DNA of 49,539 nt, from NCBI GenBank assembly GCA_945871905.1, contig CAMBXL010000015.1:1-49539 (forward strand), given 5' to 3'. Position 1 is the first letter of the stretch. Every line of letters starts with the position of its first letter. The notes below the pieces were generated by a model, which was not told the origin of the DNA, did no database searches, and worked only from the letters and a program-made list of their open reading frames with translations. The DNA is from Chitinophaga pinensis. Its GTDB lineage: Bacteria > Bacteroidota > Bacteroidia > NS11-12g > UBA955. Both the position numbers and the translations under genes were made by a program. Of the stretch, positions 1-49,539 are shown one piece after another.

Positions 1-303
1 TTATTTTTTCTTTTTAAACATGTCTAACATTCTATCTGTCACTACAAATCCGCCTACTACGTTCAATGTGCCCAGAACGACTGCTATAAATCCAAGTATA
101 GTTGCGTAAATGTTGTCTGCTTGTCCCATAATAATAATGGCACCTATAATAACAACACCGTGAATGGCATTGGCTCCACTCATTAATGGTGTGTGAAGTA
201 CACTAGGTACTTTTTCTATCAGTTCGATACCGACAAAAATCATCAACACTACCATGTATATCATGAGTTGATGTTCTGAAATGAATTTTAATATATCTTG
301 CAT
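1..303 (-). CDS. pntAB: NAD(P) transhydrogenase alpha subunit, membrane part (PntAB)
   Basis: This 100-residue inner-membrane protein is the membrane part (domain IIa) of a split proton-translocating transhydrogenase alpha subunit. With PntAA and PntB it couples hydride transfer from NADH to NADP+ to proton entry. The sequence shows three hydrophobic segments (about residues 14-30, 45-60 and 65-87). The family block around VPSVLHTPLMSGANAIHG (residues 33-50) is intact, and the protein ends in a lysine run. It is full length, with the stop codon on the first bases of the window. PntB is expected just to the left, outside the window. In the usual three-gene operon this gene follows pntAA directly. 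Here the mntA-hepT pair and a palindrome lie between them. Confidence 0.93.
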   Translation of the reverse strand: MQDILKFISEHQLMIYMVVLMIFVGIELIEKVPSVLHTPLMSGANAIHGVVIIGAIIIMGQADNIYATILGFIAVVLGTLNVVGGFVVTDRMLDMFKKKK

Positions 304-343
304 TTGTTTAATGGTTAATGGTTAAATTGTTATTAGTTAATAG

Positions 344-361
344 TCCCGATAGCTATCGGGA
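344..361. repeat. 18-bp perfect palindrome, Bacteroidota-type dispersed repeat
   Basis: The sequence TCCCGATAGCTATCGGGA is a perfect 18-bp palindrome in the 63-bp gap between hepT and pntAB. The same palindrome is recurrent in Bacteroidota genomes, where it usually sits between genes. It is flanked by the short repeat ATGGTTAATG (311-320 and 363-372). It could form a stem or act as an insertion target, but it has no T-run on either side, so it is not a classical terminator. I saw only one copy in this window. Confidence 0.6.
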
Positions 362-366
362 AATGG

Positions 367-693
367 TTAATGCTGCGGTTTTAAGTTTTTAAGTTGTGTA
401 ATGTGGTTTTTAATAATATCCCAAATGATTTGATAATCAAGACCAAAGTATTCGTGAACAATAATATTTCTAAATCCAACGATACTTTTCCATTCTATGT
501 TAGGATATGAACTTTTATATTCATCTGAAAGTTTAGCCGATGCTTCTCCAATTATTTCAAGCAATCTAGTGACAGAAAGTTGCAGTAATCTGTTGTTTAA
601 AAAATCATTCAAAGTAATATTATGCGTAAAATCTTCAATTTCTTTAATTGAGTCTAAAATATGTAAAATCCTTTGATTGTCTTTATCTTTCAT
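367..693 (-). CDS. hepT: HepT-like HEPN-domain toxin (DUF86)
   Basis: This 108-residue protein is a HepT-family HEPN protein, the ribonuclease toxin of MntA/HepT modules. The diagnostic RX4HXY motif is present as R75-N-I-I-V-H80-E-Y82, followed by the usual FGLD. The arginine and histidine are the RNase residues. The tyrosine is the residue that the MntA antitoxin adenylylates in characterised pairs. The gene overlaps the 3' end of mntA by 11 bp, so the two are translationally coupled with the antitoxin first. The module lies within the transhydrogenase operon, which suggests co-transcription with pntAA. Its family is clear, but activity as a toxin in this host is inferred. Confidence 0.88.
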   Translation of the reverse strand: MKDKDNQRILHILDSIKEIEDFTHNITLNDFLNNRLLQLSVTRLLEIIGEASAKLSDEYKSSYPNIEWKSIVGFRNIIVHEYFGLDYQIIWDIIKNHITQLKNLKPQH

Positions 694-970
694 AAATTAA
701 AACTTTTTCTTGGTCAACATAAGGTTGAATGTGTTTACTCAATCCATTAATTGAAACAACATCTATTTTTATATTTAATTTTTTTTGTAAGTCATTACCT
801 ATGTTATAATAGAAACTATAAATATTTTCAACATAATCAAAATCTAAAAGTAAGTCAATATCATTGTAATTGGCGTCCTTTTTAGTAAAACTTCCAAATA
901 TATATGCTTTTTTAACAGGTTTATCTGTTAAATATTCTTTTATTGTTTCAATGATTTGCTGTTTTTGCAT
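683..970 (-). CDS. mntA: MntA-like minimal nucleotidyltransferase antitoxin
   Basis: This 95-residue protein has a minimal nucleotidyltransferase fold of the MntA type, the antitoxin partner of HepT. In characterised systems MntA neutralises HepT by transferring AMP groups to its motif tyrosine. The catalytic signature is visible: G26-S27, then D37-x-D39 (spacing GSX9DXD) and a third acidic residue, D70, in IKIDVV. It starts at an ATG only 3 bp after the pntAA stop codon and overlaps hepT by 11 bp. No promoter of its own is evident, so it is probably read from the pntAA transcript. All catalytic residues are kept, so it does not look decayed. Confidence 0.88.
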   Translation of the reverse strand: MQKQQIIETIKEYLTDKPVKKAYIFGSFTKKDANYNDIDLLLDFDYVENIYSFYYNIGNDLQKKLNIKIDVVSINGLSKHIQPYVDQEKVLIYER

Positions 971-973
971 CGT

Positions 974-2080
974 TTATTTTTTCAAAATTTCACCGTCTTT
1001 GCAAATCAATGTTCCTTTGGTGATTTCTTCTTCCATTTCCCATTTAAATCCTTCGTTATTTGCTAAGTGAATGAGGAAGGTGTAAATGTTTTTGGCATAA
1101 CTTTCACTGGCGTTTTGTGATAATAATGAAGGTAAATTAGTCTCACCCACTATTTTAACACCATGTTTCACAACGACTTTGCCAGCTTCACTTATTTCGC
1201 AATTGCCTCCTTGTTCCACTGCCATGTCCACTATCACACTGCCCAATTTCATGGTTTTCACCATGTCTTCGGTTACCAGTATCGGTGCTTTTCTGCCAGG
1301 AATTAAGGCTGTTGTTATTACCACATCAGCAGCTGCTATGTGTTTGCCAAGTATTTCTCTTTGCTTTTTTAGGGTGTCCTCACTCGTTTCTTTCACATAA
1401 CCGCCTTCTATTTTCACATCACCTGTATCAAAACTAATGAATTTGCCACCTAACGATTCCACTTGCTCTTTTGTTTCAGGTCTTATGTCAGTTACCTCAA
1501 CCACAGCACCTAATCTTTTGGCAGTTCCTATTGCTTGCAAACCAGCTACACCTGCGCCAAAAATTAAAATTTTTGATGGGGTAATAGTCCCTGCTGCTGT
1601 CATTAACATTGGGAAAATTCTAGCTGAATGATGAGCGCCAAGCATAACCGCCTTGTAACCAGCCAAATTGGCTTGTGAACTTAATGCATCCATGCTTTGT
1701 GCCCTCGAAATTCTCGGAATAGCATCCATACTAAAAACTGTAATTTTCTTAGCGTTTAACTTTTCTATGAGCTCAGGATTGGTGAGGTGGTAAACAAAAG
1801 AAATTAAAGTAGAACCTTCCTTTAATAAATTGATTTCATCCTGATTGGGTGCATTTACCTTGAGTAATACATCCGACTTTTGACAAACGTCAGCATTAGA
1901 GTTTAAAATTTCTGCTCCCGCTTGTTGGTAGTTGTCGTCGGAAAAATTAGACAAAGTGCCTGAACCAGTCTCTATGACACATTTAAAACCTGCTTTCACT
2001 AGGTTTTTAACCACATCAGGACTCATGGCAACTCTATTTTCGCCTTGTTTCGATTCTTTAATAGTACCTATTATCATCAT
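974..2080 (-). CDS. pntAA: NAD(P) transhydrogenase alpha subunit, soluble part (PntAA)
   Basis: This is the soluble NAD(H)-binding part (domain I) of the split transhydrogenase alpha subunit, about 368 residues long. It shares its fold with alanine dehydrogenase. The N-terminal block GTIKESKQGENRVAMSP and the Rossmann segment IFGAGVAGLQAIGTAKRLGA followed by TDIRPETKEQ are clear. A TTG at 2086 could extend the frame by two codons, but it lies inside the promoter element TACATTTG. The ATG at 2080, or the next one at 2077 which aligns best with relatives, is therefore the likely start. It is the first gene of a leftward operon and is followed after 3 bp by mntA, not by pntAB. Confidence 0.94.
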   Translation of the reverse strand: MMIIGTIKESKQGENRVAMSPDVVKNLVKAGFKCVIETGSGTLSNFSDDNYQQAGAEILNSNADVCQKSDVLLKVNAPNQDEINLLKEGSTLISFVYHLTNPELIEKLNAKKITVFSMDAIPRISRAQSMDALSSQANLAGYKAVMLGAHHSARIFPMLMTAAGTITPSKILIFGAGVAGLQAIGTAKRLGAVVEVTDIRPETKEQVESLGGKFISFDTGDVKIEGGYVKETSEDTLKKQREILGKHIAAADVVITTALIPGRKAPILVTEDMVKTMKLGSVIVDMAVEQGGNCEISEAGKVVVKHGVKIVGETNLPSLLSQNASESYAKNIYTFLIHLANNEGFKWEMEEEITKGTLICKDGEILKK

Positions 2081-2083
2081 TTG

Positions 2084-2091
2084 CAAATGTA
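2084..2091 (-). promoter_or_regulatory. -7 promoter element of pntAA
   Basis: On the minus strand this reads TACATTTG, an exact match to the Bacteroidota -7 consensus TAnnTTTG. No good -33 TTG was found at 17-23 bp. It ends 3 bp before the ATG at 2080, so the transcript would be leaderless or nearly so. It argues against the upstream TTG start. Confidence 0.5.
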
Positions 2092-2317
2092 GAAATAAAA
2101 CAATTCAGTATCGTTGTTGTTTTTTTTATTTTTCAAAAAAGTTAAAATTTGAGACTATTTGTTATTTAAATCAAACCAACTCGACTATTGGCTGGAACTC
2201 AAATAATAGCAAAGTTATTAATATATCTTAAATCTAAATATCTCATCCTTTAAATCCTCACCTTTTGTTTCTATATTTTCCTTAGAAAAAGAATTTTTTT
2301 TTGAGATGATAAAAAAT

Positions 2318-2325
2318 TACTTTTG
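2318..2325 (+). promoter_or_regulatory. -7 promoter element of ald
   Basis: TACTTTTG matches TAnnTTTG and lies 29 bp before the ald start codon. A TTTG at 2300-2303 is only 14 bp upstream, shorter than the usual spacing, so the -33 element is doubtful. The rest of the 270-bp divergent gap between pntAA and ald is AT-rich. It holds one loose dyad, CCAA-N8-TTGG (2176-2191), and no RNA gene that I can see. Confidence 0.45.
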
Positions 2326-2354
2326 CACCACCTTAACAAAAAATAAATAATAAT

Positions 2355-3470
2355 ATGATTATCGGTGTTCCAAAAGAAATTAAAAATAACGAAAATAGAG
2401 TTGCTGTAACGCCAGCAGGTGTTAGTGATTTCGTTAGACATGGCCATACAGTTTATGTGCAACATACTGCTGGAAATGGAAGTGGTTTTAGTGATGAAGA
2501 ATATACTGAAGCTGGAGCGACTATTTTATCTACAATCGAAGAAGTATACGCTATTGCTGAAATGATTGTTAAAGTAAAAGAACCAATCGAAAGCGAATAC
2601 AAACTGATTAAAAAAGGTCAATTGTTATTTACTTATTTCCACTTTGCTAGTTACGAGCCATTAACACATGCAATGATTGCAAGTGGTGCAACTTGTTTGG
2701 CTTATGAAACTGTTGAGAAAAACGACCGTTCATTGCCATTGTTAGTGCCTATGAGCGAAGTAGCTGGTAGAATGTCTATTCAGCAAGGGGCTAAATATTT
2801 AGAAAAACCAATGGGTGGAAGAGGTATTTTATTAGGTGGTGTTCCGGGTGTTAAACCAGCAGAAGTATTGGTATTAGGCGGTGGAATTGTGGGAACACAA
2901 GCTGCTAAAATGGCTGCAGGTATGGGCGCTCAGGTTACTATCATGGATATTTCTATTCCACGTTTACGTCAGTTAGACGATATTATGCCTGCTAACGTTC
3001 AAACGATGTTTAGTAACTCATACAACATTAAAGCAGCTATCAAAACTGCCGATTTAGTGATTGGTGGCGTTTTGATTCCAGGTGCAAAAGCGCCACACTT
3101 AATTACCAAAGATAATTTAAGTTCAATGAAAAAAGGGTCTGTATTGGTGGACGTTGCCGTTGACCAAGGTGGATGCTTTGAAACAACTAAACCTACTACT
3201 CACGCTGACCCAATTTATGTAATAGATGAAGTTATTCACTATTGCGTTGCCAATATGCCAGGAGCAGTTCCTTACACTTCAACTTTAGCTTTAACAAATG
3301 CAACTTTACCGTATGCTATTCAATTGGCAAATCAAGGTTGGAAAACAGCTTGTTCAAGCAATAATGAATTGAAATTAGGTTTAAATGTGGTTGATGGAAA
3401 AGTGGTTTACAAAGCCGTTTCTGATGCTTTCAATTTACCTTACACGCCAGTTGAAGAGGTGTTAAATTAA
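2355..3470 (+). CDS. ald: alanine dehydrogenase
   Basis: This 371-residue enzyme interconverts L-alanine and pyruvate plus ammonia using NAD(H). It has the normal family length. Residues matching the active site are visible: R15 in ENRVAVTP, K75 in KVKEP and H96 in FTYFHFA. The nucleotide-binding segment VLVLGGGIVGTQAAKMAAGM lies at about residues 171-190, followed by the acidic end of the second strand in IMDIS. It is transcribed alone, divergently from pntAA, and ends at a strong terminator. PntAA belongs to the same superfamily, but this protein has the alanine-dehydrogenase N-terminus MIIGVPKEIKNNENRVAVTP and lacks any transhydrogenase partner domain. Confidence 0.95.
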   Translation: MIIGVPKEIKNNENRVAVTPAGVSDFVRHGHTVYVQHTAGNGSGFSDEEYTEAGATILSTIEEVYAIAEMIVKVKEPIESEYKLIKKGQLLFTYFHFASYEPLTHAMIASGATCLAYETVEKNDRSLPLLVPMSEVAGRMSIQQGAKYLEKPMGGRGILLGGVPGVKPAEVLVLGGGIVGTQAAKMAAGMGAQVTIMDISIPRLRQLDDIMPANVQTMFSNSYNIKAAIKTADLVIGGVLIPGAKAPHLITKDNLSSMKKGSVLVDVAVDQGGCFETTKPTTHADPIYVIDEVIHYCVANMPGAVPYTSTLALTNATLPYAIQLANQGWKTACSSNNELKLGLNVVDGKVVYKAVSDAFNLPYTPVEEVLN

Positions 3471-3488
3471 TTTTTATTTCACATAATT

Positions 3489-3521
3489 AAAAAAGGCGAT
3501 ACGTTTGTATCGCCTTTTTTT
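3489..3521. terminator. bidirectional rho-independent terminator
   Basis: A perfect 8-bp stem, GGCGATAC (3495-3502) and GTATCGCC (3507-3514), closes a GTTT loop. It is flanked by an A-run on the left and a T-run on the right. It lies between the convergent ends of ald and the cytochrome b5-like gene and can serve both strands. Confidence 0.9.
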
Positions 3522-3538
3522 GTAATAAAAATGTCATT

Positions 3539-3766
3539 TTATTCAAGTTCGCCAATTATTGTAAACTTGTGAAATACTGATTCTGAATGTGGCGCATGTG
3601 CCAGTTCTTTTGTTAAATCCTGACCAGCCCAATGCTCGTAATGCTTGCCATTGCGCCATAGTCGACTCTCAGTAACATCATAAATATTCCCTTTATATGC
3701 CACCCAAATTTCGGGTTTGTCTTGCCCATTTCGCAGAGACAGTTGTTGTAGCGTGTATTTTTTCAA
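3539..3766 (-). CDS. small cytochrome b5-like heme-binding protein
   Basis: This 75-residue protein is a stand-alone cytochrome b5-like heme/steroid-binding domain. Family features are the start YTLQQLSLRNGQDK, the core WVAYKGNIYDVTESRLWRNG and the histidine-bearing stretch K41-H42-Y-E-H45-W-A-G, with APHS at 58-61. There is no signal peptide or membrane segment, so it is probably cytoplasmic. Its redox partner is unknown. It starts at TTG (3766), preceded by AAAGGAAATAACAC on its own strand. No in-frame ATG gives a sensible product. A -7 element lies 38 bp upstream. The gene is divergent from the sensor kinase. Confidence 0.85.
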   Translation of the reverse strand: MKKYTLQQLSLRNGQDKPEIWVAYKGNIYDVTESRLWRNGKHYEHWAGQDLTKELAHAPHSESVFHKFTIIGELE

Positions 3767-3789
3767 AGTGTTATTTCCTTTTTTTGTTT

Positions 3790-3812
3790 TAAATTTGAAT
3801 TCTACAAATATA
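3790..3812. promoter_or_regulatory. face-to-face -7 promoter elements
   Basis: TAAATTTG at 3790-3797 matches the -7 consensus for the rightward kinase gene. On the minus strand TATATTTG (3812-3805) matches it for the leftward cytochrome b5-like gene. The two elements point towards each other, 7 bp apart, so both cannot easily be occupied by RNA polymerase at once. I found no convincing -33 element for either. Confidence 0.45.
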
Positions 3813-3820
3813 TTACAGAT

Positions 3821-4972
3821 TTGAAATACAGATTGTTTTTTAGTTTAATTATTGTTTACATGGCTTGTGTCTTTGGCTGGTGGTTGTATTCCTTTATTTC
3901 TTTGGTCCGTTCGGAATACACTTTAGAAAAAGAAAATTTAAACCTAAATGCTTTACTTATCAGGAAGCGTTTATCCCTCGACTTAGAATCAATGAATAAT
4001 GACTCTAAACTAAGTCCATATCAATTTTATTTAAAAAATAAATCGATGGTAGATTCTACTATTCAAAAGTTGAATGAAGAATTTTCAACAGAAACTTATT
4101 TAATTATCAAAGATACAAACGCTTCGTTTTCTGGTCTTTATGATGTAGTTGTTCATCCCAGGGAGTTTAAACAAAAAGAGAAAAGATACAACTCTAAAAA
4201 AAGAGCTTATTATTCTGAGGTCTTGTTTTTTGGCCTTTTAGTCATAGCAGGTTCCGTTTGGATTTTTACCAAATTAGAATCTTTACTCAAATTGAATAAA
4301 CTGCAAAACAACTTTCTTTTGTCCATAACACATGAGCTAAAAACCCCTTTGGCCGCTATAAAATTAAGTAGTGAAACCTTGCTAAAGAGGAATTTAGACC
4401 CTGAATTGTCTAAACAAATTGTGTCACAAACATTGAGTAATGCCGAGCGGTTGAATGATTTGATAGACAATGTTTTGTTAGCCACCAATATCGACAGTCA
4501 AACCTATCAGTTTAAAATGCAATCGCTTAATCTGTCCGATTTAATACACGAAACGGCTGATGTTATTTTTGTAGAACCTCATTTTACAGGACAGTTGAAT
4601 ATTGAAACCGACAGTCAACGAATTTATGGAGATGAATTGGCTATTAAATTGGTTCTTAGTAACATATTCAACAATGCAATTAAGTATGGTGGTGAAAATG
4701 TGGTGGTTGATGTAAAAACAGAAACAGAACGCAATACAGAAAAGTTAATTATTTCTGACAATGGTATAGGGATTGATGTGAAAGAATCGAAGCAGATATT
4801 TAAGAAATTTTACCGAGTAGGAGACGAAGAAACTCGTGAAACAAAAGGGACAGGTTTGGGGTTATACATTGTAAAAGAGATTCTTAAATACCACAAAGCG
4901 AAAATTGAAATAAAACCTAATGTGCCCAAAGGGACACAGTTTATAATAACCTTTAAAAAATTAAAAATATGA
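3821..4972 (+). CDS. two-component sensor histidine kinase
   Basis: This 383-residue inner-membrane sensor kinase has a first membrane helix at about residues 5-27 and a periplasmic region to about 130. A second helix follows at 133-151, then a dimerisation domain with phospho-accepting H171 in SITHELKTPL, and a C-terminal ATPase domain. The ATPase shows N-box NIFNNAIKYGG (281-291), G1 DNGIGID (313-319) and G2 GTGLGLYI (343-350). It lacks HAMP and PAS domains. The start is TTG at 3821. An ATG at 3860 would cut into the first membrane helix. Its last four bases overlap the response regulator. The signal is unknown, but the neighbouring uptake operon suggests nutrient sensing. Confidence 0.93.
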   Translation: MKYRLFFSLIIVYMACVFGWWLYSFISLVRSEYTLEKENLNLNALLIRKRLSLDLESMNNDSKLSPYQFYLKNKSMVDSTIQKLNEEFSTETYLIIKDTNASFSGLYDVVVHPREFKQKEKRYNSKKRAYYSEVLFFGLLVIAGSVWIFTKLESLLKLNKLQNNFLLSITHELKTPLAAIKLSSETLLKRNLDPELSKQIVSQTLSNAERLNDLIDNVLLATNIDSQTYQFKMQSLNLSDLIHETADVIFVEPHFTGQLNIETDSQRIYGDELAIKLVLSNIFNNAIKYGGENVVVDVKTETERNTEKLIISDNGIGIDVKESKQIFKKFYRVGDEETRETKGTGLGLYIVKEILKYHKAKIEIKPNVPKGTQFIITFKKLKI

Positions 4973-5673
4973 CCAAAAGAATAATGTTAGTGGAAGATGA
5001 ATCAAGTTTGCACGACTTATTAAAGTTGAATCTAGAACTTGATGGCAACAAGGTTGTTGGCGTTAAAGACGGAGAAACAGCTATTAAGAAATTCAATGAC
5101 CAGCAGTTTGATTTGGTTATTTTAGATGTAATGATACCCGGAATAAATGGTTTAAATGTATGCGAAAGTATTCGTCTGAAAGATGGCAATGTGCCTATTT
5201 TGTTTTTATCAGCCAAAAGTAGACCGGAAGACAGAATAGCAGGTTTGAAAAAAGGTGCTGATGATTATTTAACCAAACCATTCAACTTGGAAGAGTTGCA
5301 GTTAAGGGTCAATAATTTGCTAAATAGACGACAAATGCAAGGAACTACTATGGCGCAAAACCATGGTCTCAAAGAATATTCTTTTGGTCCGAATTATATC
5401 AATTTTGACAATCACGAAGCCAAAGGAGTAAATGGCACATACACTTTAACCAAAAAAGAAGTAATGTTACTTAAGTTATTAATAGAACACAAGGGCGAAA
5501 TAGTAAGCAGAGAGAAAATATTACAAACAGTTTGGGGTTATTCGGTTTATCCATCTACCAGAACGATTGATAATTTCATACTTTCATTTAGAAAATATTT
5601 TGAATTAGACCCTAAAAATCCTCAATACATTATCTCAATAAGAGGGGTTGGCTATATGCTTGATTTTAAATAA
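4969..5673 (+). CDS. OmpR/PhoB-family response regulator
   Basis: This 234-residue response regulator is the partner of the kinase just upstream, with which it overlaps by 4 bp (ATGA). The receiver domain has the acidic pair in VEDE (8-11), phospho-acceptor D53 in ILDVMIPG, S81 and K103 in TKPF. The C-terminal winged helix (about 135-234) contains TLTKKEVMLLKLL, the recognition-helix region STRTIDNFILSFRKYF and IRGVGYML. This family binds direct repeats with about an 11-bp period. Exactly such a repeat starts 6 bp after the stop codon, which points to control of the operon at 5769-10071. Confidence 0.95.
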   Translation: MTKRIMLVEDESSLHDLLKLNLELDGNKVVGVKDGETAIKKFNDQQFDLVILDVMIPGINGLNVCESIRLKDGNVPILFLSAKSRPEDRIAGLKKGADDYLTKPFNLEELQLRVNNLLNRRQMQGTTMAQNHGLKEYSFGPNYINFDNHEAKGVNGTYTLTKKEVMLLKLLIEHKGEIVSREKILQTVWGYSVYPSTRTIDNFILSFRKYFELDPKNPQYIISIRGVGYMLDFK

Positions 5674-5678
5674 GTTGC

Positions 5679-5700
5679 ATAATGTCATAATAATGTCATA
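5679..5700 (+). promoter_or_regulatory. tandem 11-bp repeat, Pho-box-like regulator site
   Basis: ATAATGTCATA occurs twice in perfect abutting tandem (5679-5689 and 5690-5700). This gives two TGTCATA half-sites separated by four AT bases, the same geometry and nearly the same sequence as an enterobacterial Pho box. It lies between the response regulator gene and the HmuY-like operon. A weak -7 match, TAATTTCG, is 36 bp downstream (5737-5744) without a -33 element, which fits an activator-dependent promoter. Confidence 0.65.
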
Positions 5701-5768
5701 TTTGAACTTATTATAAAATTAACAAGTAATAAAATGTAATTTCGCGACTACTTATAACCTCTTTAAAA

Positions 5769-7031
5769 ATGAAAAAAATAGCAAGCATATTCTTCTCTCT
5801 CTTTGTTGCTTCTTTTACAGCACAATCTCAATGTCCTGTAACGGATAGTACTCTTATGGGTGCTGGTACAGCAAATGATGTTTATTACAGTTTAAAAAAC
5901 GGGGTTGTCAAGACAGTTTCAAACAAAAATTGGCATTTGGCATTTTCGGTGATGCGTAGTCAGTTCCCAGGAAATCCATCTACCGGTGTAGCAGTTCGTT
6001 TAAATTCTGCAGGAAATAATATGAAGTTGGTAAGGTTGCCAGCAACACAAAATCCTGCAAATTGGAGAAATATTGATACCACAGGCATGTATGCTTTGCC
6101 AGAACTAATTGATTCTGATAGTACATGGTTTTCTACTTCATTTACAAAAGGTTACTCAACTGCAGATCCATTTAATTTTATTTGGGGCGCTTATAATATG
6201 TCAACAAAACATGTTGATGGTACTAATGTGTTTATCATGTTCAACAAAGCTGACAATATCTACAAAAAAGTATTTATTAAGCAAGTAACTTTTGATTCTA
6301 TGTGGAGTGTTGTTGTTTCAAACTTAGACAATACAGATTCTAATTTTGTTCAGATTAGAAAAAATGCCTTTCCAAATAGGATGTTTGTATATTACAATGC
6401 AGTCACCAAAGAGATTTTAGACAGAGAACCTGCAAATAACTCTTGGGATTTGGTTTGGACTAAATTTACCACATTTGCAGTGAGTACCCAAGGTAGTGGC
6501 TTATTCCCTCTATCAGGTGTTCTAAGCAATTTAGGTGTTCAAGTTGCAAAAAACGTTGGTAAGAAATGTGATCAAGTTTGGTTGTCAACCAAAACTGCTC
6601 AAGTGAATCCTAAAATATCTTTGATAGGTGGTGATTGGAAATTGCACATGGGTGGTGGCGTTTATTCAATAGCGGATACTTTTGTGTATTTTATTACCTC
6701 AGGAAATGTAACGTATAAAATGACTTTCAAAGGTTTTGCTGGTGGTGCTTTAGGTAAATCAACCTTTAATCTTTATGAAGCCACTTTGTCAAACAATGAA
6801 TTGTCAACTTCAGCACAAGTTAAGATTGTTCCTCATCCAGTTTCAGGTGTTTCTGAAGTTGTATCGGATGCTCAAGTTAACAACATAACAATTCAAAACT
6901 TACACGGTCAAGTGGTATTTCAAAGCGCTATGTCTTCCCAATTTGATATTTCAAATTTAGCAAGTGGCATTTATTTAATGACGGTTCAAACAGATATGGG
7001 TTTGTCGCAATTAAAACTTTTTAAACAATAG
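5769..7031 (+). CDS. HmuY-like protein with T9SS sorting domain
   Basis: This 420-residue secreted protein has a signal peptide (about residues 1-20, ending TAQSQ) and two HmuY-like units. The first has NDVYYSLKNG and NWHLAF (37-59). The second has MFVYYNAVTKE and SWDLVW (205-230) and closes with VTYKMTFKGF (314-323). HmuY proteins are cell-surface hemophores that hand heme to a TonB receptor. The C-terminal 70 residues, from VKIVPHPVSG to SQLKLFKQ, form a T9SS type A sorting domain, so the protein should be released or surface-anchored through T9SS. The receptor gene follows after 20 bp. The ligand is not shown by the sequence. Heme is the family-based guess. Confidence 0.78.
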   Translation: MKKIASIFFSLFVASFTAQSQCPVTDSTLMGAGTANDVYYSLKNGVVKTVSNKNWHLAFSVMRSQFPGNPSTGVAVRLNSAGNNMKLVRLPATQNPANWRNIDTTGMYALPELIDSDSTWFSTSFTKGYSTADPFNFIWGAYNMSTKHVDGTNVFIMFNKADNIYKKVFIKQVTFDSMWSVVVSNLDNTDSNFVQIRKNAFPNRMFVYYNAVTKEILDREPANNSWDLVWTKFTTFAVSTQGSGLFPLSGVLSNLGVQVAKNVGKKCDQVWLSTKTAQVNPKISLIGGDWKLHMGGGVYSIADTFVYFITSGNVTYKMTFKGFAGGALGKSTFNLYEATLSNNELSTSAQVKIVPHPVSGVSEVVSDAQVNNITIQNLHGQVVFQSAMSSQFDISNLASGIYLMTVQTDMGLSQLKLFKQ

Positions 7032-7051
7032 TATTCTTTTTCAATTAAAGC

Positions 7052-9052
7052 TTGAACTTATTTAAATACATATCACTGATTGTTTTGTTTTTTTGCCAAG
7101 CTCACCTTAGAGCTCAGGTTGAAGACTCTACTATGTTTGATGGATATGTCGTTACAGCTGAAATTCAACCAACAAAATCTTCTGAATCGGTTCAGAATAT
7201 CAGATTAATTTCCCAAAAAACAATTGAAAAACAAGGGGCAGTAAATCTAAGCGACCTCCTTTCCAAAGAAATGAATATCAGAGTTGGAAATGATAATATT
7301 CTTGGATCTTCATTGAGTTTGCAAGGAATAAGTGGTCAAAATATTAAAATTTTGTTAGATGGGGTGCCTTTGATTGGGAGAGAAAATGGAAACATTGACC
7401 TTAGTCAAATCAACTTATCGAACATTGAAAAAATAGAAATCATTGAAGGGCCACTTTCAGTTATTTATGGAACAGATGCCTTAGGTGGAGTTATAAATTT
7501 AATTTCCAAAAAAATAACATTAAATAAGAATTCGCTTGTCAATGCACAATCCTATTATGAATCTATAGGGCATTACAATTTTGGAGGTGGTGCTATATTT
7601 AAGTTAAACAATGTAAATATTACGGCTAACTTAAACCGTAACTTTTTTGCAGGTTACAGTCCCGATAATACAAGAGTCATGTTATGGAAACCCAAGCAAC
7701 AAGTATTTGGCAGTTTTGGAATTCATTCCGATGTGAGTAAGAAAATTAGGGTGCGATTTAAAACAGATGTTTTTAGTGAAAAAATTGAGAACAGAGGAGC
7801 TCCCGTAATTAATCATCTTGAAGCTTATGCTTTTGACGAATACTATCTAACCAACAGAAGTATAACCTCTTTGGATATTTCATACAAACAAGATGTTAGA
7901 ACCAATTGGAATGTATTGTCCTCTTTTGGTTTTTATCAACGAGACAAAATTACTTACAGAAAAAATTTAGTTAATTTGTTTTCTGATGTAATTCCAACAC
8001 AAGAGGCCAATAGTTCAACTTCTTTTCTGAATTTTATGAGTCGTGGTACTTACAGTAAAATAACAAGTAAGGTTTTTAATTATCAGTTTGGGTATGACAT
8101 AAATGTTAATAGTGCTTTTGGTACCAGAATAGTAAGTGAAAAAGGAAAGATGAATGATTTTGCGGTTTTCTCTAGCTTCGAATATAAACCCAATAAATAC
8201 TTTACACTAAAGCCAGGAATTAGGGCAACATACAACAGTATTTATCCCGCACCATTAGTTCCATCAATTCAATTTCAATACAGTCGTTTTAAAAATTTGA
8301 CAATGAAATATTCCTACGGTAGAGGCTTTAGGGCCCCATCACTTAAAGAGTTATTCTTGGATTTTGTCGACTTTAATCACAATATTACAGGCAATGAAAA
8401 TTTGAAGTCTGAAATGTCTGACAATCAAAATTTAACATTTAAATACAAGTGGAAACACAAATCAAAAAAAGTCAGTTTTATAGATTTGGCTTTTTTTCAC
8501 AACAGTATTTACAACCAAATTGCTATTGTAGCTGTTAGCCCAATTGACCTAACATACACTTATCAAAATATTGATAATTTTTACTCAAAAGGCGCATCAT
8601 TGAATGTTTCATCAAAAATCAAAGATTTAAGATACACCTTAGGAGCTTCCTACATTGGCGTTTACAATAATGCTTTTGATGTATTAAATAATAATAAGTT
8701 TTTATATTCCCCTGAATTAAGAGCACAACTTAGTTACTCACTCAAAATAAAAGACCATGAGCCTGTTTCTTTGTCGCTGTTTTATAAATACAATGGTGTT
8801 ATGAATGGTTTTGCCTTTAATGAAACCAGAGATATAGTAGCAACCAAAATAGCCGCTTTTAATATTTTAGACGTGACCGCTAACAGAACTTTTTGGGACA
8901 AAAAACTAAGTTTGACATTTGGTGTAAAAAACCTACTCAATATCACCAATGTATTGGCAACAGGAAATACTTCTGTGCACAGTGGTGGGTCTAATTCAAT
9001 GCCAATTTCAGTAGGTCGTTCACTGTTTGTTCAATTATTACTAAAAATATAA
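7052..9052 (+). CDS. TonB-dependent outer-membrane receptor (HmuR-like role)
   Basis: This 666-residue outer-membrane receptor has a signal peptide ending LRAQ (about residue 22) and a TonB-box-like segment DGYVVTAEI near 29-37. The plug domain (about 50-160) contains LQGISGQNIKILLDGVPL and IEIIEGPLSVIYGTDALGGVINLI. A 22-strand-type barrel follows, with the receptor signature YSYGRGFRAPSLKELF near 424-439. It imports a ligand using TonB energy. The start is TTG at 7052, the only start that keeps the signal peptide. It lies between two HmuY-like genes and overlaps the next by one base (TAATG), so the three form an operon. Substrate is inferred as heme or a similar iron source. Confidence 0.9.
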   Translation: MNLFKYISLIVLFFCQAHLRAQVEDSTMFDGYVVTAEIQPTKSSESVQNIRLISQKTIEKQGAVNLSDLLSKEMNIRVGNDNILGSSLSLQGISGQNIKILLDGVPLIGRENGNIDLSQINLSNIEKIEIIEGPLSVIYGTDALGGVINLISKKITLNKNSLVNAQSYYESIGHYNFGGGAIFKLNNVNITANLNRNFFAGYSPDNTRVMLWKPKQQVFGSFGIHSDVSKKIRVRFKTDVFSEKIENRGAPVINHLEAYAFDEYYLTNRSITSLDISYKQDVRTNWNVLSSFGFYQRDKITYRKNLVNLFSDVIPTQEANSSTSFLNFMSRGTYSKITSKVFNYQFGYDINVNSAFGTRIVSEKGKMNDFAVFSSFEYKPNKYFTLKPGIRATYNSIYPAPLVPSIQFQYSRFKNLTMKYSYGRGFRAPSLKELFLDFVDFNHNITGNENLKSEMSDNQNLTFKYKWKHKSKKVSFIDLAFFHNSIYNQIAIVAVSPIDLTYTYQNIDNFYSKGASLNVSSKIKDLRYTLGASYIGVYNNAFDVLNNNKFLYSPELRAQLSYSLKIKDHEPVSLSLFYKYNGVMNGFAFNETRDIVATKIAAFNILDVTANRTFWDKKLSLTFGVKNLLNITNVLATGNTSVHSGGSNSMPISVGRSLFVQLLLKI

Positions 9053-10071
9053 TGAGAATTCTCCTAATTATAAGTATTGTTTTTCTAAGTTCATGTTTCA
9101 AAAAGGAAAAGCCTTATGAATTACCTATTGGTGAGTCCAATATTACATCGTTTCATTTAGGTGATAATTATGAAAATCAAATCTTTTTTGATTTGGGGAC
9201 TAATACTTTCCAAACCAAGGATTTATTCGATTGGGACTTAAGATTTGAAACCGGAGAAAATCAATTTGGTGTTTTTATTAATAATGGTAAAGATATTAGA
9301 GTTAGAAAAACCAATTTGTTCAATTTAGACGAGCCCTTGACTTTAGATACCAGTTATTTAAAATCTTTGCCAGTTTTGATAGATGAGCCCGAAGGAAAAG
9401 TAGACAAGTCTGCGATTGGAGATTGGCGAACATTTTTAGCTCCAGGGTCTTCTAAACCAGGTATTTATATTATTGAGTTGATTGATCAAGTGGGTTGGGA
9501 TAGGTTTGTAAGAATGCAGATATTGGATGTGAATGACACGCAGTATGTTTGCAAGTTTTCGCCAATGGTATTCAATAATAAATTGGTTACCGAATGGAAT
9601 GAATTAACCTATATTCCTAAACAAAGTAATCAAAATTTCACTTATTTCTCTTTCAAGTCGGGAGGCTATGTTTTGAATAATGCCGAGCCAGACAAGCGAA
9701 CTTGGGATTTAGAATTCACCAAATACAAACATATCTTTTACAATTATGGCCCCAATCCATTTCCGTATTTGGTTACCGGCGTTTTGAGTAATCCTAACAA
9801 TGTAACAGTTGCAATAGATTCTGTTAGTAATTTCAATGATATAAACAGTACTTCTATCAGTAAATACCAGTTTACAAGCAATCGTAATGGTGTTGGATTT
9901 GAATGGAAATCATTTGATTTTAATACAAGTTTTATATTTACAGTTAAGCCCAATTTAACTTACATTATTAAGGATACCGACGATAAATTATACAAACTAA
10001 GATTTATCGATTTTTACAACGAACAACGTGTAAAGGGTTACCCTAAGTTTGAATTTATTTTAATAAAATAG
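9052..10071 (+). CDS. HmuY-like surface lipoprotein
   Basis: This 339-residue lipoprotein has a signal peptide with lipobox L-S-S-C15. Like the first gene of the operon it contains two HmuY-like units. Unit one has NQIFFDLGTN with W61-D-L-R-F. Unit two has FTYFSFKSGG with W218-D-L-E-F. The end, FIFTVKPNLTYIIKD then YKLRFIDFYNEQ, follows the pattern of the HmuY C-terminus. It probably sits on the outer membrane next to the TonB receptor as a ligand capture or transfer protein. The start overlaps the receptor stop by one base. It differs from its sister in anchoring (lipid instead of T9SS sorting domain). Confidence 0.78.
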   Translation: MRILLIISIVFLSSCFKKEKPYELPIGESNITSFHLGDNYENQIFFDLGTNTFQTKDLFDWDLRFETGENQFGVFINNGKDIRVRKTNLFNLDEPLTLDTSYLKSLPVLIDEPEGKVDKSAIGDWRTFLAPGSSKPGIYIIELIDQVGWDRFVRMQILDVNDTQYVCKFSPMVFNNKLVTEWNELTYIPKQSNQNFTYFSFKSGGYVLNNAEPDKRTWDLEFTKYKHIFYNYGPNPFPYLVTGVLSNPNNVTVAIDSVSNFNDINSTSISKYQFTSNRNGVGFEWKSFDFNTSFIFTVKPNLTYIIKDTDDKLYKLRFIDFYNEQRVKGYPKFEFILIK

Positions 10072-10187
10072 AGTAATATAAAAGGGATTTAAGTTTTTTA
10101 TCATTCATTTAGTCGATTATATAGGACATTTGAAGAGAAAAAAATCTGTTAAAGTTGCTAAATTTAAGCATCTTTGCAAGTCAAATC

Positions 10188-11207
10188 ATGTCAGCAGGCA
10201 CAGCACAGTCCATTTTAAGTTATTTAGGGAGTTTTACAAATCCTAAAATCATCATTACTACGCATCATAAACCAGATGCAGATGCAATGGGTTCTTCGCT
10301 TGGGTTGTATCATTTTTTGAAATATTTAGGTTTTCAACCTACTGTAATTTCTCCAACTGATTTTGCACACAATTTACATTGGATGCCTCAAGCTGAATTG
10401 GTAATAAACTACGAAGAGCAAACAGAAAAATGCAAACAACTGGTTTCTGAAGCTGATTTGGTATTTTGTTTGGATTTTAATGATTTAAGCAGAATTAATG
10501 ATATGGGTATAGATGTAAAAGCCTCAAGAGCTAAAACCGTTTTAATCGACCATCATCAATATCCATCCAATTTTGAAGATTTTACCTATTGGGATGATAC
10601 TGCAAGTAGTACATGTGAATTGGTTTACAGGTTGATACAAGATTTAAATCAAACCCATTTGGTGGATGCCTCAATAGCTACTTGTTTATACACAGGTATT
10701 ATGGCTGACACGGGTTCATTTAAGTACAGTAATTGCTCTGGTTCTACTCACCGTACTATTGCTGATTTAATTGACAAAGGGGCGAATCATGTGGAAATAA
10801 ACGACCGTTTTTATGATAATTTTTCTGAACAAAGAGTCCGTTTTATAGGCTATGCAATTAGTGAAAAAATGGAGGTTTTGAGAGCGTTTAACACAGTTTT
10901 AATTGTAATAAATAAGGAAGAGTTAGAACGTTTTCAGCTTACAACCGGCGATACAGAAGGTTTGGTAAATTATGGTTTAAGTATCAAAGGGATTAAGTTT
11001 GCGGTTTTAATTATTGACAGAACAAAAATGGTTAAAATGAGCTTCAGAAGTAAAGGTAATTTTGGGGTCAATTTGTTTGCCAAAAAATACTTTAATGGAG
11101 GTGGTCATTTTTACGCAGCTGGAGGAAATAGCAATGATACATTGGAACACACTGTTGTTAAATTTAAACAAGAATTAGTAAAATATAAAGATGAACTCAA
11201 TGCCTAG
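10188..11207 (+). CDS. nrnA: DHH-family oligoribonuclease / pAp phosphatase (NrnA-like)
   Basis: This 339-residue cytoplasmic phosphoesterase degrades short oligoribonucleotides and, in many bacteria, 3'-phosphoadenosine 5'-phosphate. The DHH domain shows TTHHKPDADAMGSSLG near residues 24-39 and IDHH at 120-123. ADTGSF at about 173-178 and the DHHA1-domain motif GGGHFYAAGG near the end complete the family set. The frame is open from a TTG at 10155, but CATCTTTG (10169-10176) resembles a -7 promoter element, so the ATG at 10188 is the better start. It opens the seven-gene operon that runs to 17903 and overlaps the next gene by 17 bp. Confidence 0.9.
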   Translation: MSAGTAQSILSYLGSFTNPKIIITTHHKPDADAMGSSLGLYHFLKYLGFQPTVISPTDFAHNLHWMPQAELVINYEEQTEKCKQLVSEADLVFCLDFNDLSRINDMGIDVKASRAKTVLIDHHQYPSNFEDFTYWDDTASSTCELVYRLIQDLNQTHLVDASIATCLYTGIMADTGSFKYSNCSGSTHRTIADLIDKGANHVEINDRFYDNFSEQRVRFIGYAISEKMEVLRAFNTVLIVINKEELERFQLTTGDTEGLVNYGLSIKGIKFAVLIIDRTKMVKMSFRSKGNFGVNLFAKKYFNGGGHFYAAGGNSNDTLEHTVVKFKQELVKYKDELNA

Positions 11208-12063
11208 AATCATTTATTTTTCAATTTTATTTACAATCTTTTTGGTAGGTTGTGACCGATATTCAAAAACAGAAAGTGGCTTGAATTACAAAATTCTATC
11301 GAGAGGCGCTAACAGTCAATTGCCCTCAACAGGGGATTATGTGCAATGTCATATTTCAATTGCCAATCAGGACGATTCAGTCTTTTACTCAACTTTTGGA
11401 AAAACACCTGAAAGGATATTGATCTCTGAATTTACACACAAAGGAGGAGACATAATGGAAGCATTACAAATTTTGTCGGAAGGTGACAGTGCTAAAATTT
11501 TAATTAGTGCAGATTCTTTCTATTTTAAGACCAGAAGAGAAACAGCTTTGCCAACCTATATTAAAGAGGGAAGTATGCTTACATTTTTAATTAAAATGGA
11601 CAGAAAATTAAACCAATACCAATTAGATAGTTTAATTAATTCAGAGAAAATAGAACGTTGGAACAAAGAAATTAAAGACATAACAAGATATTGCAACAAA
11701 AATAGTTTGGAAGTTAAAATTGACACATCTACGGGTTTAAGATTTCAGTTTCATCAAAAAGCCGCCGATACAGCACAAAGAATTGTTGAGGGTAAAATCG
11801 TCACTTTCCATTTTATTGGGAAGTTAATGGATGGCACTGAATTTTTTAATTCTTACACTAGTGGTCAAAAACAAACGATTAGAGTTGTTAAAGGGAATTT
11901 AAATCCAATAGGATTATATGAGATTTTAGTCAAAATGAGAGAGGGCGAGAAAGCAACTTTCATTATGCCTTATGATTTAGCTTATGGTGCAAGAGGTGTT
12001 GAGGGTATTATTCCTCCATTTTCAACCTTAGTTTACGAGATTAATATTTTAAAAGTACAATAA
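11191..12063 (+). CDS. two-domain FKBP-type peptidyl-prolyl isomerase lipoprotein (GldI-like)
   Basis: This 290-residue lipoprotein has a lipobox ending at C21 (FLVGC) and two FKBP-like domains. The C-terminal domain (about 175-290) keeps the canonical pattern GKIVTFHFIGKLMDGTEF, GEKATFIMPYDLAYG and IPPFSTLVYEI, and should be an active prolyl isomerase in the periplasm. The N-terminal domain (about 30-140) follows the same layout but has lost most signature residues. The nrnA-FKBP pairing resembles flavobacterial gldI loci, where the FKBP lipoprotein supports gliding or T9SS function, but I cannot assign GldI with certainty. The start is ATG 11191 (or 11200), inside nrnA. rmlB follows after 1 bp. 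Confidence 0.82.
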   Translation: MNSMPRIIYFSILFTIFLVGCDRYSKTESGLNYKILSRGANSQLPSTGDYVQCHISIANQDDSVFYSTFGKTPERILISEFTHKGGDIMEALQILSEGDSAKILISADSFYFKTRRETALPTYIKEGSMLTFLIKMDRKLNQYQLDSLINSEKIERWNKEIKDITRYCNKNSLEVKIDTSTGLRFQFHQKAADTAQRIVEGKIVTFHFIGKLMDGTEFFNSYTSGQKQTIRVVKGNLNPIGLYEILVKMREGEKATFIMPYDLAYGARGVEGIIPPFSTLVYEINILKVQ

Positions 12064-12064
12064 A

Positions 12065-13123
12065 ATGAATAAAAAGACATTATTAATTACAGGAGGTGCA
12101 GGCTTTATTGGTTCTCACGTCGTACGTCGATTTGTAAATGAATATCCTGATTATCTAATTGTTAATTTAGATAAATTGACCTATGCAGGTAATTTGGAAA
12201 ATTTAAAAGATGAAGAAAATAGCCCAAACTACTTGTTTGTTAAAGGCGATATAACTGATGCTGCTTTTTTGGAAACTTTGTTCAATCAGTATCAATTTGA
12301 TGGTGTTATTCATTTGGCTGCGGAGTCTCATGTTGACCGTTCTATAAGCAATCCAATGGAATTTGTAATGACCAATGTGGTTGGTACTGTCAATTTATTG
12401 AACATGTGCAAAATGATTTGGAATGGACAGTATGAAAATAAACTTTTTTACCATGTAAGTACTGATGAGGTATATGGTGAACTTGGTGATGATGGTAAGT
12501 TTTTGGAAACGACTCCTTATGATCCCAATTCTCCTTATTCTGCATCCAAAGCATCGAGCGACCACTTTGTAAGAGCCTATCACCATACTTATGGACTTCC
12601 GGTAAAGATTTCCAACTGTAGTAACAATTACGGTTCACACCATTTCCCTGAAAAATTAATCCCTTTAATGATACACAATATTTTGAATATGAAACCATTG
12701 CCTGTTTATGGTAAAGGTGAAAATGTAAGAGATTGGTTGTTTGTAGTTGACCATGCCAGAGCTATTGATGTAATTTTTCATCAAGGTAAAATGGGGGATA
12801 CTTACAATATTGGGGGTAACAATGAATGGAAAAATATTGATTTAGTAAAACTATTATGTCAATTAATGGATTCTAAATTAGGAAGAGAAGAAGGAACATC
12901 TGAAAAATTAATTCATTATGTAACCGACCGTGCAGGACATGATTTTAGATATGCCATAGATGCTGGAAAATTAATGAATGAACTTGGCTGGCAACCCTCT
13001 GTAACATTTGAACAAGGGTTAGAAAAAACAGTAGAATGGTATTTGTCAAACCAAGAATGGTTGACCCATGTTACGAGTGGTGCTTATAAAAACTATTATC
13101 AACAAATGTATTCAAATAGATAA
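12065..13123 (+). CDS. rfbB: dTDP-glucose 4,6-dehydratase (RmlB)
   Basis: This 352-residue enzyme converts dTDP-glucose to dTDP-4-keto-6-deoxyglucose, the second step towards dTDP-rhamnose and other 6-deoxysugars. It has the NAD-binding GGAGFIGSH (9-17), the strand-end residues LDKLTYAG, the catalytic TDEVYGELGD block and YSASKASSDH with the Tyr and Lys of the SDR triad. The length is typical. It lies 3 bp before rmlA, the preceding enzyme of the pathway. RmlC and RmlD are not in the window, so the final sugar is open. Confidence 0.95.
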   Translation: MNKKTLLITGGAGFIGSHVVRRFVNEYPDYLIVNLDKLTYAGNLENLKDEENSPNYLFVKGDITDAAFLETLFNQYQFDGVIHLAAESHVDRSISNPMEFVMTNVVGTVNLLNMCKMIWNGQYENKLFYHVSTDEVYGELGDDGKFLETTPYDPNSPYSASKASSDHFVRAYHHTYGLPVKISNCSNNYGSHHFPEKLIPLMIHNILNMKPLPVYGKGENVRDWLFVVDHARAIDVIFHQGKMGDTYNIGGNNEWKNIDLVKLLCQLMDSKLGREEGTSEKLIHYVTDRAGHDFRYAIDAGKLMNELGWQPSVTFEQGLEKTVEWYLSNQEWLTHVTSGAYKNYYQQMYSNR

Positions 13124-13126
13124 GAT

Positions 13127-13990
13127 ATGAAAGGAATAATATTAGCAGGAGGAAGTGGAACAAGATTGCATCCACTTACATTGGCAATGAGTAAACAAAT
13201 GATGCCTGTTTATGATAAGCCAATGATTTATTATCCACTGTCCACTTTAATGATGGCTGGAATTAGAGAAATATTAATCATTTCGACGCCTCACGATTTG
13301 CCTAATTTTCAAAAACTATTGGGAGATGGAAGTCAGTTGGGATGTCGTTTTGAATACGCAGAACAAGCAGTACCTAATGGGTTAGCGCAAGCATTTGTAA
13401 TTGGTGAATCATTTATTGGCAACGATAAAGTAGCTTTAATTTTGGGAGATAATATCTTTTTTGGGGCATCTTTACAAAATGTGTTACAAGAAAACAATGA
13501 CCCTGAGGGAGGTGTAATTTTTGCATACCATGTGAGTGACCCTGAACGCTATGGAGTTGTGGAGTTTGATGAACATCTTAATGCAGTAAGTATTGAGGAA
13601 AAGCCATTGGTTCCTAAGTCTAATTTCGCTGTTCCGGGCTTGTATTTTTACGACAATCATGTGGTGGAAATAGCTAAAAATTTAAAGCCATCACCACGTG
13701 GAGAATATGAAATAACAGATGTTAACAAAGAATATTTAAACAGAGGTCAGTTAAAAGTTGGTTTACTTAAAAGAGGAACCGCTTGGTTGGATACAGGAAC
13801 TTTCAATAGTTTAATGCAAGCAGGTCAGTTTGTTCAAGTCATTGAAGAACGCCAAGGTTTGAAAATTGGTAGTATCGAAGAAGTGGCTTGGAGGATGAAA
13901 TACATCGATGACAGTCAACTTGAAAAAATTGCTACACCATTAGTAAAAAGTGGATATGGCAGTTATTTAATAAATCTTATAAAAAAATGA
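13127..13990 (+). CDS. rfbA: glucose-1-phosphate thymidylyltransferase (RmlA)
   Basis: This 287-residue cytoplasmic enzyme makes dTDP-glucose from dTTP and glucose 1-phosphate. The nucleotidyltransferase signature [13 protein letters not shown] is at the N-terminus, LGDNIFFG supplies the metal-binding aspartate near residue 110, and the SIEEKP and GTAWLDTGT blocks are intact. It overlaps the export lipoprotein gene by 4 bp (ATGA), so sugar supply and export are made from one message. Confidence 0.96.
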
Positions 13991-14769
13991 ATAGAGTAGG
14001 TCAAATTTTGTTTTTAGTAGTTGTATTGTTGTTTTTGAACTCATGTAAAAGGTATAAGTCCAATATCATATTAAAAACAGAAAAAGAAACTTTGAATTGG
14101 AAGCAAACTTATCAGAAAGTGATAGTTGATTATCCTATTTCAATTGGTGATAAAATTCAGTTTTCTGTATTTACCAATTCAGGAGAAAATATCATTGAAC
14201 CATCTGGAAAGCTAGTAAAAGTAGAAACGAGTACAACTTCTACTTCTACAGAATCTACAGGGGGGATTAGTTACGAGGTTTTAGAAAATGGAACCTGTCA
14301 TTTTCCACTCATTGGAAGAATCAATGTCGTTGGTTTGAAAATTTCACAAATTGACAGTATGTTGGCTCAGAAGTATGAAACCTATTACAATGAAGTTTAT
14401 ATTATATCGAAAGTTATCAATAGAAAAGTGGTAGTAATAAATGGCATTGCAGGTCAATTAATTCCGTTTAGACCCAATATGAATTTGTTCGAAGTAATTG
14501 CATTAGGAGGAGGATTAGCTAATACTGCTAAAGCATATAATATTAGAATAGTAAGAGGGGATTTAAATAATCCTGAGATAACTGTAGTGAATTTAGCAAC
14601 GGTTAAATCAATGAAAGAAACCATTGTAAATATAATGCCATATGATATAATATATATAGAGCCTGTAAGAAAGCCTGTTACAGAAAGTATAAGTGACAAT
14701 ATCGTATTTTTAAATATCTCTCAATTGTTATTTACTTTTTACATACTATTTAATAACACCAACAGATAA
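13987..14769 (+). CDS. Wza-type polysaccharide export outer-membrane lipoprotein
   Basis: This 260-residue lipoprotein has a lipobox L-N-S-C20. A Poly_export domain (about 45-130, [14 protein letters not shown] ... [11 protein letters not shown]) is followed by an SLBB-like domain (about 145-230) with VINGIAGQL and [13 protein letters not shown]. It ends in a hydrophobic helix, [14 protein letters not shown], which in Wza-like proteins crosses the outer membrane in an alpha-barrel. It should form the outer channel for the polysaccharide handled by the Wzc-like protein 3 bp downstream. It is shorter than Wza (about 380 residues), as is usual in Bacteroidota. Confidence 0.88.
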
Positions 14770-14772
14770 AGA

Positions 14773-17157
14773 ATGAAATCATTTGATCTTAATCAGCCAG
14801 TTCTTAATCAAGGTAGTAGCGACTCTGGTTTTAATATTGAAAAATTATTTTTACTACTCAAAAGGGTTTGGTATTGGATTCCTATCAGTGTAATTTTATT
14901 TTTAGGGGTTGCTTATTATTATCTTAAATATACAAAGCCTGTTTATCAAGCGCAATCTCTTATTAAACTCGAAATTCAAAAGGAGGCTACTGAACTAGGG
15001 TTGCCTAGCTTTACCTCGAAACAGAATGAAGATTTACTAGGTGAGGTAGAACTCATAAGATCACCTTTGGTTGCCAATGATGTGCTGTCATTGCTCGACC
15101 TGAATGTTTCTTACTTTGCAATAGGGGAGTTAATTACTACTGAGATTTACAAGTCTTCACCGTTTGAAATTGTTTTATTTTCTGATCCAAATACAGTTCT
15201 TTACGACCAACTCTTTTACATTACATTTACAAGTCCTTATGAGTTTAAATTGGCTAATGAAGAAAAAGCTATTGCCGATTCCAAAACCTACAGAATTGGA
15301 GAAACAATTCAATTTCAGGGATTTAAGTTTGCGATTAAAACAGTTGAGAACAAGGGTATGATGCTTGATCAAATGACCTATTGCTTTAAAATTAATAGCA
15401 AAGGTTCATTAAGCAATTTTTTATTAAGCAATGTAGGTGTTGAAATAGCTAACAGCGATGCCCGAACTATTGTTATCTCTTTTAAAGACAATAACAGAAA
15501 GAAAGCAATAGATATAGTGGATGCTTATAACCAAGCATATTTAAAACAATCTACTCAGAAAGAACAAAAATCGCAAGAACAAACTTTAGCTTATATTGAT
15601 AATCAAATAAGTGAAACATCTAACAAGTTGGAAGAATACGAAAAAGGGATAGAAAATTTCATGAAATTACATGGAACTACTTCTCCTCTCTCTGAGTATG
15701 CCGAAATAAGTTCAGGTGTAAATGAATTGCAAAAGATAAAAGAGGAAGTTGATAAAACAAGTTCAAACATTGACAAAATACAAGCATTTATTCAAAGAGA
15801 TGAAAGTAAAGACAATGTTATTCCAATGATTATAGGAATAGAAAACAACCAAATAGCACAAAGTTTGGATGAGTTAAACGGTCTTTACAAACAAAGAGAA
15901 TTGCTGAAATTTTCCAACAAAGAGGTTTCAATGGCCTACAGAAAAATTGAGTTAGAAATTTCAATTCTAAAGTCAAGATTGCTTTCTTATGTTCAAGAAA
16001 CCAAGAAATTTATAAACGAACAAAAAGTAGAAATCAACAGTAAAATAGGCGAGTTTAAAAATCAATACTCCAGCTTGCCAAATAAAGAAACGGAACTCAA
16101 TAGATTGAAAAGGTTTAATTCATTGTACGAAAAGTTTTATTTAAATTTGATAGAGAAACAAATAGAATATCAAATTTCAAAAGCAGGGACAGTGCCTGAA
16201 TTTACTATTTTGTCTAATGCTTATGCCGATGAAAATCCGATTTCTCCTAATAAACAAAAAATTTATTTAGGCTTTATTATTATTTCTTTTTTGCCTACAG
16301 TCTTGTTTGTTCTTTATCAATATCTCTTTAATAATGTAATATTCTCTCGTAAAAACTTAGAGAAAAAATTATTGGCACCTATTTTGGGTATAGTACCGTC
16401 TTATAATGATAAAATGCCTGCCTCAACTATTGTAGTTGATAAAAATCCAAAATCGGCCATCAGTGAATCCTTACGTTCTATAAGGACAAATTCTGAGTTT
16501 ATGTTAACCAAAAAACAACATCAGATTTATGGGGTAACATCTACCGTGAGTGGGGAGGGTAAAACATTTTTTGCTATCAATTACGCGGCTATTCTAGCTA
16601 TGTCTGGAAAAAAAGTAATTGTTTTGGATTTGGATATGAGAAAGCCCAAAATTCATATAGGGTTTAATGTGCCAAATAATCTTGGAATTAGCTCTGTATT
16701 ATCAGGTTCTTTAGATTATAAAGAAACCATCAAACAGTCTACAGTAAAAAACTTGGATTTTATTACCGCAGGTCCTATTCCTCCTAATCCTAATGAACTA
16801 TTACTTAAAAAGGAATTTGATATTTTAGTAGATAGCTTGTTCGAAGATTATGATGTAATTATGGCAGACAATCCTCCGATAGGTTTGGTGTCTGATGCGA
16901 ATGTGGTATTCAGGCGTTGCGATTTGTCCATTTATGTTGTTAGGGCTGGTTATACCAAAGAGTCTGTTGTGGAGGGAATTAATCAACTTTACCAAAAAAA
17001 GATTTATGACAACTTCTCGGTTATTATGAATGATGTCAATAATTCTAATACTTACGGTCAATATGGCTATGGGAATAGTTATGGCTACGGCTATTACCAA
17101 GACGATAAAGTAACTAGTAAAACTATGTTTTGGAAAAAATGGTTTAAGAAACATTAA
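14773..17157 (+). CDS. Wzc-like chain-length determinant / BY-family tyrosine kinase
   Basis: This 794-residue inner-membrane co-polymerase has a Wzz domain and first membrane helix at about 33-52. A long periplasmic coiled-coil region follows (about 260-470), then a second helix near 495-515 and a cytoplasmic BY-kinase. The kinase shows Walker A STVSGEGKTF (about 588-597), Walker A' IVLDLDMRKPK and Walker B DVIMADNPP (about 694-702). The tail holds a tyrosine cluster, YGQYGYGNSYGYGYYQ, the autophosphorylation site of this family. Cycling of that phosphorylation controls polymer length and export. The matching phosphatase gene overlaps the stop codon by one base. Confidence 0.94.
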   Translation: MKSFDLNQPVLNQGSSDSGFNIEKLFLLLKRVWYWIPISVILFLGVAYYYLKYTKPVYQAQSLIKLEIQKEATELGLPSFTSKQNEDLLGEVELIRSPLVANDVLSLLDLNVSYFAIGELITTEIYKSSPFEIVLFSDPNTVLYDQLFYITFTSPYEFKLANEEKAIADSKTYRIGETIQFQGFKFAIKTVENKGMMLDQMTYCFKINSKGSLSNFLLSNVGVEIANSDARTIVISFKDNNRKKAIDIVDAYNQAYLKQSTQKEQKSQEQTLAYIDNQISETSNKLEEYEKGIENFMKLHGTTSPLSEYAEISSGVNELQKIKEEVDKTSSNIDKIQAFIQRDESKDNVIPMIIGIENNQIAQSLDELNGLYKQRELLKFSNKEVSMAYRKIELEISILKSRLLSYVQETKKFINEQKVEINSKIGEFKNQYSSLPNKETELNRLKRFNSLYEKFYLNLIEKQIEYQISKAGTVPEFTILSNAYADENPISPNKQKIYLGFIIISFLPTVLFVLYQYLFNNVIFSRKNLEKKLLAPILGIVPSYNDKMPASTIVVDKNPKSAISESLRSIRTNSEFMLTKKQHQIYGVTSTVSGEGKTFFAINYAAILAMSGKKVIVLDLDMRKPKIHIGFNVPNNLGISSVLSGSLDYKETIKQSTVKNLDFITAGPIPPNPNELLLKKEFDILVDSLFEDYDVIMADNPPIGLVSDANVVFRRCDLSIYVVRAGYTKESVVEGINQLYQKKIYDNFSVIMNDVNNSNTYGQYGYGNSYGYGYYQDDKVTSKTMFWKKWFKKH

Positions 17158-17903
17158 TGTTTTTACTTAATAATTTATTTAAGAAAAAAGCAACACCTAA
17201 TACGCCTGTTTTATGTGATATGCACAATCACGTATTGTTTGGTATAGATGATGGCTCTAAGACATTAGAATACTCCATAGAAATGATTCACCAAATGATG
17301 AATTTAGGGTTTAAAAAATTGATTTTTACACCTCATATCATCAGTGATTATTATCCTAATAACAAAGAAACTATTTCTACCCCCTTTTTGGCTCTTCAAC
17401 AATATATTCAAGAGAACAATTTAGACATCAAAATTGAATATGGTGCTGAACACTTAATTGATGATGTTTTTATTCAAGATTTAAGATGTAATCCAGATAA
17501 TATATTAAGCTTCGGGAATAAGAATGTATTAATTGAAACACCATTTATCAATCAACCCATACAACTCGAACAAGTAATTTTTGATTTAATTAACAATGGA
17601 TTTACTCCCATATTAGCCCATCCCGAACGTTATGTCTATTTGCAAAGTGATTATGAATTAGTAAATAAAATATTTCAAACAGGCGTTAAATTTCAAATCA
17701 ACTTATTGTCTCTTATTTCACATTATTCGCCTCAATCAACTAAGTTGGCTAAGTATCTTATAGAAAACAAACTCTATCACTATGTGAGTTCCGATGCGCA
17801 TAAGTTGTCACACATTGAACAGCTAAAAGAAGTATATTCAAGTAAGTTGTTTGGTAAAATAGAAGTTGAACGATTGTTGAATGATCAATTAGTTGGCGAA
17901 TAA
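17157..17903 (+). CDS. CpsB/YwqE-type PHP tyrosine phosphatase
   Basis: This 248-residue PHP-superfamily protein is the metal-dependent phosphotyrosine phosphatase that usually pairs with BY-kinases. Metal-binding motifs are DMHNHVLFGIDDG (H23 and H25), FTPHI, GAEH, LAHPERY and SSDAHK. It has no signal peptide and is cytoplasmic. It most likely dephosphorylates the tyrosine tail of the Wzc-like kinase, with which it overlaps by one base. This type is best known from Gram-positive capsule loci but is common in Bacteroidota. Its last 15 bp overlap the convergent TolC-family gene. Confidence 0.92.
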   Translation: MFLLNNLFKKKATPNTPVLCDMHNHVLFGIDDGSKTLEYSIEMIHQMMNLGFKKLIFTPHIISDYYPNNKETISTPFLALQQYIQENNLDIKIEYGAEHLIDDVFIQDLRCNPDNILSFGNKNVLIETPFINQPIQLEQVIFDLINNGFTPILAHPERYVYLQSDYELVNKIFQTGVKFQINLLSLISHYSPQSTKLAKYLIENKLYHYVSSDAHKLSHIEQLKEVYSSKLFGKIEVERLLNDQLVGE

Positions 17904-19319
17904 ACCTGCCGACCAATTCAAACTATAATTGGATTTATTAAACTTATAATATGCCTCTAATCTTTTTAAACGGCTTTCGTAAAGTTTTTGCTCTCTGGAG
18001 TTGATTAAAAAAATACTGCTTTCGCCTAATTCAAACCTCGACTTTTCTGCATTTAATACACGGTTATAGTTCTCAACCATTGAACTTGCCAAATTAACCT
18101 GACTTTGATATAAATTAGTTTGTACTTTATAGTCTAATATTTTATTTACAATACTGTTTTTTACCTGTTCAAAGGTGTAGTTATTATCGGAAATTTTTAG
18201 TTTGATAGATTGTAGCTGTCCTCTTTCTGCACGAAGAAAGATAGGAAACTGAACATCTACACCCCATTTGTAATTCTGTGAATAGTTGTTATTGGCTATG
18301 CTAGGATTTCGAGTGGCATCATTTAACAATACATTGTAGTTCACATCTATTTTGGGTAATAACTTATTGAACTTCAATTTTTCTTCCATTTCCAATTGTT
18401 CTATCTTTTGTTCAATACTCTTTACTTTTGGATGGTTTTGTGCCAAAAGGGTAGCTTCGTTTTTCAGTAAAGAATCATTTAAAAAAAATTCTAATTCATC
18501 CACAACTGTAGGAATTATATTCTGTTCCAAAAATATAGGCAGATTGTTTTCGTTCCACAAAAAAGTATTGAGTTGAAATTTGATAGAGTTTAATTGGATA
18601 ATCTCTTCTGCCAATAACATTTCAAAACTTTGCAGTTGTGACAGAGCTTCCACTGTATCTATGCCTGCAAGGTCACCAAACTCAACAGATTTTTTTAAGC
18701 CTACAATTCGCTCTCTGCCTATGTTTACAGCTTCTTTTAAAAGGGTTACTTTGGTGTATGAAAGCGACCATTCGTTGTAAGCATCATGCGCGGAAAATAA
18801 TAAGTCATTGACACTGTTTTGTCGGTCAAACTCGCTTTGTTCAAGCATCGATTTTGCTTGTTTCAAAAATGTTCTTCGTTCATCAATTAATAATCCCGAA
18901 CCTATACTAGCTTTAACTCCTGTGTATAATAAACCATTTGGAAGGTTTATTCGGTCACTTCCTATATACTTGAATGAATTGTCACTCTCTCTTAATCCTT
19001 CATTAAATTCAAACCCAATTTTAGGTTGTAAGCCATACCAAGTAGGAATACTAACCTCGGTTAATAATTGTTGCCAGTAATTTTTATTATCAAATGTTTT
19101 TTGGTCAAATGAACCTTTAATTGTAGGGTCAAATTGCCCTCTGGCGCTTAGTAAGTTAGCCCGAGCTTGTTGTTTTAATATCTCTGCTTGTTTTGCTATC
19201 GGGTGAAACTTAACAACAACTCCTACAAATTCTTTAAGTGAAAACACAAAAGTGGAATCAGCATAAGCGCTGTATTGACAAAAAAGTAAAATAACGAGTA
19301 CTAAAATCTTACTTCTCAT
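17889..19319 (-). CDS. TolC-family outer-membrane efflux/secretion channel
   Basis: This 476-residue protein is the outer-membrane duct of a tripartite exporter. It has a signal peptide (MRSKILVLVILLFCQYSAYA) and a long helical body with TolC-type repeats (LKQQARANLLSARGQFDPTIKG; NYSQNYKWGVDVQFPIF). The frame is open 16 codons further upstream to 19367, but only the ATG at 19319 gives a proper signal peptide. The start overlaps the HlyD-family gene by 11 bp. Together with the HlyD and ABC proteins it forms a type I secretion-like set. The substrate is unknown. Confidence 0.88.
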   Translation of the reverse strand: MRSKILVLVILLFCQYSAYADSTFVFSLKEFVGVVVKFHPIAKQAEILKQQARANLLSARGQFDPTIKGSFDQKTFDNKNYWQQLLTEVSIPTWYGLQPKIGFEFNEGLRESDNSFKYIGSDRINLPNGLLYTGVKASIGSGLLIDERRTFLKQAKSMLEQSEFDRQNSVNDLLFSAHDAYNEWSLSYTKVTLLKEAVNIGRERIVGLKKSVEFGDLAGIDTVEALSQLQSFEMLLAEEIIQLNSIKFQLNTFLWNENNLPIFLEQNIIPTVVDELEFFLNDSLLKNEATLLAQNHPKVKSIEQKIEQLEMEEKLKFNKLLPKIDVNYNVLLNDATRNPSIANNNYSQNYKWGVDVQFPIFLRAERGQLQSIKLKISDNNYTFEQVKNSIVNKILDYKVQTNLYQSQVNLASSMVENYNRVLNAEKSRFELGESSIFLINSREQKLYESRLKRLEAYYKFNKSNYSLNWSAGLFAN

Positions 19320-20628
19320 TCTTTTTCTGGTTTTTGGTAGAATAATAAAAATCAGGAGGGAATCCACTTAAGTTACGCCAAATTTCGTAAGCAACTCTAA
19401 CATTTTTTAACAATCCTATACCTCTAGCACCTCCGCCTAATTGTATTTGTTTTGGCCAAGGATGTTCATTAGGGTCGGGTGATACTAATACTCTGTATTT
19501 GCCGTTTTCGCTTATATCACTGTCTATAACAGCAACTACACCGCCAAATGTACCATAACTTGCGCCAGGCCATCCTGAAAATACTATTGTTGGCCATCCA
19601 TCAAACAGTATTCTAAACTGATTGCCTTTCTTTATTAAAGGTAAGTCCATTGGTTTTACATATAATTCTACCGCTAAATTTGGCTCACTAGAAGTGATAG
19701 AAGCTACTTCTTCTCCTTGTTTGATGGTTTCTCCAATACCCGATTTTCTGATTTTTACAATCTGACCTTTTCTTGGAGATAATAAAAAGTAATTGCCATT
19801 TCTAATGGCGTAATTGCTATATTGATTGTTTAACTTAGAAAGTTCCTCATCGGCTTTGAACATGTCTGAATTGGTGCTTTCAATTTCAGATTCTATTTTA
19901 TAGATCTTACTTAAAAATTCAGATTCAATTGTGTTTAACTCAGTTATGGCATTAATATTTTCACTCAAACTAATGGAGAGTTTTTGAGAAGCTACAATTT
20001 CTTTAGAAGCAGCTTCTTGTTCTTTGTTTCTTCTTTGCTCTAATACTATTAAACTAATATTTCCATCCTTAAAAAGTTTTTCTCCACGTTCTAATTGCTC
20101 TTTAGAAATTTTATAATTCACAATAGCGGCTTTGAGTTCAGCACTGTCTTGCCTTACTTTGTCTCGACTTTGTTTTACTTTAACTCTAGCTTGCGCAAGT
20201 TTATTGAATAGATTTTGTTTTTCTGCTCCAACTTGTGATTCTAGAAATTTTACCTTACTTTCATAGGAACCGATAGCACCTTCTTTTGCTACAATTTGCT
20301 CTTTGGTTCTGTTTAGTAATTTGGGGTCAAAATATTGGTCTTTTATTTCAGAAATAAAGATGATGGTATCACCTTCTTCTACCAAGTCACCTTCTTTGAC
20401 ATACCATTTTTCAATACGACCATCAATGATGCTTTGAATGCCTTGTGGTCTGTCATAGGGAGTTAATGTGGTGACTTTTCCTTCTGAGCTTATGTTTTGT
20501 GTCCAAGGGAAAAACATTAAAACGACAATAAAAACAAAAGTGCCAATAATGTATTTTTTTAATTTTCTCGCAGTTTTTGGAACCGTTATTAATCGTTCGC
20601 AAAGGCTATTTGATAATATATCTTCCAT
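19309..20628 (-). CDS. HlyD-family membrane fusion protein
   Basis: This 439-residue periplasmic adaptor has a short cytoplasmic N-terminus and one membrane helix (about 27-43). A biotinyl-lipoyl half-motif follows (GIQSIIDGRIEKWYVKEGDLVEEGD split around the hairpin), then a long coiled coil (about 100-265). The second lipoyl half has SPRKGQIVKIRKSG and the beta-barrel has LFDGWPTIVFSGWPG. It links the inner-membrane ABC protein encoded 5 bp upstream to the TolC-type channel encoded downstream. Confidence 0.9.
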   Translation of the reverse strand: MEDILSNSLCERLITVPKTARKLKKYIIGTFVFIVVLMFFPWTQNISSEGKVTTLTPYDRPQGIQSIIDGRIEKWYVKEGDLVEEGDTIIFISEIKDQYFDPKLLNRTKEQIVAKEGAIGSYESKVKFLESQVGAEKQNLFNKLAQARVKVKQSRDKVRQDSAELKAAIVNYKISKEQLERGEKLFKDGNISLIVLEQRRNKEQEAASKEIVASQKLSISLSENINAITELNTIESEFLSKIYKIESEIESTNSDMFKADEELSKLNNQYSNYAIRNGNYFLLSPRKGQIVKIRKSGIGETIKQGEEVASITSSEPNLAVELYVKPMDLPLIKKGNQFRILFDGWPTIVFSGWPGASYGTFGGVVAVIDSDISENGKYRVLVSPDPNEHPWPKQIQLGGGARGIGLLKNVRVAYEIWRNLSGFPPDFYYSTKNQKKNEK

Positions 20629-20633
20629 TTATC

Positions 20634-22364
20634 TTAATTTAGTGTTTCTGTAATTTCAACTCTGTTTTTAATGTTTTCAAAATGGTCGTTTATTTTTATT
20701 TCTCCTTTTTCGAGATAAACAATTCTATCGCACATGGAGGCAAGTATACTACTATTGCTTACTATAATCAATGTCCATTTTGCTTCTTTTGAGGTTAGAA
20801 GATTGCATATTCTTGTTTCGTCCTCACGACCCATAGTGCCTATAAAATCTTCGACTACCAATATTGATGGTTTTAATATTAAGTTTCGGGCAATTTCTAT
20901 TTTTTTAACAATGGAATTAGAGAGTAACTCATCGTTAGGATACAATACCGTGTTCAATCCGTTTGGAAGATTGCCAATAAATTCAGTTAAATTAGTGTCT
21001 TCCACCGCTTTGATAATATGACTCATGTCTATATCATTTCGCCCTAAAGTTAAGTTATCATACAAACTGCCATTGAAGATACTTTGATTACCAAAATCCC
21101 CTGAGATATAAGTATATAAATCTTCTAAATTGATGTTTTTAAGTGATATTTTATTGAATAAAATGTTCCCCTCATAGTTTTGATTGATACCCGACAATAA
21201 ATTAGATAAAGTAGATTTTCCTGACCCCCCTTTACCAACTAAACAAACCTTTTCTCCCGGTTTGATAGTTAAGTTAATGTCTTTTAGTATTTTAGCGTCA
21301 TAAATCATTGAATTTACTGATAGATTGCTAATTTCAATTTCGATTTTATTGTCCTGTGATTCTAATTTATAAACCCCTTGTTCATCTATAGGAATGGTCA
21401 ATACTTCGTCTAGTTTTTCAGCACTCGTTGCCACATCATAAATGGCTTCTAAACTAGTAATTAATTTTTCTACAGAACTAATAACCAAAATAATAATGAT
21501 TTCGGAAGCAACGAATTGACCAATATTGATTTGTTCTGCAAAGATTAAATTAGTTCCAATTATTAATAAACCTGAGGTCACTAATAACTTAAACCCTACC
21601 AAAAACCAATATTGTTGTATTAGTATTTTAAAGTGTCCTTTTCTCTCTTTCAGCCAATGTGAAACCAATTTGTCGGTTTTGCGTAATGAGAAATCTTTGT
21701 GATTATTCAGTTTGAAAATCTTTTGATTCCTTGCTACTTCTTCTAACCAAAAAACAACCTTATACTTCATTTTAGATTCCTTTAAACTTGATGCTATACC
21801 TCTTGGTAAAGTAAAACGGAGTAAAATAAACAATAAGAATATTAAAAATAAACCAAAGAAAACAAAGAAAGGATGGTAAAATGAAAGCAATAACAACCCA
21901 AAAAGAACCTGAAAAATAGCTGAAGTGAAATCTATTAAGATTTTATTTAATCCCTTTTGTATGTTAGTAGCGTCAAAAAAACGATTTACCAACTCAGGTA
22001 AATACACATTATTCAGAGATTCGTTTTTAAATCGTGGTATTTTGTGTGCAAATTCAAAAGCAGTAGTTGCAAAAATCCGTTCTTGAATACTTTCTGATAT
22101 CCACATCTGCATAATTTGCAGAAATCCAGAAAATAATAGACCCAACAATACCAATGAAATCAAAAGGTAAAGCGAAAACGACATTTGCGCTCCCATAATA
22201 AATCCTATGATTGATTGAATTCCTAGGGGTAATGATAAAGCGATGATTCCTGAAAATATTGCGTAACCATACATCAAATAAACATCCTTGGCGCTTGGTT
22301 TTAAAAGTTTAAAAAACTTTCGTATTGGTATTAAATAATTTATAAAGTGTGTATTTTGTTCCAA
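20634..22364 (-). CDS. ABC exporter with degenerate ATPase domain
   Basis: This 576-residue half-transporter has six membrane helices in residues 30-300 and an ABC domain from about 342. Walker A is intact (G377-KGGSGKS-T385), and Y355 can serve as the A-loop. The other motifs are altered. The Q-loop position is G422 (YISGD), the signature LSGGQ reads L481-S-N-S-I485, and Walker B ends V-V-E505-D506-F in place of D-E. The switch histidine position is N537. ATP binding seems possible, but normal hydrolysis looks unlikely. It is the first gene of an ABC-HlyD-TolC operon, so it may act as a regulator or scaffold, or need another ATPase. The frame is intact, so it is not an obvious pseudogene. 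Confidence 0.85.
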   Translation of the reverse strand: MEQNTHFINYLIPIRKFFKLLKPSAKDVYLMYGYAIFSGIIALSLPLGIQSIIGFIMGAQMSFSLYLLISLVLLGLLFSGFLQIMQMWISESIQERIFATTAFEFAHKIPRFKNESLNNVYLPELVNRFFDATNIQKGLNKILIDFTSAIFQVLFGLLLLSFYHPFFVFFGLFLIFLLFILLRFTLPRGIASSLKESKMKYKVVFWLEEVARNQKIFKLNNHKDFSLRKTDKLVSHWLKERKGHFKILIQQYWFLVGFKLLVTSGLLIIGTNLIFAEQINIGQFVASEIIIILVISSVEKLITSLEAIYDVATSAEKLDEVLTIPIDEQGVYKLESQDNKIEIEISNLSVNSMIYDAKILKDINLTIKPGEKVCLVGKGGSGKSTLSNLLSGINQNYEGNILFNKISLKNINLEDLYTYISGDFGNQSIFNGSLYDNLTLGRNDIDMSHIIKAVEDTNLTEFIGNLPNGLNTVLYPNDELLSNSIVKKIEIARNLILKPSILVVEDFIGTMGREDETRICNLLTSKEAKWTLIIVSNSSILASMCDRIVYLEKGEIKINDHFENIKNRVEITETLN

Positions 22365-22381
22365 TGTTATTTATTTTTTGT

Positions 22382-22389
22382 CAAATTTA
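22382..22389 (-). promoter_or_regulatory. -7 promoter element of the ABC exporter operon
   Basis: On the minus strand this reads TAAATTTG, matching TAnnTTTG, 17 bp before the start codon at 22364. I see no -33 element at the usual spacing. It shares a 97-bp divergent gap with the promoter of the membrane protein at 22462. Confidence 0.4.
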
Positions 22390-22412
22390 TTAATATTAAG
22401 AGAATATTTTGC

Positions 22413-22437
22413 ATACATTCGGATAAAAAGAATGTAT
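22413..22437. promoter_or_regulatory. inverted repeat in divergent promoter region
   Basis: ATACATTC (22413-22420) and GAATGTAT (22430-22437) form a perfect 8-bp inverted repeat with a 9-bp spacer. The right arm overlaps TATATTTC (22435-22442), a one-mismatch -7 element for the rightward gene. TTTG at 22408-22411 lies 23 bp before that element. The position suits an operator controlling one or both divergent genes. Confidence 0.45.
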
Positions 22438-22461
22438 ATTTCGATAATTTTTTAATTCTTT

Positions 22462-23598
22462 ATGCTCCATTACAACAAAGAAACAGTCAATAAGGTTTTG
22501 ATAACAAGTGCTTTATTGTTTATAAATGCACTGTTTTGTATTAAATATTTTGAACGTTTTACCTCTCTATTTCCTGTAATTACTCTTTTATTGTTGGTGA
22601 TACAATGTGGCCTTTTGTATTTACCGTTTTACAAAAAAAACGATATAAAGCAACAAAATAAAATCATTTATTTGTTGTTAATTCTGTCGGTATTATGCTC
22701 TTTTTTCGTTTTTAGAATAATACACATTTCAAGTTTAAATGTTGACAGATGGAGCGTAATTTATTCTTTTTGGGAGGCTTTTTTTAATGGCGATTATCCC
22801 TACTTTGCAAAGTCGCACATGAATAATCCACCTGGACCAATGCCCATTTATTTTGTAATCGCTTTGCCGTTTTATTTGATAAATGAAATTGGTTGGATGC
22901 CCTTAGTTGCCGTTTTTATAGGAGTCATTTTTATTAACAAGCAAATTAAAAACCCCACGTCTCAACTCATTTTCATTCTTTTTATGCTCACATTTATGGG
23001 GTTTTACTGGGAACTCCTGTCGCGAAGTACTATTTTGTTAAATTCGATTTTGGTAATGATTGTTCTCCTTTACAGTGAAAAAAGTATTTCCCGACAAAAT
23101 TATTCCTTTTATCTCAGCGCCCTCTTAACAGGTGTGATTTTATCAACCCGAATGGTCTTTATTATGCCTTTTCTCTCCTTGGGAATTATGGCCTTGTTTA
23201 GTAAAAAAGTTTCGTTTCCTAGGCTATTAAGCTGGACTGCTTTAGCTCTCTTTGCCTTTACACTCACTTTCTTGCCTTTTTATATTGGTTTCCAAGAATC
23301 GTTTTTCGTAATGAACCCTTTCAAAGTACAATCAGGGTTTTTGTTGCCTTCCATTTACAATTACTTATTTATATTAGTTTCAATAGTGCTGAGTTTGTTT
23401 TTTTATAATCAATTAAGTCTTTTACTTCTATCGGGATATTCATTGTTTATAAGCATATTCATTTATTTTGTTTACCATTTAATGCATTCTGGATTGCAAG
23501 GTGCTTATTTTCAAAGTGGTGCTGATATTTCTTATTTTTTATTTTGCGTTCCTTTTTTATTAATGCATTTTTTAATTGAAAAGAAAATAAAAATTTAA
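22462..23598 (+). CDS. polytopic membrane protein, GT-C glycosyltransferase-like
   Basis: This 378-residue protein has roughly ten hydrophobic segments. After the second or third segment an outside-facing loop reads NVDRWSVIYSFWEAFFNGDYPYF and then MNNPPGPMPIYFVIALPF. An acidic first loop followed by a proline-glycine-rich segment before a helix is usual in lipid-sugar-dependent GT-C transferases, so that is my best guess. No specific family or acceptor can be named. It stands alone, divergent from the ABC operon and 31 bp before the helicase gene. A polysaccharide role would fit the export operon upstream, but that is inference. Confidence 0.55.
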   Translation: MLHYNKETVNKVLITSALLFINALFCIKYFERFTSLFPVITLLLLVIQCGLLYLPFYKKNDIKQQNKIIYLLLILSVLCSFFVFRIIHISSLNVDRWSVIYSFWEAFFNGDYPYFAKSHMNNPPGPMPIYFVIALPFYLINEIGWMPLVAVFIGVIFINKQIKNPTSQLIFILFMLTFMGFYWELLSRSTILLNSILVMIVLLYSEKSISRQNYSFYLSALLTGVILSTRMVFIMPFLSLGIMALFSKKVSFPRLLSWTALALFAFTLTFLPFYIGFQESFFVMNPFKVQSGFLLPSIYNYLFILVSIVLSLFFYNQLSLLLLSGYSLFISIFIYFVYHLMHSGLQGAYFQSGADISYFLFCVPFLLMHFLIEKKIKI

Positions 23599-23629
23599 TA
23601 TATTCGCTTTTAAGAATTCATACTTAAAA

Positions 23630-26600
23630 ATGTCTGTAAACACTCAACTTACCTATGATGAAAAATTTGAACAAATTTATCAATCCCTAAATTCAAATCA
23701 ACAAGAAGCGGTCAACCATATAGATGGACCTACTATGGTTATAGCAGGACCCGGAACAGGAAAAACTCAAATTTTAGCAGCTAGAATTGCCAATATATTA
23801 AAGCAAACCGATACAGCGCCCTACCAAATATTATGTGTAACTTTCACTGATGCCGGTGTTGTGGCTATGCGCAGTCGTTTGGAAAGTTTTATTGGTCCCA
23901 TCGCCTATCAAGTTAATATTCATACATTTCACTCCCTTTGTAATCAAATCATATTAGAAAATACCGATTATTTTGGATACAAGTCTGTGCAAGCCGCCTC
24001 TGATTTGGAAATATTGCAAATAATTAGTGAAATTATTGACGAATTACCTGCGCAACATCCAATAAAAAAACTGAAAGGTGATGTTTATCAAGAAGCTATC
24101 GATTTAAAAAATCTATTTTCAATTATGAAGAAAGAAGATTTTTCGGTTGATTTTGTCAAAACAAGAACAGATAAACACTTGGAAGACATGCTTGAAAGTG
24201 GTGATTTTTATTATAAAAGAGCTTATAAGGACAAAAAAGCAGGCGACCTAAAAAAAGATAGCTACAATCAAGAACTTCAAAAGCATGAAAGACTGAAAGC
24301 CGCTGCCGAATTGTACTCTACATTTACCCAAAAAATGAAGGAAAAAGGTTGGTATGATTTTGATGATATGATTCTTTGGGTTATCAATGCCTTTAAAGAT
24401 GATCCCTCTTTTTTGCTCAATTATCAAGAACAATTCTTGTACTATTTAGTTGATGAATTTCAAGACACCAATGGTTCTCAACTAGAGTTAATTAATTTGT
24501 TGGCAAGATATGATGATAATCCCAATCTGTTTGTGGTAGGTGACGAAGATCAATCAATTTACCGTTTTCAGGGAGCAAATATTAATAATATAATAGATTT
24601 TGAGGAAGCCTATAAAAGTCATATTCATACCACTGTATTAACCGATAATTACCGTTCATCACAGTCTATATTGGATGCTTCAAAGGCTTTGATTTCCTAT
24701 AATACAGAACGCATTACAAGTGTAGATAAAGTGCTTTTGGCCAAAGGAGCAGTGAATGGCGCTTTCCCTAAATTGCCACCAAGTTTGGAAGTGTATCAAA
24801 ATAATCTCCAAGAAGTGGTCGGTATTGGAAACCAAATAAAAGCGCTGCATCAGCAAGGGGTAGCATACAAGGATATTGCAGTTTTGTACAGAAATCACAA
24901 ACATATAGATGACCTAATTGCCTATTTCAATATTCATAAAATCCCATACAGTTCATTTAAAAAAGTGAATGTGTTGGAGGAGCTTTTAATTAAAAAATTA
25001 TTAACTATCCTCAAGTATATAGAAGCGGAAAATAAAAAGCCATTCTCAGGGGAATCCATGTTATTCCAAATTTTAAATTATGATTTTTATAACATTCATC
25101 CCTTAGATATTGCTAAAATTTCGGTTGAAATTTCCAAGTCAAGAAAAAAATGGCGAGAGTTTCTAGGGGAGAAAACTCAAGTTAATGCGTCCTTGTTTGA
25201 TAATGTGAGTTCAAGTGAATCGAAAGCAGAACTTAATAGATTGGTGTCCGATTTGGAGTATTGGATTAAACAATCTAATAATTTAACGCTGCCTCAATTG
25301 GTTGAGAAAATTATTGCCAAAGGTGGTGTGTTGAGCTATGTAATGCATGCGCCTGATAAAAGATGGCAATTGCAAGTGTTAAGAACGTTTTTTGATTTTG
25401 TAAAAGCCCAAGCCGCCAAAAATCCTCAAATTTCTATCAATGATTTAGTGCAATTGGTAGCTGAATACAACCGTTTTGATATTTCATTGGATGCCATACA
25501 AATGACTTCTTCCCCTGACAGTGTCAATTTGATGACATTGCACAAAAGCAAGGGACTCGAATTTGCTTATGTTTTTATGATTAGAAGTACCGAAGCAGAC
25601 TGGTCCAAGAAAAATGGAAATAAACGGGATTTTAGTATTGCTAAATATGTGAGTTCACGCGTTGATTCTGTTGCTGACCAAAGGGATATTGAGGAGTTAA
25701 GACGTTTGTTTTTTGTGGGAATGACAAGGGCAAAAAAACAACTCACCATTTCATATTACAGTAAAACCATTAATGACAAAGAGGTTAGTAAATTGCAATT
25801 CGTGTCTGAATTAATTGAAAGTGCTGGTTTGCAAGAAAAAAATACACAAGTGGATGAAACAGATTTGTTTGATTTCGAAAGTGCCTTTTACCGCTTTGAA
25901 GAAACACCTGATTTTGACCTTATCGACCATGCCTTCATTGATGAAATTCTTAAAAATTACATGCTTTCAGTGACGCATCTCAACTCCTATTTAAAGTGTC
26001 CAATCACTTTTTATTTCAATAATGTATTGAGAGTGCCGAGCGCCAAAAATGAAAATCTAGCTTTTGGAACTGCCGTTCACGCTGCATTTGAGAATTTATT
26101 AAAAGAGAAAGCATCACAATCTGCATTGCCAGATGTTTCTGTTTTCTTGTCAAGTTTTGTAAAGTCAATGCACCAAAATAGAGACAGTTTTACAGATAAA
26201 TCTTTTGAAAGAATGATGATTCATGGGCAAGATGTTTTAACAGCCTATTATCAAAATTATCAAAATGATTTAGCCGCACTTACCACTTTTGATGTTGAGA
26301 AAAACTTAAACTCTGTTAATTTTAATGGCATCCCACTAAAAGGTAAGTTGGACTGTGTAATTACAGATGGTGCTAAAGCGTTTGTTGTTGATTTTAAGAC
26401 TGGTAAATACGATAATGGTAAAAAGAAATGCAACCCACCTAAAGAGGGCGCAACCGAAGAAAGTAAGTTTGAAGAGCAATTTGGCGGTGATTATTGGAGA
26501 CAAATGATGTTTTATGCCATATTGATAAAACACGATGACCGATACAATAAACAAATGATTGGTGGTGAAATGGATTTTATAGAACCAAATGTGGTTGGAA

Positions 26601-26821
26601 ATTCTACCAAATTCTTTAAAGAAAAATTCCAAGTATTGCCCAAAGAACTTGCTATTGTTGAACACCAAATCAAAGACACCTATTTTAAAATTAAAAACCA
26701 TGAATTTGAAAATGGTTGTGGAAAAGAAGAATGTGATTGGTGCAATTTTGTAAAGTATTATTTAAAAAAAGAAGTTCATCTTATAGAGCAATTGCCAGGC
26801 AGTCAGGTAGATGAAGATTAG
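23630..26821 (+). CDS. UvrD-family helicase fused to Fe-S PD-(D/E)XK nuclease
   Basis: This 1063-residue protein joins a superfamily 1A helicase to a RecB-type nuclease. All helicase motifs are intact: Walker A GPGTGKT (40-46), YLVDEFQDTNGSQ, VVGDEDQSIYRFQGA, TDNYRSS, LMTLHKSKGLEF and FVGMTRAKKQL. The nuclease part (about 785 to the end) has GKLDCV and VVDFKTGK as the catalytic core. Four cysteines in AddB/AdnB/Cas4-like spacing (C790, then C1030, C1035 and C1038) probably hold a 4Fe-4S cluster. The likely role is processing of double-strand DNA ends. It is not the standard AddA, and no AddB partner gene is adjacent. Confidence 0.9.
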   Translation: MSVNTQLTYDEKFEQIYQSLNSNQQEAVNHIDGPTMVIAGPGTGKTQILAARIANILKQTDTAPYQILCVTFTDAGVVAMRSRLESFIGPIAYQVNIHTFHSLCNQIILENTDYFGYKSVQAASDLEILQIISEIIDELPAQHPIKKLKGDVYQEAIDLKNLFSIMKKEDFSVDFVKTRTDKHLEDMLESGDFYYKRAYKDKKAGDLKKDSYNQELQKHERLKAAAELYSTFTQKMKEKGWYDFDDMILWVINAFKDDPSFLLNYQEQFLYYLVDEFQDTNGSQLELINLLARYDDNPNLFVVGDEDQSIYRFQGANINNIIDFEEAYKSHIHTTVLTDNYRSSQSILDASKALISYNTERITSVDKVLLAKGAVNGAFPKLPPSLEVYQNNLQEVVGIGNQIKALHQQGVAYKDIAVLYRNHKHIDDLIAYFNIHKIPYSSFKKVNVLEELLIKKLLTILKYIEAENKKPFSGESMLFQILNYDFYNIHPLDIAKISVEISKSRKKWREFLGEKTQVNASLFDNVSSSESKAELNRLVSDLEYWIKQSNNLTLPQLVEKIIAKGGVLSYVMHAPDKRWQLQVLRTFFDFVKAQAAKNPQISINDLVQLVAEYNRFDISLDAIQMTSSPDSVNLMTLHKSKGLEFAYVFMIRSTEADWSKKNGNKRDFSIAKYVSSRVDSVADQRDIEELRRLFFVGMTRAKKQLTISYYSKTINDKEVSKLQFVSELIESAGLQEKNTQVDETDLFDFESAFYRFEETPDFDLIDHAFIDEILKNYMLSVTHLNSYLKCPITFYFNNVLRVPSAKNENLAFGTAVHAAFENLLKEKASQSALPDVSVFLSSFVKSMHQNRDSFTDKSFERMMIHGQDVLTAYYQNYQNDLAALTTFDVEKNLNSVNFNGIPLKGKLDCVITDGAKAFVVDFKTGKYDNGKKKCNPPKEGATEESKFEEQFGGDYWRQMMFYAILIKHDDRYNKQMIGGEMDFIEPNVVGNSTKFFKEKFQVLPKELAIVEHQIKDTYFKIKNHEFENGCGKEECDWCNFVKYYLKKEVHLIEQLPGSQVDED

Positions 26822-26866
26822 GGTTGTTTTTTTATTAACTGAAACTGATATTTGATTTTTTTTCTT

Positions 26867-26874
26867 TATTTTTG
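26867..26874 (+). promoter_or_regulatory. -7 promoter element before the small secreted protein
   Basis: TATTTTTG matches TAnnTTTG and ends 4 bp before the ATG at 26879. If used, the transcript would start at about the start codon. No -33 match was found. Confidence 0.4.
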
Positions 26875-26878
26875 AAAA

Positions 26879-27340
26879 ATGAGAAATAAAACACTCCTTC
26901 TCTTGCTATTCTTTTGTGGATTGTCTCCTCTTTTTTCTCAAAATAATGAAAATAAGAATTGCTTTTTTAAAGTGGATTCAGCAACGAAATTAATTGAACA
27001 TGCCGGAGTCTTTGGTGGAAGTGGTTCCATTCAGTTCGACCTTTTTATAAAACTATCTCGTAAAAAAATTAAATCAATCGATTCTGCTTGGGCGCACAAC
27101 CAAACGGCGATTGTTATTCTTAAAGAACCTAAAAATGACAATGCTTTTGTGCTCAAAAAAAACAAAACTTACCATCTAATCATTACAATTCTCTTTAACC
27201 CTGACCCTGAATTTCCAATTACAGCTGTAAATCCCCCTCAACCATGTCAGGATTTATTAATCCGCCTGTCTCATAAAAACAAACGTCACTTCGTTTGTGT
27301 TAAACAATTTAAACTTATCCCATCCATTCATTTACCATAA
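26879..27340 (+). CDS. small secreted protein of unknown function
   Basis: I do not recognise this 153-residue protein. It has a clear signal peptide (MRNKTLLLLLFFCGLSPLFSQ) and a mature part rich in lysine and beta-type segments. Its cysteines include one near residue 28 (NKNCFFK) and one near the end (PCQDLLIRL). There is no lipobox or T9SS sorting domain, so it is probably periplasmic. It precedes the large T9SS protein by 3 bp and probably shares its transcript, so it may assist that protein, but nothing in the sequence shows how. Confidence 0.6.
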   Translation: MRNKTLLLLLFFCGLSPLFSQNNENKNCFFKVDSATKLIEHAGVFGGSGSIQFDLFIKLSRKKIKSIDSAWAHNQTAIVILKEPKNDNAFVLKKNKTYHLIITILFNPDPEFPITAVNPPQPCQDLLIRLSHKNKRHFVCVKQFKLIPSIHLP

Positions 27341-27343
27341 TTC

Positions 27344-30250
27344 ATGTTTTATAAATCTCTTTTTATTTTTACTTTCTTTGTTTTTACAAGCACACAAGCT
27401 CAATCTTGGCTTCAGTCTGCCGATTCAAGCGCTAGTTTTTTTGAAATTCAGAATAAATTTTACACCTACTGGAATCAACGCCCTATGGAAAAAGGGGCAG
27501 GATATACCGTTTTTAAAAGATGGGAATGGTTTTGGGAAACTAGGGTAGGTCAGTCGGGTCAATTCCCTAATCCTAATCATGACAGGTTGGAATGGAATAA
27601 ATTCGACCAAAATAGTACCAAAAGAAACAGTAGCAAAAGCTGGAGAAGTATCGGTCCGTATACCACTCCAAGTGGATACCATGGTTTGGGTAGAATCAAT
27701 TGTGTGGCATTTCACCCAAGCGATAAATTTACATTTTGGGTAGGTACACCCGGCGGTGGAATTTGGAAAACGGATGACATGGGTTTTACGTGGACTACCA
27801 CATCGGATAAAAATCCTGTTCTTGGTGTTAGTAGTATCGCTATTCATCCTACTGTGCCTGATACAATTTACATAGCAACCGGCGATGGTGACCGAGGTAG
27901 TTTGTCGGGAATGACTGGTGGTGCAAGAGGAGATAGTAAAAGTGTTGGTGTGTTAATGTCTTCTGATGGAGGTAAAACTTGGAAAACAACAGGACTGAAT
28001 TGGCAAATAAACCAATCTTTTTTGATAAGAACGCTTATCATGAATCCCAAAAAACCATGGATTTTACATTGCGCAACTTCAGATGGAATATACAGAACTC
28101 TCAATGCAGGAAAAACATGGACGAGAGCAATTACGGGATACTACATGGATATTGAATTTAAACCCAACAATCCGAATGTTATTTTTGCAACTTCATTCGA
28201 TTTGAATGGGAATGCCCGAATTTATAGATCTTTGAACGGTGGTGCGAATTATACATCGTTAAGAACTGTTGCAAATGGGGTTAGAATAAAAATAGCTACA
28301 ACGGCAGCAAACCCTAATAAAGTGCATTTTTTGGTGGCTCACAAAACGGGTGGAGGTTTGGAAGGGCTGTATGAAACCCTTGACAGTGGAAACACAATAG
28401 CAGTTAAATTTAATACAAGTAATTTGCTGTCAAATAAATATGACGGAAGTGGAACCACCGGACAAGGATGGTATGACTTGGCTTATGCAATTGCGCCTAA
28501 CAATGAAAATATAGCCTTTTTGGGTGGTGTAAATACATGGAAATCAACCAATGGAGGAAGTAATTGGACTCTCAATAATTTTTGGACTGGTTATGAACCA
28601 TTCAATCCAGATAGAGTAACAGTAGTACATGCCGATAAACATTTTTTAATGTACCACCCTTTGGATAATTCTTTGTTGTTTGAATGTAATGATGGAGGCA
28701 TTTACATGTCTTCTAATTCAGGTTCCTCTTGGACCGATATAACAGGTAATATGGCCATTACTCAGTTTTATAGAATTGGTTATACCGAATCAGATTCTTC
28801 TCTGATAATTGGAGGCACCCAAGACAATGGTGCAAGAGTATTTAGAGAGGAAGAATGGTATGAAGCAACAGGTGGTGATGGTATGGAATGTGCCATTGAT
28901 TATAATAATTCTGACATCATATATTCTTCTTATGCTTATGGAAGATTATACAGAAGCGATGATGGTTTCCAGTCTGGAAGTTATACCACTATTTCTGAAA
29001 ACATTCCTGAAGCAGGATCAGGTGCTTGGGTTACGCCATTTTTAATCGACCCTAATGAGCCTTCAAAATTATATGCAGCCTATAAAACAGTATATATATC
29101 AAATGATTACGGTGATACTTGGGATGATATTTTTTCAAGTGTTACCAATAACTCTTTACTCAGAAATATAGCTGTTGCCAAAGGAGACAGTCGCTATATT
29201 TATGTAGGTGATTACTACAATATTTGGAAAACAGACAATGGCGGAACCACTTGGACCAAAATTGTATCGTCGTCCCCACAACCCATCACCATGATAAAAG
29301 TGCATCCAAGTAATCATAATATTATTTATTACACACTTTCTTCTTACACTGCTGGAAATAAGGTAATTAAATTTAATAGTTCCATGCCAATTGGTTCTCA
29401 AAGAGAGAATATTTCCAGTAATTTACCCAATATCAGTGTCAATTGTATCCAATTGTCCGCTGCCAAAAATGAAGCCATGTACATTGGAACTGACTTAGGG
29501 GTGTTTTACAGAGATTCTTTAAGTAACAGTTGGGAAGTTTTGAATGGTAATTTGCCTAATGTTGTCGTTACAGATATTGAGGTAAATATGACCCAAAATA
29601 AATTAGTGGCCGCTACCTACGGAAGAGGAATTTGGCAAACCAATTTGTTGGATGAGGAATTGACAAAAGTGGTTAGTTTAAATCCAGCACAGTTAAGTAT
29701 AAATAATTCTATTGCAAGTAAACCAGTAATTGATTTCAATAAACAAATCTTTAAGGGTACTGGTGTTATAACTATTAGAGAAAATAATGAAATTGTTTCT
29801 GTCATTAATGTAGATTCGAGTGCTGTAAGTATCAGTGGAACTCAAGTTGAAATAAATCCGGGTGTTCAATTCAAGTTAAGTTCAACTGTGGATATAGAAA
29901 TTCCTAATGGAATTTTTGTAGATTTGTTGGGATACAATGTGCCTGCAATGGCTAAAAATGCTTGGCAATTTAATATTGAAGCCTTTGTGTCAATTGAGGA
30001 TTTAAAAAATGACCAATCTTTCAAGCTGTTTCCAAACCCTGTTCATCAGTTGTTAAATGTGAGTATTAATAATGATTGGATTCATTCTGAATATGAAATT
30101 TTTGATTTTACAGGCAAACTGATTGAAAAAGGAGAATTTAATGCGTTGCAAAATGAAGTAATGACATCTGCTTATCAATCAGGGCTATACAGCTTGAAGA
30201 TAAGTAAAGGGCAACAAGTGAAGACGCAATATTTTATCGTCAATCATTAA
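27344..30250 (+). CDS. secreted Asp-box (BNR) beta-propeller protein with T9SS sorting domain
   Basis: This 968-residue protein has a signal peptide (about 1-20, ending TQAQS) and a long propeller region. At least seven Asp-box-like repeats are visible, such as SSDGGKTW, TLNAGKTW, STNGGSNW, SSNSGSSW, SNDYGDTW and TDNGGTTW. These are spaced as in sortilin/VPS10 and GH74-type two-propeller folds. The C-terminus (about 895-968, FKLFPNPVHQLLNV ... KTQYFIVNH) is a T9SS type A sorting domain. It is therefore exported through T9SS to the surface or medium. A glycan-binding or glycosidase role is possible, but catalytic acids cannot be assigned by eye. Confidence 0.85.
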   Translation: MFYKSLFIFTFFVFTSTQAQSWLQSADSSASFFEIQNKFYTYWNQRPMEKGAGYTVFKRWEWFWETRVGQSGQFPNPNHDRLEWNKFDQNSTKRNSSKSWRSIGPYTTPSGYHGLGRINCVAFHPSDKFTFWVGTPGGGIWKTDDMGFTWTTTSDKNPVLGVSSIAIHPTVPDTIYIATGDGDRGSLSGMTGGARGDSKSVGVLMSSDGGKTWKTTGLNWQINQSFLIRTLIMNPKKPWILHCATSDGIYRTLNAGKTWTRAITGYYMDIEFKPNNPNVIFATSFDLNGNARIYRSLNGGANYTSLRTVANGVRIKIATTAANPNKVHFLVAHKTGGGLEGLYETLDSGNTIAVKFNTSNLLSNKYDGSGTTGQGWYDLAYAIAPNNENIAFLGGVNTWKSTNGGSNWTLNNFWTGYEPFNPDRVTVVHADKHFLMYHPLDNSLLFECNDGGIYMSSNSGSSWTDITGNMAITQFYRIGYTESDSSLIIGGTQDNGARVFREEEWYEATGGDGMECAIDYNNSDIIYSSYAYGRLYRSDDGFQSGSYTTISENIPEAGSGAWVTPFLIDPNEPSKLYAAYKTVYISNDYGDTWDDIFSSVTNNSLLRNIAVAKGDSRYIYVGDYYNIWKTDNGGTTWTKIVSSSPQPITMIKVHPSNHNIIYYTLSSYTAGNKVIKFNSSMPIGSQRENISSNLPNISVNCIQLSAAKNEAMYIGTDLGVFYRDSLSNSWEVLNGNLPNVVVTDIEVNMTQNKLVAATYGRGIWQTNLLDEELTKVVSLNPAQLSINNSIASKPVIDFNKQIFKGTGVITIRENNEIVSVINVDSSAVSISGTQVEINPGVQFKLSSTVDIEIPNGIFVDLLGYNVPAMAKNAWQFNIEAFVSIEDLKNDQSFKLFPNPVHQLLNVSINNDWIHSEYEIFDFTGKLIEKGEFNALQNEVMTSAYQSGLYSLKISKGQQVKTQYFIVNH

Positions 30251-30329
30251 AAATCCATTTAAGTAAACAATATTAAATTGCTGTGGATTTCATTCGTTAT
30301 TCAAACTGACATAATTCAGTTACTTGGGT

Positions 30330-30337
30330 TAATTTTG
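30330..30337 (+). promoter_or_regulatory. -7 promoter element of ftsK
   Basis: TAATTTTG matches TAnnTTTG and ends 17 bp before the ftsK ATG at 30355. A convincing -33 element is absent. Confidence 0.45.
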
Positions 30338-30354
30338 CCTTTTAACCCCTTTCC

Positions 30355-32904
30355 ATGGCATTTAAGAACAAAAACACATTTAGAAATGCTGCTGATGACT
30401 TTCAGCCAGAGGAGTCCGCTAAAAAAAGTCGTGTCAAAGGAAACTATTTTTCGTGGTTGAAAGACGAGAAAACCGCCAGAGTTATAGGTGCCTTTTTTGT
30501 GCTCTTTTCATTGTTTTTGTTCATGTCTTTTATTTCTCATATTGTCAATTTATGGGGATTCGAAACCGATCAAGATTTATTGCTCTCCAACAGTTGGCAG
30601 TGGTACAAAACCAATAATCCCAAAGGTGCAGTTAACATGATGGGTTATTTGGGGGCATGGTTTAGCCACTTGTTTATTCACAAATGGTTTGGAGTTGCCT
30701 CTTTTGTGTGGCTATTAACTTTTTTTACATTGGGTACCAAAATGTTGTTTAATTGGCAATTGTATCCTTTGTTAAAAACATTAAGATATTCCTTTTTCAT
30801 CGTTATTTGGGTGTCCATGTTAATGGGTTTCTTGTTCTATAAACACAGCTTGTTTATGGGTGGTGGATTTGGTTACTATGGCGTGTCATGGTTGAGCTCA
30901 TTGTTCGGTAAGTTAGGCGTTGTTCTGTTCTTGTTGTTGTATGCTTTTATGTTTGCAACTATTGTTTATAATTTAGATTTTAAATCAATTAAAAGAAGTA
31001 GTTTAATCGATGACAAGGAATCAAACACTCCGGGTGTGCCGTTTTCTGAACATGAATTGGAAGCGGAGTCTATCAAAAATGAATTTTTAAATCAAGATTC
31101 CCCATTTGATGTAACGGCTAGTGAATTAGAAGAAGAGGATGATGGTATAGAACTAATAACGATTAATCAAACACCTGAAATAAAAGAGGAAATAGAACTC
31201 GAGGAAAAGATGAATCCTCAAGTTGTTAGTTTTGATGTAAACAATACCACTAAACCAATTTCGAAAACACAACCGAATTTTGAACTTAAAATAGAAGCTC
31301 CGCAAGAGGAAGAATTAGTAATAGTTCCACCTGTAAGCGAACCTGTATTGGATACATCAAATTCTGTCGCTCCTATTACAGCTTCATTAGGTGATGATTC
31401 TCAGTACGACCCACGTTTAGATTTGGCGGGTTATCAAATGCCAACCATAGATTTATTGCAAGACTATGAAGTTGCCAAAACAGAAATAGACAGAACAGAA
31501 CTCGAGCACAGTAAAAACCTAATCATTGAAACACTCAAGAACTACAATATTGGTATTTCTGAGATTAAGGCTAACATAGGTCCTACGGTAACTTTATACG
31601 AAATAATTCCTGCACCGGGGGTTAAAATTTCTAGAATTAAAAATCTGGAAGACGATATAGCGCTAAGTTTGGCAGCTTTGGGAATTCGTATTATTGCCCC
31701 TATTCCTGGAAAAGGAACCATAGGGATAGAAGTGCCGAATAAAAAGCCCGAAATGGTCCCTATGAAATCCATGGTGGCAAGTAAAAAGTTTCAAGAGTGT
31801 GCTTATGAGTTGCCTGTGATATTAGGAAAAACAATATCTAATGAAATTTATATAGCAGATTTAGCCAAAATGCCGCATTTGTTGTGTGCAGGAGCCACAG
31901 GTCAAGGTAAGTCTGTGGGTCTTAATACCATTATTTGTTCGCTGTTGTACAAAAAACATCCTTCCGAATTAAAATTTGTATTAATAGATCCTAAGAAAGT
32001 TGAGTTAACTCTTTATAACAAAATTGAAAGACATTTCTTAGCCAAATTGCCTGGAGATGGAGATGCTATTATAACTGATACCAAATTGGTGACCAATACA
32101 TTGAATTCATTGTGTATGGAAATGGATGAGCGTTACGATTTGTTGAAATCGGCGGGTAAGCGTAATATAATTGAGTATAATACGAAGTTCAAAGAAAGAA
32201 AATTATTACCAACCGAAGGGCATCGCTTTTTACCATACATAGTGGTAGTGATAGACGAGGTAGCCGATTTAATGATGACCGCAGGTAGGGAAGTAGAAAC
32301 GCCAATTGCTAGGTTAGCTCAGTTGGCTAGGGCAGTAGGTATTCACGTTATTTTGGCAACACAAAGGCCATCAGTAAATATTATTACAGGTACTATCAAG
32401 GCGAATTTCCCTGCGCGATTAGCTTTTAGAGTTACCTCCAAAATAGATTCTCGTACGATTTTAGACAGCAATGGTGCCGACCAACTGATAGGAAAGGGAG
32501 ATATGTTGTTTAGTACAGGCAACGATTTATTGCGATTGCAATGTCCATTTGTTGACACACCTGAGGTGGAACGCATTACAGAATTTATAGGTAATCAAAG
32601 AGGGTATAGTAGTGCCATGATATTGCCTGAGTTTAGGGGCGATGAAGATGGTGGTGCAAGAGATGATTTCGATCCTAATGACCGTGATGCTTTGTTTGAA
32701 GAAGCAGCCAGATTAATAGTTCAAACGCAACAAGGCAGTACCTCATTAATTCAAAGAAAATTGAAATTGGGCTACAACAGGGCAGGTCGTTTGATTGATC
32801 AATTAGAGCAAGCAGGCATAGTGGGTCATTTTGAAGGGGCCAAAGCCAGAAAGGTATTAATACCAGACGAAGCCAGCTTAGATCAGTTTTTGGATAATAT
32901 GTAA
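30355..32904 (+). CDS. ftsK: DNA translocase FtsK/SpoIIIE
   Basis: This 849-residue protein pumps chromosomal DNA across the division septum. It has about four membrane helices within residues 40-210 and an acidic variable linker (about 225-370). The motor domain has Walker A CAGATGQGKSVGLN (about 511-524), the Walker B region PYIVVVIDEVADLM and LATQRPSVNIITG. A C-terminal gamma winged helix (about 790-849, RKLKLGYNRAGRLIDQLEQ) reads KOPS-type sites. Length and order are typical of Bacteroidota. lolA follows 120 bp downstream, a common neighbour in this phylum. Confidence 0.96.
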   Translation: MAFKNKNTFRNAADDFQPEESAKKSRVKGNYFSWLKDEKTARVIGAFFVLFSLFLFMSFISHIVNLWGFETDQDLLLSNSWQWYKTNNPKGAVNMMGYLGAWFSHLFIHKWFGVASFVWLLTFFTLGTKMLFNWQLYPLLKTLRYSFFIVIWVSMLMGFLFYKHSLFMGGGFGYYGVSWLSSLFGKLGVVLFLLLYAFMFATIVYNLDFKSIKRSSLIDDKESNTPGVPFSEHELEAESIKNEFLNQDSPFDVTASELEEEDDGIELITINQTPEIKEEIELEEKMNPQVVSFDVNNTTKPISKTQPNFELKIEAPQEEELVIVPPVSEPVLDTSNSVAPITASLGDDSQYDPRLDLAGYQMPTIDLLQDYEVAKTEIDRTELEHSKNLIIETLKNYNIGISEIKANIGPTVTLYEIIPAPGVKISRIKNLEDDIALSLAALGIRIIAPIPGKGTIGIEVPNKKPEMVPMKSMVASKKFQECAYELPVILGKTISNEIYIADLAKMPHLLCAGATGQGKSVGLNTIICSLLYKKHPSELKFVLIDPKKVELTLYNKIERHFLAKLPGDGDAIITDTKLVTNTLNSLCMEMDERYDLLKSAGKRNIIEYNTKFKERKLLPTEGHRFLPYIVVVIDEVADLMMTAGREVETPIARLAQLARAVGIHVILATQRPSVNIITGTIKANFPARLAFRVTSKIDSRTILDSNGADQLIGKGDMLFSTGNDLLRLQCPFVDTPEVERITEFIGNQRGYSSAMILPEFRGDEDGGARDDFDPNDRDALFEEAARLIVQTQQGSTSLIQRKLKLGYNRAGRLIDQLEQAGIVGHFEGAKARKVLIPDEASLDQFLDNM

Positions 32905-32989
32905 TTTAGAGAGATTTATACTTTAGTTTTAAATTTTATGAAAATTATAGGACGAGTATTATAATACTTTGGAACACTATTTGGATAGC

Positions 32990-33018
32990 TTGAATAATAA
33001 ATAATAGTATTAAATTTG
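32990..33018 (+). promoter_or_regulatory. lolA promoter (-33 TTG / -7 TAAATTTG)
   Basis: TTG (32990-32992) is followed after 18 bp by TAAATTTG (33011-33018), a full match to the Bacteroidota -33/-7 pattern. It ends 6 bp before the ATG at 33025. It overlaps a TTG that would otherwise extend the lolA frame, and so decides the start. Confidence 0.65.
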
Positions 33019-33024
33019 CGCCCA

Positions 33025-33699
33025 ATGAAAATTAAAGTCCTTTTTTCTTTTTTGATTCTCGTGTTAATGTCCTTTGTAGCTACACCACCCAAAGTGGAAA
33101 AAGACAAAGATGCCAATAAGTTATTGAAAGATATTTCTAAAAAATACAAAGCTTATACCTCTCTTAAAGCCGATTTTACAATGTTGAACGAACCTGCCGA
33201 TGGTAAAAAAAGTACCACTGAAAAGGGCTCTTTGTGGTCGAAAGGGAATAATTTTAAACTGAATTTTGGAGGTCAACAAATTTTTTGTAACGGTAAGTTT
33301 ATATGGACTTACACCGCCGAAACCAATGAGTGTGTTAAGGATAATTACAATCCAAATAGCTCAAAAGGAATAAACCCTACCAAATTATTTACTGTTTGGG
33401 AAAAAGGTTTTTTATACATCAGTGAAGGAACATACAAAAAAGGTACTTCTACCATTTCTAAAATAAAACTAACCCCAACCGACAAATCTGTTCCTTATTT
33501 CTTAATGAACTTGGAGGTTGACAATACCCTTAAAACATTGCAAAGTATGAAAGTATCATACAAAGCAGGCAACAAACAAACCTACACTATCACTCAACAA
33601 AAAGCCAATGAGGCTATTTTGGACAAGGAGTTTGTATTTGATACAAGCAAATATAGCGGTGTAGAAATTATCGATTTAACCAGTAAGTCAAAAAAATAA
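33025..33699 (+). CDS. lolA: outer-membrane lipoprotein carrier LolA family
   Basis: This 224-residue periplasmic protein has a signal peptide (MKIKVLFSFLILVLMSFVATP) and a LolA-like half-barrel: ISKKYKAYTSLKADFTM at the start, TEKGSLWSKGNNFKLNFGGQQIFCNGKFIWTY split across the core, then LNLEVDN-type strands. LolA ferries lipoproteins from the inner to the outer membrane. Its place after ftsK is typical. The real start is the ATG at 33025, because the in-frame TTG at 33016 is part of the promoter. Confidence 0.85.
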   Translation: MKIKVLFSFLILVLMSFVATPPKVEKDKDANKLLKDISKKYKAYTSLKADFTMLNEPADGKKSTTEKGSLWSKGNNFKLNFGGQQIFCNGKFIWTYTAETNECVKDNYNPNSSKGINPTKLFTVWEKGFLYISEGTYKKGTSTISKIKLTPTDKSVPYFLMNLEVDNTLKTLQSMKVSYKAGNKQTYTITQQKANEAILDKEFVFDTSKYSGVEIIDLTSKSKK

Positions 33700-33730
33700 A
33701 CAAGTCTTTTTAAATGATTTACGTCATTTA

Positions 33731-33757
33731 TTGAAATTGTTTTTTTTTATAATTTTG
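33731..33757 (+). promoter_or_regulatory. putative trhO promoter
   Basis: TTG at 33731-33733 is followed after 16 bp by TAATTTTG (33750-33757). The element ends 4 bp before the GTG start at 33762, which implies a leaderless transcript. The spacing is slightly shorter than usual. Confidence 0.45.
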
Positions 33758-33761
33758 CAAA

Positions 33762-34781
33762 GTGTTGTTACATAATAGAATTAGTAATAAAGAGTTAAAG
33801 GAAAAAAGTAAGTTTAGCAACGAAGCTAGAATTACTATTTCTTTTTATAAATACCACCATCTGCAAAACCCCAAGGCTTTCAGAGATGAATTATACTTGG
33901 CTTGGAATCAATTGGGTGTAATGGGTAGAATCTATGTGGCAGACGAAGGAATTAATGCCCAATTGTCTGTGCCTACAGAAAATTTTGAGGCTTTTAAGTC
34001 CCATTTATACAGCTATGATTTTTTGTATGGTGTGCGCTTAAATACTGCCGTTGAAGATGATGGTAAATCATTTTTTAAATTGGCTATCAAAGTCAGAAAG
34101 AAAATTGTTGCTGATGGAATAGAAGATCCTAATTTTGATGTTACTAAAATAGGAACTCACTTAAAAGCGGAAGATTTTAATGCACTCATCGACAATCCAG
34201 ATACCATAGTTGTGGACATGCGCAACCACTACGAAAGTGAAATTGGTCATTTTGAAAAAGCTATTTTGCCAGATGTACTTAGTTTTAGAGAGCAATTGCC
34301 CAAAGTGGCCGAAATGTTGGAAAATCAAAAGGACAAACCAGTTTTGATGTATTGTACCGGAGGTATCCGTTGCGAAAAAGCCAGTGCTTATATGCTTTAC
34401 AGAGGGTTTAAGGAAGTGTATCAGTTGGAAGGCGGTATTATTAAATATGCCAACGATATCAAAGAAAAAGGATTGCCCAATAAATTTCATGGTAAAAACT
34501 TTGTATTTGATGAACGTTTAGGAGAACATATTTCAACCGAAATAATATCCAAGTGTCACCAATGTGGCAATCCGAGTGATACCCATACCAATTGTGCCAA
34601 TGTAGCTTGTAATTTACTGTTTATTCAATGTTCAGCTTGTAAAGAGAATTACAGTAACTGCTGTGACGAAGAATGCCAGCACATTGCTTCATTACCCGAA
34701 GAGGATCAAAAGGTTCTAAGAAAAGGCACCAACAAAGGTCGCTTGGTTTTTAACAAAGGTAAGAAGTTGAAAACGCGATAA
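33762..34781 (+). CDS. trhO: tRNA uridine(34) hydroxylase TrhO (rhodanese family)
   Basis: This 339-residue protein belongs to the TrhO (YceA, UPF0176) family, which makes 5-hydroxyuridine at position 34 of some tRNAs. Family marks are LHNRISN at the N-terminus, ADEGINAQLSVP and a rhodanese domain with catalytic C198 in MYCTGGIRCEKAS. A cysteine-rich C-terminus (KCHQCGNPSDTH, CSACKENYSNCCDEEC) probably binds zinc. The start is GTG at 33762. A TTG one codon later would also keep LHNRISN. It ends one base before the convergent tspO stop codon. Confidence 0.92.
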   Translation: MLLHNRISNKELKEKSKFSNEARITISFYKYHHLQNPKAFRDELYLAWNQLGVMGRIYVADEGINAQLSVPTENFEAFKSHLYSYDFLYGVRLNTAVEDDGKSFFKLAIKVRKKIVADGIEDPNFDVTKIGTHLKAEDFNALIDNPDTIVVDMRNHYESEIGHFEKAILPDVLSFREQLPKVAEMLENQKDKPVLMYCTGGIRCEKASAYMLYRGFKEVYQLEGGIIKYANDIKEKGLPNKFHGKNFVFDERLGEHISTEIISKCHQCGNPSDTHTNCANVACNLLFIQCSACKENYSNCCDEECQHIASLPEEDQKVLRKGTNKGRLVFNKGKKLKTR

Positions 34782-34782
34782 T

Positions 34783-35241
34783 CTAGTTATAAATGACAAT
34801 GTAGGCATTCAGTGAAATGGCTGTAAAAAGCCAAATCAGATAAGGTAATAACAGTAAGTTGTAATAATGCTGAACTCTGAAATATCTTAAAAAGGTAATT
34901 ATCAATACCACTTGTAATGCACTTATTACTAAAAGTGCCAATACATCATATTGGAAATAAAAGAAAATTGGATTCCATATAATATTGAGAACCCATTGTA
35001 TGCCGTATAAAATATAAATGGTTTTAGATTGAGATTTTACATTTTCTATCAATGATTTTAGATAAAAGGCATAGCAAATCATTATAGTGGTCCAAGCGGC
35101 CCCAAAAACCCAACCCGGAGGTGTCCAAGGGGCTTTTTTAATTGTTTGATACCATTCGCTAGCAACGCCGTTGCCGGTATACTGCCCACCAATTGCTAGG
35201 GCTAGAAAATTTAAAGCTAAGAATATTATAAAGTTACGCAT
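34783..35241 (-). CDS. tspO: TspO/MBR-family membrane protein
   Basis: This 152-residue protein has five membrane helices and the TspO signature APWTPPGWVFGAAWTTIM (about 37-54), with WVLNIIWNPIFF in helix three. TspO proteins bind porphyrins and other tetrapyrroles or sterol-like ligands. The frame could be extended by ten codons, but these would lie in the terminator hairpin of the upstream gene. The ATG at 35241 gives a standard family start (MRNFIIFLAL). It lies directly after a T-run. A -7 promoter element sits inside the hairpin loop 16 bp upstream. Confidence 0.9.
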   Translation of the reverse strand: MRNFIIFLALNFLALAIGGQYTGNGVASEWYQTIKKAPWTPPGWVFGAAWTTIMICYAFYLKSLIENVKSQSKTIYILYGIQWVLNIIWNPIFFYFQYDVLALLVISALQVVLIITFLRYFRVQHYYNLLLLPYLIWLFTAISLNAYIVIYN

Positions 35242-35246
35242 AAAAA

Positions 35247-35276
35247 AAGGGTTGTTGCAAATGTACAACAACCCTT
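35247..35276 (-). terminator. terminator of glutamine synthetase, with promoter element in its loop
   Basis: Perfect 11-bp arms AAGGGTTGTTG (35247-35257) and CAACAACCCTT (35266-35276) enclose an 8-base loop. Read on the minus strand, the hairpin is followed by a run of seven T, as expected of a terminator for the leftward gene ending at 35299. The loop on the same strand is TACATTTG, an exact -7 promoter element placed 16 bp before the tspO start. The element thus appears to end one transcript and start the next. Confidence 0.8.
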
Positions 35277-35298
35277 CTCTTTAAGTTTTGTTTATTTT

Positions 35299-37452
35299 TT
35301 ATTTTAAAAATAACAAGTCACGGTATTTAGGAAGTTTCCACATGTCATTGTCGATTAACTCTTCCAATTTGTCTGCACTTTCTCTAATCTCGTCAAAGTA
35401 TGGTTTTACTTTATCGCAATATGCTTTTGCTTTCTTGTCAGCATGTTCAATCAAGTTTGCTTTACGACGCTCTTCGGTCATTTTAGCATTATTACTCCAA
35501 ATAGAATTGATATGCTTAGAAATGTCCTTGGTGAGTTCAAGCAATGTTTTGGTTTCTTGTTTTGTTTGACCAATTTTTGTTAAACCTTCAATCGTGTCAA
35601 TCAATTGTTTTTGATATTTAACCGCTGATGGAATTACATAGTTTTTTGCCAATTCACCCAAAATTCTACCTTCAATTTGGATTTTTAACACGTAGTCCTC
35701 AAATTTTATTTCAGTACGTGCTTCCAATTCTTTTTTGGTGTATATACCATTTTCAACAAAGATAGATTGGCTTTCTTTTTTATTGTAAGCATCCAAAGCG
35801 TAAGGCGTTGTTTTAATATTGCTCAAACCTCTTTTTGCAGCTTCTTTCACCCATTCTTCGCCATAACCATTGCCTTCGAAAATGATTTTTTTAGAAGTTT
35901 TAATGTAGCCAATTAATGTTTTTTCGATAGCAGCTTGTTTGCTTACTTTTTTCTTTAACAATGCATCTACTTCTTTTTTAAACGCCATCAATTGATTGGC
36001 AACTATAGTATTTAATACAATAACTGCATTTGCGCAATGGTCACTAGAACCTACCGCTCTAAATTCAAATTTATTTCCAGTAAAGGCAAATGGTGAAGTT
36101 CTGTTTCTATCAGTATTGTCTAACAATATTTCAGGAATACGGTAAATATTAATGGTTTTTTCACTTACTCTGCCTGGTTTTTGTTCAGTTTTAGAATTTT
36201 CAAATCGGTTTAAAACTTCTGACAAGGTGCTGCCAATAAATACCGACATGATAGCGGGAGGTGCCTCGTTTGCGCCCAATCTGTGGTCGTTGCCCGCAGT
36301 TGCTATACTTGCTCTTAACAAGTCTGCATGGTCGTGAACTGCTTTAATGGTATTAATAAAGAAAGTTAAAAACTGTAAATTGTCTTGAGGGCTTTGGCCC
36401 GGAGATAATAAATTAACCCCAGTGTCAGTAATGATTGACCAGTTGTTGTGTTTGCCAGAACCGTTTACCCCTTTAAAAGGTTTTTCATGCCACAAAACTT
36501 TTAATTTGTGCTTACTTGCCACAGCTTGCATAACATCCATTAACAATGAATTATGGTCGATTGCAATATCTGCTTCTTCAAACATAGGCGCACATTCATA
36601 TTGCCCTGGAGCAACTTCATTGTGACGGGTTTTTAAAGGAATACCAAGTTTAAAGGCTTCTTTTTCAAAGTCTGTCATGTAGTTGTAGATGCGCTCAGGA
36701 ATACTTCCAAAATAGTGGTCTTCCAATTGTTGCCCTTTTGCAGGCATGTTACCAACCAAAGTTCTTCCTGCAAATACTAGGTCAGGACGTTGGTGGTATA
36801 ATTCTTCGTCAATTAGAAAATATTCTTGCTCAATACCTAAAGAGATTTTAGTGTTTTTAACGTTGATATCAAACAATTGACAAACCTCTGTTGAAGCTTT
36901 TGATAAAATATTAGTTGATTTAATTAATGGCGCTTTATAATCTAATGCCTCACCTGTGTAAGAAACGAAAATAGTAGGAATACACAATGTTTTTCCACTT
37001 GCTTTTTCCATAATAAATGCCGGAGAGGAAGGGTCCCAAGCACTGTAACCACGGGCTTCAAAAGTATTTCTTATGCCTCCGTTGGGGAAACTTGATGCGT
37101 CAGGTTCTTGTTGAACAAGTGCTTTGCCTGGAAATTTTTCTACACCAGAGTCAATCCCAGTAGGTTCAAAAAATGAATCGTGTTTTTCAGCAGTAGAACC
37201 TCTAAGCGGTTGAAACCAATGCGTGTAATGTGTAGCGCCTCTTTCAATGGCCCAATTTTTCATGCCTTCAGCAATTAAATTAGCCATTTTCATGTCCAAA
37301 GGATGGCCTGTGGTTCTTGATTCGTTAACAGCTTTGATGGCTTCTTTACTTACATACTCAGCCATGGCTTTTGGTCCAAAAACATTTTTACCGAAGTACT
37401 CGGAAATTTGTTTGGTGGTTTTCGACTTACTTTTTCCAGCGGATTGTATCAT
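35299..37452 (-). CDS. glnN: glutamine synthetase type III
   Basis: This 717-residue enzyme makes glutamine from glutamate, ammonia and ATP. The length of over 700 residues and the blocks ATHYTHWFQPLRGSTAEKHD, LGIEQEYFLID, RHNEVAPGQYECAPMFEE and GSGKHNNWSI are those of the GSIII family, common in Bacteroidota. An upstream TTG at 37494 would add 14 codons but is separated from the rest by a -7 promoter element, so ATG 37452 is chosen. It is transcribed alone and ends at the hairpin at 35247-35276. It is divergent from the pseudo-Fic gene. Confidence 0.95.
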   Translation of the reverse strand: MIQSAGKSKSKTTKQISEYFGKNVFGPKAMAEYVSKEAIKAVNESRTTGHPLDMKMANLIAEGMKNWAIERGATHYTHWFQPLRGSTAEKHDSFFEPTGIDSGVEKFPGKALVQQEPDASSFPNGGIRNTFEARGYSAWDPSSPAFIMEKASGKTLCIPTIFVSYTGEALDYKAPLIKSTNILSKASTEVCQLFDINVKNTKISLGIEQEYFLIDEELYHQRPDLVFAGRTLVGNMPAKGQQLEDHYFGSIPERIYNYMTDFEKEAFKLGIPLKTRHNEVAPGQYECAPMFEEADIAIDHNSLLMDVMQAVASKHKLKVLWHEKPFKGVNGSGKHNNWSIITDTGVNLLSPGQSPQDNLQFLTFFINTIKAVHDHADLLRASIATAGNDHRLGANEAPPAIMSVFIGSTLSEVLNRFENSKTEQKPGRVSEKTINIYRIPEILLDNTDRNRTSPFAFTGNKFEFRAVGSSDHCANAVIVLNTIVANQLMAFKKEVDALLKKKVSKQAAIEKTLIGYIKTSKKIIFEGNGYGEEWVKEAAKRGLSNIKTTPYALDAYNKKESQSIFVENGIYTKKELEARTEIKFEDYVLKIQIEGRILGELAKNYVIPSAVKYQKQLIDTIEGLTKIGQTKQETKTLLELTKDISKHINSIWSNNAKMTEERRKANLIEHADKKAKAYCDKVKPYFDEIRESADKLEELIDNDMWKLPKYRDLLFLK

Positions 37453-37470
37453 TTTATTATTAATTGACTG

Positions 37471-37478
37471 CAAAATTA
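37471..37478 (-). promoter_or_regulatory. -7 promoter element of glutamine synthetase
   Basis: On the minus strand this reads TAATTTTG, matching TAnnTTTG, 18 bp before the ATG at 37452. A TTG lies 13 bp upstream, closer than the usual -33 spacing. Confidence 0.45.
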
Positions 37479-37580
37479 GGGTTAAAGGGGGCAATAAAGA
37501 TGGTTTTAAGGGTAAAAAAATTAATAAAATTTCAATATTTGTTAAAATATGTCAAAAAAAATTAATATTTTCGACACAAA

Positions 37581-38654
37581 TTGTTAAATAGTCAAATTCC
37601 ATACAATCAATTGCCTTTATTAACTGAGATTCAGTTTAAACCAAGTGATAGATTATTGGCTGTTAGTCGGCAATGTCAAATGTCTATCTCGTATTTAAAG
37701 GGTTATTTGGATGCTTTGCCACAAAATGATTTGTTTTATATTTCTAAATGGTTTCAGTTGTTAGAACTTAAGTATTCGTTCGACTTGGAAAATAATTCAA
37801 TCTCTATCCAAAGATTGTTTGAATCCTCCGTTTCAAAACAAAAAAACAACGACAAAACAACGCAACTTATTTTAGAACAGTTTGTTGCTGAAAGTAAAAT
37901 AATAGGGAAGGATTTAAGTGATTTTAATAGGTTTTATATTGCCAAAGTGGGTAAAAAGAAGTCGGAATTAAGTTTTTACAGAGAAAAGACTAAAGCAGTG
38001 ATTAAAAGTTATTTTACCAATTTGGTGTTATATACTGCACCCGATCAAGCCAATGTGCTTAGTCGGTTAAAAAAAGATTTGAATAAAGCGTTATTGAATA
38101 AGCCTTTTGAGGATGATTTAATCAATTTGTGTTTAATGCACCTTCAATTAAGGGCAGTTGCGTCATTCACACAGTTTAATGATGCTTCAGCTAGATTTCA
38201 TTCGCAATTTATTATTCAAACTTTATTGGAACGGTTTATTCCTATCCCTTTTTCACAACAATTGATGTTGGAGAAAGAAGATTATAATGTGATGCTGAAA
38301 AATGCGTTGTTTAATGAGAATTATGATTCATGGTGTTTGCTACTAATCAATGCAATACAAGAGTCTATTGAAAAAATGGTTATGAAACTGAAACAAATTT
38401 TTCAATTGAAAGAAAAGCAATCATTGATAATAATGAAATATACCAATTATAAATTGCCTGACGAGTTACTATTGGTTTTGATGAAACATCCCTTTGTTAA
38501 AACCTCAGACATCATGTTGTTGTTAAACTGTCACAGACAAACAGCCTACACGTACCTCAAGCAAATGGTAAATGCAGGACTTTTGATTTCAAAAAAATCG
38601 GGAAGGGAACAAGTTTATTACAACAAGGAATTGATGGATGTATTGATTTATTGA
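37581..38654 (+). CDS. Fic-fold protein with lost catalytic motif and C-terminal winged helix
   Basis: This 357-residue protein follows the layout of Fic-family AMP transferases. An inhibitory-helix-like motif S66-F-D-L-E-N71 fits (S/T)xxxE(G/N). A helical Fic core includes LINLCLMHLQLRAVASF. A C-terminal winged helix (about 300-350) has KTSDIMLLLNCHRQTAYTYLKQM. The catalytic loop, normally HPFx(D/E)GNGRxxR, reads A194-S-F-T-Q-F-N-D-A-S-A-R205. The length is unchanged, but His, the acidic residue and GNGR are gone. It should not transfer AMP. It may be a DNA-binding regulator or a decoy. The start is TTG, with TATTTTCG as a weak -7 element at 37566-37573. It is divergent from glutamine synthetase. 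The family call is by pattern, not by search. Confidence 0.7.
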   Translation: MLNSQIPYNQLPLLTEIQFKPSDRLLAVSRQCQMSISYLKGYLDALPQNDLFYISKWFQLLELKYSFDLENNSISIQRLFESSVSKQKNNDKTTQLILEQFVAESKIIGKDLSDFNRFYIAKVGKKKSELSFYREKTKAVIKSYFTNLVLYTAPDQANVLSRLKKDLNKALLNKPFEDDLINLCLMHLQLRAVASFTQFNDASARFHSQFIIQTLLERFIPIPFSQQLMLEKEDYNVMLKNALFNENYDSWCLLLINAIQESIEKMVMKLKQIFQLKEKQSLIIMKYTNYKLPDELLLVLMKHPFVKTSDIMLLLNCHRQTAYTYLKQMVNAGLLISKKSGREQVYYNKELMDVLIY

Positions 38655-38673
38655 TAGAGCTCCGCAATCGAGA

Positions 38674-38753
38674 AGATTCTGTATAATTGCCCCATACACA
38701 AGTCCCATCCGCAGCAATTTACGGAATAACTGTTGGGTAAATATTCAGAATCT
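38674..38753. other. structured intergenic element of unknown nature
   Basis: AGATTCTG (38674-38681) and CAGAATCT (38746-38753) are perfect inverted arms. Inside them further short pairings are possible: TAT/ATA, CCC (38690-38692)/GGG and TCCG/CGGA around 38708-38725. The segment is clearly richer in GC than the surrounding gap. It could be a folded RNA leader, a weak terminator after the pseudo-Fic gene, or a remnant of a mobile repeat. I recognise no known RNA family. Confidence 0.35.
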
Positions 38754-38833
38754 CACTGACTTAATATTCTTGAATTAGTACTCTCATTTTGCCTCTTTTC
38801 ATTGATATAATAAAATATCAACAATAAAGTTGT

Positions 38834-38841
38834 TATTTTTG
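38834..38841 (+). promoter_or_regulatory. -7 promoter element of the MsbA-like gene
   Basis: TATTTTTG matches TAnnTTTG and ends 9 bp before the ATG at 38851. No -33 match at the usual distance. Confidence 0.45.
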
Positions 38842-38850
38842 CCATCGTAA

Positions 38851-40668
38851 ATGAATGCCATGTTACGTATATTGAAATTGATAGTGCCTTTTAAGGGCTT
38901 AGCATTTCTCAATATGCTTTTTAATTTAATTCAAATTGTAGCCGGTTTGTTCTCTTTAGCGCTTATTATGCCTTTGCTCGATTTTATGTTTAATAACAAC
39001 AAAGACTTGTTGGAAAGTAATTTGAATAAAAAGCAAGGTGGATTTAATGAATTTTATACCGATTTTATTGGTTGGATGACTCAACTGGTTCAGGATGACA
39101 AACGACAAGCCTTACTCTTCATTAGTATTGCCCTAATTGTGGCAACGGTTATAAAAAATATAGCCCGCTATCTTGCTCTTTTTTATTTAGTTATTCTTAG
39201 AAACAAAGTTATTCAGGATATAAGAAAAAGGGTGTTTAATAAAATGCTTGATTTGCCTATTTCATACTTCAGTAACGAACGCAAGGGCGACCTAATATCA
39301 CGAATGAGTAACGATGTTAAGGAGGTTGAGTGGAGTTTAATGGCCTCTTTGGAAGCAATCTTTAAAGAACCTGTTACCATATTGGTTTACATTGCAACTT
39401 TGGTTTTTATGAGTCCTAAGTTAACCTTATTTGTAGTGGTTTTGTTACCCGTAGCGGGTGGTTCTATCGCTTTATTGGGCAAATCGTTAAGGAGGAAGTC
39501 TAAAAGAAATCAGGAACAACAAAGTTTGGTGCTTTCTTTCTTAGAAGAATCAATTGGTGGAGTTAGAATTATCAAGGCTTTTGTTGTAGAATCTATTTTT
39601 AAGAAAAAATTTGCAGACATCAATCAGTCCGCAACTACAGCCAATATTAAAGTCAATCACAGAGGCGATATGGCTTCACCTATCTCCGAAACATTGGGTA
39701 TTACAGTTGCAGCAGTTATTTTGTGGTTTGGTGGTAATATGGTTTTTGACGAACAACTAACGGGGTCGGCTTTTTTAGCCTATTTTGCTATTTTTAGTCA
39801 AGTTATTCCTCCTTTCAAACAATTGTCTAATGCTTTTCCAATGTTTCAAAGAGGGGCAGTTAGTATGGACAGATACGAAGAGATTTTAAATGCAGACATT
39901 AAAATACCTGAACCTGAAAATCCAGTAATTGTTGAACAATTTAATCACTCTATTGAATTTAACAATGTAAGTTTTTCATACGGTAAAGAAGAGGTTGTTA
40001 AGCAAGTTAGTTTTTCAATCCCAAAGAATAAAAAAATTGCATTGGTTGGTTCAAGTGGGAGTGGTAAAAGTACTTTAGCAGATTTATTGCCCCGTTTTTA
40101 TGATGTTACTAAGGGTGAAATTACGATTGATGGTGTCAATGTCAAAGATATTTCTACACAACAATTACGTTCTTTAATGGGCATAGTAACCCAAGAGGCT
40201 ATATTGTTTAATGATACCATTGCCAATAATATTAAATTTGGTTTAGACAATGTCAGTCAAGCGCAATTGGAAGAAGCCTGTAAAATGGCAAATGCCTTAG
40301 ATTTTATTAATGAAACTGAACATCAATTTGAAACTGTAATAGGAGAGAGGGGTAGTAAATTGAGTGGTGGTCAAAGACAAAGAATAGCCATTGCCCGTGC
40401 TTTGCTTAGAAATCCTCAAATCTTAATTTTAGATGAAGCTACTAGTGCATTGGACAATGAAAGTGAAAGGTTAGTCCAAGAAGCGCTCGACCATTTAAAA
40501 GAGGGTCGAACCAGTTTGGTTATTGCCCATAGATTAAGTACTATCAAAGATGCAGATGAGATTATTATTTTAAAACATGGTAAAATAATAGAACGAGGAA
40601 ATCATTATGATTTAATGACTCGAGAAGGAGTTTATTATAATTTGGCTAGAATGACAGAAGGTTTTTAA
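38851..40668 (+). CDS. MsbA-like ABC flippase (lipid A / glycolipid exporter)
   Basis: This 605-residue half-transporter has six membrane helices (about 15-320) and a complete ABC domain. The domain has Walker A GSSGSGKST (about 398-406), Q-loop GIVTQE, signature LSGGQRQRIAIA, Walker B ILDEATSALD and switch histidine AHR. This contrasts with the degenerate exporter at 20634. MsbA-type proteins flip lipid A-core across the inner membrane. The Kdo transferase gene two positions downstream supports an LPS role. The start is ATG 38851, with a second ATG at 38860. Confidence 0.87.
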   Translation: MNAMLRILKLIVPFKGLAFLNMLFNLIQIVAGLFSLALIMPLLDFMFNNNKDLLESNLNKKQGGFNEFYTDFIGWMTQLVQDDKRQALLFISIALIVATVIKNIARYLALFYLVILRNKVIQDIRKRVFNKMLDLPISYFSNERKGDLISRMSNDVKEVEWSLMASLEAIFKEPVTILVYIATLVFMSPKLTLFVVVLLPVAGGSIALLGKSLRRKSKRNQEQQSLVLSFLEESIGGVRIIKAFVVESIFKKKFADINQSATTANIKVNHRGDMASPISETLGITVAAVILWFGGNMVFDEQLTGSAFLAYFAIFSQVIPPFKQLSNAFPMFQRGAVSMDRYEEILNADIKIPEPENPVIVEQFNHSIEFNNVSFSYGKEEVVKQVSFSIPKNKKIALVGSSGSGKSTLADLLPRFYDVTKGEITIDGVNVKDISTQQLRSLMGIVTQEAILFNDTIANNIKFGLDNVSQAQLEEACKMANALDFINETEHQFETVIGERGSKLSGGQRQRIAIARALLRNPQILILDEATSALDNESERLVQEALDHLKEGRTSLVIAHRLSTIKDADEIIILKHGKIIERGNHYDLMTREGVYYNLARMTEGF

Positions 40669-40714
40669 GTCCTTAATGATAGTTTTGAAAGTGAATTTTA
40701 TTTGAAAGAATTCT

Positions 40715-40722
40715 TATATTTG
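40715..40722 (+). promoter_or_regulatory. -7 promoter element before the outer-membrane protein gene
   Basis: TATATTTG matches TAnnTTTG and ends 4 bp before the ATG at 40727, which again suggests a leaderless message. No -33 element at 17-23 bp. Confidence 0.4.
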
Positions 40723-40726
40723 TTGA

Positions 40727-41500
40727 ATGTTATTCAGGTTTTTTATATTAATTAATTGTTTTATAAGTATTGTATTGTCAGCACAAACGATGGCTGAACA
40801 AAAAGACTATCGAAATACGATGTTGATGGGAATTACTTATGGCCGTCAACAATCCATAGGTGTATTAAATGAAAGGTTTGGCGGTAGTAATACTGTTGGA
40901 CTTAATACTAGTTATAAATTTGGTAAAAATTGGCAGGCTAGTTTTCAACTTAATACTTTGTTTGGTTCTGTAGTCAAAGAAAATGGAATGTTTGATTCTA
41001 TCAGTAAAAATGGAACCGACTTGTTGGATGTAAATGGAAATTTTGCTGAAATTAGGTTGTATCAACGCGGCTATATGTGGCATTTTGATTTTGGGAAAGT
41101 AATTCCATTGTCGCCTTTAAACAAAAATTCGGGTTTATTAATGACCGCAGGTTTGGGTTATATGGAACACAAAATCAAGTTTTTTTATCAAAGAGACGTA
41201 TTGCCACAATTGGAAAATGGCTATTTTAAAGGATACGATAGGTTGACTAATGGTTTTATGTGGAGAGGATTTGTAGGTTATCAAAGGATTGATGATGAGC
41301 AGATGTTGAACTTTATTGCAGGCCTTGAATGGATGCATGGTTTAACTCAAAGTAGACGTTCTTTTGATTTTGATACCAGAAAAGCTGATTTACGCCAAAG
41401 GAATGATTTGTTAATTGGGCTGAAAATTGGGGTAATGATTGCCATTCAAGGTAGAAAAGCAGGTGCCAAAAAAGGACAAGAAGAAAGGTACTTTGATTGA
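40727..41500 (+). CDS. putative outer-membrane beta-barrel protein
   Basis: This 257-residue protein has a signal peptide (about 1-20, ending LSAQT). The rest is built of alternating short strands with aromatic ends (TVGLNTSYKFGKNWQASFQL; WHFDFGKVIPL; WRGFVGYQR; FIAGLEWMHG), the look of a small outer-membrane barrel. The C-terminal tail is charged (AGAKKGQEERYFD). No named family is recognised. Its stop codon overlaps the waaA ATG by one base, and msbA lies just upstream, so an envelope or LPS-linked role is likely but unproven. Confidence 0.6.
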   Translation: MLFRFFILINCFISIVLSAQTMAEQKDYRNTMLMGITYGRQQSIGVLNERFGGSNTVGLNTSYKFGKNWQASFQLNTLFGSVVKENGMFDSISKNGTDLLDVNGNFAEIRLYQRGYMWHFDFGKVIPLSPLNKNSGLLMTAGLGYMEHKIKFFYQRDVLPQLENGYFKGYDRLTNGFMWRGFVGYQRIDDEQMLNFIAGLEWMHGLTQSRRSFDFDTRKADLRQRNDLLIGLKIGVMIAIQGRKAGAKKGQEERYFD

Positions 41501-42723
41501 TGCGATATTTGTACACTTTTCTATTAACTATAGCCGATGCTTGTTTGCCATTGGCCGCTTTATTGTTAAGGAAAGGAAAGACACACACATTTGTTGCAGG
41601 TAGAATAGCCCAAAGGGAAATTAATTTGCCCGAAAAAATAGAACAACGAATATGGATTCATTGCGCCAGTTTAGGTGAATTTGAACAAGTAAAGCCAATT
41701 ATAGAAAGCATAAAACACCAACAAAACTGTCAAATAGTAGTTAGTTTTTTTTCTCCGTCAGGGTATCAATATTCTCAAAATTATCCATTTGTTGATGCAG
41801 TGTTTTATTTGCCATTAGATACTCCACGAAATGCCGAAAGATTTATCAAAGCAATTAATCCCGATAAGGTCATCTTTGTCAAATACGAATTTTGGTTTCA
41901 CTTTTTAACAGAATTGTTTGCCAAAGACATTCCGGTTTATTTGGTTTCTGCGGTTTTTAGACCCAATCAGTTTCTGTTTTCTAAATTTGGGAAATGGTTG
42001 TTTCGATTATTGCCAAAGTACAAATCCATCTTTGTGCAAGATAAAAATTCATTAGATTGTTTGATTTCTCATGGGATTAATAATGCAATATTGTCTGGAG
42101 ATACCAGATATGACAAGGTTTACTATACTTCGTTGAATGTAAAAACGAATCCAATTATCGAAGCCTTTAAAGGCAAATCTACTTTATTGATTATAGGAAG
42201 CAGTTGGTCTGCGGAGGAAGATTTGTTGCTGCATTATTTGTCAAAGGGAAATGAAATTAAGTTAAAAATTCTTATTGCCCCACATGACATATCGCAAGGA
42301 CATATCAATGAAATTTTACAAAAGTTTAAAGACATTACGCCATTACTTTATTCAAAATTAAAACCAACAGATTCCATGTCTCAAGTCATGGTTTTAGATA
42401 CTATTGGACATTTAGCAAGTGCTTATTATTACGGGAATGTGGCCTTAGTTGGTGGGGCATTCGGAAAGGGATTGCATAATATTTTGGAGCCTATTGCCTT
42501 TGGCGTTCCTGTAATTTTTGGTCCTCATACTCAAAAGTATCCTGAGGCACAATTAGCGATTAACAATCAAATTGCTATTCAGGTAAATACCGCAGAGGAG
42601 TTTGTAAATGCATTAGAAGGATTAATGAACAATCCACCCAAACAAGCGTGTTTGGAATTTATAAAATCGAATAAAGGGGCGAGTGAAATTGTGGTAAAGG
42701 AATTGTTGAATTTAAAACAATGA
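41500..42723 (+). CDS. waaA: 3-deoxy-D-manno-octulosonic acid (Kdo) transferase
   Basis: This 407-residue inner-membrane GT-B enzyme adds Kdo from CMP-Kdo to lipid A precursor. It shows an N-terminal membrane anchor ([20 protein letters not shown]), the motif [15 protein letters not shown] with the catalytic glutamate near residue 53, KYEFWFHF and the C-terminal [20 protein letters not shown] donor site. The TTG one codon earlier is not needed. The ATG at 41500 overlaps the upstream stop in TGATG. Its last 12 bp overlap the convergent ruvB. Confidence 0.94.
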
Positions 42724-43737
42724 GTTTCCTTTACTGTAATGAACTCTACCGAGGTGTTTAAAGGCTAATTCTGTCGCTTCACGTCCTCTAGCAGTACGCA
42801 TTAAATAGCCTTCTTGAATCAAGAATGGTTCATAAACCTCTTCAATCGTTCCCGGTTCTTCACCTACAGCGGTGGCAATAGTATTTAATCCAACAGGTCC
42901 ACCTTTAAATTTGTCTATTATTGTGCTTAAAATGCGGTTGTCCATTTCATCCAAACCATTGTAATCCACATTTAGGGCATCAAGTGCTATTTTAGCAATA
43001 GTCATATCAATATTGCCACTTCCTTTTATCTGAGCAAAATCTCTTGTTCTTCTTAATAAAGCATTAGCAATACGAGGGGTTCCACGACTTCTTCTAGCAA
43101 TTTCGTAGGCTGCTTCATTAACGATAGGAATATTGATAATTCCCGAGGATCGGGTAATGATTTTTGCTAACAAATCGGTGTTATAATATTCCAAACGGTT
43201 GGTAATACCAAAACGGGCTCTCAGAGGAGAAGTTAACAATCCTGAGCGGGTGGTTGCTCCAACTAAAGTGAAAGGTGCCAAACTGATTTGAACACTTCGC
43301 GCACTTGGACCACTGTCCAGCATAATGTCGATTTTGTAATCCTCCATTGCAGAGTATAAATATTCTTCAACAACAGGGCTCAAACGGTGGATTTCATCAA
43401 TGAATAAAACATCGCCCTCTTCAAGGTTAGTTAACAATCCAGCCAAGTCGCCCGGTTTTTCTAAGACGGGTCCACTTGTAATTTTTATATTACTGTTTAA
43501 TTCATTCGCAATGATATTAGCTAAAGTTGTTTTTCCTAAACCAGGAGGGCCGTGTAATAAAACATGGTCCAAAGCTTCGCCCCTTTGAACGGCTGCTTTA
43601 ACAAATATTTTTAGGTTTTCTAAAATTTTATCTTGTCCAGCAAAATCATCAAAATTTGCTGGTCTCAATACCTTCTCAATGTCTTTGTCCGTTGAACTTA
43701 ATTGTTCAGAGTCTGGATTTAAATGCTCGTTTTTCAT
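42712..43737 (-). CDS. ruvB: Holliday junction branch migration helicase RuvB
   Basis: This 341-residue hexameric AAA+ motor drives branch migration with RuvA. It shows Walker [11 protein letters not shown] (about 65-74), Walker [10 protein letters not shown], the sensor/arginine region [18 protein letters not shown] and a C-terminal winged helix with [19 protein letters not shown]. All are intact and the length is normal. It is a single-gene unit here with a strong promoter at 43746-43776. ruvA and ruvC are not in the window. Confidence 0.97.
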
Positions 43738-43745
43738 CCTTTACA

Positions 43746-43776
43746 CAAAGGTAGGGCATTGTTTAATCAATCCAAA
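43746..43776 (-). promoter_or_regulatory. ruvB promoter (-33 TTTG / -7 TACCTTTG)
   Basis: On the minus strand TTTG (43776-43773) and TACCTTTG (43753-43746) are 19 bp apart, the best full Bacteroidota promoter in the window. The -7 element ends 8 bp before the ruvB ATG, with GTAAAGG in between. Confidence 0.7.
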
Positions 43777-43916
43777 AATTGATATTCACATTTCATGTGG
43801 TTTTCTGTCTTTGTGTTGTGACATATTTTCACTCTTTCAAAGAGATAAAGCAACTTTTTGTCAATTTTTTGCTACTTAATAAATAATTTGTACGAAATTT
43901 GTTATTCTTTATAAAC

Positions 43917-45005
43917 ATGAAATTTTTAATTACTGCTACCTTTTTAATCCTTTCACAACTTGCTTTTGCTCAGGTTAACAACGCTATTGTTTTTGATAAA
44001 ATGATACATGATTTTGGAAATGTAAATGAAGAAAGTAATGAAGTGAGTTGCGTTTTTACTTTTAAAAATATTTCTGACCAACCTATTAAAATATTAAGAG
44101 TTGAAACCAGCTGTGGATGTACTACTCCACAATATTCTAAAGAGGAAATAAATCCGGGTGACAGTGGGATTATCAAAGCTGTGTATGGAACAAGAGGCAG
44201 ACCCAACAGTTTTAACAAGAATTTATATGTTCATTTTTCTAATTCAGCCACATTCCAAACCTTGGTTATCAAGGGAAATGTAATTCCTGCCGTAAATATT
44301 GCAAAAAAACCACAAGAGTATACAACCAATTATTCTAATTTGTCATTCAATTATTCTATTGCCTCTTTTCCCAAAATTACAAAATATCAAGTTCTCAATA
44401 CAACCATAAAAATATACAACTACAATGGTTATCCAATTAAGTTTTTAGGTGTAAAATCTATGCCTGATTATGTAACATTAGATTTACAAGACAGTCTTTT
44501 GGATGTAGATGATTCTTTGATAGTTACAGTTACTTGTGACGGAAGTAAGGTTCAGAAAATTGGAGATAATTATGAGCAAATTTCTTTGTTGACTGATGAT
44601 GAAGGAAGTGAGGTAAAAAATATTTATGTTCATACCAATTTAAGACAAGATTTTTCAAAGCTTTCTGGGAAAGAACTCGCCAAAGCACCTGTTCTTCATA
44701 TTGATAAAACTTTGCCTTTGGATTATGGTCGAAAAACTGCAGGGGCAAGGTTTAAAGACGTTATTGTGATATCAAATAAAGGTAAATCGGATCTTAATTT
44801 AATGAAAATTATTCCTAGTTGTTCTTGTATTACCTACTCAATTGCGAAACAGAGTTTAAAACCAGGAGAGTCAGTAAAGATGTTTATAAATATCGATACA
44901 GTGAACCAATCTATCGCTTTGCACAACAAATATTTGACTATCATTAGTAATGACCCAATAAAACCAGAAATGAGTATTAAAATGGTAATGGATATAACCC
45001 GATAA
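43917..45005 (+). CDS. secreted DUF1573-family protein
   Basis: This 362-residue protein has a signal peptide (MKFLITATFLILSQLAFAQ) and at least two DUF1573 immunoglobulin-like domains. Each has the family's paired-cysteine strand: VETSCGCTTPQYSKEEI near residues 62-78 and IIPSCSCITYS near 300-310. The function of DUF1573 is unknown. It is abundant in Bacteroidota periplasmic proteins. The frame is open from a TTG at 43899, but the ATG at 43917 gives the proper signal peptide. The htrA protease gene follows after 5 bp, which suggests a shared envelope-stress transcript. Confidence 0.85.
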   Translation: MKFLITATFLILSQLAFAQVNNAIVFDKMIHDFGNVNEESNEVSCVFTFKNISDQPIKILRVETSCGCTTPQYSKEEINPGDSGIIKAVYGTRGRPNSFNKNLYVHFSNSATFQTLVIKGNVIPAVNIAKKPQEYTTNYSNLSFNYSIASFPKITKYQVLNTTIKIYNYNGYPIKFLGVKSMPDYVTLDLQDSLLDVDDSLIVTVTCDGSKVQKIGDNYEQISLLTDDEGSEVKNIYVHTNLRQDFSKLSGKELAKAPVLHIDKTLPLDYGRKTAGARFKDVIVISNKGKSDLNLMKIIPSCSCITYSIAKQSLKPGESVKMFINIDTVNQSIALHNKYLTIISNDPIKPEMSIKMVMDITR

Positions 45006-45010
45006 AATAT

Positions 45011-46438
45011 ATGATTAAAAAATTAGTATTGAATAGTTTATTGTCCCTTTTATTCGGCGTTTTAGGAGCGGTATTATTTCAACAATTCAGTTCTAAAGCC
45101 TACGAAAATGCAATCCCATTAGAGGACTTAAGAGCAACGTTAGTTAACTACAATGGCAATGCAACAGAACAAAGCTTAAATTTTGTATTAGCATCCAAAG
45201 TAAGCACACCAAGTGTTGTCTTTATTAAAACGACGGCAATGGTAAGGCAACGTAATCCGTTTGGTTTTTTCTTTGATGGATGGGATCCCTTTGGAAGTAT
45301 AGGTCAGGTTAGCAATACCGGAAGTGGTGTTATCGTGAGAAAAGATGGCTATATAGTTACAAATTTACATGTTATTAAAGACGCTGAAACCATTGAGGTA
45401 GTTCTCAATAATAAGAAAAAAACATACAAAGCAACTTTAATTGGTACCGACCCATCTACAGATTTGGCTCTGCTAAAAATAGATGCTGAATCACTGCCCG
45501 CTATTGCTATTGCCGATTCTGATGTATTAGAAATTGGAGAATGGGTGGTTGCGGTTGGTAATCCATTTAATCTTACATCTACTGTTACTGCAGGAATTGT
45601 AAGTGCCAAAGGAAGAAATATTAATGTAGTTAACAATCAATTTCCAATAGAATCTTTTATTCAAACAGATGCTGCCATTAATCCGGGAAATAGCGGTGGT
45701 GCACTTGTTAATTTGAATGGTGAGTTGGTTGGGATAAATACAGCGATTTTTAGTAAAACAGGAAGTTATACCGGTTATGGTTTTGCAATTCCTGCCAACA
45801 TTGTGTCTAAATCTGTCAAAGATTTAATCGATTTTGGGGAAATTCAACGTGGATACCATGGAATGGAAATTGACGAAATTACAGAGAGTAGCGAAAGGAT
45901 AAACAAAACAACAAATGGGGCTCTTGTTGTAAAAGTTTACCCTGATGGACCTGCAAGTAAGGCGGGTTTGCTAAAAGATGATATTATTGTCAAAATTCAG
46001 AATAAAACCATTTCAGGAAAGTCTTCTTTTGATGAGAATATGTCCTATTACAGGCCGGGAGATAAGCTCAAAATTAATGTGATAAGAAATGGTTCTGAAA
46101 AAGAGTTAACCTTAACTTTAACCAATTTAGATGGAGAAACTTCTGTTAGAAAACGACATGTTGTAAGTTCCAGTAAATTAGGGGCAAGTTTCGAAGCTTT
46201 GTCAAAAGTTGAACTTCAGAAATACAGAATCCAAAATGGGGTAAAAGTTACCCAAGTAAAAGGAGGATTGATAGGTAGTATGAACATTGAGGATGGTTTT
46301 ATTTTCGTAAAATACAATGGTCAGCCTTGTGTTAACCCAGAAGATTTGGTAAAGCATTTGGAGAATGCTGGCGGTAGAATGCAAATAGAAGGAGTGGGTT
46401 CTGACGGTGGAAGTCGAATCTACAATTTTTATTACTAA
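45011..46438 (+). CDS. htrA: periplasmic serine protease, HtrA/DegP family
   Basis: This 475-residue envelope protease and chaperone has an N-terminal hydrophobic anchor or signal (about 7-25). The trypsin-like domain has its triad H120 (TNLHVIKD), D151 (STDLALLK) and S228 (NPGNSGGAL). Two PDZ regions follow. The first, about 275-375, is clear in GPASKAGLLKDDIIVKI. The second is about 395-475. It degrades or refolds misfolded periplasmic proteins. It probably shares a transcript with the DUF1573 gene 5 bp upstream. Confidence 0.95.
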   Translation: MIKKLVLNSLLSLLFGVLGAVLFQQFSSKAYENAIPLEDLRATLVNYNGNATEQSLNFVLASKVSTPSVVFIKTTAMVRQRNPFGFFFDGWDPFGSIGQVSNTGSGVIVRKDGYIVTNLHVIKDAETIEVVLNNKKKTYKATLIGTDPSTDLALLKIDAESLPAIAIADSDVLEIGEWVVAVGNPFNLTSTVTAGIVSAKGRNINVVNNQFPIESFIQTDAAINPGNSGGALVNLNGELVGINTAIFSKTGSYTGYGFAIPANIVSKSVKDLIDFGEIQRGYHGMEIDEITESSERINKTTNGALVVKVYPDGPASKAGLLKDDIIVKIQNKTISGKSSFDENMSYYRPGDKLKINVIRNGSEKELTLTLTNLDGETSVRKRHVVSSSKLGASFEALSKVELQKYRIQNGVKVTQVKGGLIGSMNIEDGFIFVKYNGQPCVNPEDLVKHLENAGGRMQIEGVGSDGGSRIYNFYY

Positions 46439-46492
46439 ACAATTAATCCCTAAAACTTACAACTTGGCTCAATTGCCAGACTTAGGTTTTAT

Positions 46493-46858
46493 TTAAAATT
46501 TAGGAAAAAAAGCATCAATAATATGATGTACTTCCTCTTGTTTTTTATTGCTAATGATACTGATTATGTCATACCGAATCTCAACATCACTTAGTTTTTT
46601 TACATAACAATAGTAATCTGCAATTTTGGCCAAACTTTTTTGTTGAGTTGGACTCACAAATTTTTCTGGATACCCAAAAAAACTACTCGTCCTTGTTTTA
46701 ACTTCTATAAAAACCAATAGAGAGCCTATTTTAGAGATTATATCAACCTCGTTTTTTCCTGAACGCCAATTGCGCTCAAGAATAGCATAGCCATTTTTAA
46801 TTAAAAAAGCACAAGCAATATCTTCCCCATTTTTGCCCGTAATATTGTGTTGGGCCAT
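46493..46858 (-). CDS. YraN / UPF0102 family nuclease-fold protein
   Basis: This 121-residue protein has the small PD-(D/E)XK nuclease fold of the UPF0102 family. Marks are the N-terminal GKNGEDIACAFLIKNGY, the central EVDIISKIGSLLVFIEVKTRTS carrying the E-D-ExK catalytic pattern, and a C-terminal region of typical length. The cellular role of the family is not settled. It follows ftsZ after 7 bp on the same strand and ends at a 54-bp convergent gap with htrA. Confidence 0.9.
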   Translation of the reverse strand: MAQHNITGKNGEDIACAFLIKNGYAILERNWRSGKNEVDIISKIGSLLVFIEVKTRTSSFFGYPEKFVSPTQQKSLAKIADYYCYVKKLSDVEIRYDIISIISNKKQEEVHHIIDAFFPKF

Positions 46859-46865
46859 AGTCCTA

Positions 46866-48215
46866 CTAGTCTACGTTATTGTGAAGATATTTGTTGCCAC
46901 CTTCTTTAAATCTAGGGTTTTTGTTGTCTTTTTCTTCCTCAAGAAACACGTTTGATATGTCCCCATCTTTTGGAAGCTCTTCAAAAATAACTTGATGACG
47001 TAAATAAGCAGGAGTATTTAAATCGTTGTTGTTAATAGGTTTATGCTCAGTAGGAAACCCTCTTTCAAACGTTGAATTTGTGTTGGTTCTAAAATCGAAT
47101 TCAATCGGTTTGCTCACCTCTTTTTGAACTGGTTTTTCTAAATTAGTAAAGTCTATTTCTATTACACCCAATTCTTCATCGTCTATGATTTCCTCAATTT
47201 TTGTCTCAGTTTTAAAAACATTTAAATTTTCTAAATGAACAATGTTTCTGTTTTTTTCAAAACTAGTCGCAACTACAGTAACAGACAACTCATCTCCTAA
47301 GCCTTCACTTTTTGTTAATCCATATTTTAAGTTAGCATTTTTACCTGCCTCTTGTTGTAAGAATTCACAAATAGCTGAAATTTCATTGGTATATGGTTCT
47401 TCATTACCGAAACAGATATTCAATAAAATATGCTCTGCCCCTTCTATGCTATTATCGTCGAGAAGTGGTGAGTCTAAAGCCATTTGTGCGGCGTTTAATG
47501 CGCGATTATCCCCTGTAGATAAGCCTGTTCCCATAATTGCTCTACCACTGTTCTCTAAAGCGGTTTTAACATCTCTGAAATCTACATTCATATAACCTTC
47601 TACTGTTATAATTTCTGCAATACCTTTTACTGCAGTGCATAAAATATCGTCAGCTTTGCTTAATGATTCTCTGATTCTTAGATTAGAATACATTTGAATA
47701 ATTCTCTCGTTATTAATAACCAAAAGAGCGTCCACATGCGGTTTTAATTCTTCAATCCCTTTTTCGGCTTTGTCTGATTTAGCTGGACCTTCATTTTTGA
47801 ATGGTTTGGTCACAATGCCGATAGTAAGAATGCCCATTTGTTTTGCTTTTTGAGCAATAACGGGAGCTGCACCTGTTCCCGTTCCACCTCCCATTCCTGC
47901 TGTTATAAACAACATTTTAGTGTTATGCTTAAGTGCCTCTTCTATGTGATTAATGCTTTCTAATGCACATCTTTTGCCAAATTCAGGGTCTCCACCTGCA
48001 CCTAAGCCTTCTGTTAAGCTACTGCCTAACTGAATTTTATTTTTTATTGGGCTTTTTTCAAGATGCTGAGCATCTGTATTGCATAAAAAGAAATCTACCC
48101 CTATAATGCCTCTGTCATGCATGTAGTTTACAGCATTACTGCCACCACCGCCAACTCCCATTACTTTTATAATAGAGGATTGTTCTTTTGGTAATTCTAC
48201 TTTAAAATAACTCAT
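46866..48215 (-). CDS. ftsZ: cell division GTPase FtsZ
   Basis: This 449-residue tubulin homologue forms the division ring. It shows GVGGGGSNAVNYM (N-terminal), the GTP-binding GGGTGTGAAPVIAQ (about 109-122) and the NNERII and DFRDVKT catalytic-loop region. The C-terminal linker contains the partner-binding peptide NTPAYLRHQV (about 397-406), then some 40 more residues ending KYLHNNVD. This double tail is usual in Bacteroidota, whereas in proteobacteria the peptide is at the very end. It lies 9 bp after ftsA. Confidence 0.97.
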   Translation of the reverse strand: MSYFKVELPKEQSSIIKVMGVGGGGSNAVNYMHDRGIIGVDFFLCNTDAQHLEKSPIKNKIQLGSSLTEGLGAGGDPEFGKRCALESINHIEEALKHNTKMLFITAGMGGGTGTGAAPVIAQKAKQMGILTIGIVTKPFKNEGPAKSDKAEKGIEELKPHVDALLVINNERIIQMYSNLRIRESLSKADDILCTAVKGIAEIITVEGYMNVDFRDVKTALENSGRAIMGTGLSTGDNRALNAAQMALDSPLLDDNSIEGAEHILLNICFGNEEPYTNEISAICEFLQQEAGKNANLKYGLTKSEGLGDELSVTVVATSFEKNRNIVHLENLNVFKTETKIEEIIDDEELGVIEIDFTNLEKPVQKEVSKPIEFDFRTNTNSTFERGFPTEHKPINNNDLNTPAYLRHQVIFEELPKDGDISNVFLEEEKDNKNPRFKEGGNKYLHNNVD

Positions 48216-48224
48216 AATTTTTTA

Positions 48225-49532
48225 TTATTTGCTGTAATCTTCCGTGTCACTGTCATCTTTTATCCACTGTTTAAAACTTCCTATAAATCCAAAAAGTTTA
48301 TTTTTGCCTTCTATGCTCGTTACTTTTACAGGTTTTGTCTTGTTTTCTGGTTTTATAAGGTTTATGTCTAAGTCTTTAAATCCTTTTAATACTAGGCCAA
48401 TACAAGTGGCATACATTGGGCTTTTAACTTCTTCTACTAAGCCTTTTCCCAAGTGTGGGTCAGGTAAGCCAATTTTTACTTCACAACCTAAAACATAAGA
48501 AGCCAAATTGCTCAAATCTTTTAACTGTGCGCCACCACCTGTTAAAACAACCCCTAAGTTAAGCTTGTTTTGATAGCCAGAAAGTTTAATCTCCTCGTTA
48601 ACCATCTCCAATATCTCTTTCATTCTTGCGTGGATAACATGAGCTAAGTTGCGTTCAACTATTTCCTTCGGTTTTCTATCGCCAATACCCTTAACTGAAA
48701 TAACAGTATTGGTTCTAGCTCCTTGTGGTGTGGCATGTCCGTGTTTTACTTTAACCAATTCCGCTTGTTTTTCAATGATTTTGAAAGCATCAACGATGTC
48801 TGCGGTAATAATTTCGCCACCATATGGGATAACTGCGGTGTGTCTAATTTTGCCATCGTGAAAAATAGCTATATCGGTAGTACCACCACCAATGTCAATA
48901 ATGGCAATTCCACTGTTGATTTCTTCTTCAGATAAAACAGCATGTGCAGAGGCAATAGGTTCAACAATAACGTCATTTGCTATTAATCCAGCATTTTCTA
49001 CACATTTTACTATGGTTTTAGCTGCACTTACTCTCCCTGTTACAATGTGGTATTTGCATTCAAGTTTAGTGCCCTGCATTCCAATAGGTTCCTTGGTCGG
49101 AAAACGATCGTCTATATTGTATTCCTGAGGAAGTGCATGCAATATTTTTGAACCTGCATCTACTACAATTCTAAATTGTTCTTTATTCATGTCTTCCAAT
49201 TCTTTGGCGGTAATTTCAGATTCTGAATTTTCTCTGATTTTGACCCCATTTTGTTGGAAACTTCGGATATGTTCTCCAGCTATACCAACATGAACAGCAT
49301 TAATCTGAACATTGGAAATGCTTGAAGCTTTGGCTACCGCATGTCTTATTGCTTCTACCGTTTTGGTGATATTGGTGACTTCTCCTCTCATAACTCCGCC
49401 TAATGATGGATGTGAACCAACACCCAATATGTTGATTTTGCCATATTCATTCATTTGACCCACTATGGCACACACTTTTGTTGTGCCAATATCTAATCCT
49501 ACTATTAAACTATTTAAATTATTTTCTGACAT
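48225..49532 (-). CDS. ftsA: cell division protein FtsA
   Basis: This 435-residue actin-like ATPase tethers FtsZ to the membrane. It shows VGLDIGTTKVCAIVGQ (phosphate 1), IIDIGGGTTDIAIF (phosphate 2), VVLTGGGAQLKDL (adenosine) and the SHS2 insert (about 85-165). The C-terminal amphipathic helix is NKLFGFIGSFKQWIKDD (about 410-426). It is complete and starts seven bases before the window's right end. The preceding division gene (often ftsQ) is expected outside. Confidence 0.97.
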   Translation of the reverse strand: MSENNLNSLIVGLDIGTTKVCAIVGQMNEYGKINILGVGSHPSLGGVMRGEVTNITKTVEAIRHAVAKASSISNVQINAVHVGIAGEHIRSFQQNGVKIRENSESEITAKELEDMNKEQFRIVVDAGSKILHALPQEYNIDDRFPTKEPIGMQGTKLECKYHIVTGRVSAAKTIVKCVENAGLIANDVIVEPIASAHAVLSEEEINSGIAIIDIGGGTTDIAIFHDGKIRHTAVIPYGGEIITADIVDAFKIIEKQAELVKVKHGHATPQGARTNTVISVKGIGDRKPKEIVERNLAHVIHARMKEILEMVNEEIKLSGYQNKLNLGVVLTGGGAQLKDLSNLASYVLGCEVKIGLPDPHLGKGLVEEVKSPMYATCIGLVLKGFKDLDINLIKPENKTKPVKVTSIEGKNKLFGFIGSFKQWIKDDSDTEDYSK

Positions 49533-49539
49533 GTTTTTC

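Follow-up and report, generated by a model that had tools for sequence, protein, structure and literature searches.

The tandem direct repeat that lies between an OmpR/PhoB-family response regulator gene and the operon downstream of it in Chitinophaga pinensis is a genuine, conserved element. We think it likely (probability roughly 0.65) that the repeat is bound by an OmpR-type regulator, most likely the product of the adjacent gene, and that it marks a regulon of surface and secreted proteins. The window, by which we mean the whole stretch of DNA analysed, is 49,539 nucleotides long, and the features discussed here are shown in Table 1. A scan of positions 3400–10200 against Rfam gave no matches at gathering scores.

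Table 1. Features of the kinase/regulator locus and the downstream operon.
Feature	Position	Strand	Basis
Sensor histidine kinase	3821..4972	+	HisKA + HATPase_c (PF00512/PF02518 over cut-off); 383 aa, TTG start
OmpR/PhoB-family response regulator, candidate repeat binder	4969..5673	+	Receiver (Response_reg) + winged-helix Trans_reg_C, both over Pfam cut-off
Tandem direct repeat ATAATGTCATA x2	5679..5700	+	Copies 5679–5689 and 5690–5700; core TGTCAT-N5-TGTCAT at 5683–5699
-7-like element TAATTTCG	5737..5744	+	One mismatch to TAnnTTTG; 37 bases past the core site
Operon gene 1, HmuY-like paralogue with T9SS sorting tail	5769..7031	+	PF18962 over cut-off; profile match to gene 3
Operon gene 2, TonB-dependent receptor	7052..9052	+	PF07715/PF00593
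Operon gene 3, HmuY-family lipoprotein	9052..10071	+	PF14064 over cut-off; profile match to HmuY 3h8t, E=7.8e-5

An earlier note on this DNA had described the repeat as a perfect tandem copy 68 bases ahead of the operon, and both points stand, the distance being counted to the ATG at 5769; the regulator stop codon (5671–5673) is separated from the repeat by 5 bases, not the 6 that it gave. A genome scan for TGTCATA-N4-TGTCATA gives a single hit in the 2.5 Mb genome, the one in the window, with no occurrence of the reversed control, and the core form TGTCAT-N5-TGTCAT is present exactly seven times in the C. pinensis genome as compared to none for its control. TGTCAT pairs at spacers of 0 to 13 show no favoured spacing (counts of 0 or 1) in a 400 kb genome sample that is itself devoid of any exact N5 site.

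Every one of the 22 first-gene homologues examined has a site upstream of it (13 exact, eight with one mismatch and one with two). In this list, the sites of G004 and G010 were read from junction data, separately from the first-gene upstream scan, and a bias comes from G019 and G108, which joined it through a motif search. At most one mismatch is seen in 21 of these 22 upstream regions, where shuffled upstreams would be expected to yield 0.05. Four members (G018, G022, G025 and G035) were chosen by receptor similarity alone, in a survey of other genomes whose examined loci were the higher-scoring matches, and in G018, G025 and G035 the operon and the regulator are on separate contigs and the site is still kept. 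Because these three unlinked operons were found by receptor similarity alone, conservation of the site is not a by-product of adjacency. Within the genus, regulator and operon are linked in 15 of 17 genomes, and the repeat is retained with no more than one mismatch at all 15 junctions, where the orthologous operon stays beside the kinase/regulator pair. When 13 of the 15 genus junctions are aligned, 15 columns are invariant: 13 fall in one or other half of the repeat or in the -7 box, one is in the spacer and one is beside the -7 box; the core site including its spacer accounts for nine. The idea that the repeat arose by chance and is functionless draws on the loose matches in the window (three mismatches or fewer), which are at chance level with 7 against 8.15 expected, but it is already refuted by the 22/22 conservation and by the genus counts given below, and its probability is negligible.

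The promoter context is equally regular. TAnnTTTG is the -7 promoter element recognised by the primary sigma factor of the Bacteroidota, and the copy in the window is weak, as had been claimed, being one base off this consensus. A perfect TAnnTTTG is present downstream of the site in 19 of the 22 first-gene upstreams, at distances of 36–39 bases (13 cases), 47–48 (four), 32 (one) and 12 (one); between G008 and G013 the distance differs by 11 bases. Among site–gene pairs with a signal peptide, TAnnTTTG lies past the site in 23 of 54 (shuffled mean 4.0). Helical phasing of the site relative to the -7 box is suggestive only, with p=0.057 for the 14 independent values of the first set, and p=0.006 at a period of 10.5 with four further values from the C. 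pinensis genome that were added after the first result was known. The OmpR/PhoB-type geometry and the likeness to a Pho box, both pointed out earlier, are borne out: the direct repeat is conserved, is of the type that this family uses, and sits in a promoter that has a -7 element.

Across the genus, exact sites are overrepresented (56 in 17 genomes as compared to 1 in the control), as they are in 20 other genomes of the family (25 versus 3); there is no enrichment in 22 genomes of family f2 (9 sites versus 10) or in the outgroups (23/24 genomes; 11 sites versus 8). A gene with a signal peptide lies just downstream of 37 of the 56 genus sites, one of these targets being doubtful (L166, ComF-like), as opposed to 39 of 1500 random positions in the C. 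pinensis genome processed by the same procedure; signal peptides were called by a crude hydrophobicity rule and not by a trained predictor. The remaining sites are in coding sequence (8), before frames lacking a signal peptide (6), or targetless (5). Restricting the comparison to positions with any downstream frame gives 37 of 43 sites versus 39 of 109 random positions (p=1e-8, a value that treats sites as independent, which orthologous sites are not).

In the C. pinensis genome, five of the six intergenic exact sites are followed by a gene with a T9SS tail (p=3e-6, with approximately 5.5% of genes tailed and gene totals extrapolated from frames of at least 100 aa in 400 kb). Another TonB-dependent receptor gene is behind one intergenic exact site, and the PorZ and ExbB/ExbD genes are preceded by one-mismatch sites. 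Such genes recur behind sites in several genera: IgGFc-binding proteins in four genomes of four genera, arylsulfotransferase-like proteins in two genera, and an M43-type protease in five genus genomes, with a remote homologue in G108. The earlier note had taken regulator, repeat and operon as one regulatory unit; the operon does carry the conserved site, but this description is too narrow because the element is not private and marks mostly secreted or outer-membrane genes at scattered loci. Neither is the site a switch of all T9SS cargo, a reading that we rejected since most cargo genes lack even weak sites. Among further tailed genes, just 5 of 70 upstreams have a site with two mismatches or fewer (shuffled expectation 1.0), these being what is left of 76, some of them overlapping, once six without a usable start are removed, and exact-site cargo genes having been left out of the scan. 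Sampled genes gave 4 of 167 (two of 104 that lack a signal peptide and two of 63 that have one), in stretches that include the PorZ site.

The description of the operon as HmuY-like holds for gene 3, which has the Pfam HmuY domain (PF14064, 51.8 bits, cut-off 27) and is called a lipoprotein from its N-terminal sequence alone; it does not extend to gene 1, a distant paralogue of gene 3 (hhalign probability 99.6) with no PF14064 hit. The best Foldseek matches of the gene 3 structure model (pLDDT 76) are HmuY-family proteins, PinO and BF2707 first, albeit with low TM-scores, while the gene 1 model (pLDDT 41.7) is too poor for use. The locus resembles the HmuY/HmuR heme uptake system in having a TonB-dependent receptor beside an HmuY-family protein, and differs in having two HmuY-like proteins, one of them T9SS-tailed, whose similarity to HmuY is remote. 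The HmuY domain, a receptor whose top NCBIfam scores are to a TonB-hemin and a B12 receptor (both sub-cut-off), and the linkage in 15 of the 17 genus genomes could all be read as a private heme or iron switch of this one operon, run locally by the neighbouring pair. We regard this as very unlikely, given that many unrelated secreted genes are also preceded by sites and that a site is kept where the operon is unlinked from the regulator.

The resemblance to the phosphate system is closer at the level of DNA. The repeat is similar to the consensus of the E. coli Pho box, and the pstS site in the same report contains TGTCATAAAACTGTCAT (PMC3465305), which is the exact form of the site in G002, G013 and G019. 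As in E. coli, tandem TGTCAT-type half-sites with an 11-base period stand upstream of a promoter, and an OmpR/PhoB-family regulator is paired with a PhoR-like kinase, the best NCBIfam scores of the kinase being to PnpS, PhoR and WalK, all far under cut-off. These likenesses are what commends a true Pho regulon, with the operon and its partners answering phosphate starvation through PhoR/PhoB. The PhoU domain, however, has no match in the 99.7% complete C. pinensis genome, whereas 13 of 14 control genomes are positive, and the window regulator scores far below the PhoB cut-offs (168 of 270 and 166 of 296 bits); for these two reasons phosphate control is unlikely. Most of the genes that exact sites precede encode secreted or surface proteins, with no pst or phosphatase gene recognised in this set, part of which was covered by a Pfam scan, and the promoter differs from that of the Pho system in its Bacteroidota -7 element. 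The recognition-helix residues of the window regulator are also unlike those of PhoB. PhoU absence and gene content both disfavour a Pho regulon, which we consider highly improbable, and a Pho-box look-alike is by itself no proof of phosphate control. Judging from the sequence evidence, what the kinase/regulator pair adjusts is probably the cell surface and not the supply of phosphate.

A second likeness is to the WalR/VicR box of the Bacillota, which is the same as the repeat save for one base per half-site (PMC4168254). The 6-5-6 direct-repeat geometry of TGTWAH-N5-TGTWAH is identical, and both systems have sites in both orientations and an envelope regulon. The site does not satisfy this consensus, having C at the W of both halves, and this is also its sole difference from the modified VicR form TGTWAHA-N4-TGTWAHA. 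The phylum is another one, the window regulator reaches 182 of the 340 bits required by the YycF model, and instead of autolysins its predicted targets comprise T9SS and TonB genes. Binding by an OmpR-type protein is a prediction here, which leaves some room for a direct-repeat-binding factor of a different class; head-to-tail 6-mers with an 11-base period are, however, the geometry of VicR/WalR (PMC4168254) and PhoB (PMC3465305), and we give such a factor a very small chance.

Two Trans_reg_C proteins were found in the C. pinensis genome, the window regulator and one on contig 12. The neighbouring regulator is the best candidate for the binder. Its recognition helix, RTIDNFILSFRKYFE, is almost invariant among relatives, and the site is 3' of this gene in each of the 16 genus genomes whose sequence covers the 3' flank. 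These include G016, in which the operon is elsewhere and the regulator is followed by another secreted gene that carries two one-mismatch sites; an exact site accompanies the G003 homologue of that gene (50% identity), which is at a different locus. The model for RprY (of RprXY, Bacteroides) gives 161 of 370 bits, below cut-off. In each of the 19 other family-f1 regulator loci fetched, the regulator has a kinase homologue next to it; no site with one mismatch or fewer was present in the regulator 3' gap of these loci, both of the sites found being inside the kinase gene. In the Saprospiraceae and Sphingobacteriales, where both the regulator and its recognition helix are kept, counts against the control show no enrichment of the site.

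The contig-12 regulator is a serious rival. It scores best on TIGR02154 PhoB, with 232 bits (cut-off 296) as compared to 166 for the window regulator; its recognition helix, RTIDVHIRKIREKL, resembles that of E. coli PhoB; and the site itself fits the Pho box consensus, which favours a PhoB-like binder. The position beside the window regulator would then be a chance location of one target operon. There is, however, no site with two mismatches or fewer in the 7 kb stretch around the contig-12 regulator (including 1.4 kb upstream), and a site-bearing gene follows the window regulator in 16/16 genus genomes even where, as in G016, that neighbour is a different one. A Flavobacteriia PhoP, which may or may not be orthologous to either regulator, binds a differing motif, TTTAACA (PMC9603813). 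On balance, we judge binding by the contig-12 regulator unlikely, if worth keeping in view.

If the neighbouring regulator is the binder, its phosphorylated form would bind head-to-tail on both TGTCAT half-sites, approximately 50–65 bases ahead of the transcription start, and we infer that it would activate, rather than repress, a promoter whose -7 element is of the Bacteroidota kind and which lacks a good -33 box. This site would also serve selected T9SS cargo (protease, adhesin-like and sulfotransferase-like proteins) as well as TonB-dependent receptors and their surface lipoproteins, and TonB/ExbB/ExbD and PorZ may be joined to the set by sites that are weaker here or exact in relatives. 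The pair would co-ordinate outer-surface display and import. The wider proposal, that an OmpR-type pair unrelated to PorXY directly co-activates selected T9SS cargo, PorZ, TonB receptors and the TonB/ExbBD motor throughout the family, with a Pho-type box serving surface architecture in place of phosphate, is a tentative one to which we give slightly less than even odds.

The only two-component control of T9SS genes among the matches listed in open-licence literature is PorXY-SigP of Porphyromonas gingivalis and its relatives, in which PorX and PorY are described as hemin-responsive (PMC8265659). Both cases tie a two-component system to type IX secretion, although PorX works with an ECF sigma factor whereas the regulator here is OmpR-type, with predicted targets that are mainly cargo and receptors. 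The conserved site, the predicted regulator and the target list would make control of T9SS cargo and TonB-dependent uptake directly testable in another branch of the Bacteroidota. PorX carries a PglZ domain; the PglZ protein of the C. pinensis genome is encoded by a separate gene on contig 4, and the window regulator has Trans_reg_C instead.

The tandem repeat that the earlier note placed between the regulator gene and the operon is sound and perfect; its distance to the downstream ATG agrees, the gap to the regulator is 5 bases, and the weak -7 element downstream is borne out. The spelling TGTCATA-N4-TGTCATA occurs only once in the whole 2.5 Mb genome. With halves relaxed to 6 bases (TGTCAT-N5-TGTCAT, the site) there are 7 exact sites, against none for the reversed control pattern; six are intergenic and the seventh lies within coding sequence.

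Repeat, promoter, genes behind the site and neighbouring features (positions in the window unless a locus is named)
Feature	Position	Remark
Perfect tandem repeat	5679-5700	5 bases past regulator stop codon, 68 ahead of next gene's ATG
Core site TGTCAT-N5-TGTCAT	5683-5699	
Weak -7 element	5737-5744	TAATTTCG
Exact intergenic site		ahead of window operon
Exact intergenic site		1348-aa IgGFc-binding/PKD/CHU_C protein
Exact intergenic site		PKD protein, ~1900 aa
Exact intergenic site		arylsulfotransferase-like protein, 879 aa
Exact intergenic site		M43 protease, 695 aa; site reversed
Exact intergenic site	L295 126-4117 (contig 8)	receptor, DUF5074 and periplasmic-binding genes in a row (position given is that of the genes)
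One-mismatch site		137 bases ahead of ExbB...ExbD-ExbD cluster
One-mismatch site		between PorZ gene and divergent DUF2279 gene
One-mismatch site		ahead of a large secreted protein
One-mismatch site		316-aa protein; other genomes also have family members behind sites
Three TGTCAT halves, 11-base steps	L070 1501-1528 (G008)	ahead of large secreted protein
Two small overlapping genes (- strand)	367-970	HepT/MntA-type toxin-antitoxin-like by eye; between apparent PntA transhydrogenase subunit genes (974-2086 and 1-303)
Short frame (- strand)	3541-3768	cytochrome b5-like by eye; between alanine-dehydrogenase-like gene and kinase

The adjacent pair encodes a kinase (HisKA/HATPase) and a regulator (receiver/Trans_reg_C). 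The operon encodes a protein with a T9SS tail, then a TonB-dependent receptor, and third a lipoprotein-like protein with a HmuY domain (profile match to HmuY 3h8t, E=7.8e-5). Proteins one and three are distantly paralogous, so the operon would be predicted to export two HmuY-like proteins, one via T9SS.

The regulator is followed by the operon in 15 of 17 genomes of the genus, and at all 15 junctions the repeat is preserved (0 or 1 mismatch) together with an element like TAnnTTTG; no orthologous operon that keeps the pair was found to lack the repeat. In G016 regulator and operon are both present but on separate contigs; G002, at 82% completeness, gave no good match to either. An alignment of all junctions but those of G004 and G012 (13 of 15) shows invariant columns in the half-sites (T13-A17, G25, T26, A28) and outside them (spacer T21; T67, A68, T71, T72 and G74 of the -7 box; C75 adjoining it).

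Among 22 first-gene homologues, the best upstream match to the site is exact in 13, off by one base in 8 and off by two in 1, where shuffled upstreams predict 0.01 (0 mismatches) and 0.04 (1 mismatch); sites of two genomes were read from the junction sequences, G019 and G108 are biased, having been picked via motif search, and G018, G022, G025 and G035 were picked via receptor similarity. The site is present in all four receptor-picked genomes, exact in two and with one mismatch in the others. Outside the genus, the first-gene homologue lies behind an exact site in G019, G025, G035 and G108, and behind a one-mismatch site in G018. Regulator and operon still adjoin in G022, and are on separate contigs in G018, G025 and G035. 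Since the operon keeps its site while the regulator loci of G018, G025, G035 and G019 have none with ≤1 mismatch, the site travels with the target gene. A perfect -7 box follows at 36-39 bases in 13 of 19 upstreams, at 47-48 in four, and at 32 and 12 bases in the two reversed sites; the spacing in G008 differs from that in G013 by 11 bases, roughly a helical turn.

Exact sites number 56 against 1 control in the 17 genus genomes and 25 against 3 in 20 others of the same family. The 22 genomes of a second family show no excess (9 against 10). Only one of 24 outgroup genomes, drawn from titled records, stands out, G108, a MAG labelled Chitinophaga pinensis (5 against 0); the remaining 23 give 11 against 8. 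Within the genus, 37 of the 56 sites stand ahead of a signal-peptide gene, at 20-165 bases, and 6 ahead of some other frame; 8 fall within coding sequence and 5 have no target. Applied in the same way to 1500 random positions from 400 kb sampled in this genome, the procedure gave 39, 70, 1278 and 113, respectively. Among positions with a downstream frame, signal peptides follow 37/43 sites and 39/109 random positions (p=1e-8, a value that is too small, as orthologous sites are not independent).

Five of the six intergenic exact-site targets carry a T9SS tail, compared with 103 over-cut-off tails genome-wide in an estimated 1860 genes; further one-mismatch sites lie within coding sequence or have no clear target. 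In other genera, exact sites again precede members of these families: IgGFc-binding proteins in G028, G017 and G019, an arylsulfotransferase-like protein in G028, TonB in G108 and G099, and an M43-protease homologue (30% identity) in G108. Other cargo upstreams have a site with ≤2 mismatches in 5 of 70 cases (shuffles expect 1.0; sampled genes 4/167), and therefore the site covers only a minority of T9SS cargo. The receptor/DUF5074/periplasmic-binding row resembles the BtuB-BtuG-BtuF cobalamin set. An uncharacterised family beginning PCHENWxxM...HCxxCxKxVxDF, linked by blastp, lies behind the site in six genomes (L137, L170, L171, L188, L297, L069); one member has a sub-cut-off TonB_C match.

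The site reads reversed at M43-type proteases in 5/5 genomes (L098, L062, L067, L158, L165; same family by blastp); aroC lies opposite, across the site, at the three loci where flanking sequence was read. The two orientations fit the S. aureus WalR rule, reported in PMC10746227, that position and not orientation sets the mode of regulation. The claimed likeness to the enterobacterial Pho box holds for E. coli (PMC3465305), and the VicR/WalR consensus (PMC4168254) is alike except for one base per half. The phosphate option for the operon is disfavoured: PhoU was not found in this genome, nor was a phosphate gene recognised behind exact sites.

Genome search found two Trans_reg_C proteins. That on contig 12 is nearer to PhoB (232 bits, cut-off 296), and the 7 kb stretch that contains it has no site with ≤2 mismatches. 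In G016 the gene following the window-type regulator encodes another secreted protein and bears two one-mismatch sites that overlap; the G003 homologue of this protein (50% identity; Reeler/PKD domains) has an exact site at another locus; thus the regulator's neighbour bears the site even when it is a different gene. Circumstantial as it is, this observation speaks most strongly for the local regulator as user of the site. Two findings count against that regulator: lineages without site enrichment keep a nearly identical recognition helix, and at 19 further loci of the regulator in the family no such neighbour occurs. A TGTCAT triple similar to that of G008, one half imperfect, lies downstream of the regulator in G016 (L087).

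The first reading stands as to the type of site, and probably as to the regulator. The unit, however, is not a single heme or phosphate operon; the site would mark a surface regulon that extends across the family. PorXY-SigP is an already known system (PMC8265659), and Riemerella PhoP binds a motif around TTTAACA and directly targets, among other genes, a TonB-dependent receptor (PMC9603813, PMC5399024). Titles and abstract beginnings in the open-licence literature yielded no matching report of an OmpR-type T9SS regulon or of the present motif in Bacteroidetes. This genome also encodes a PglZ-domain protein (L320 802-2361, contig 4) that, with a receiver-like N-terminus by eye, resembles PorX.
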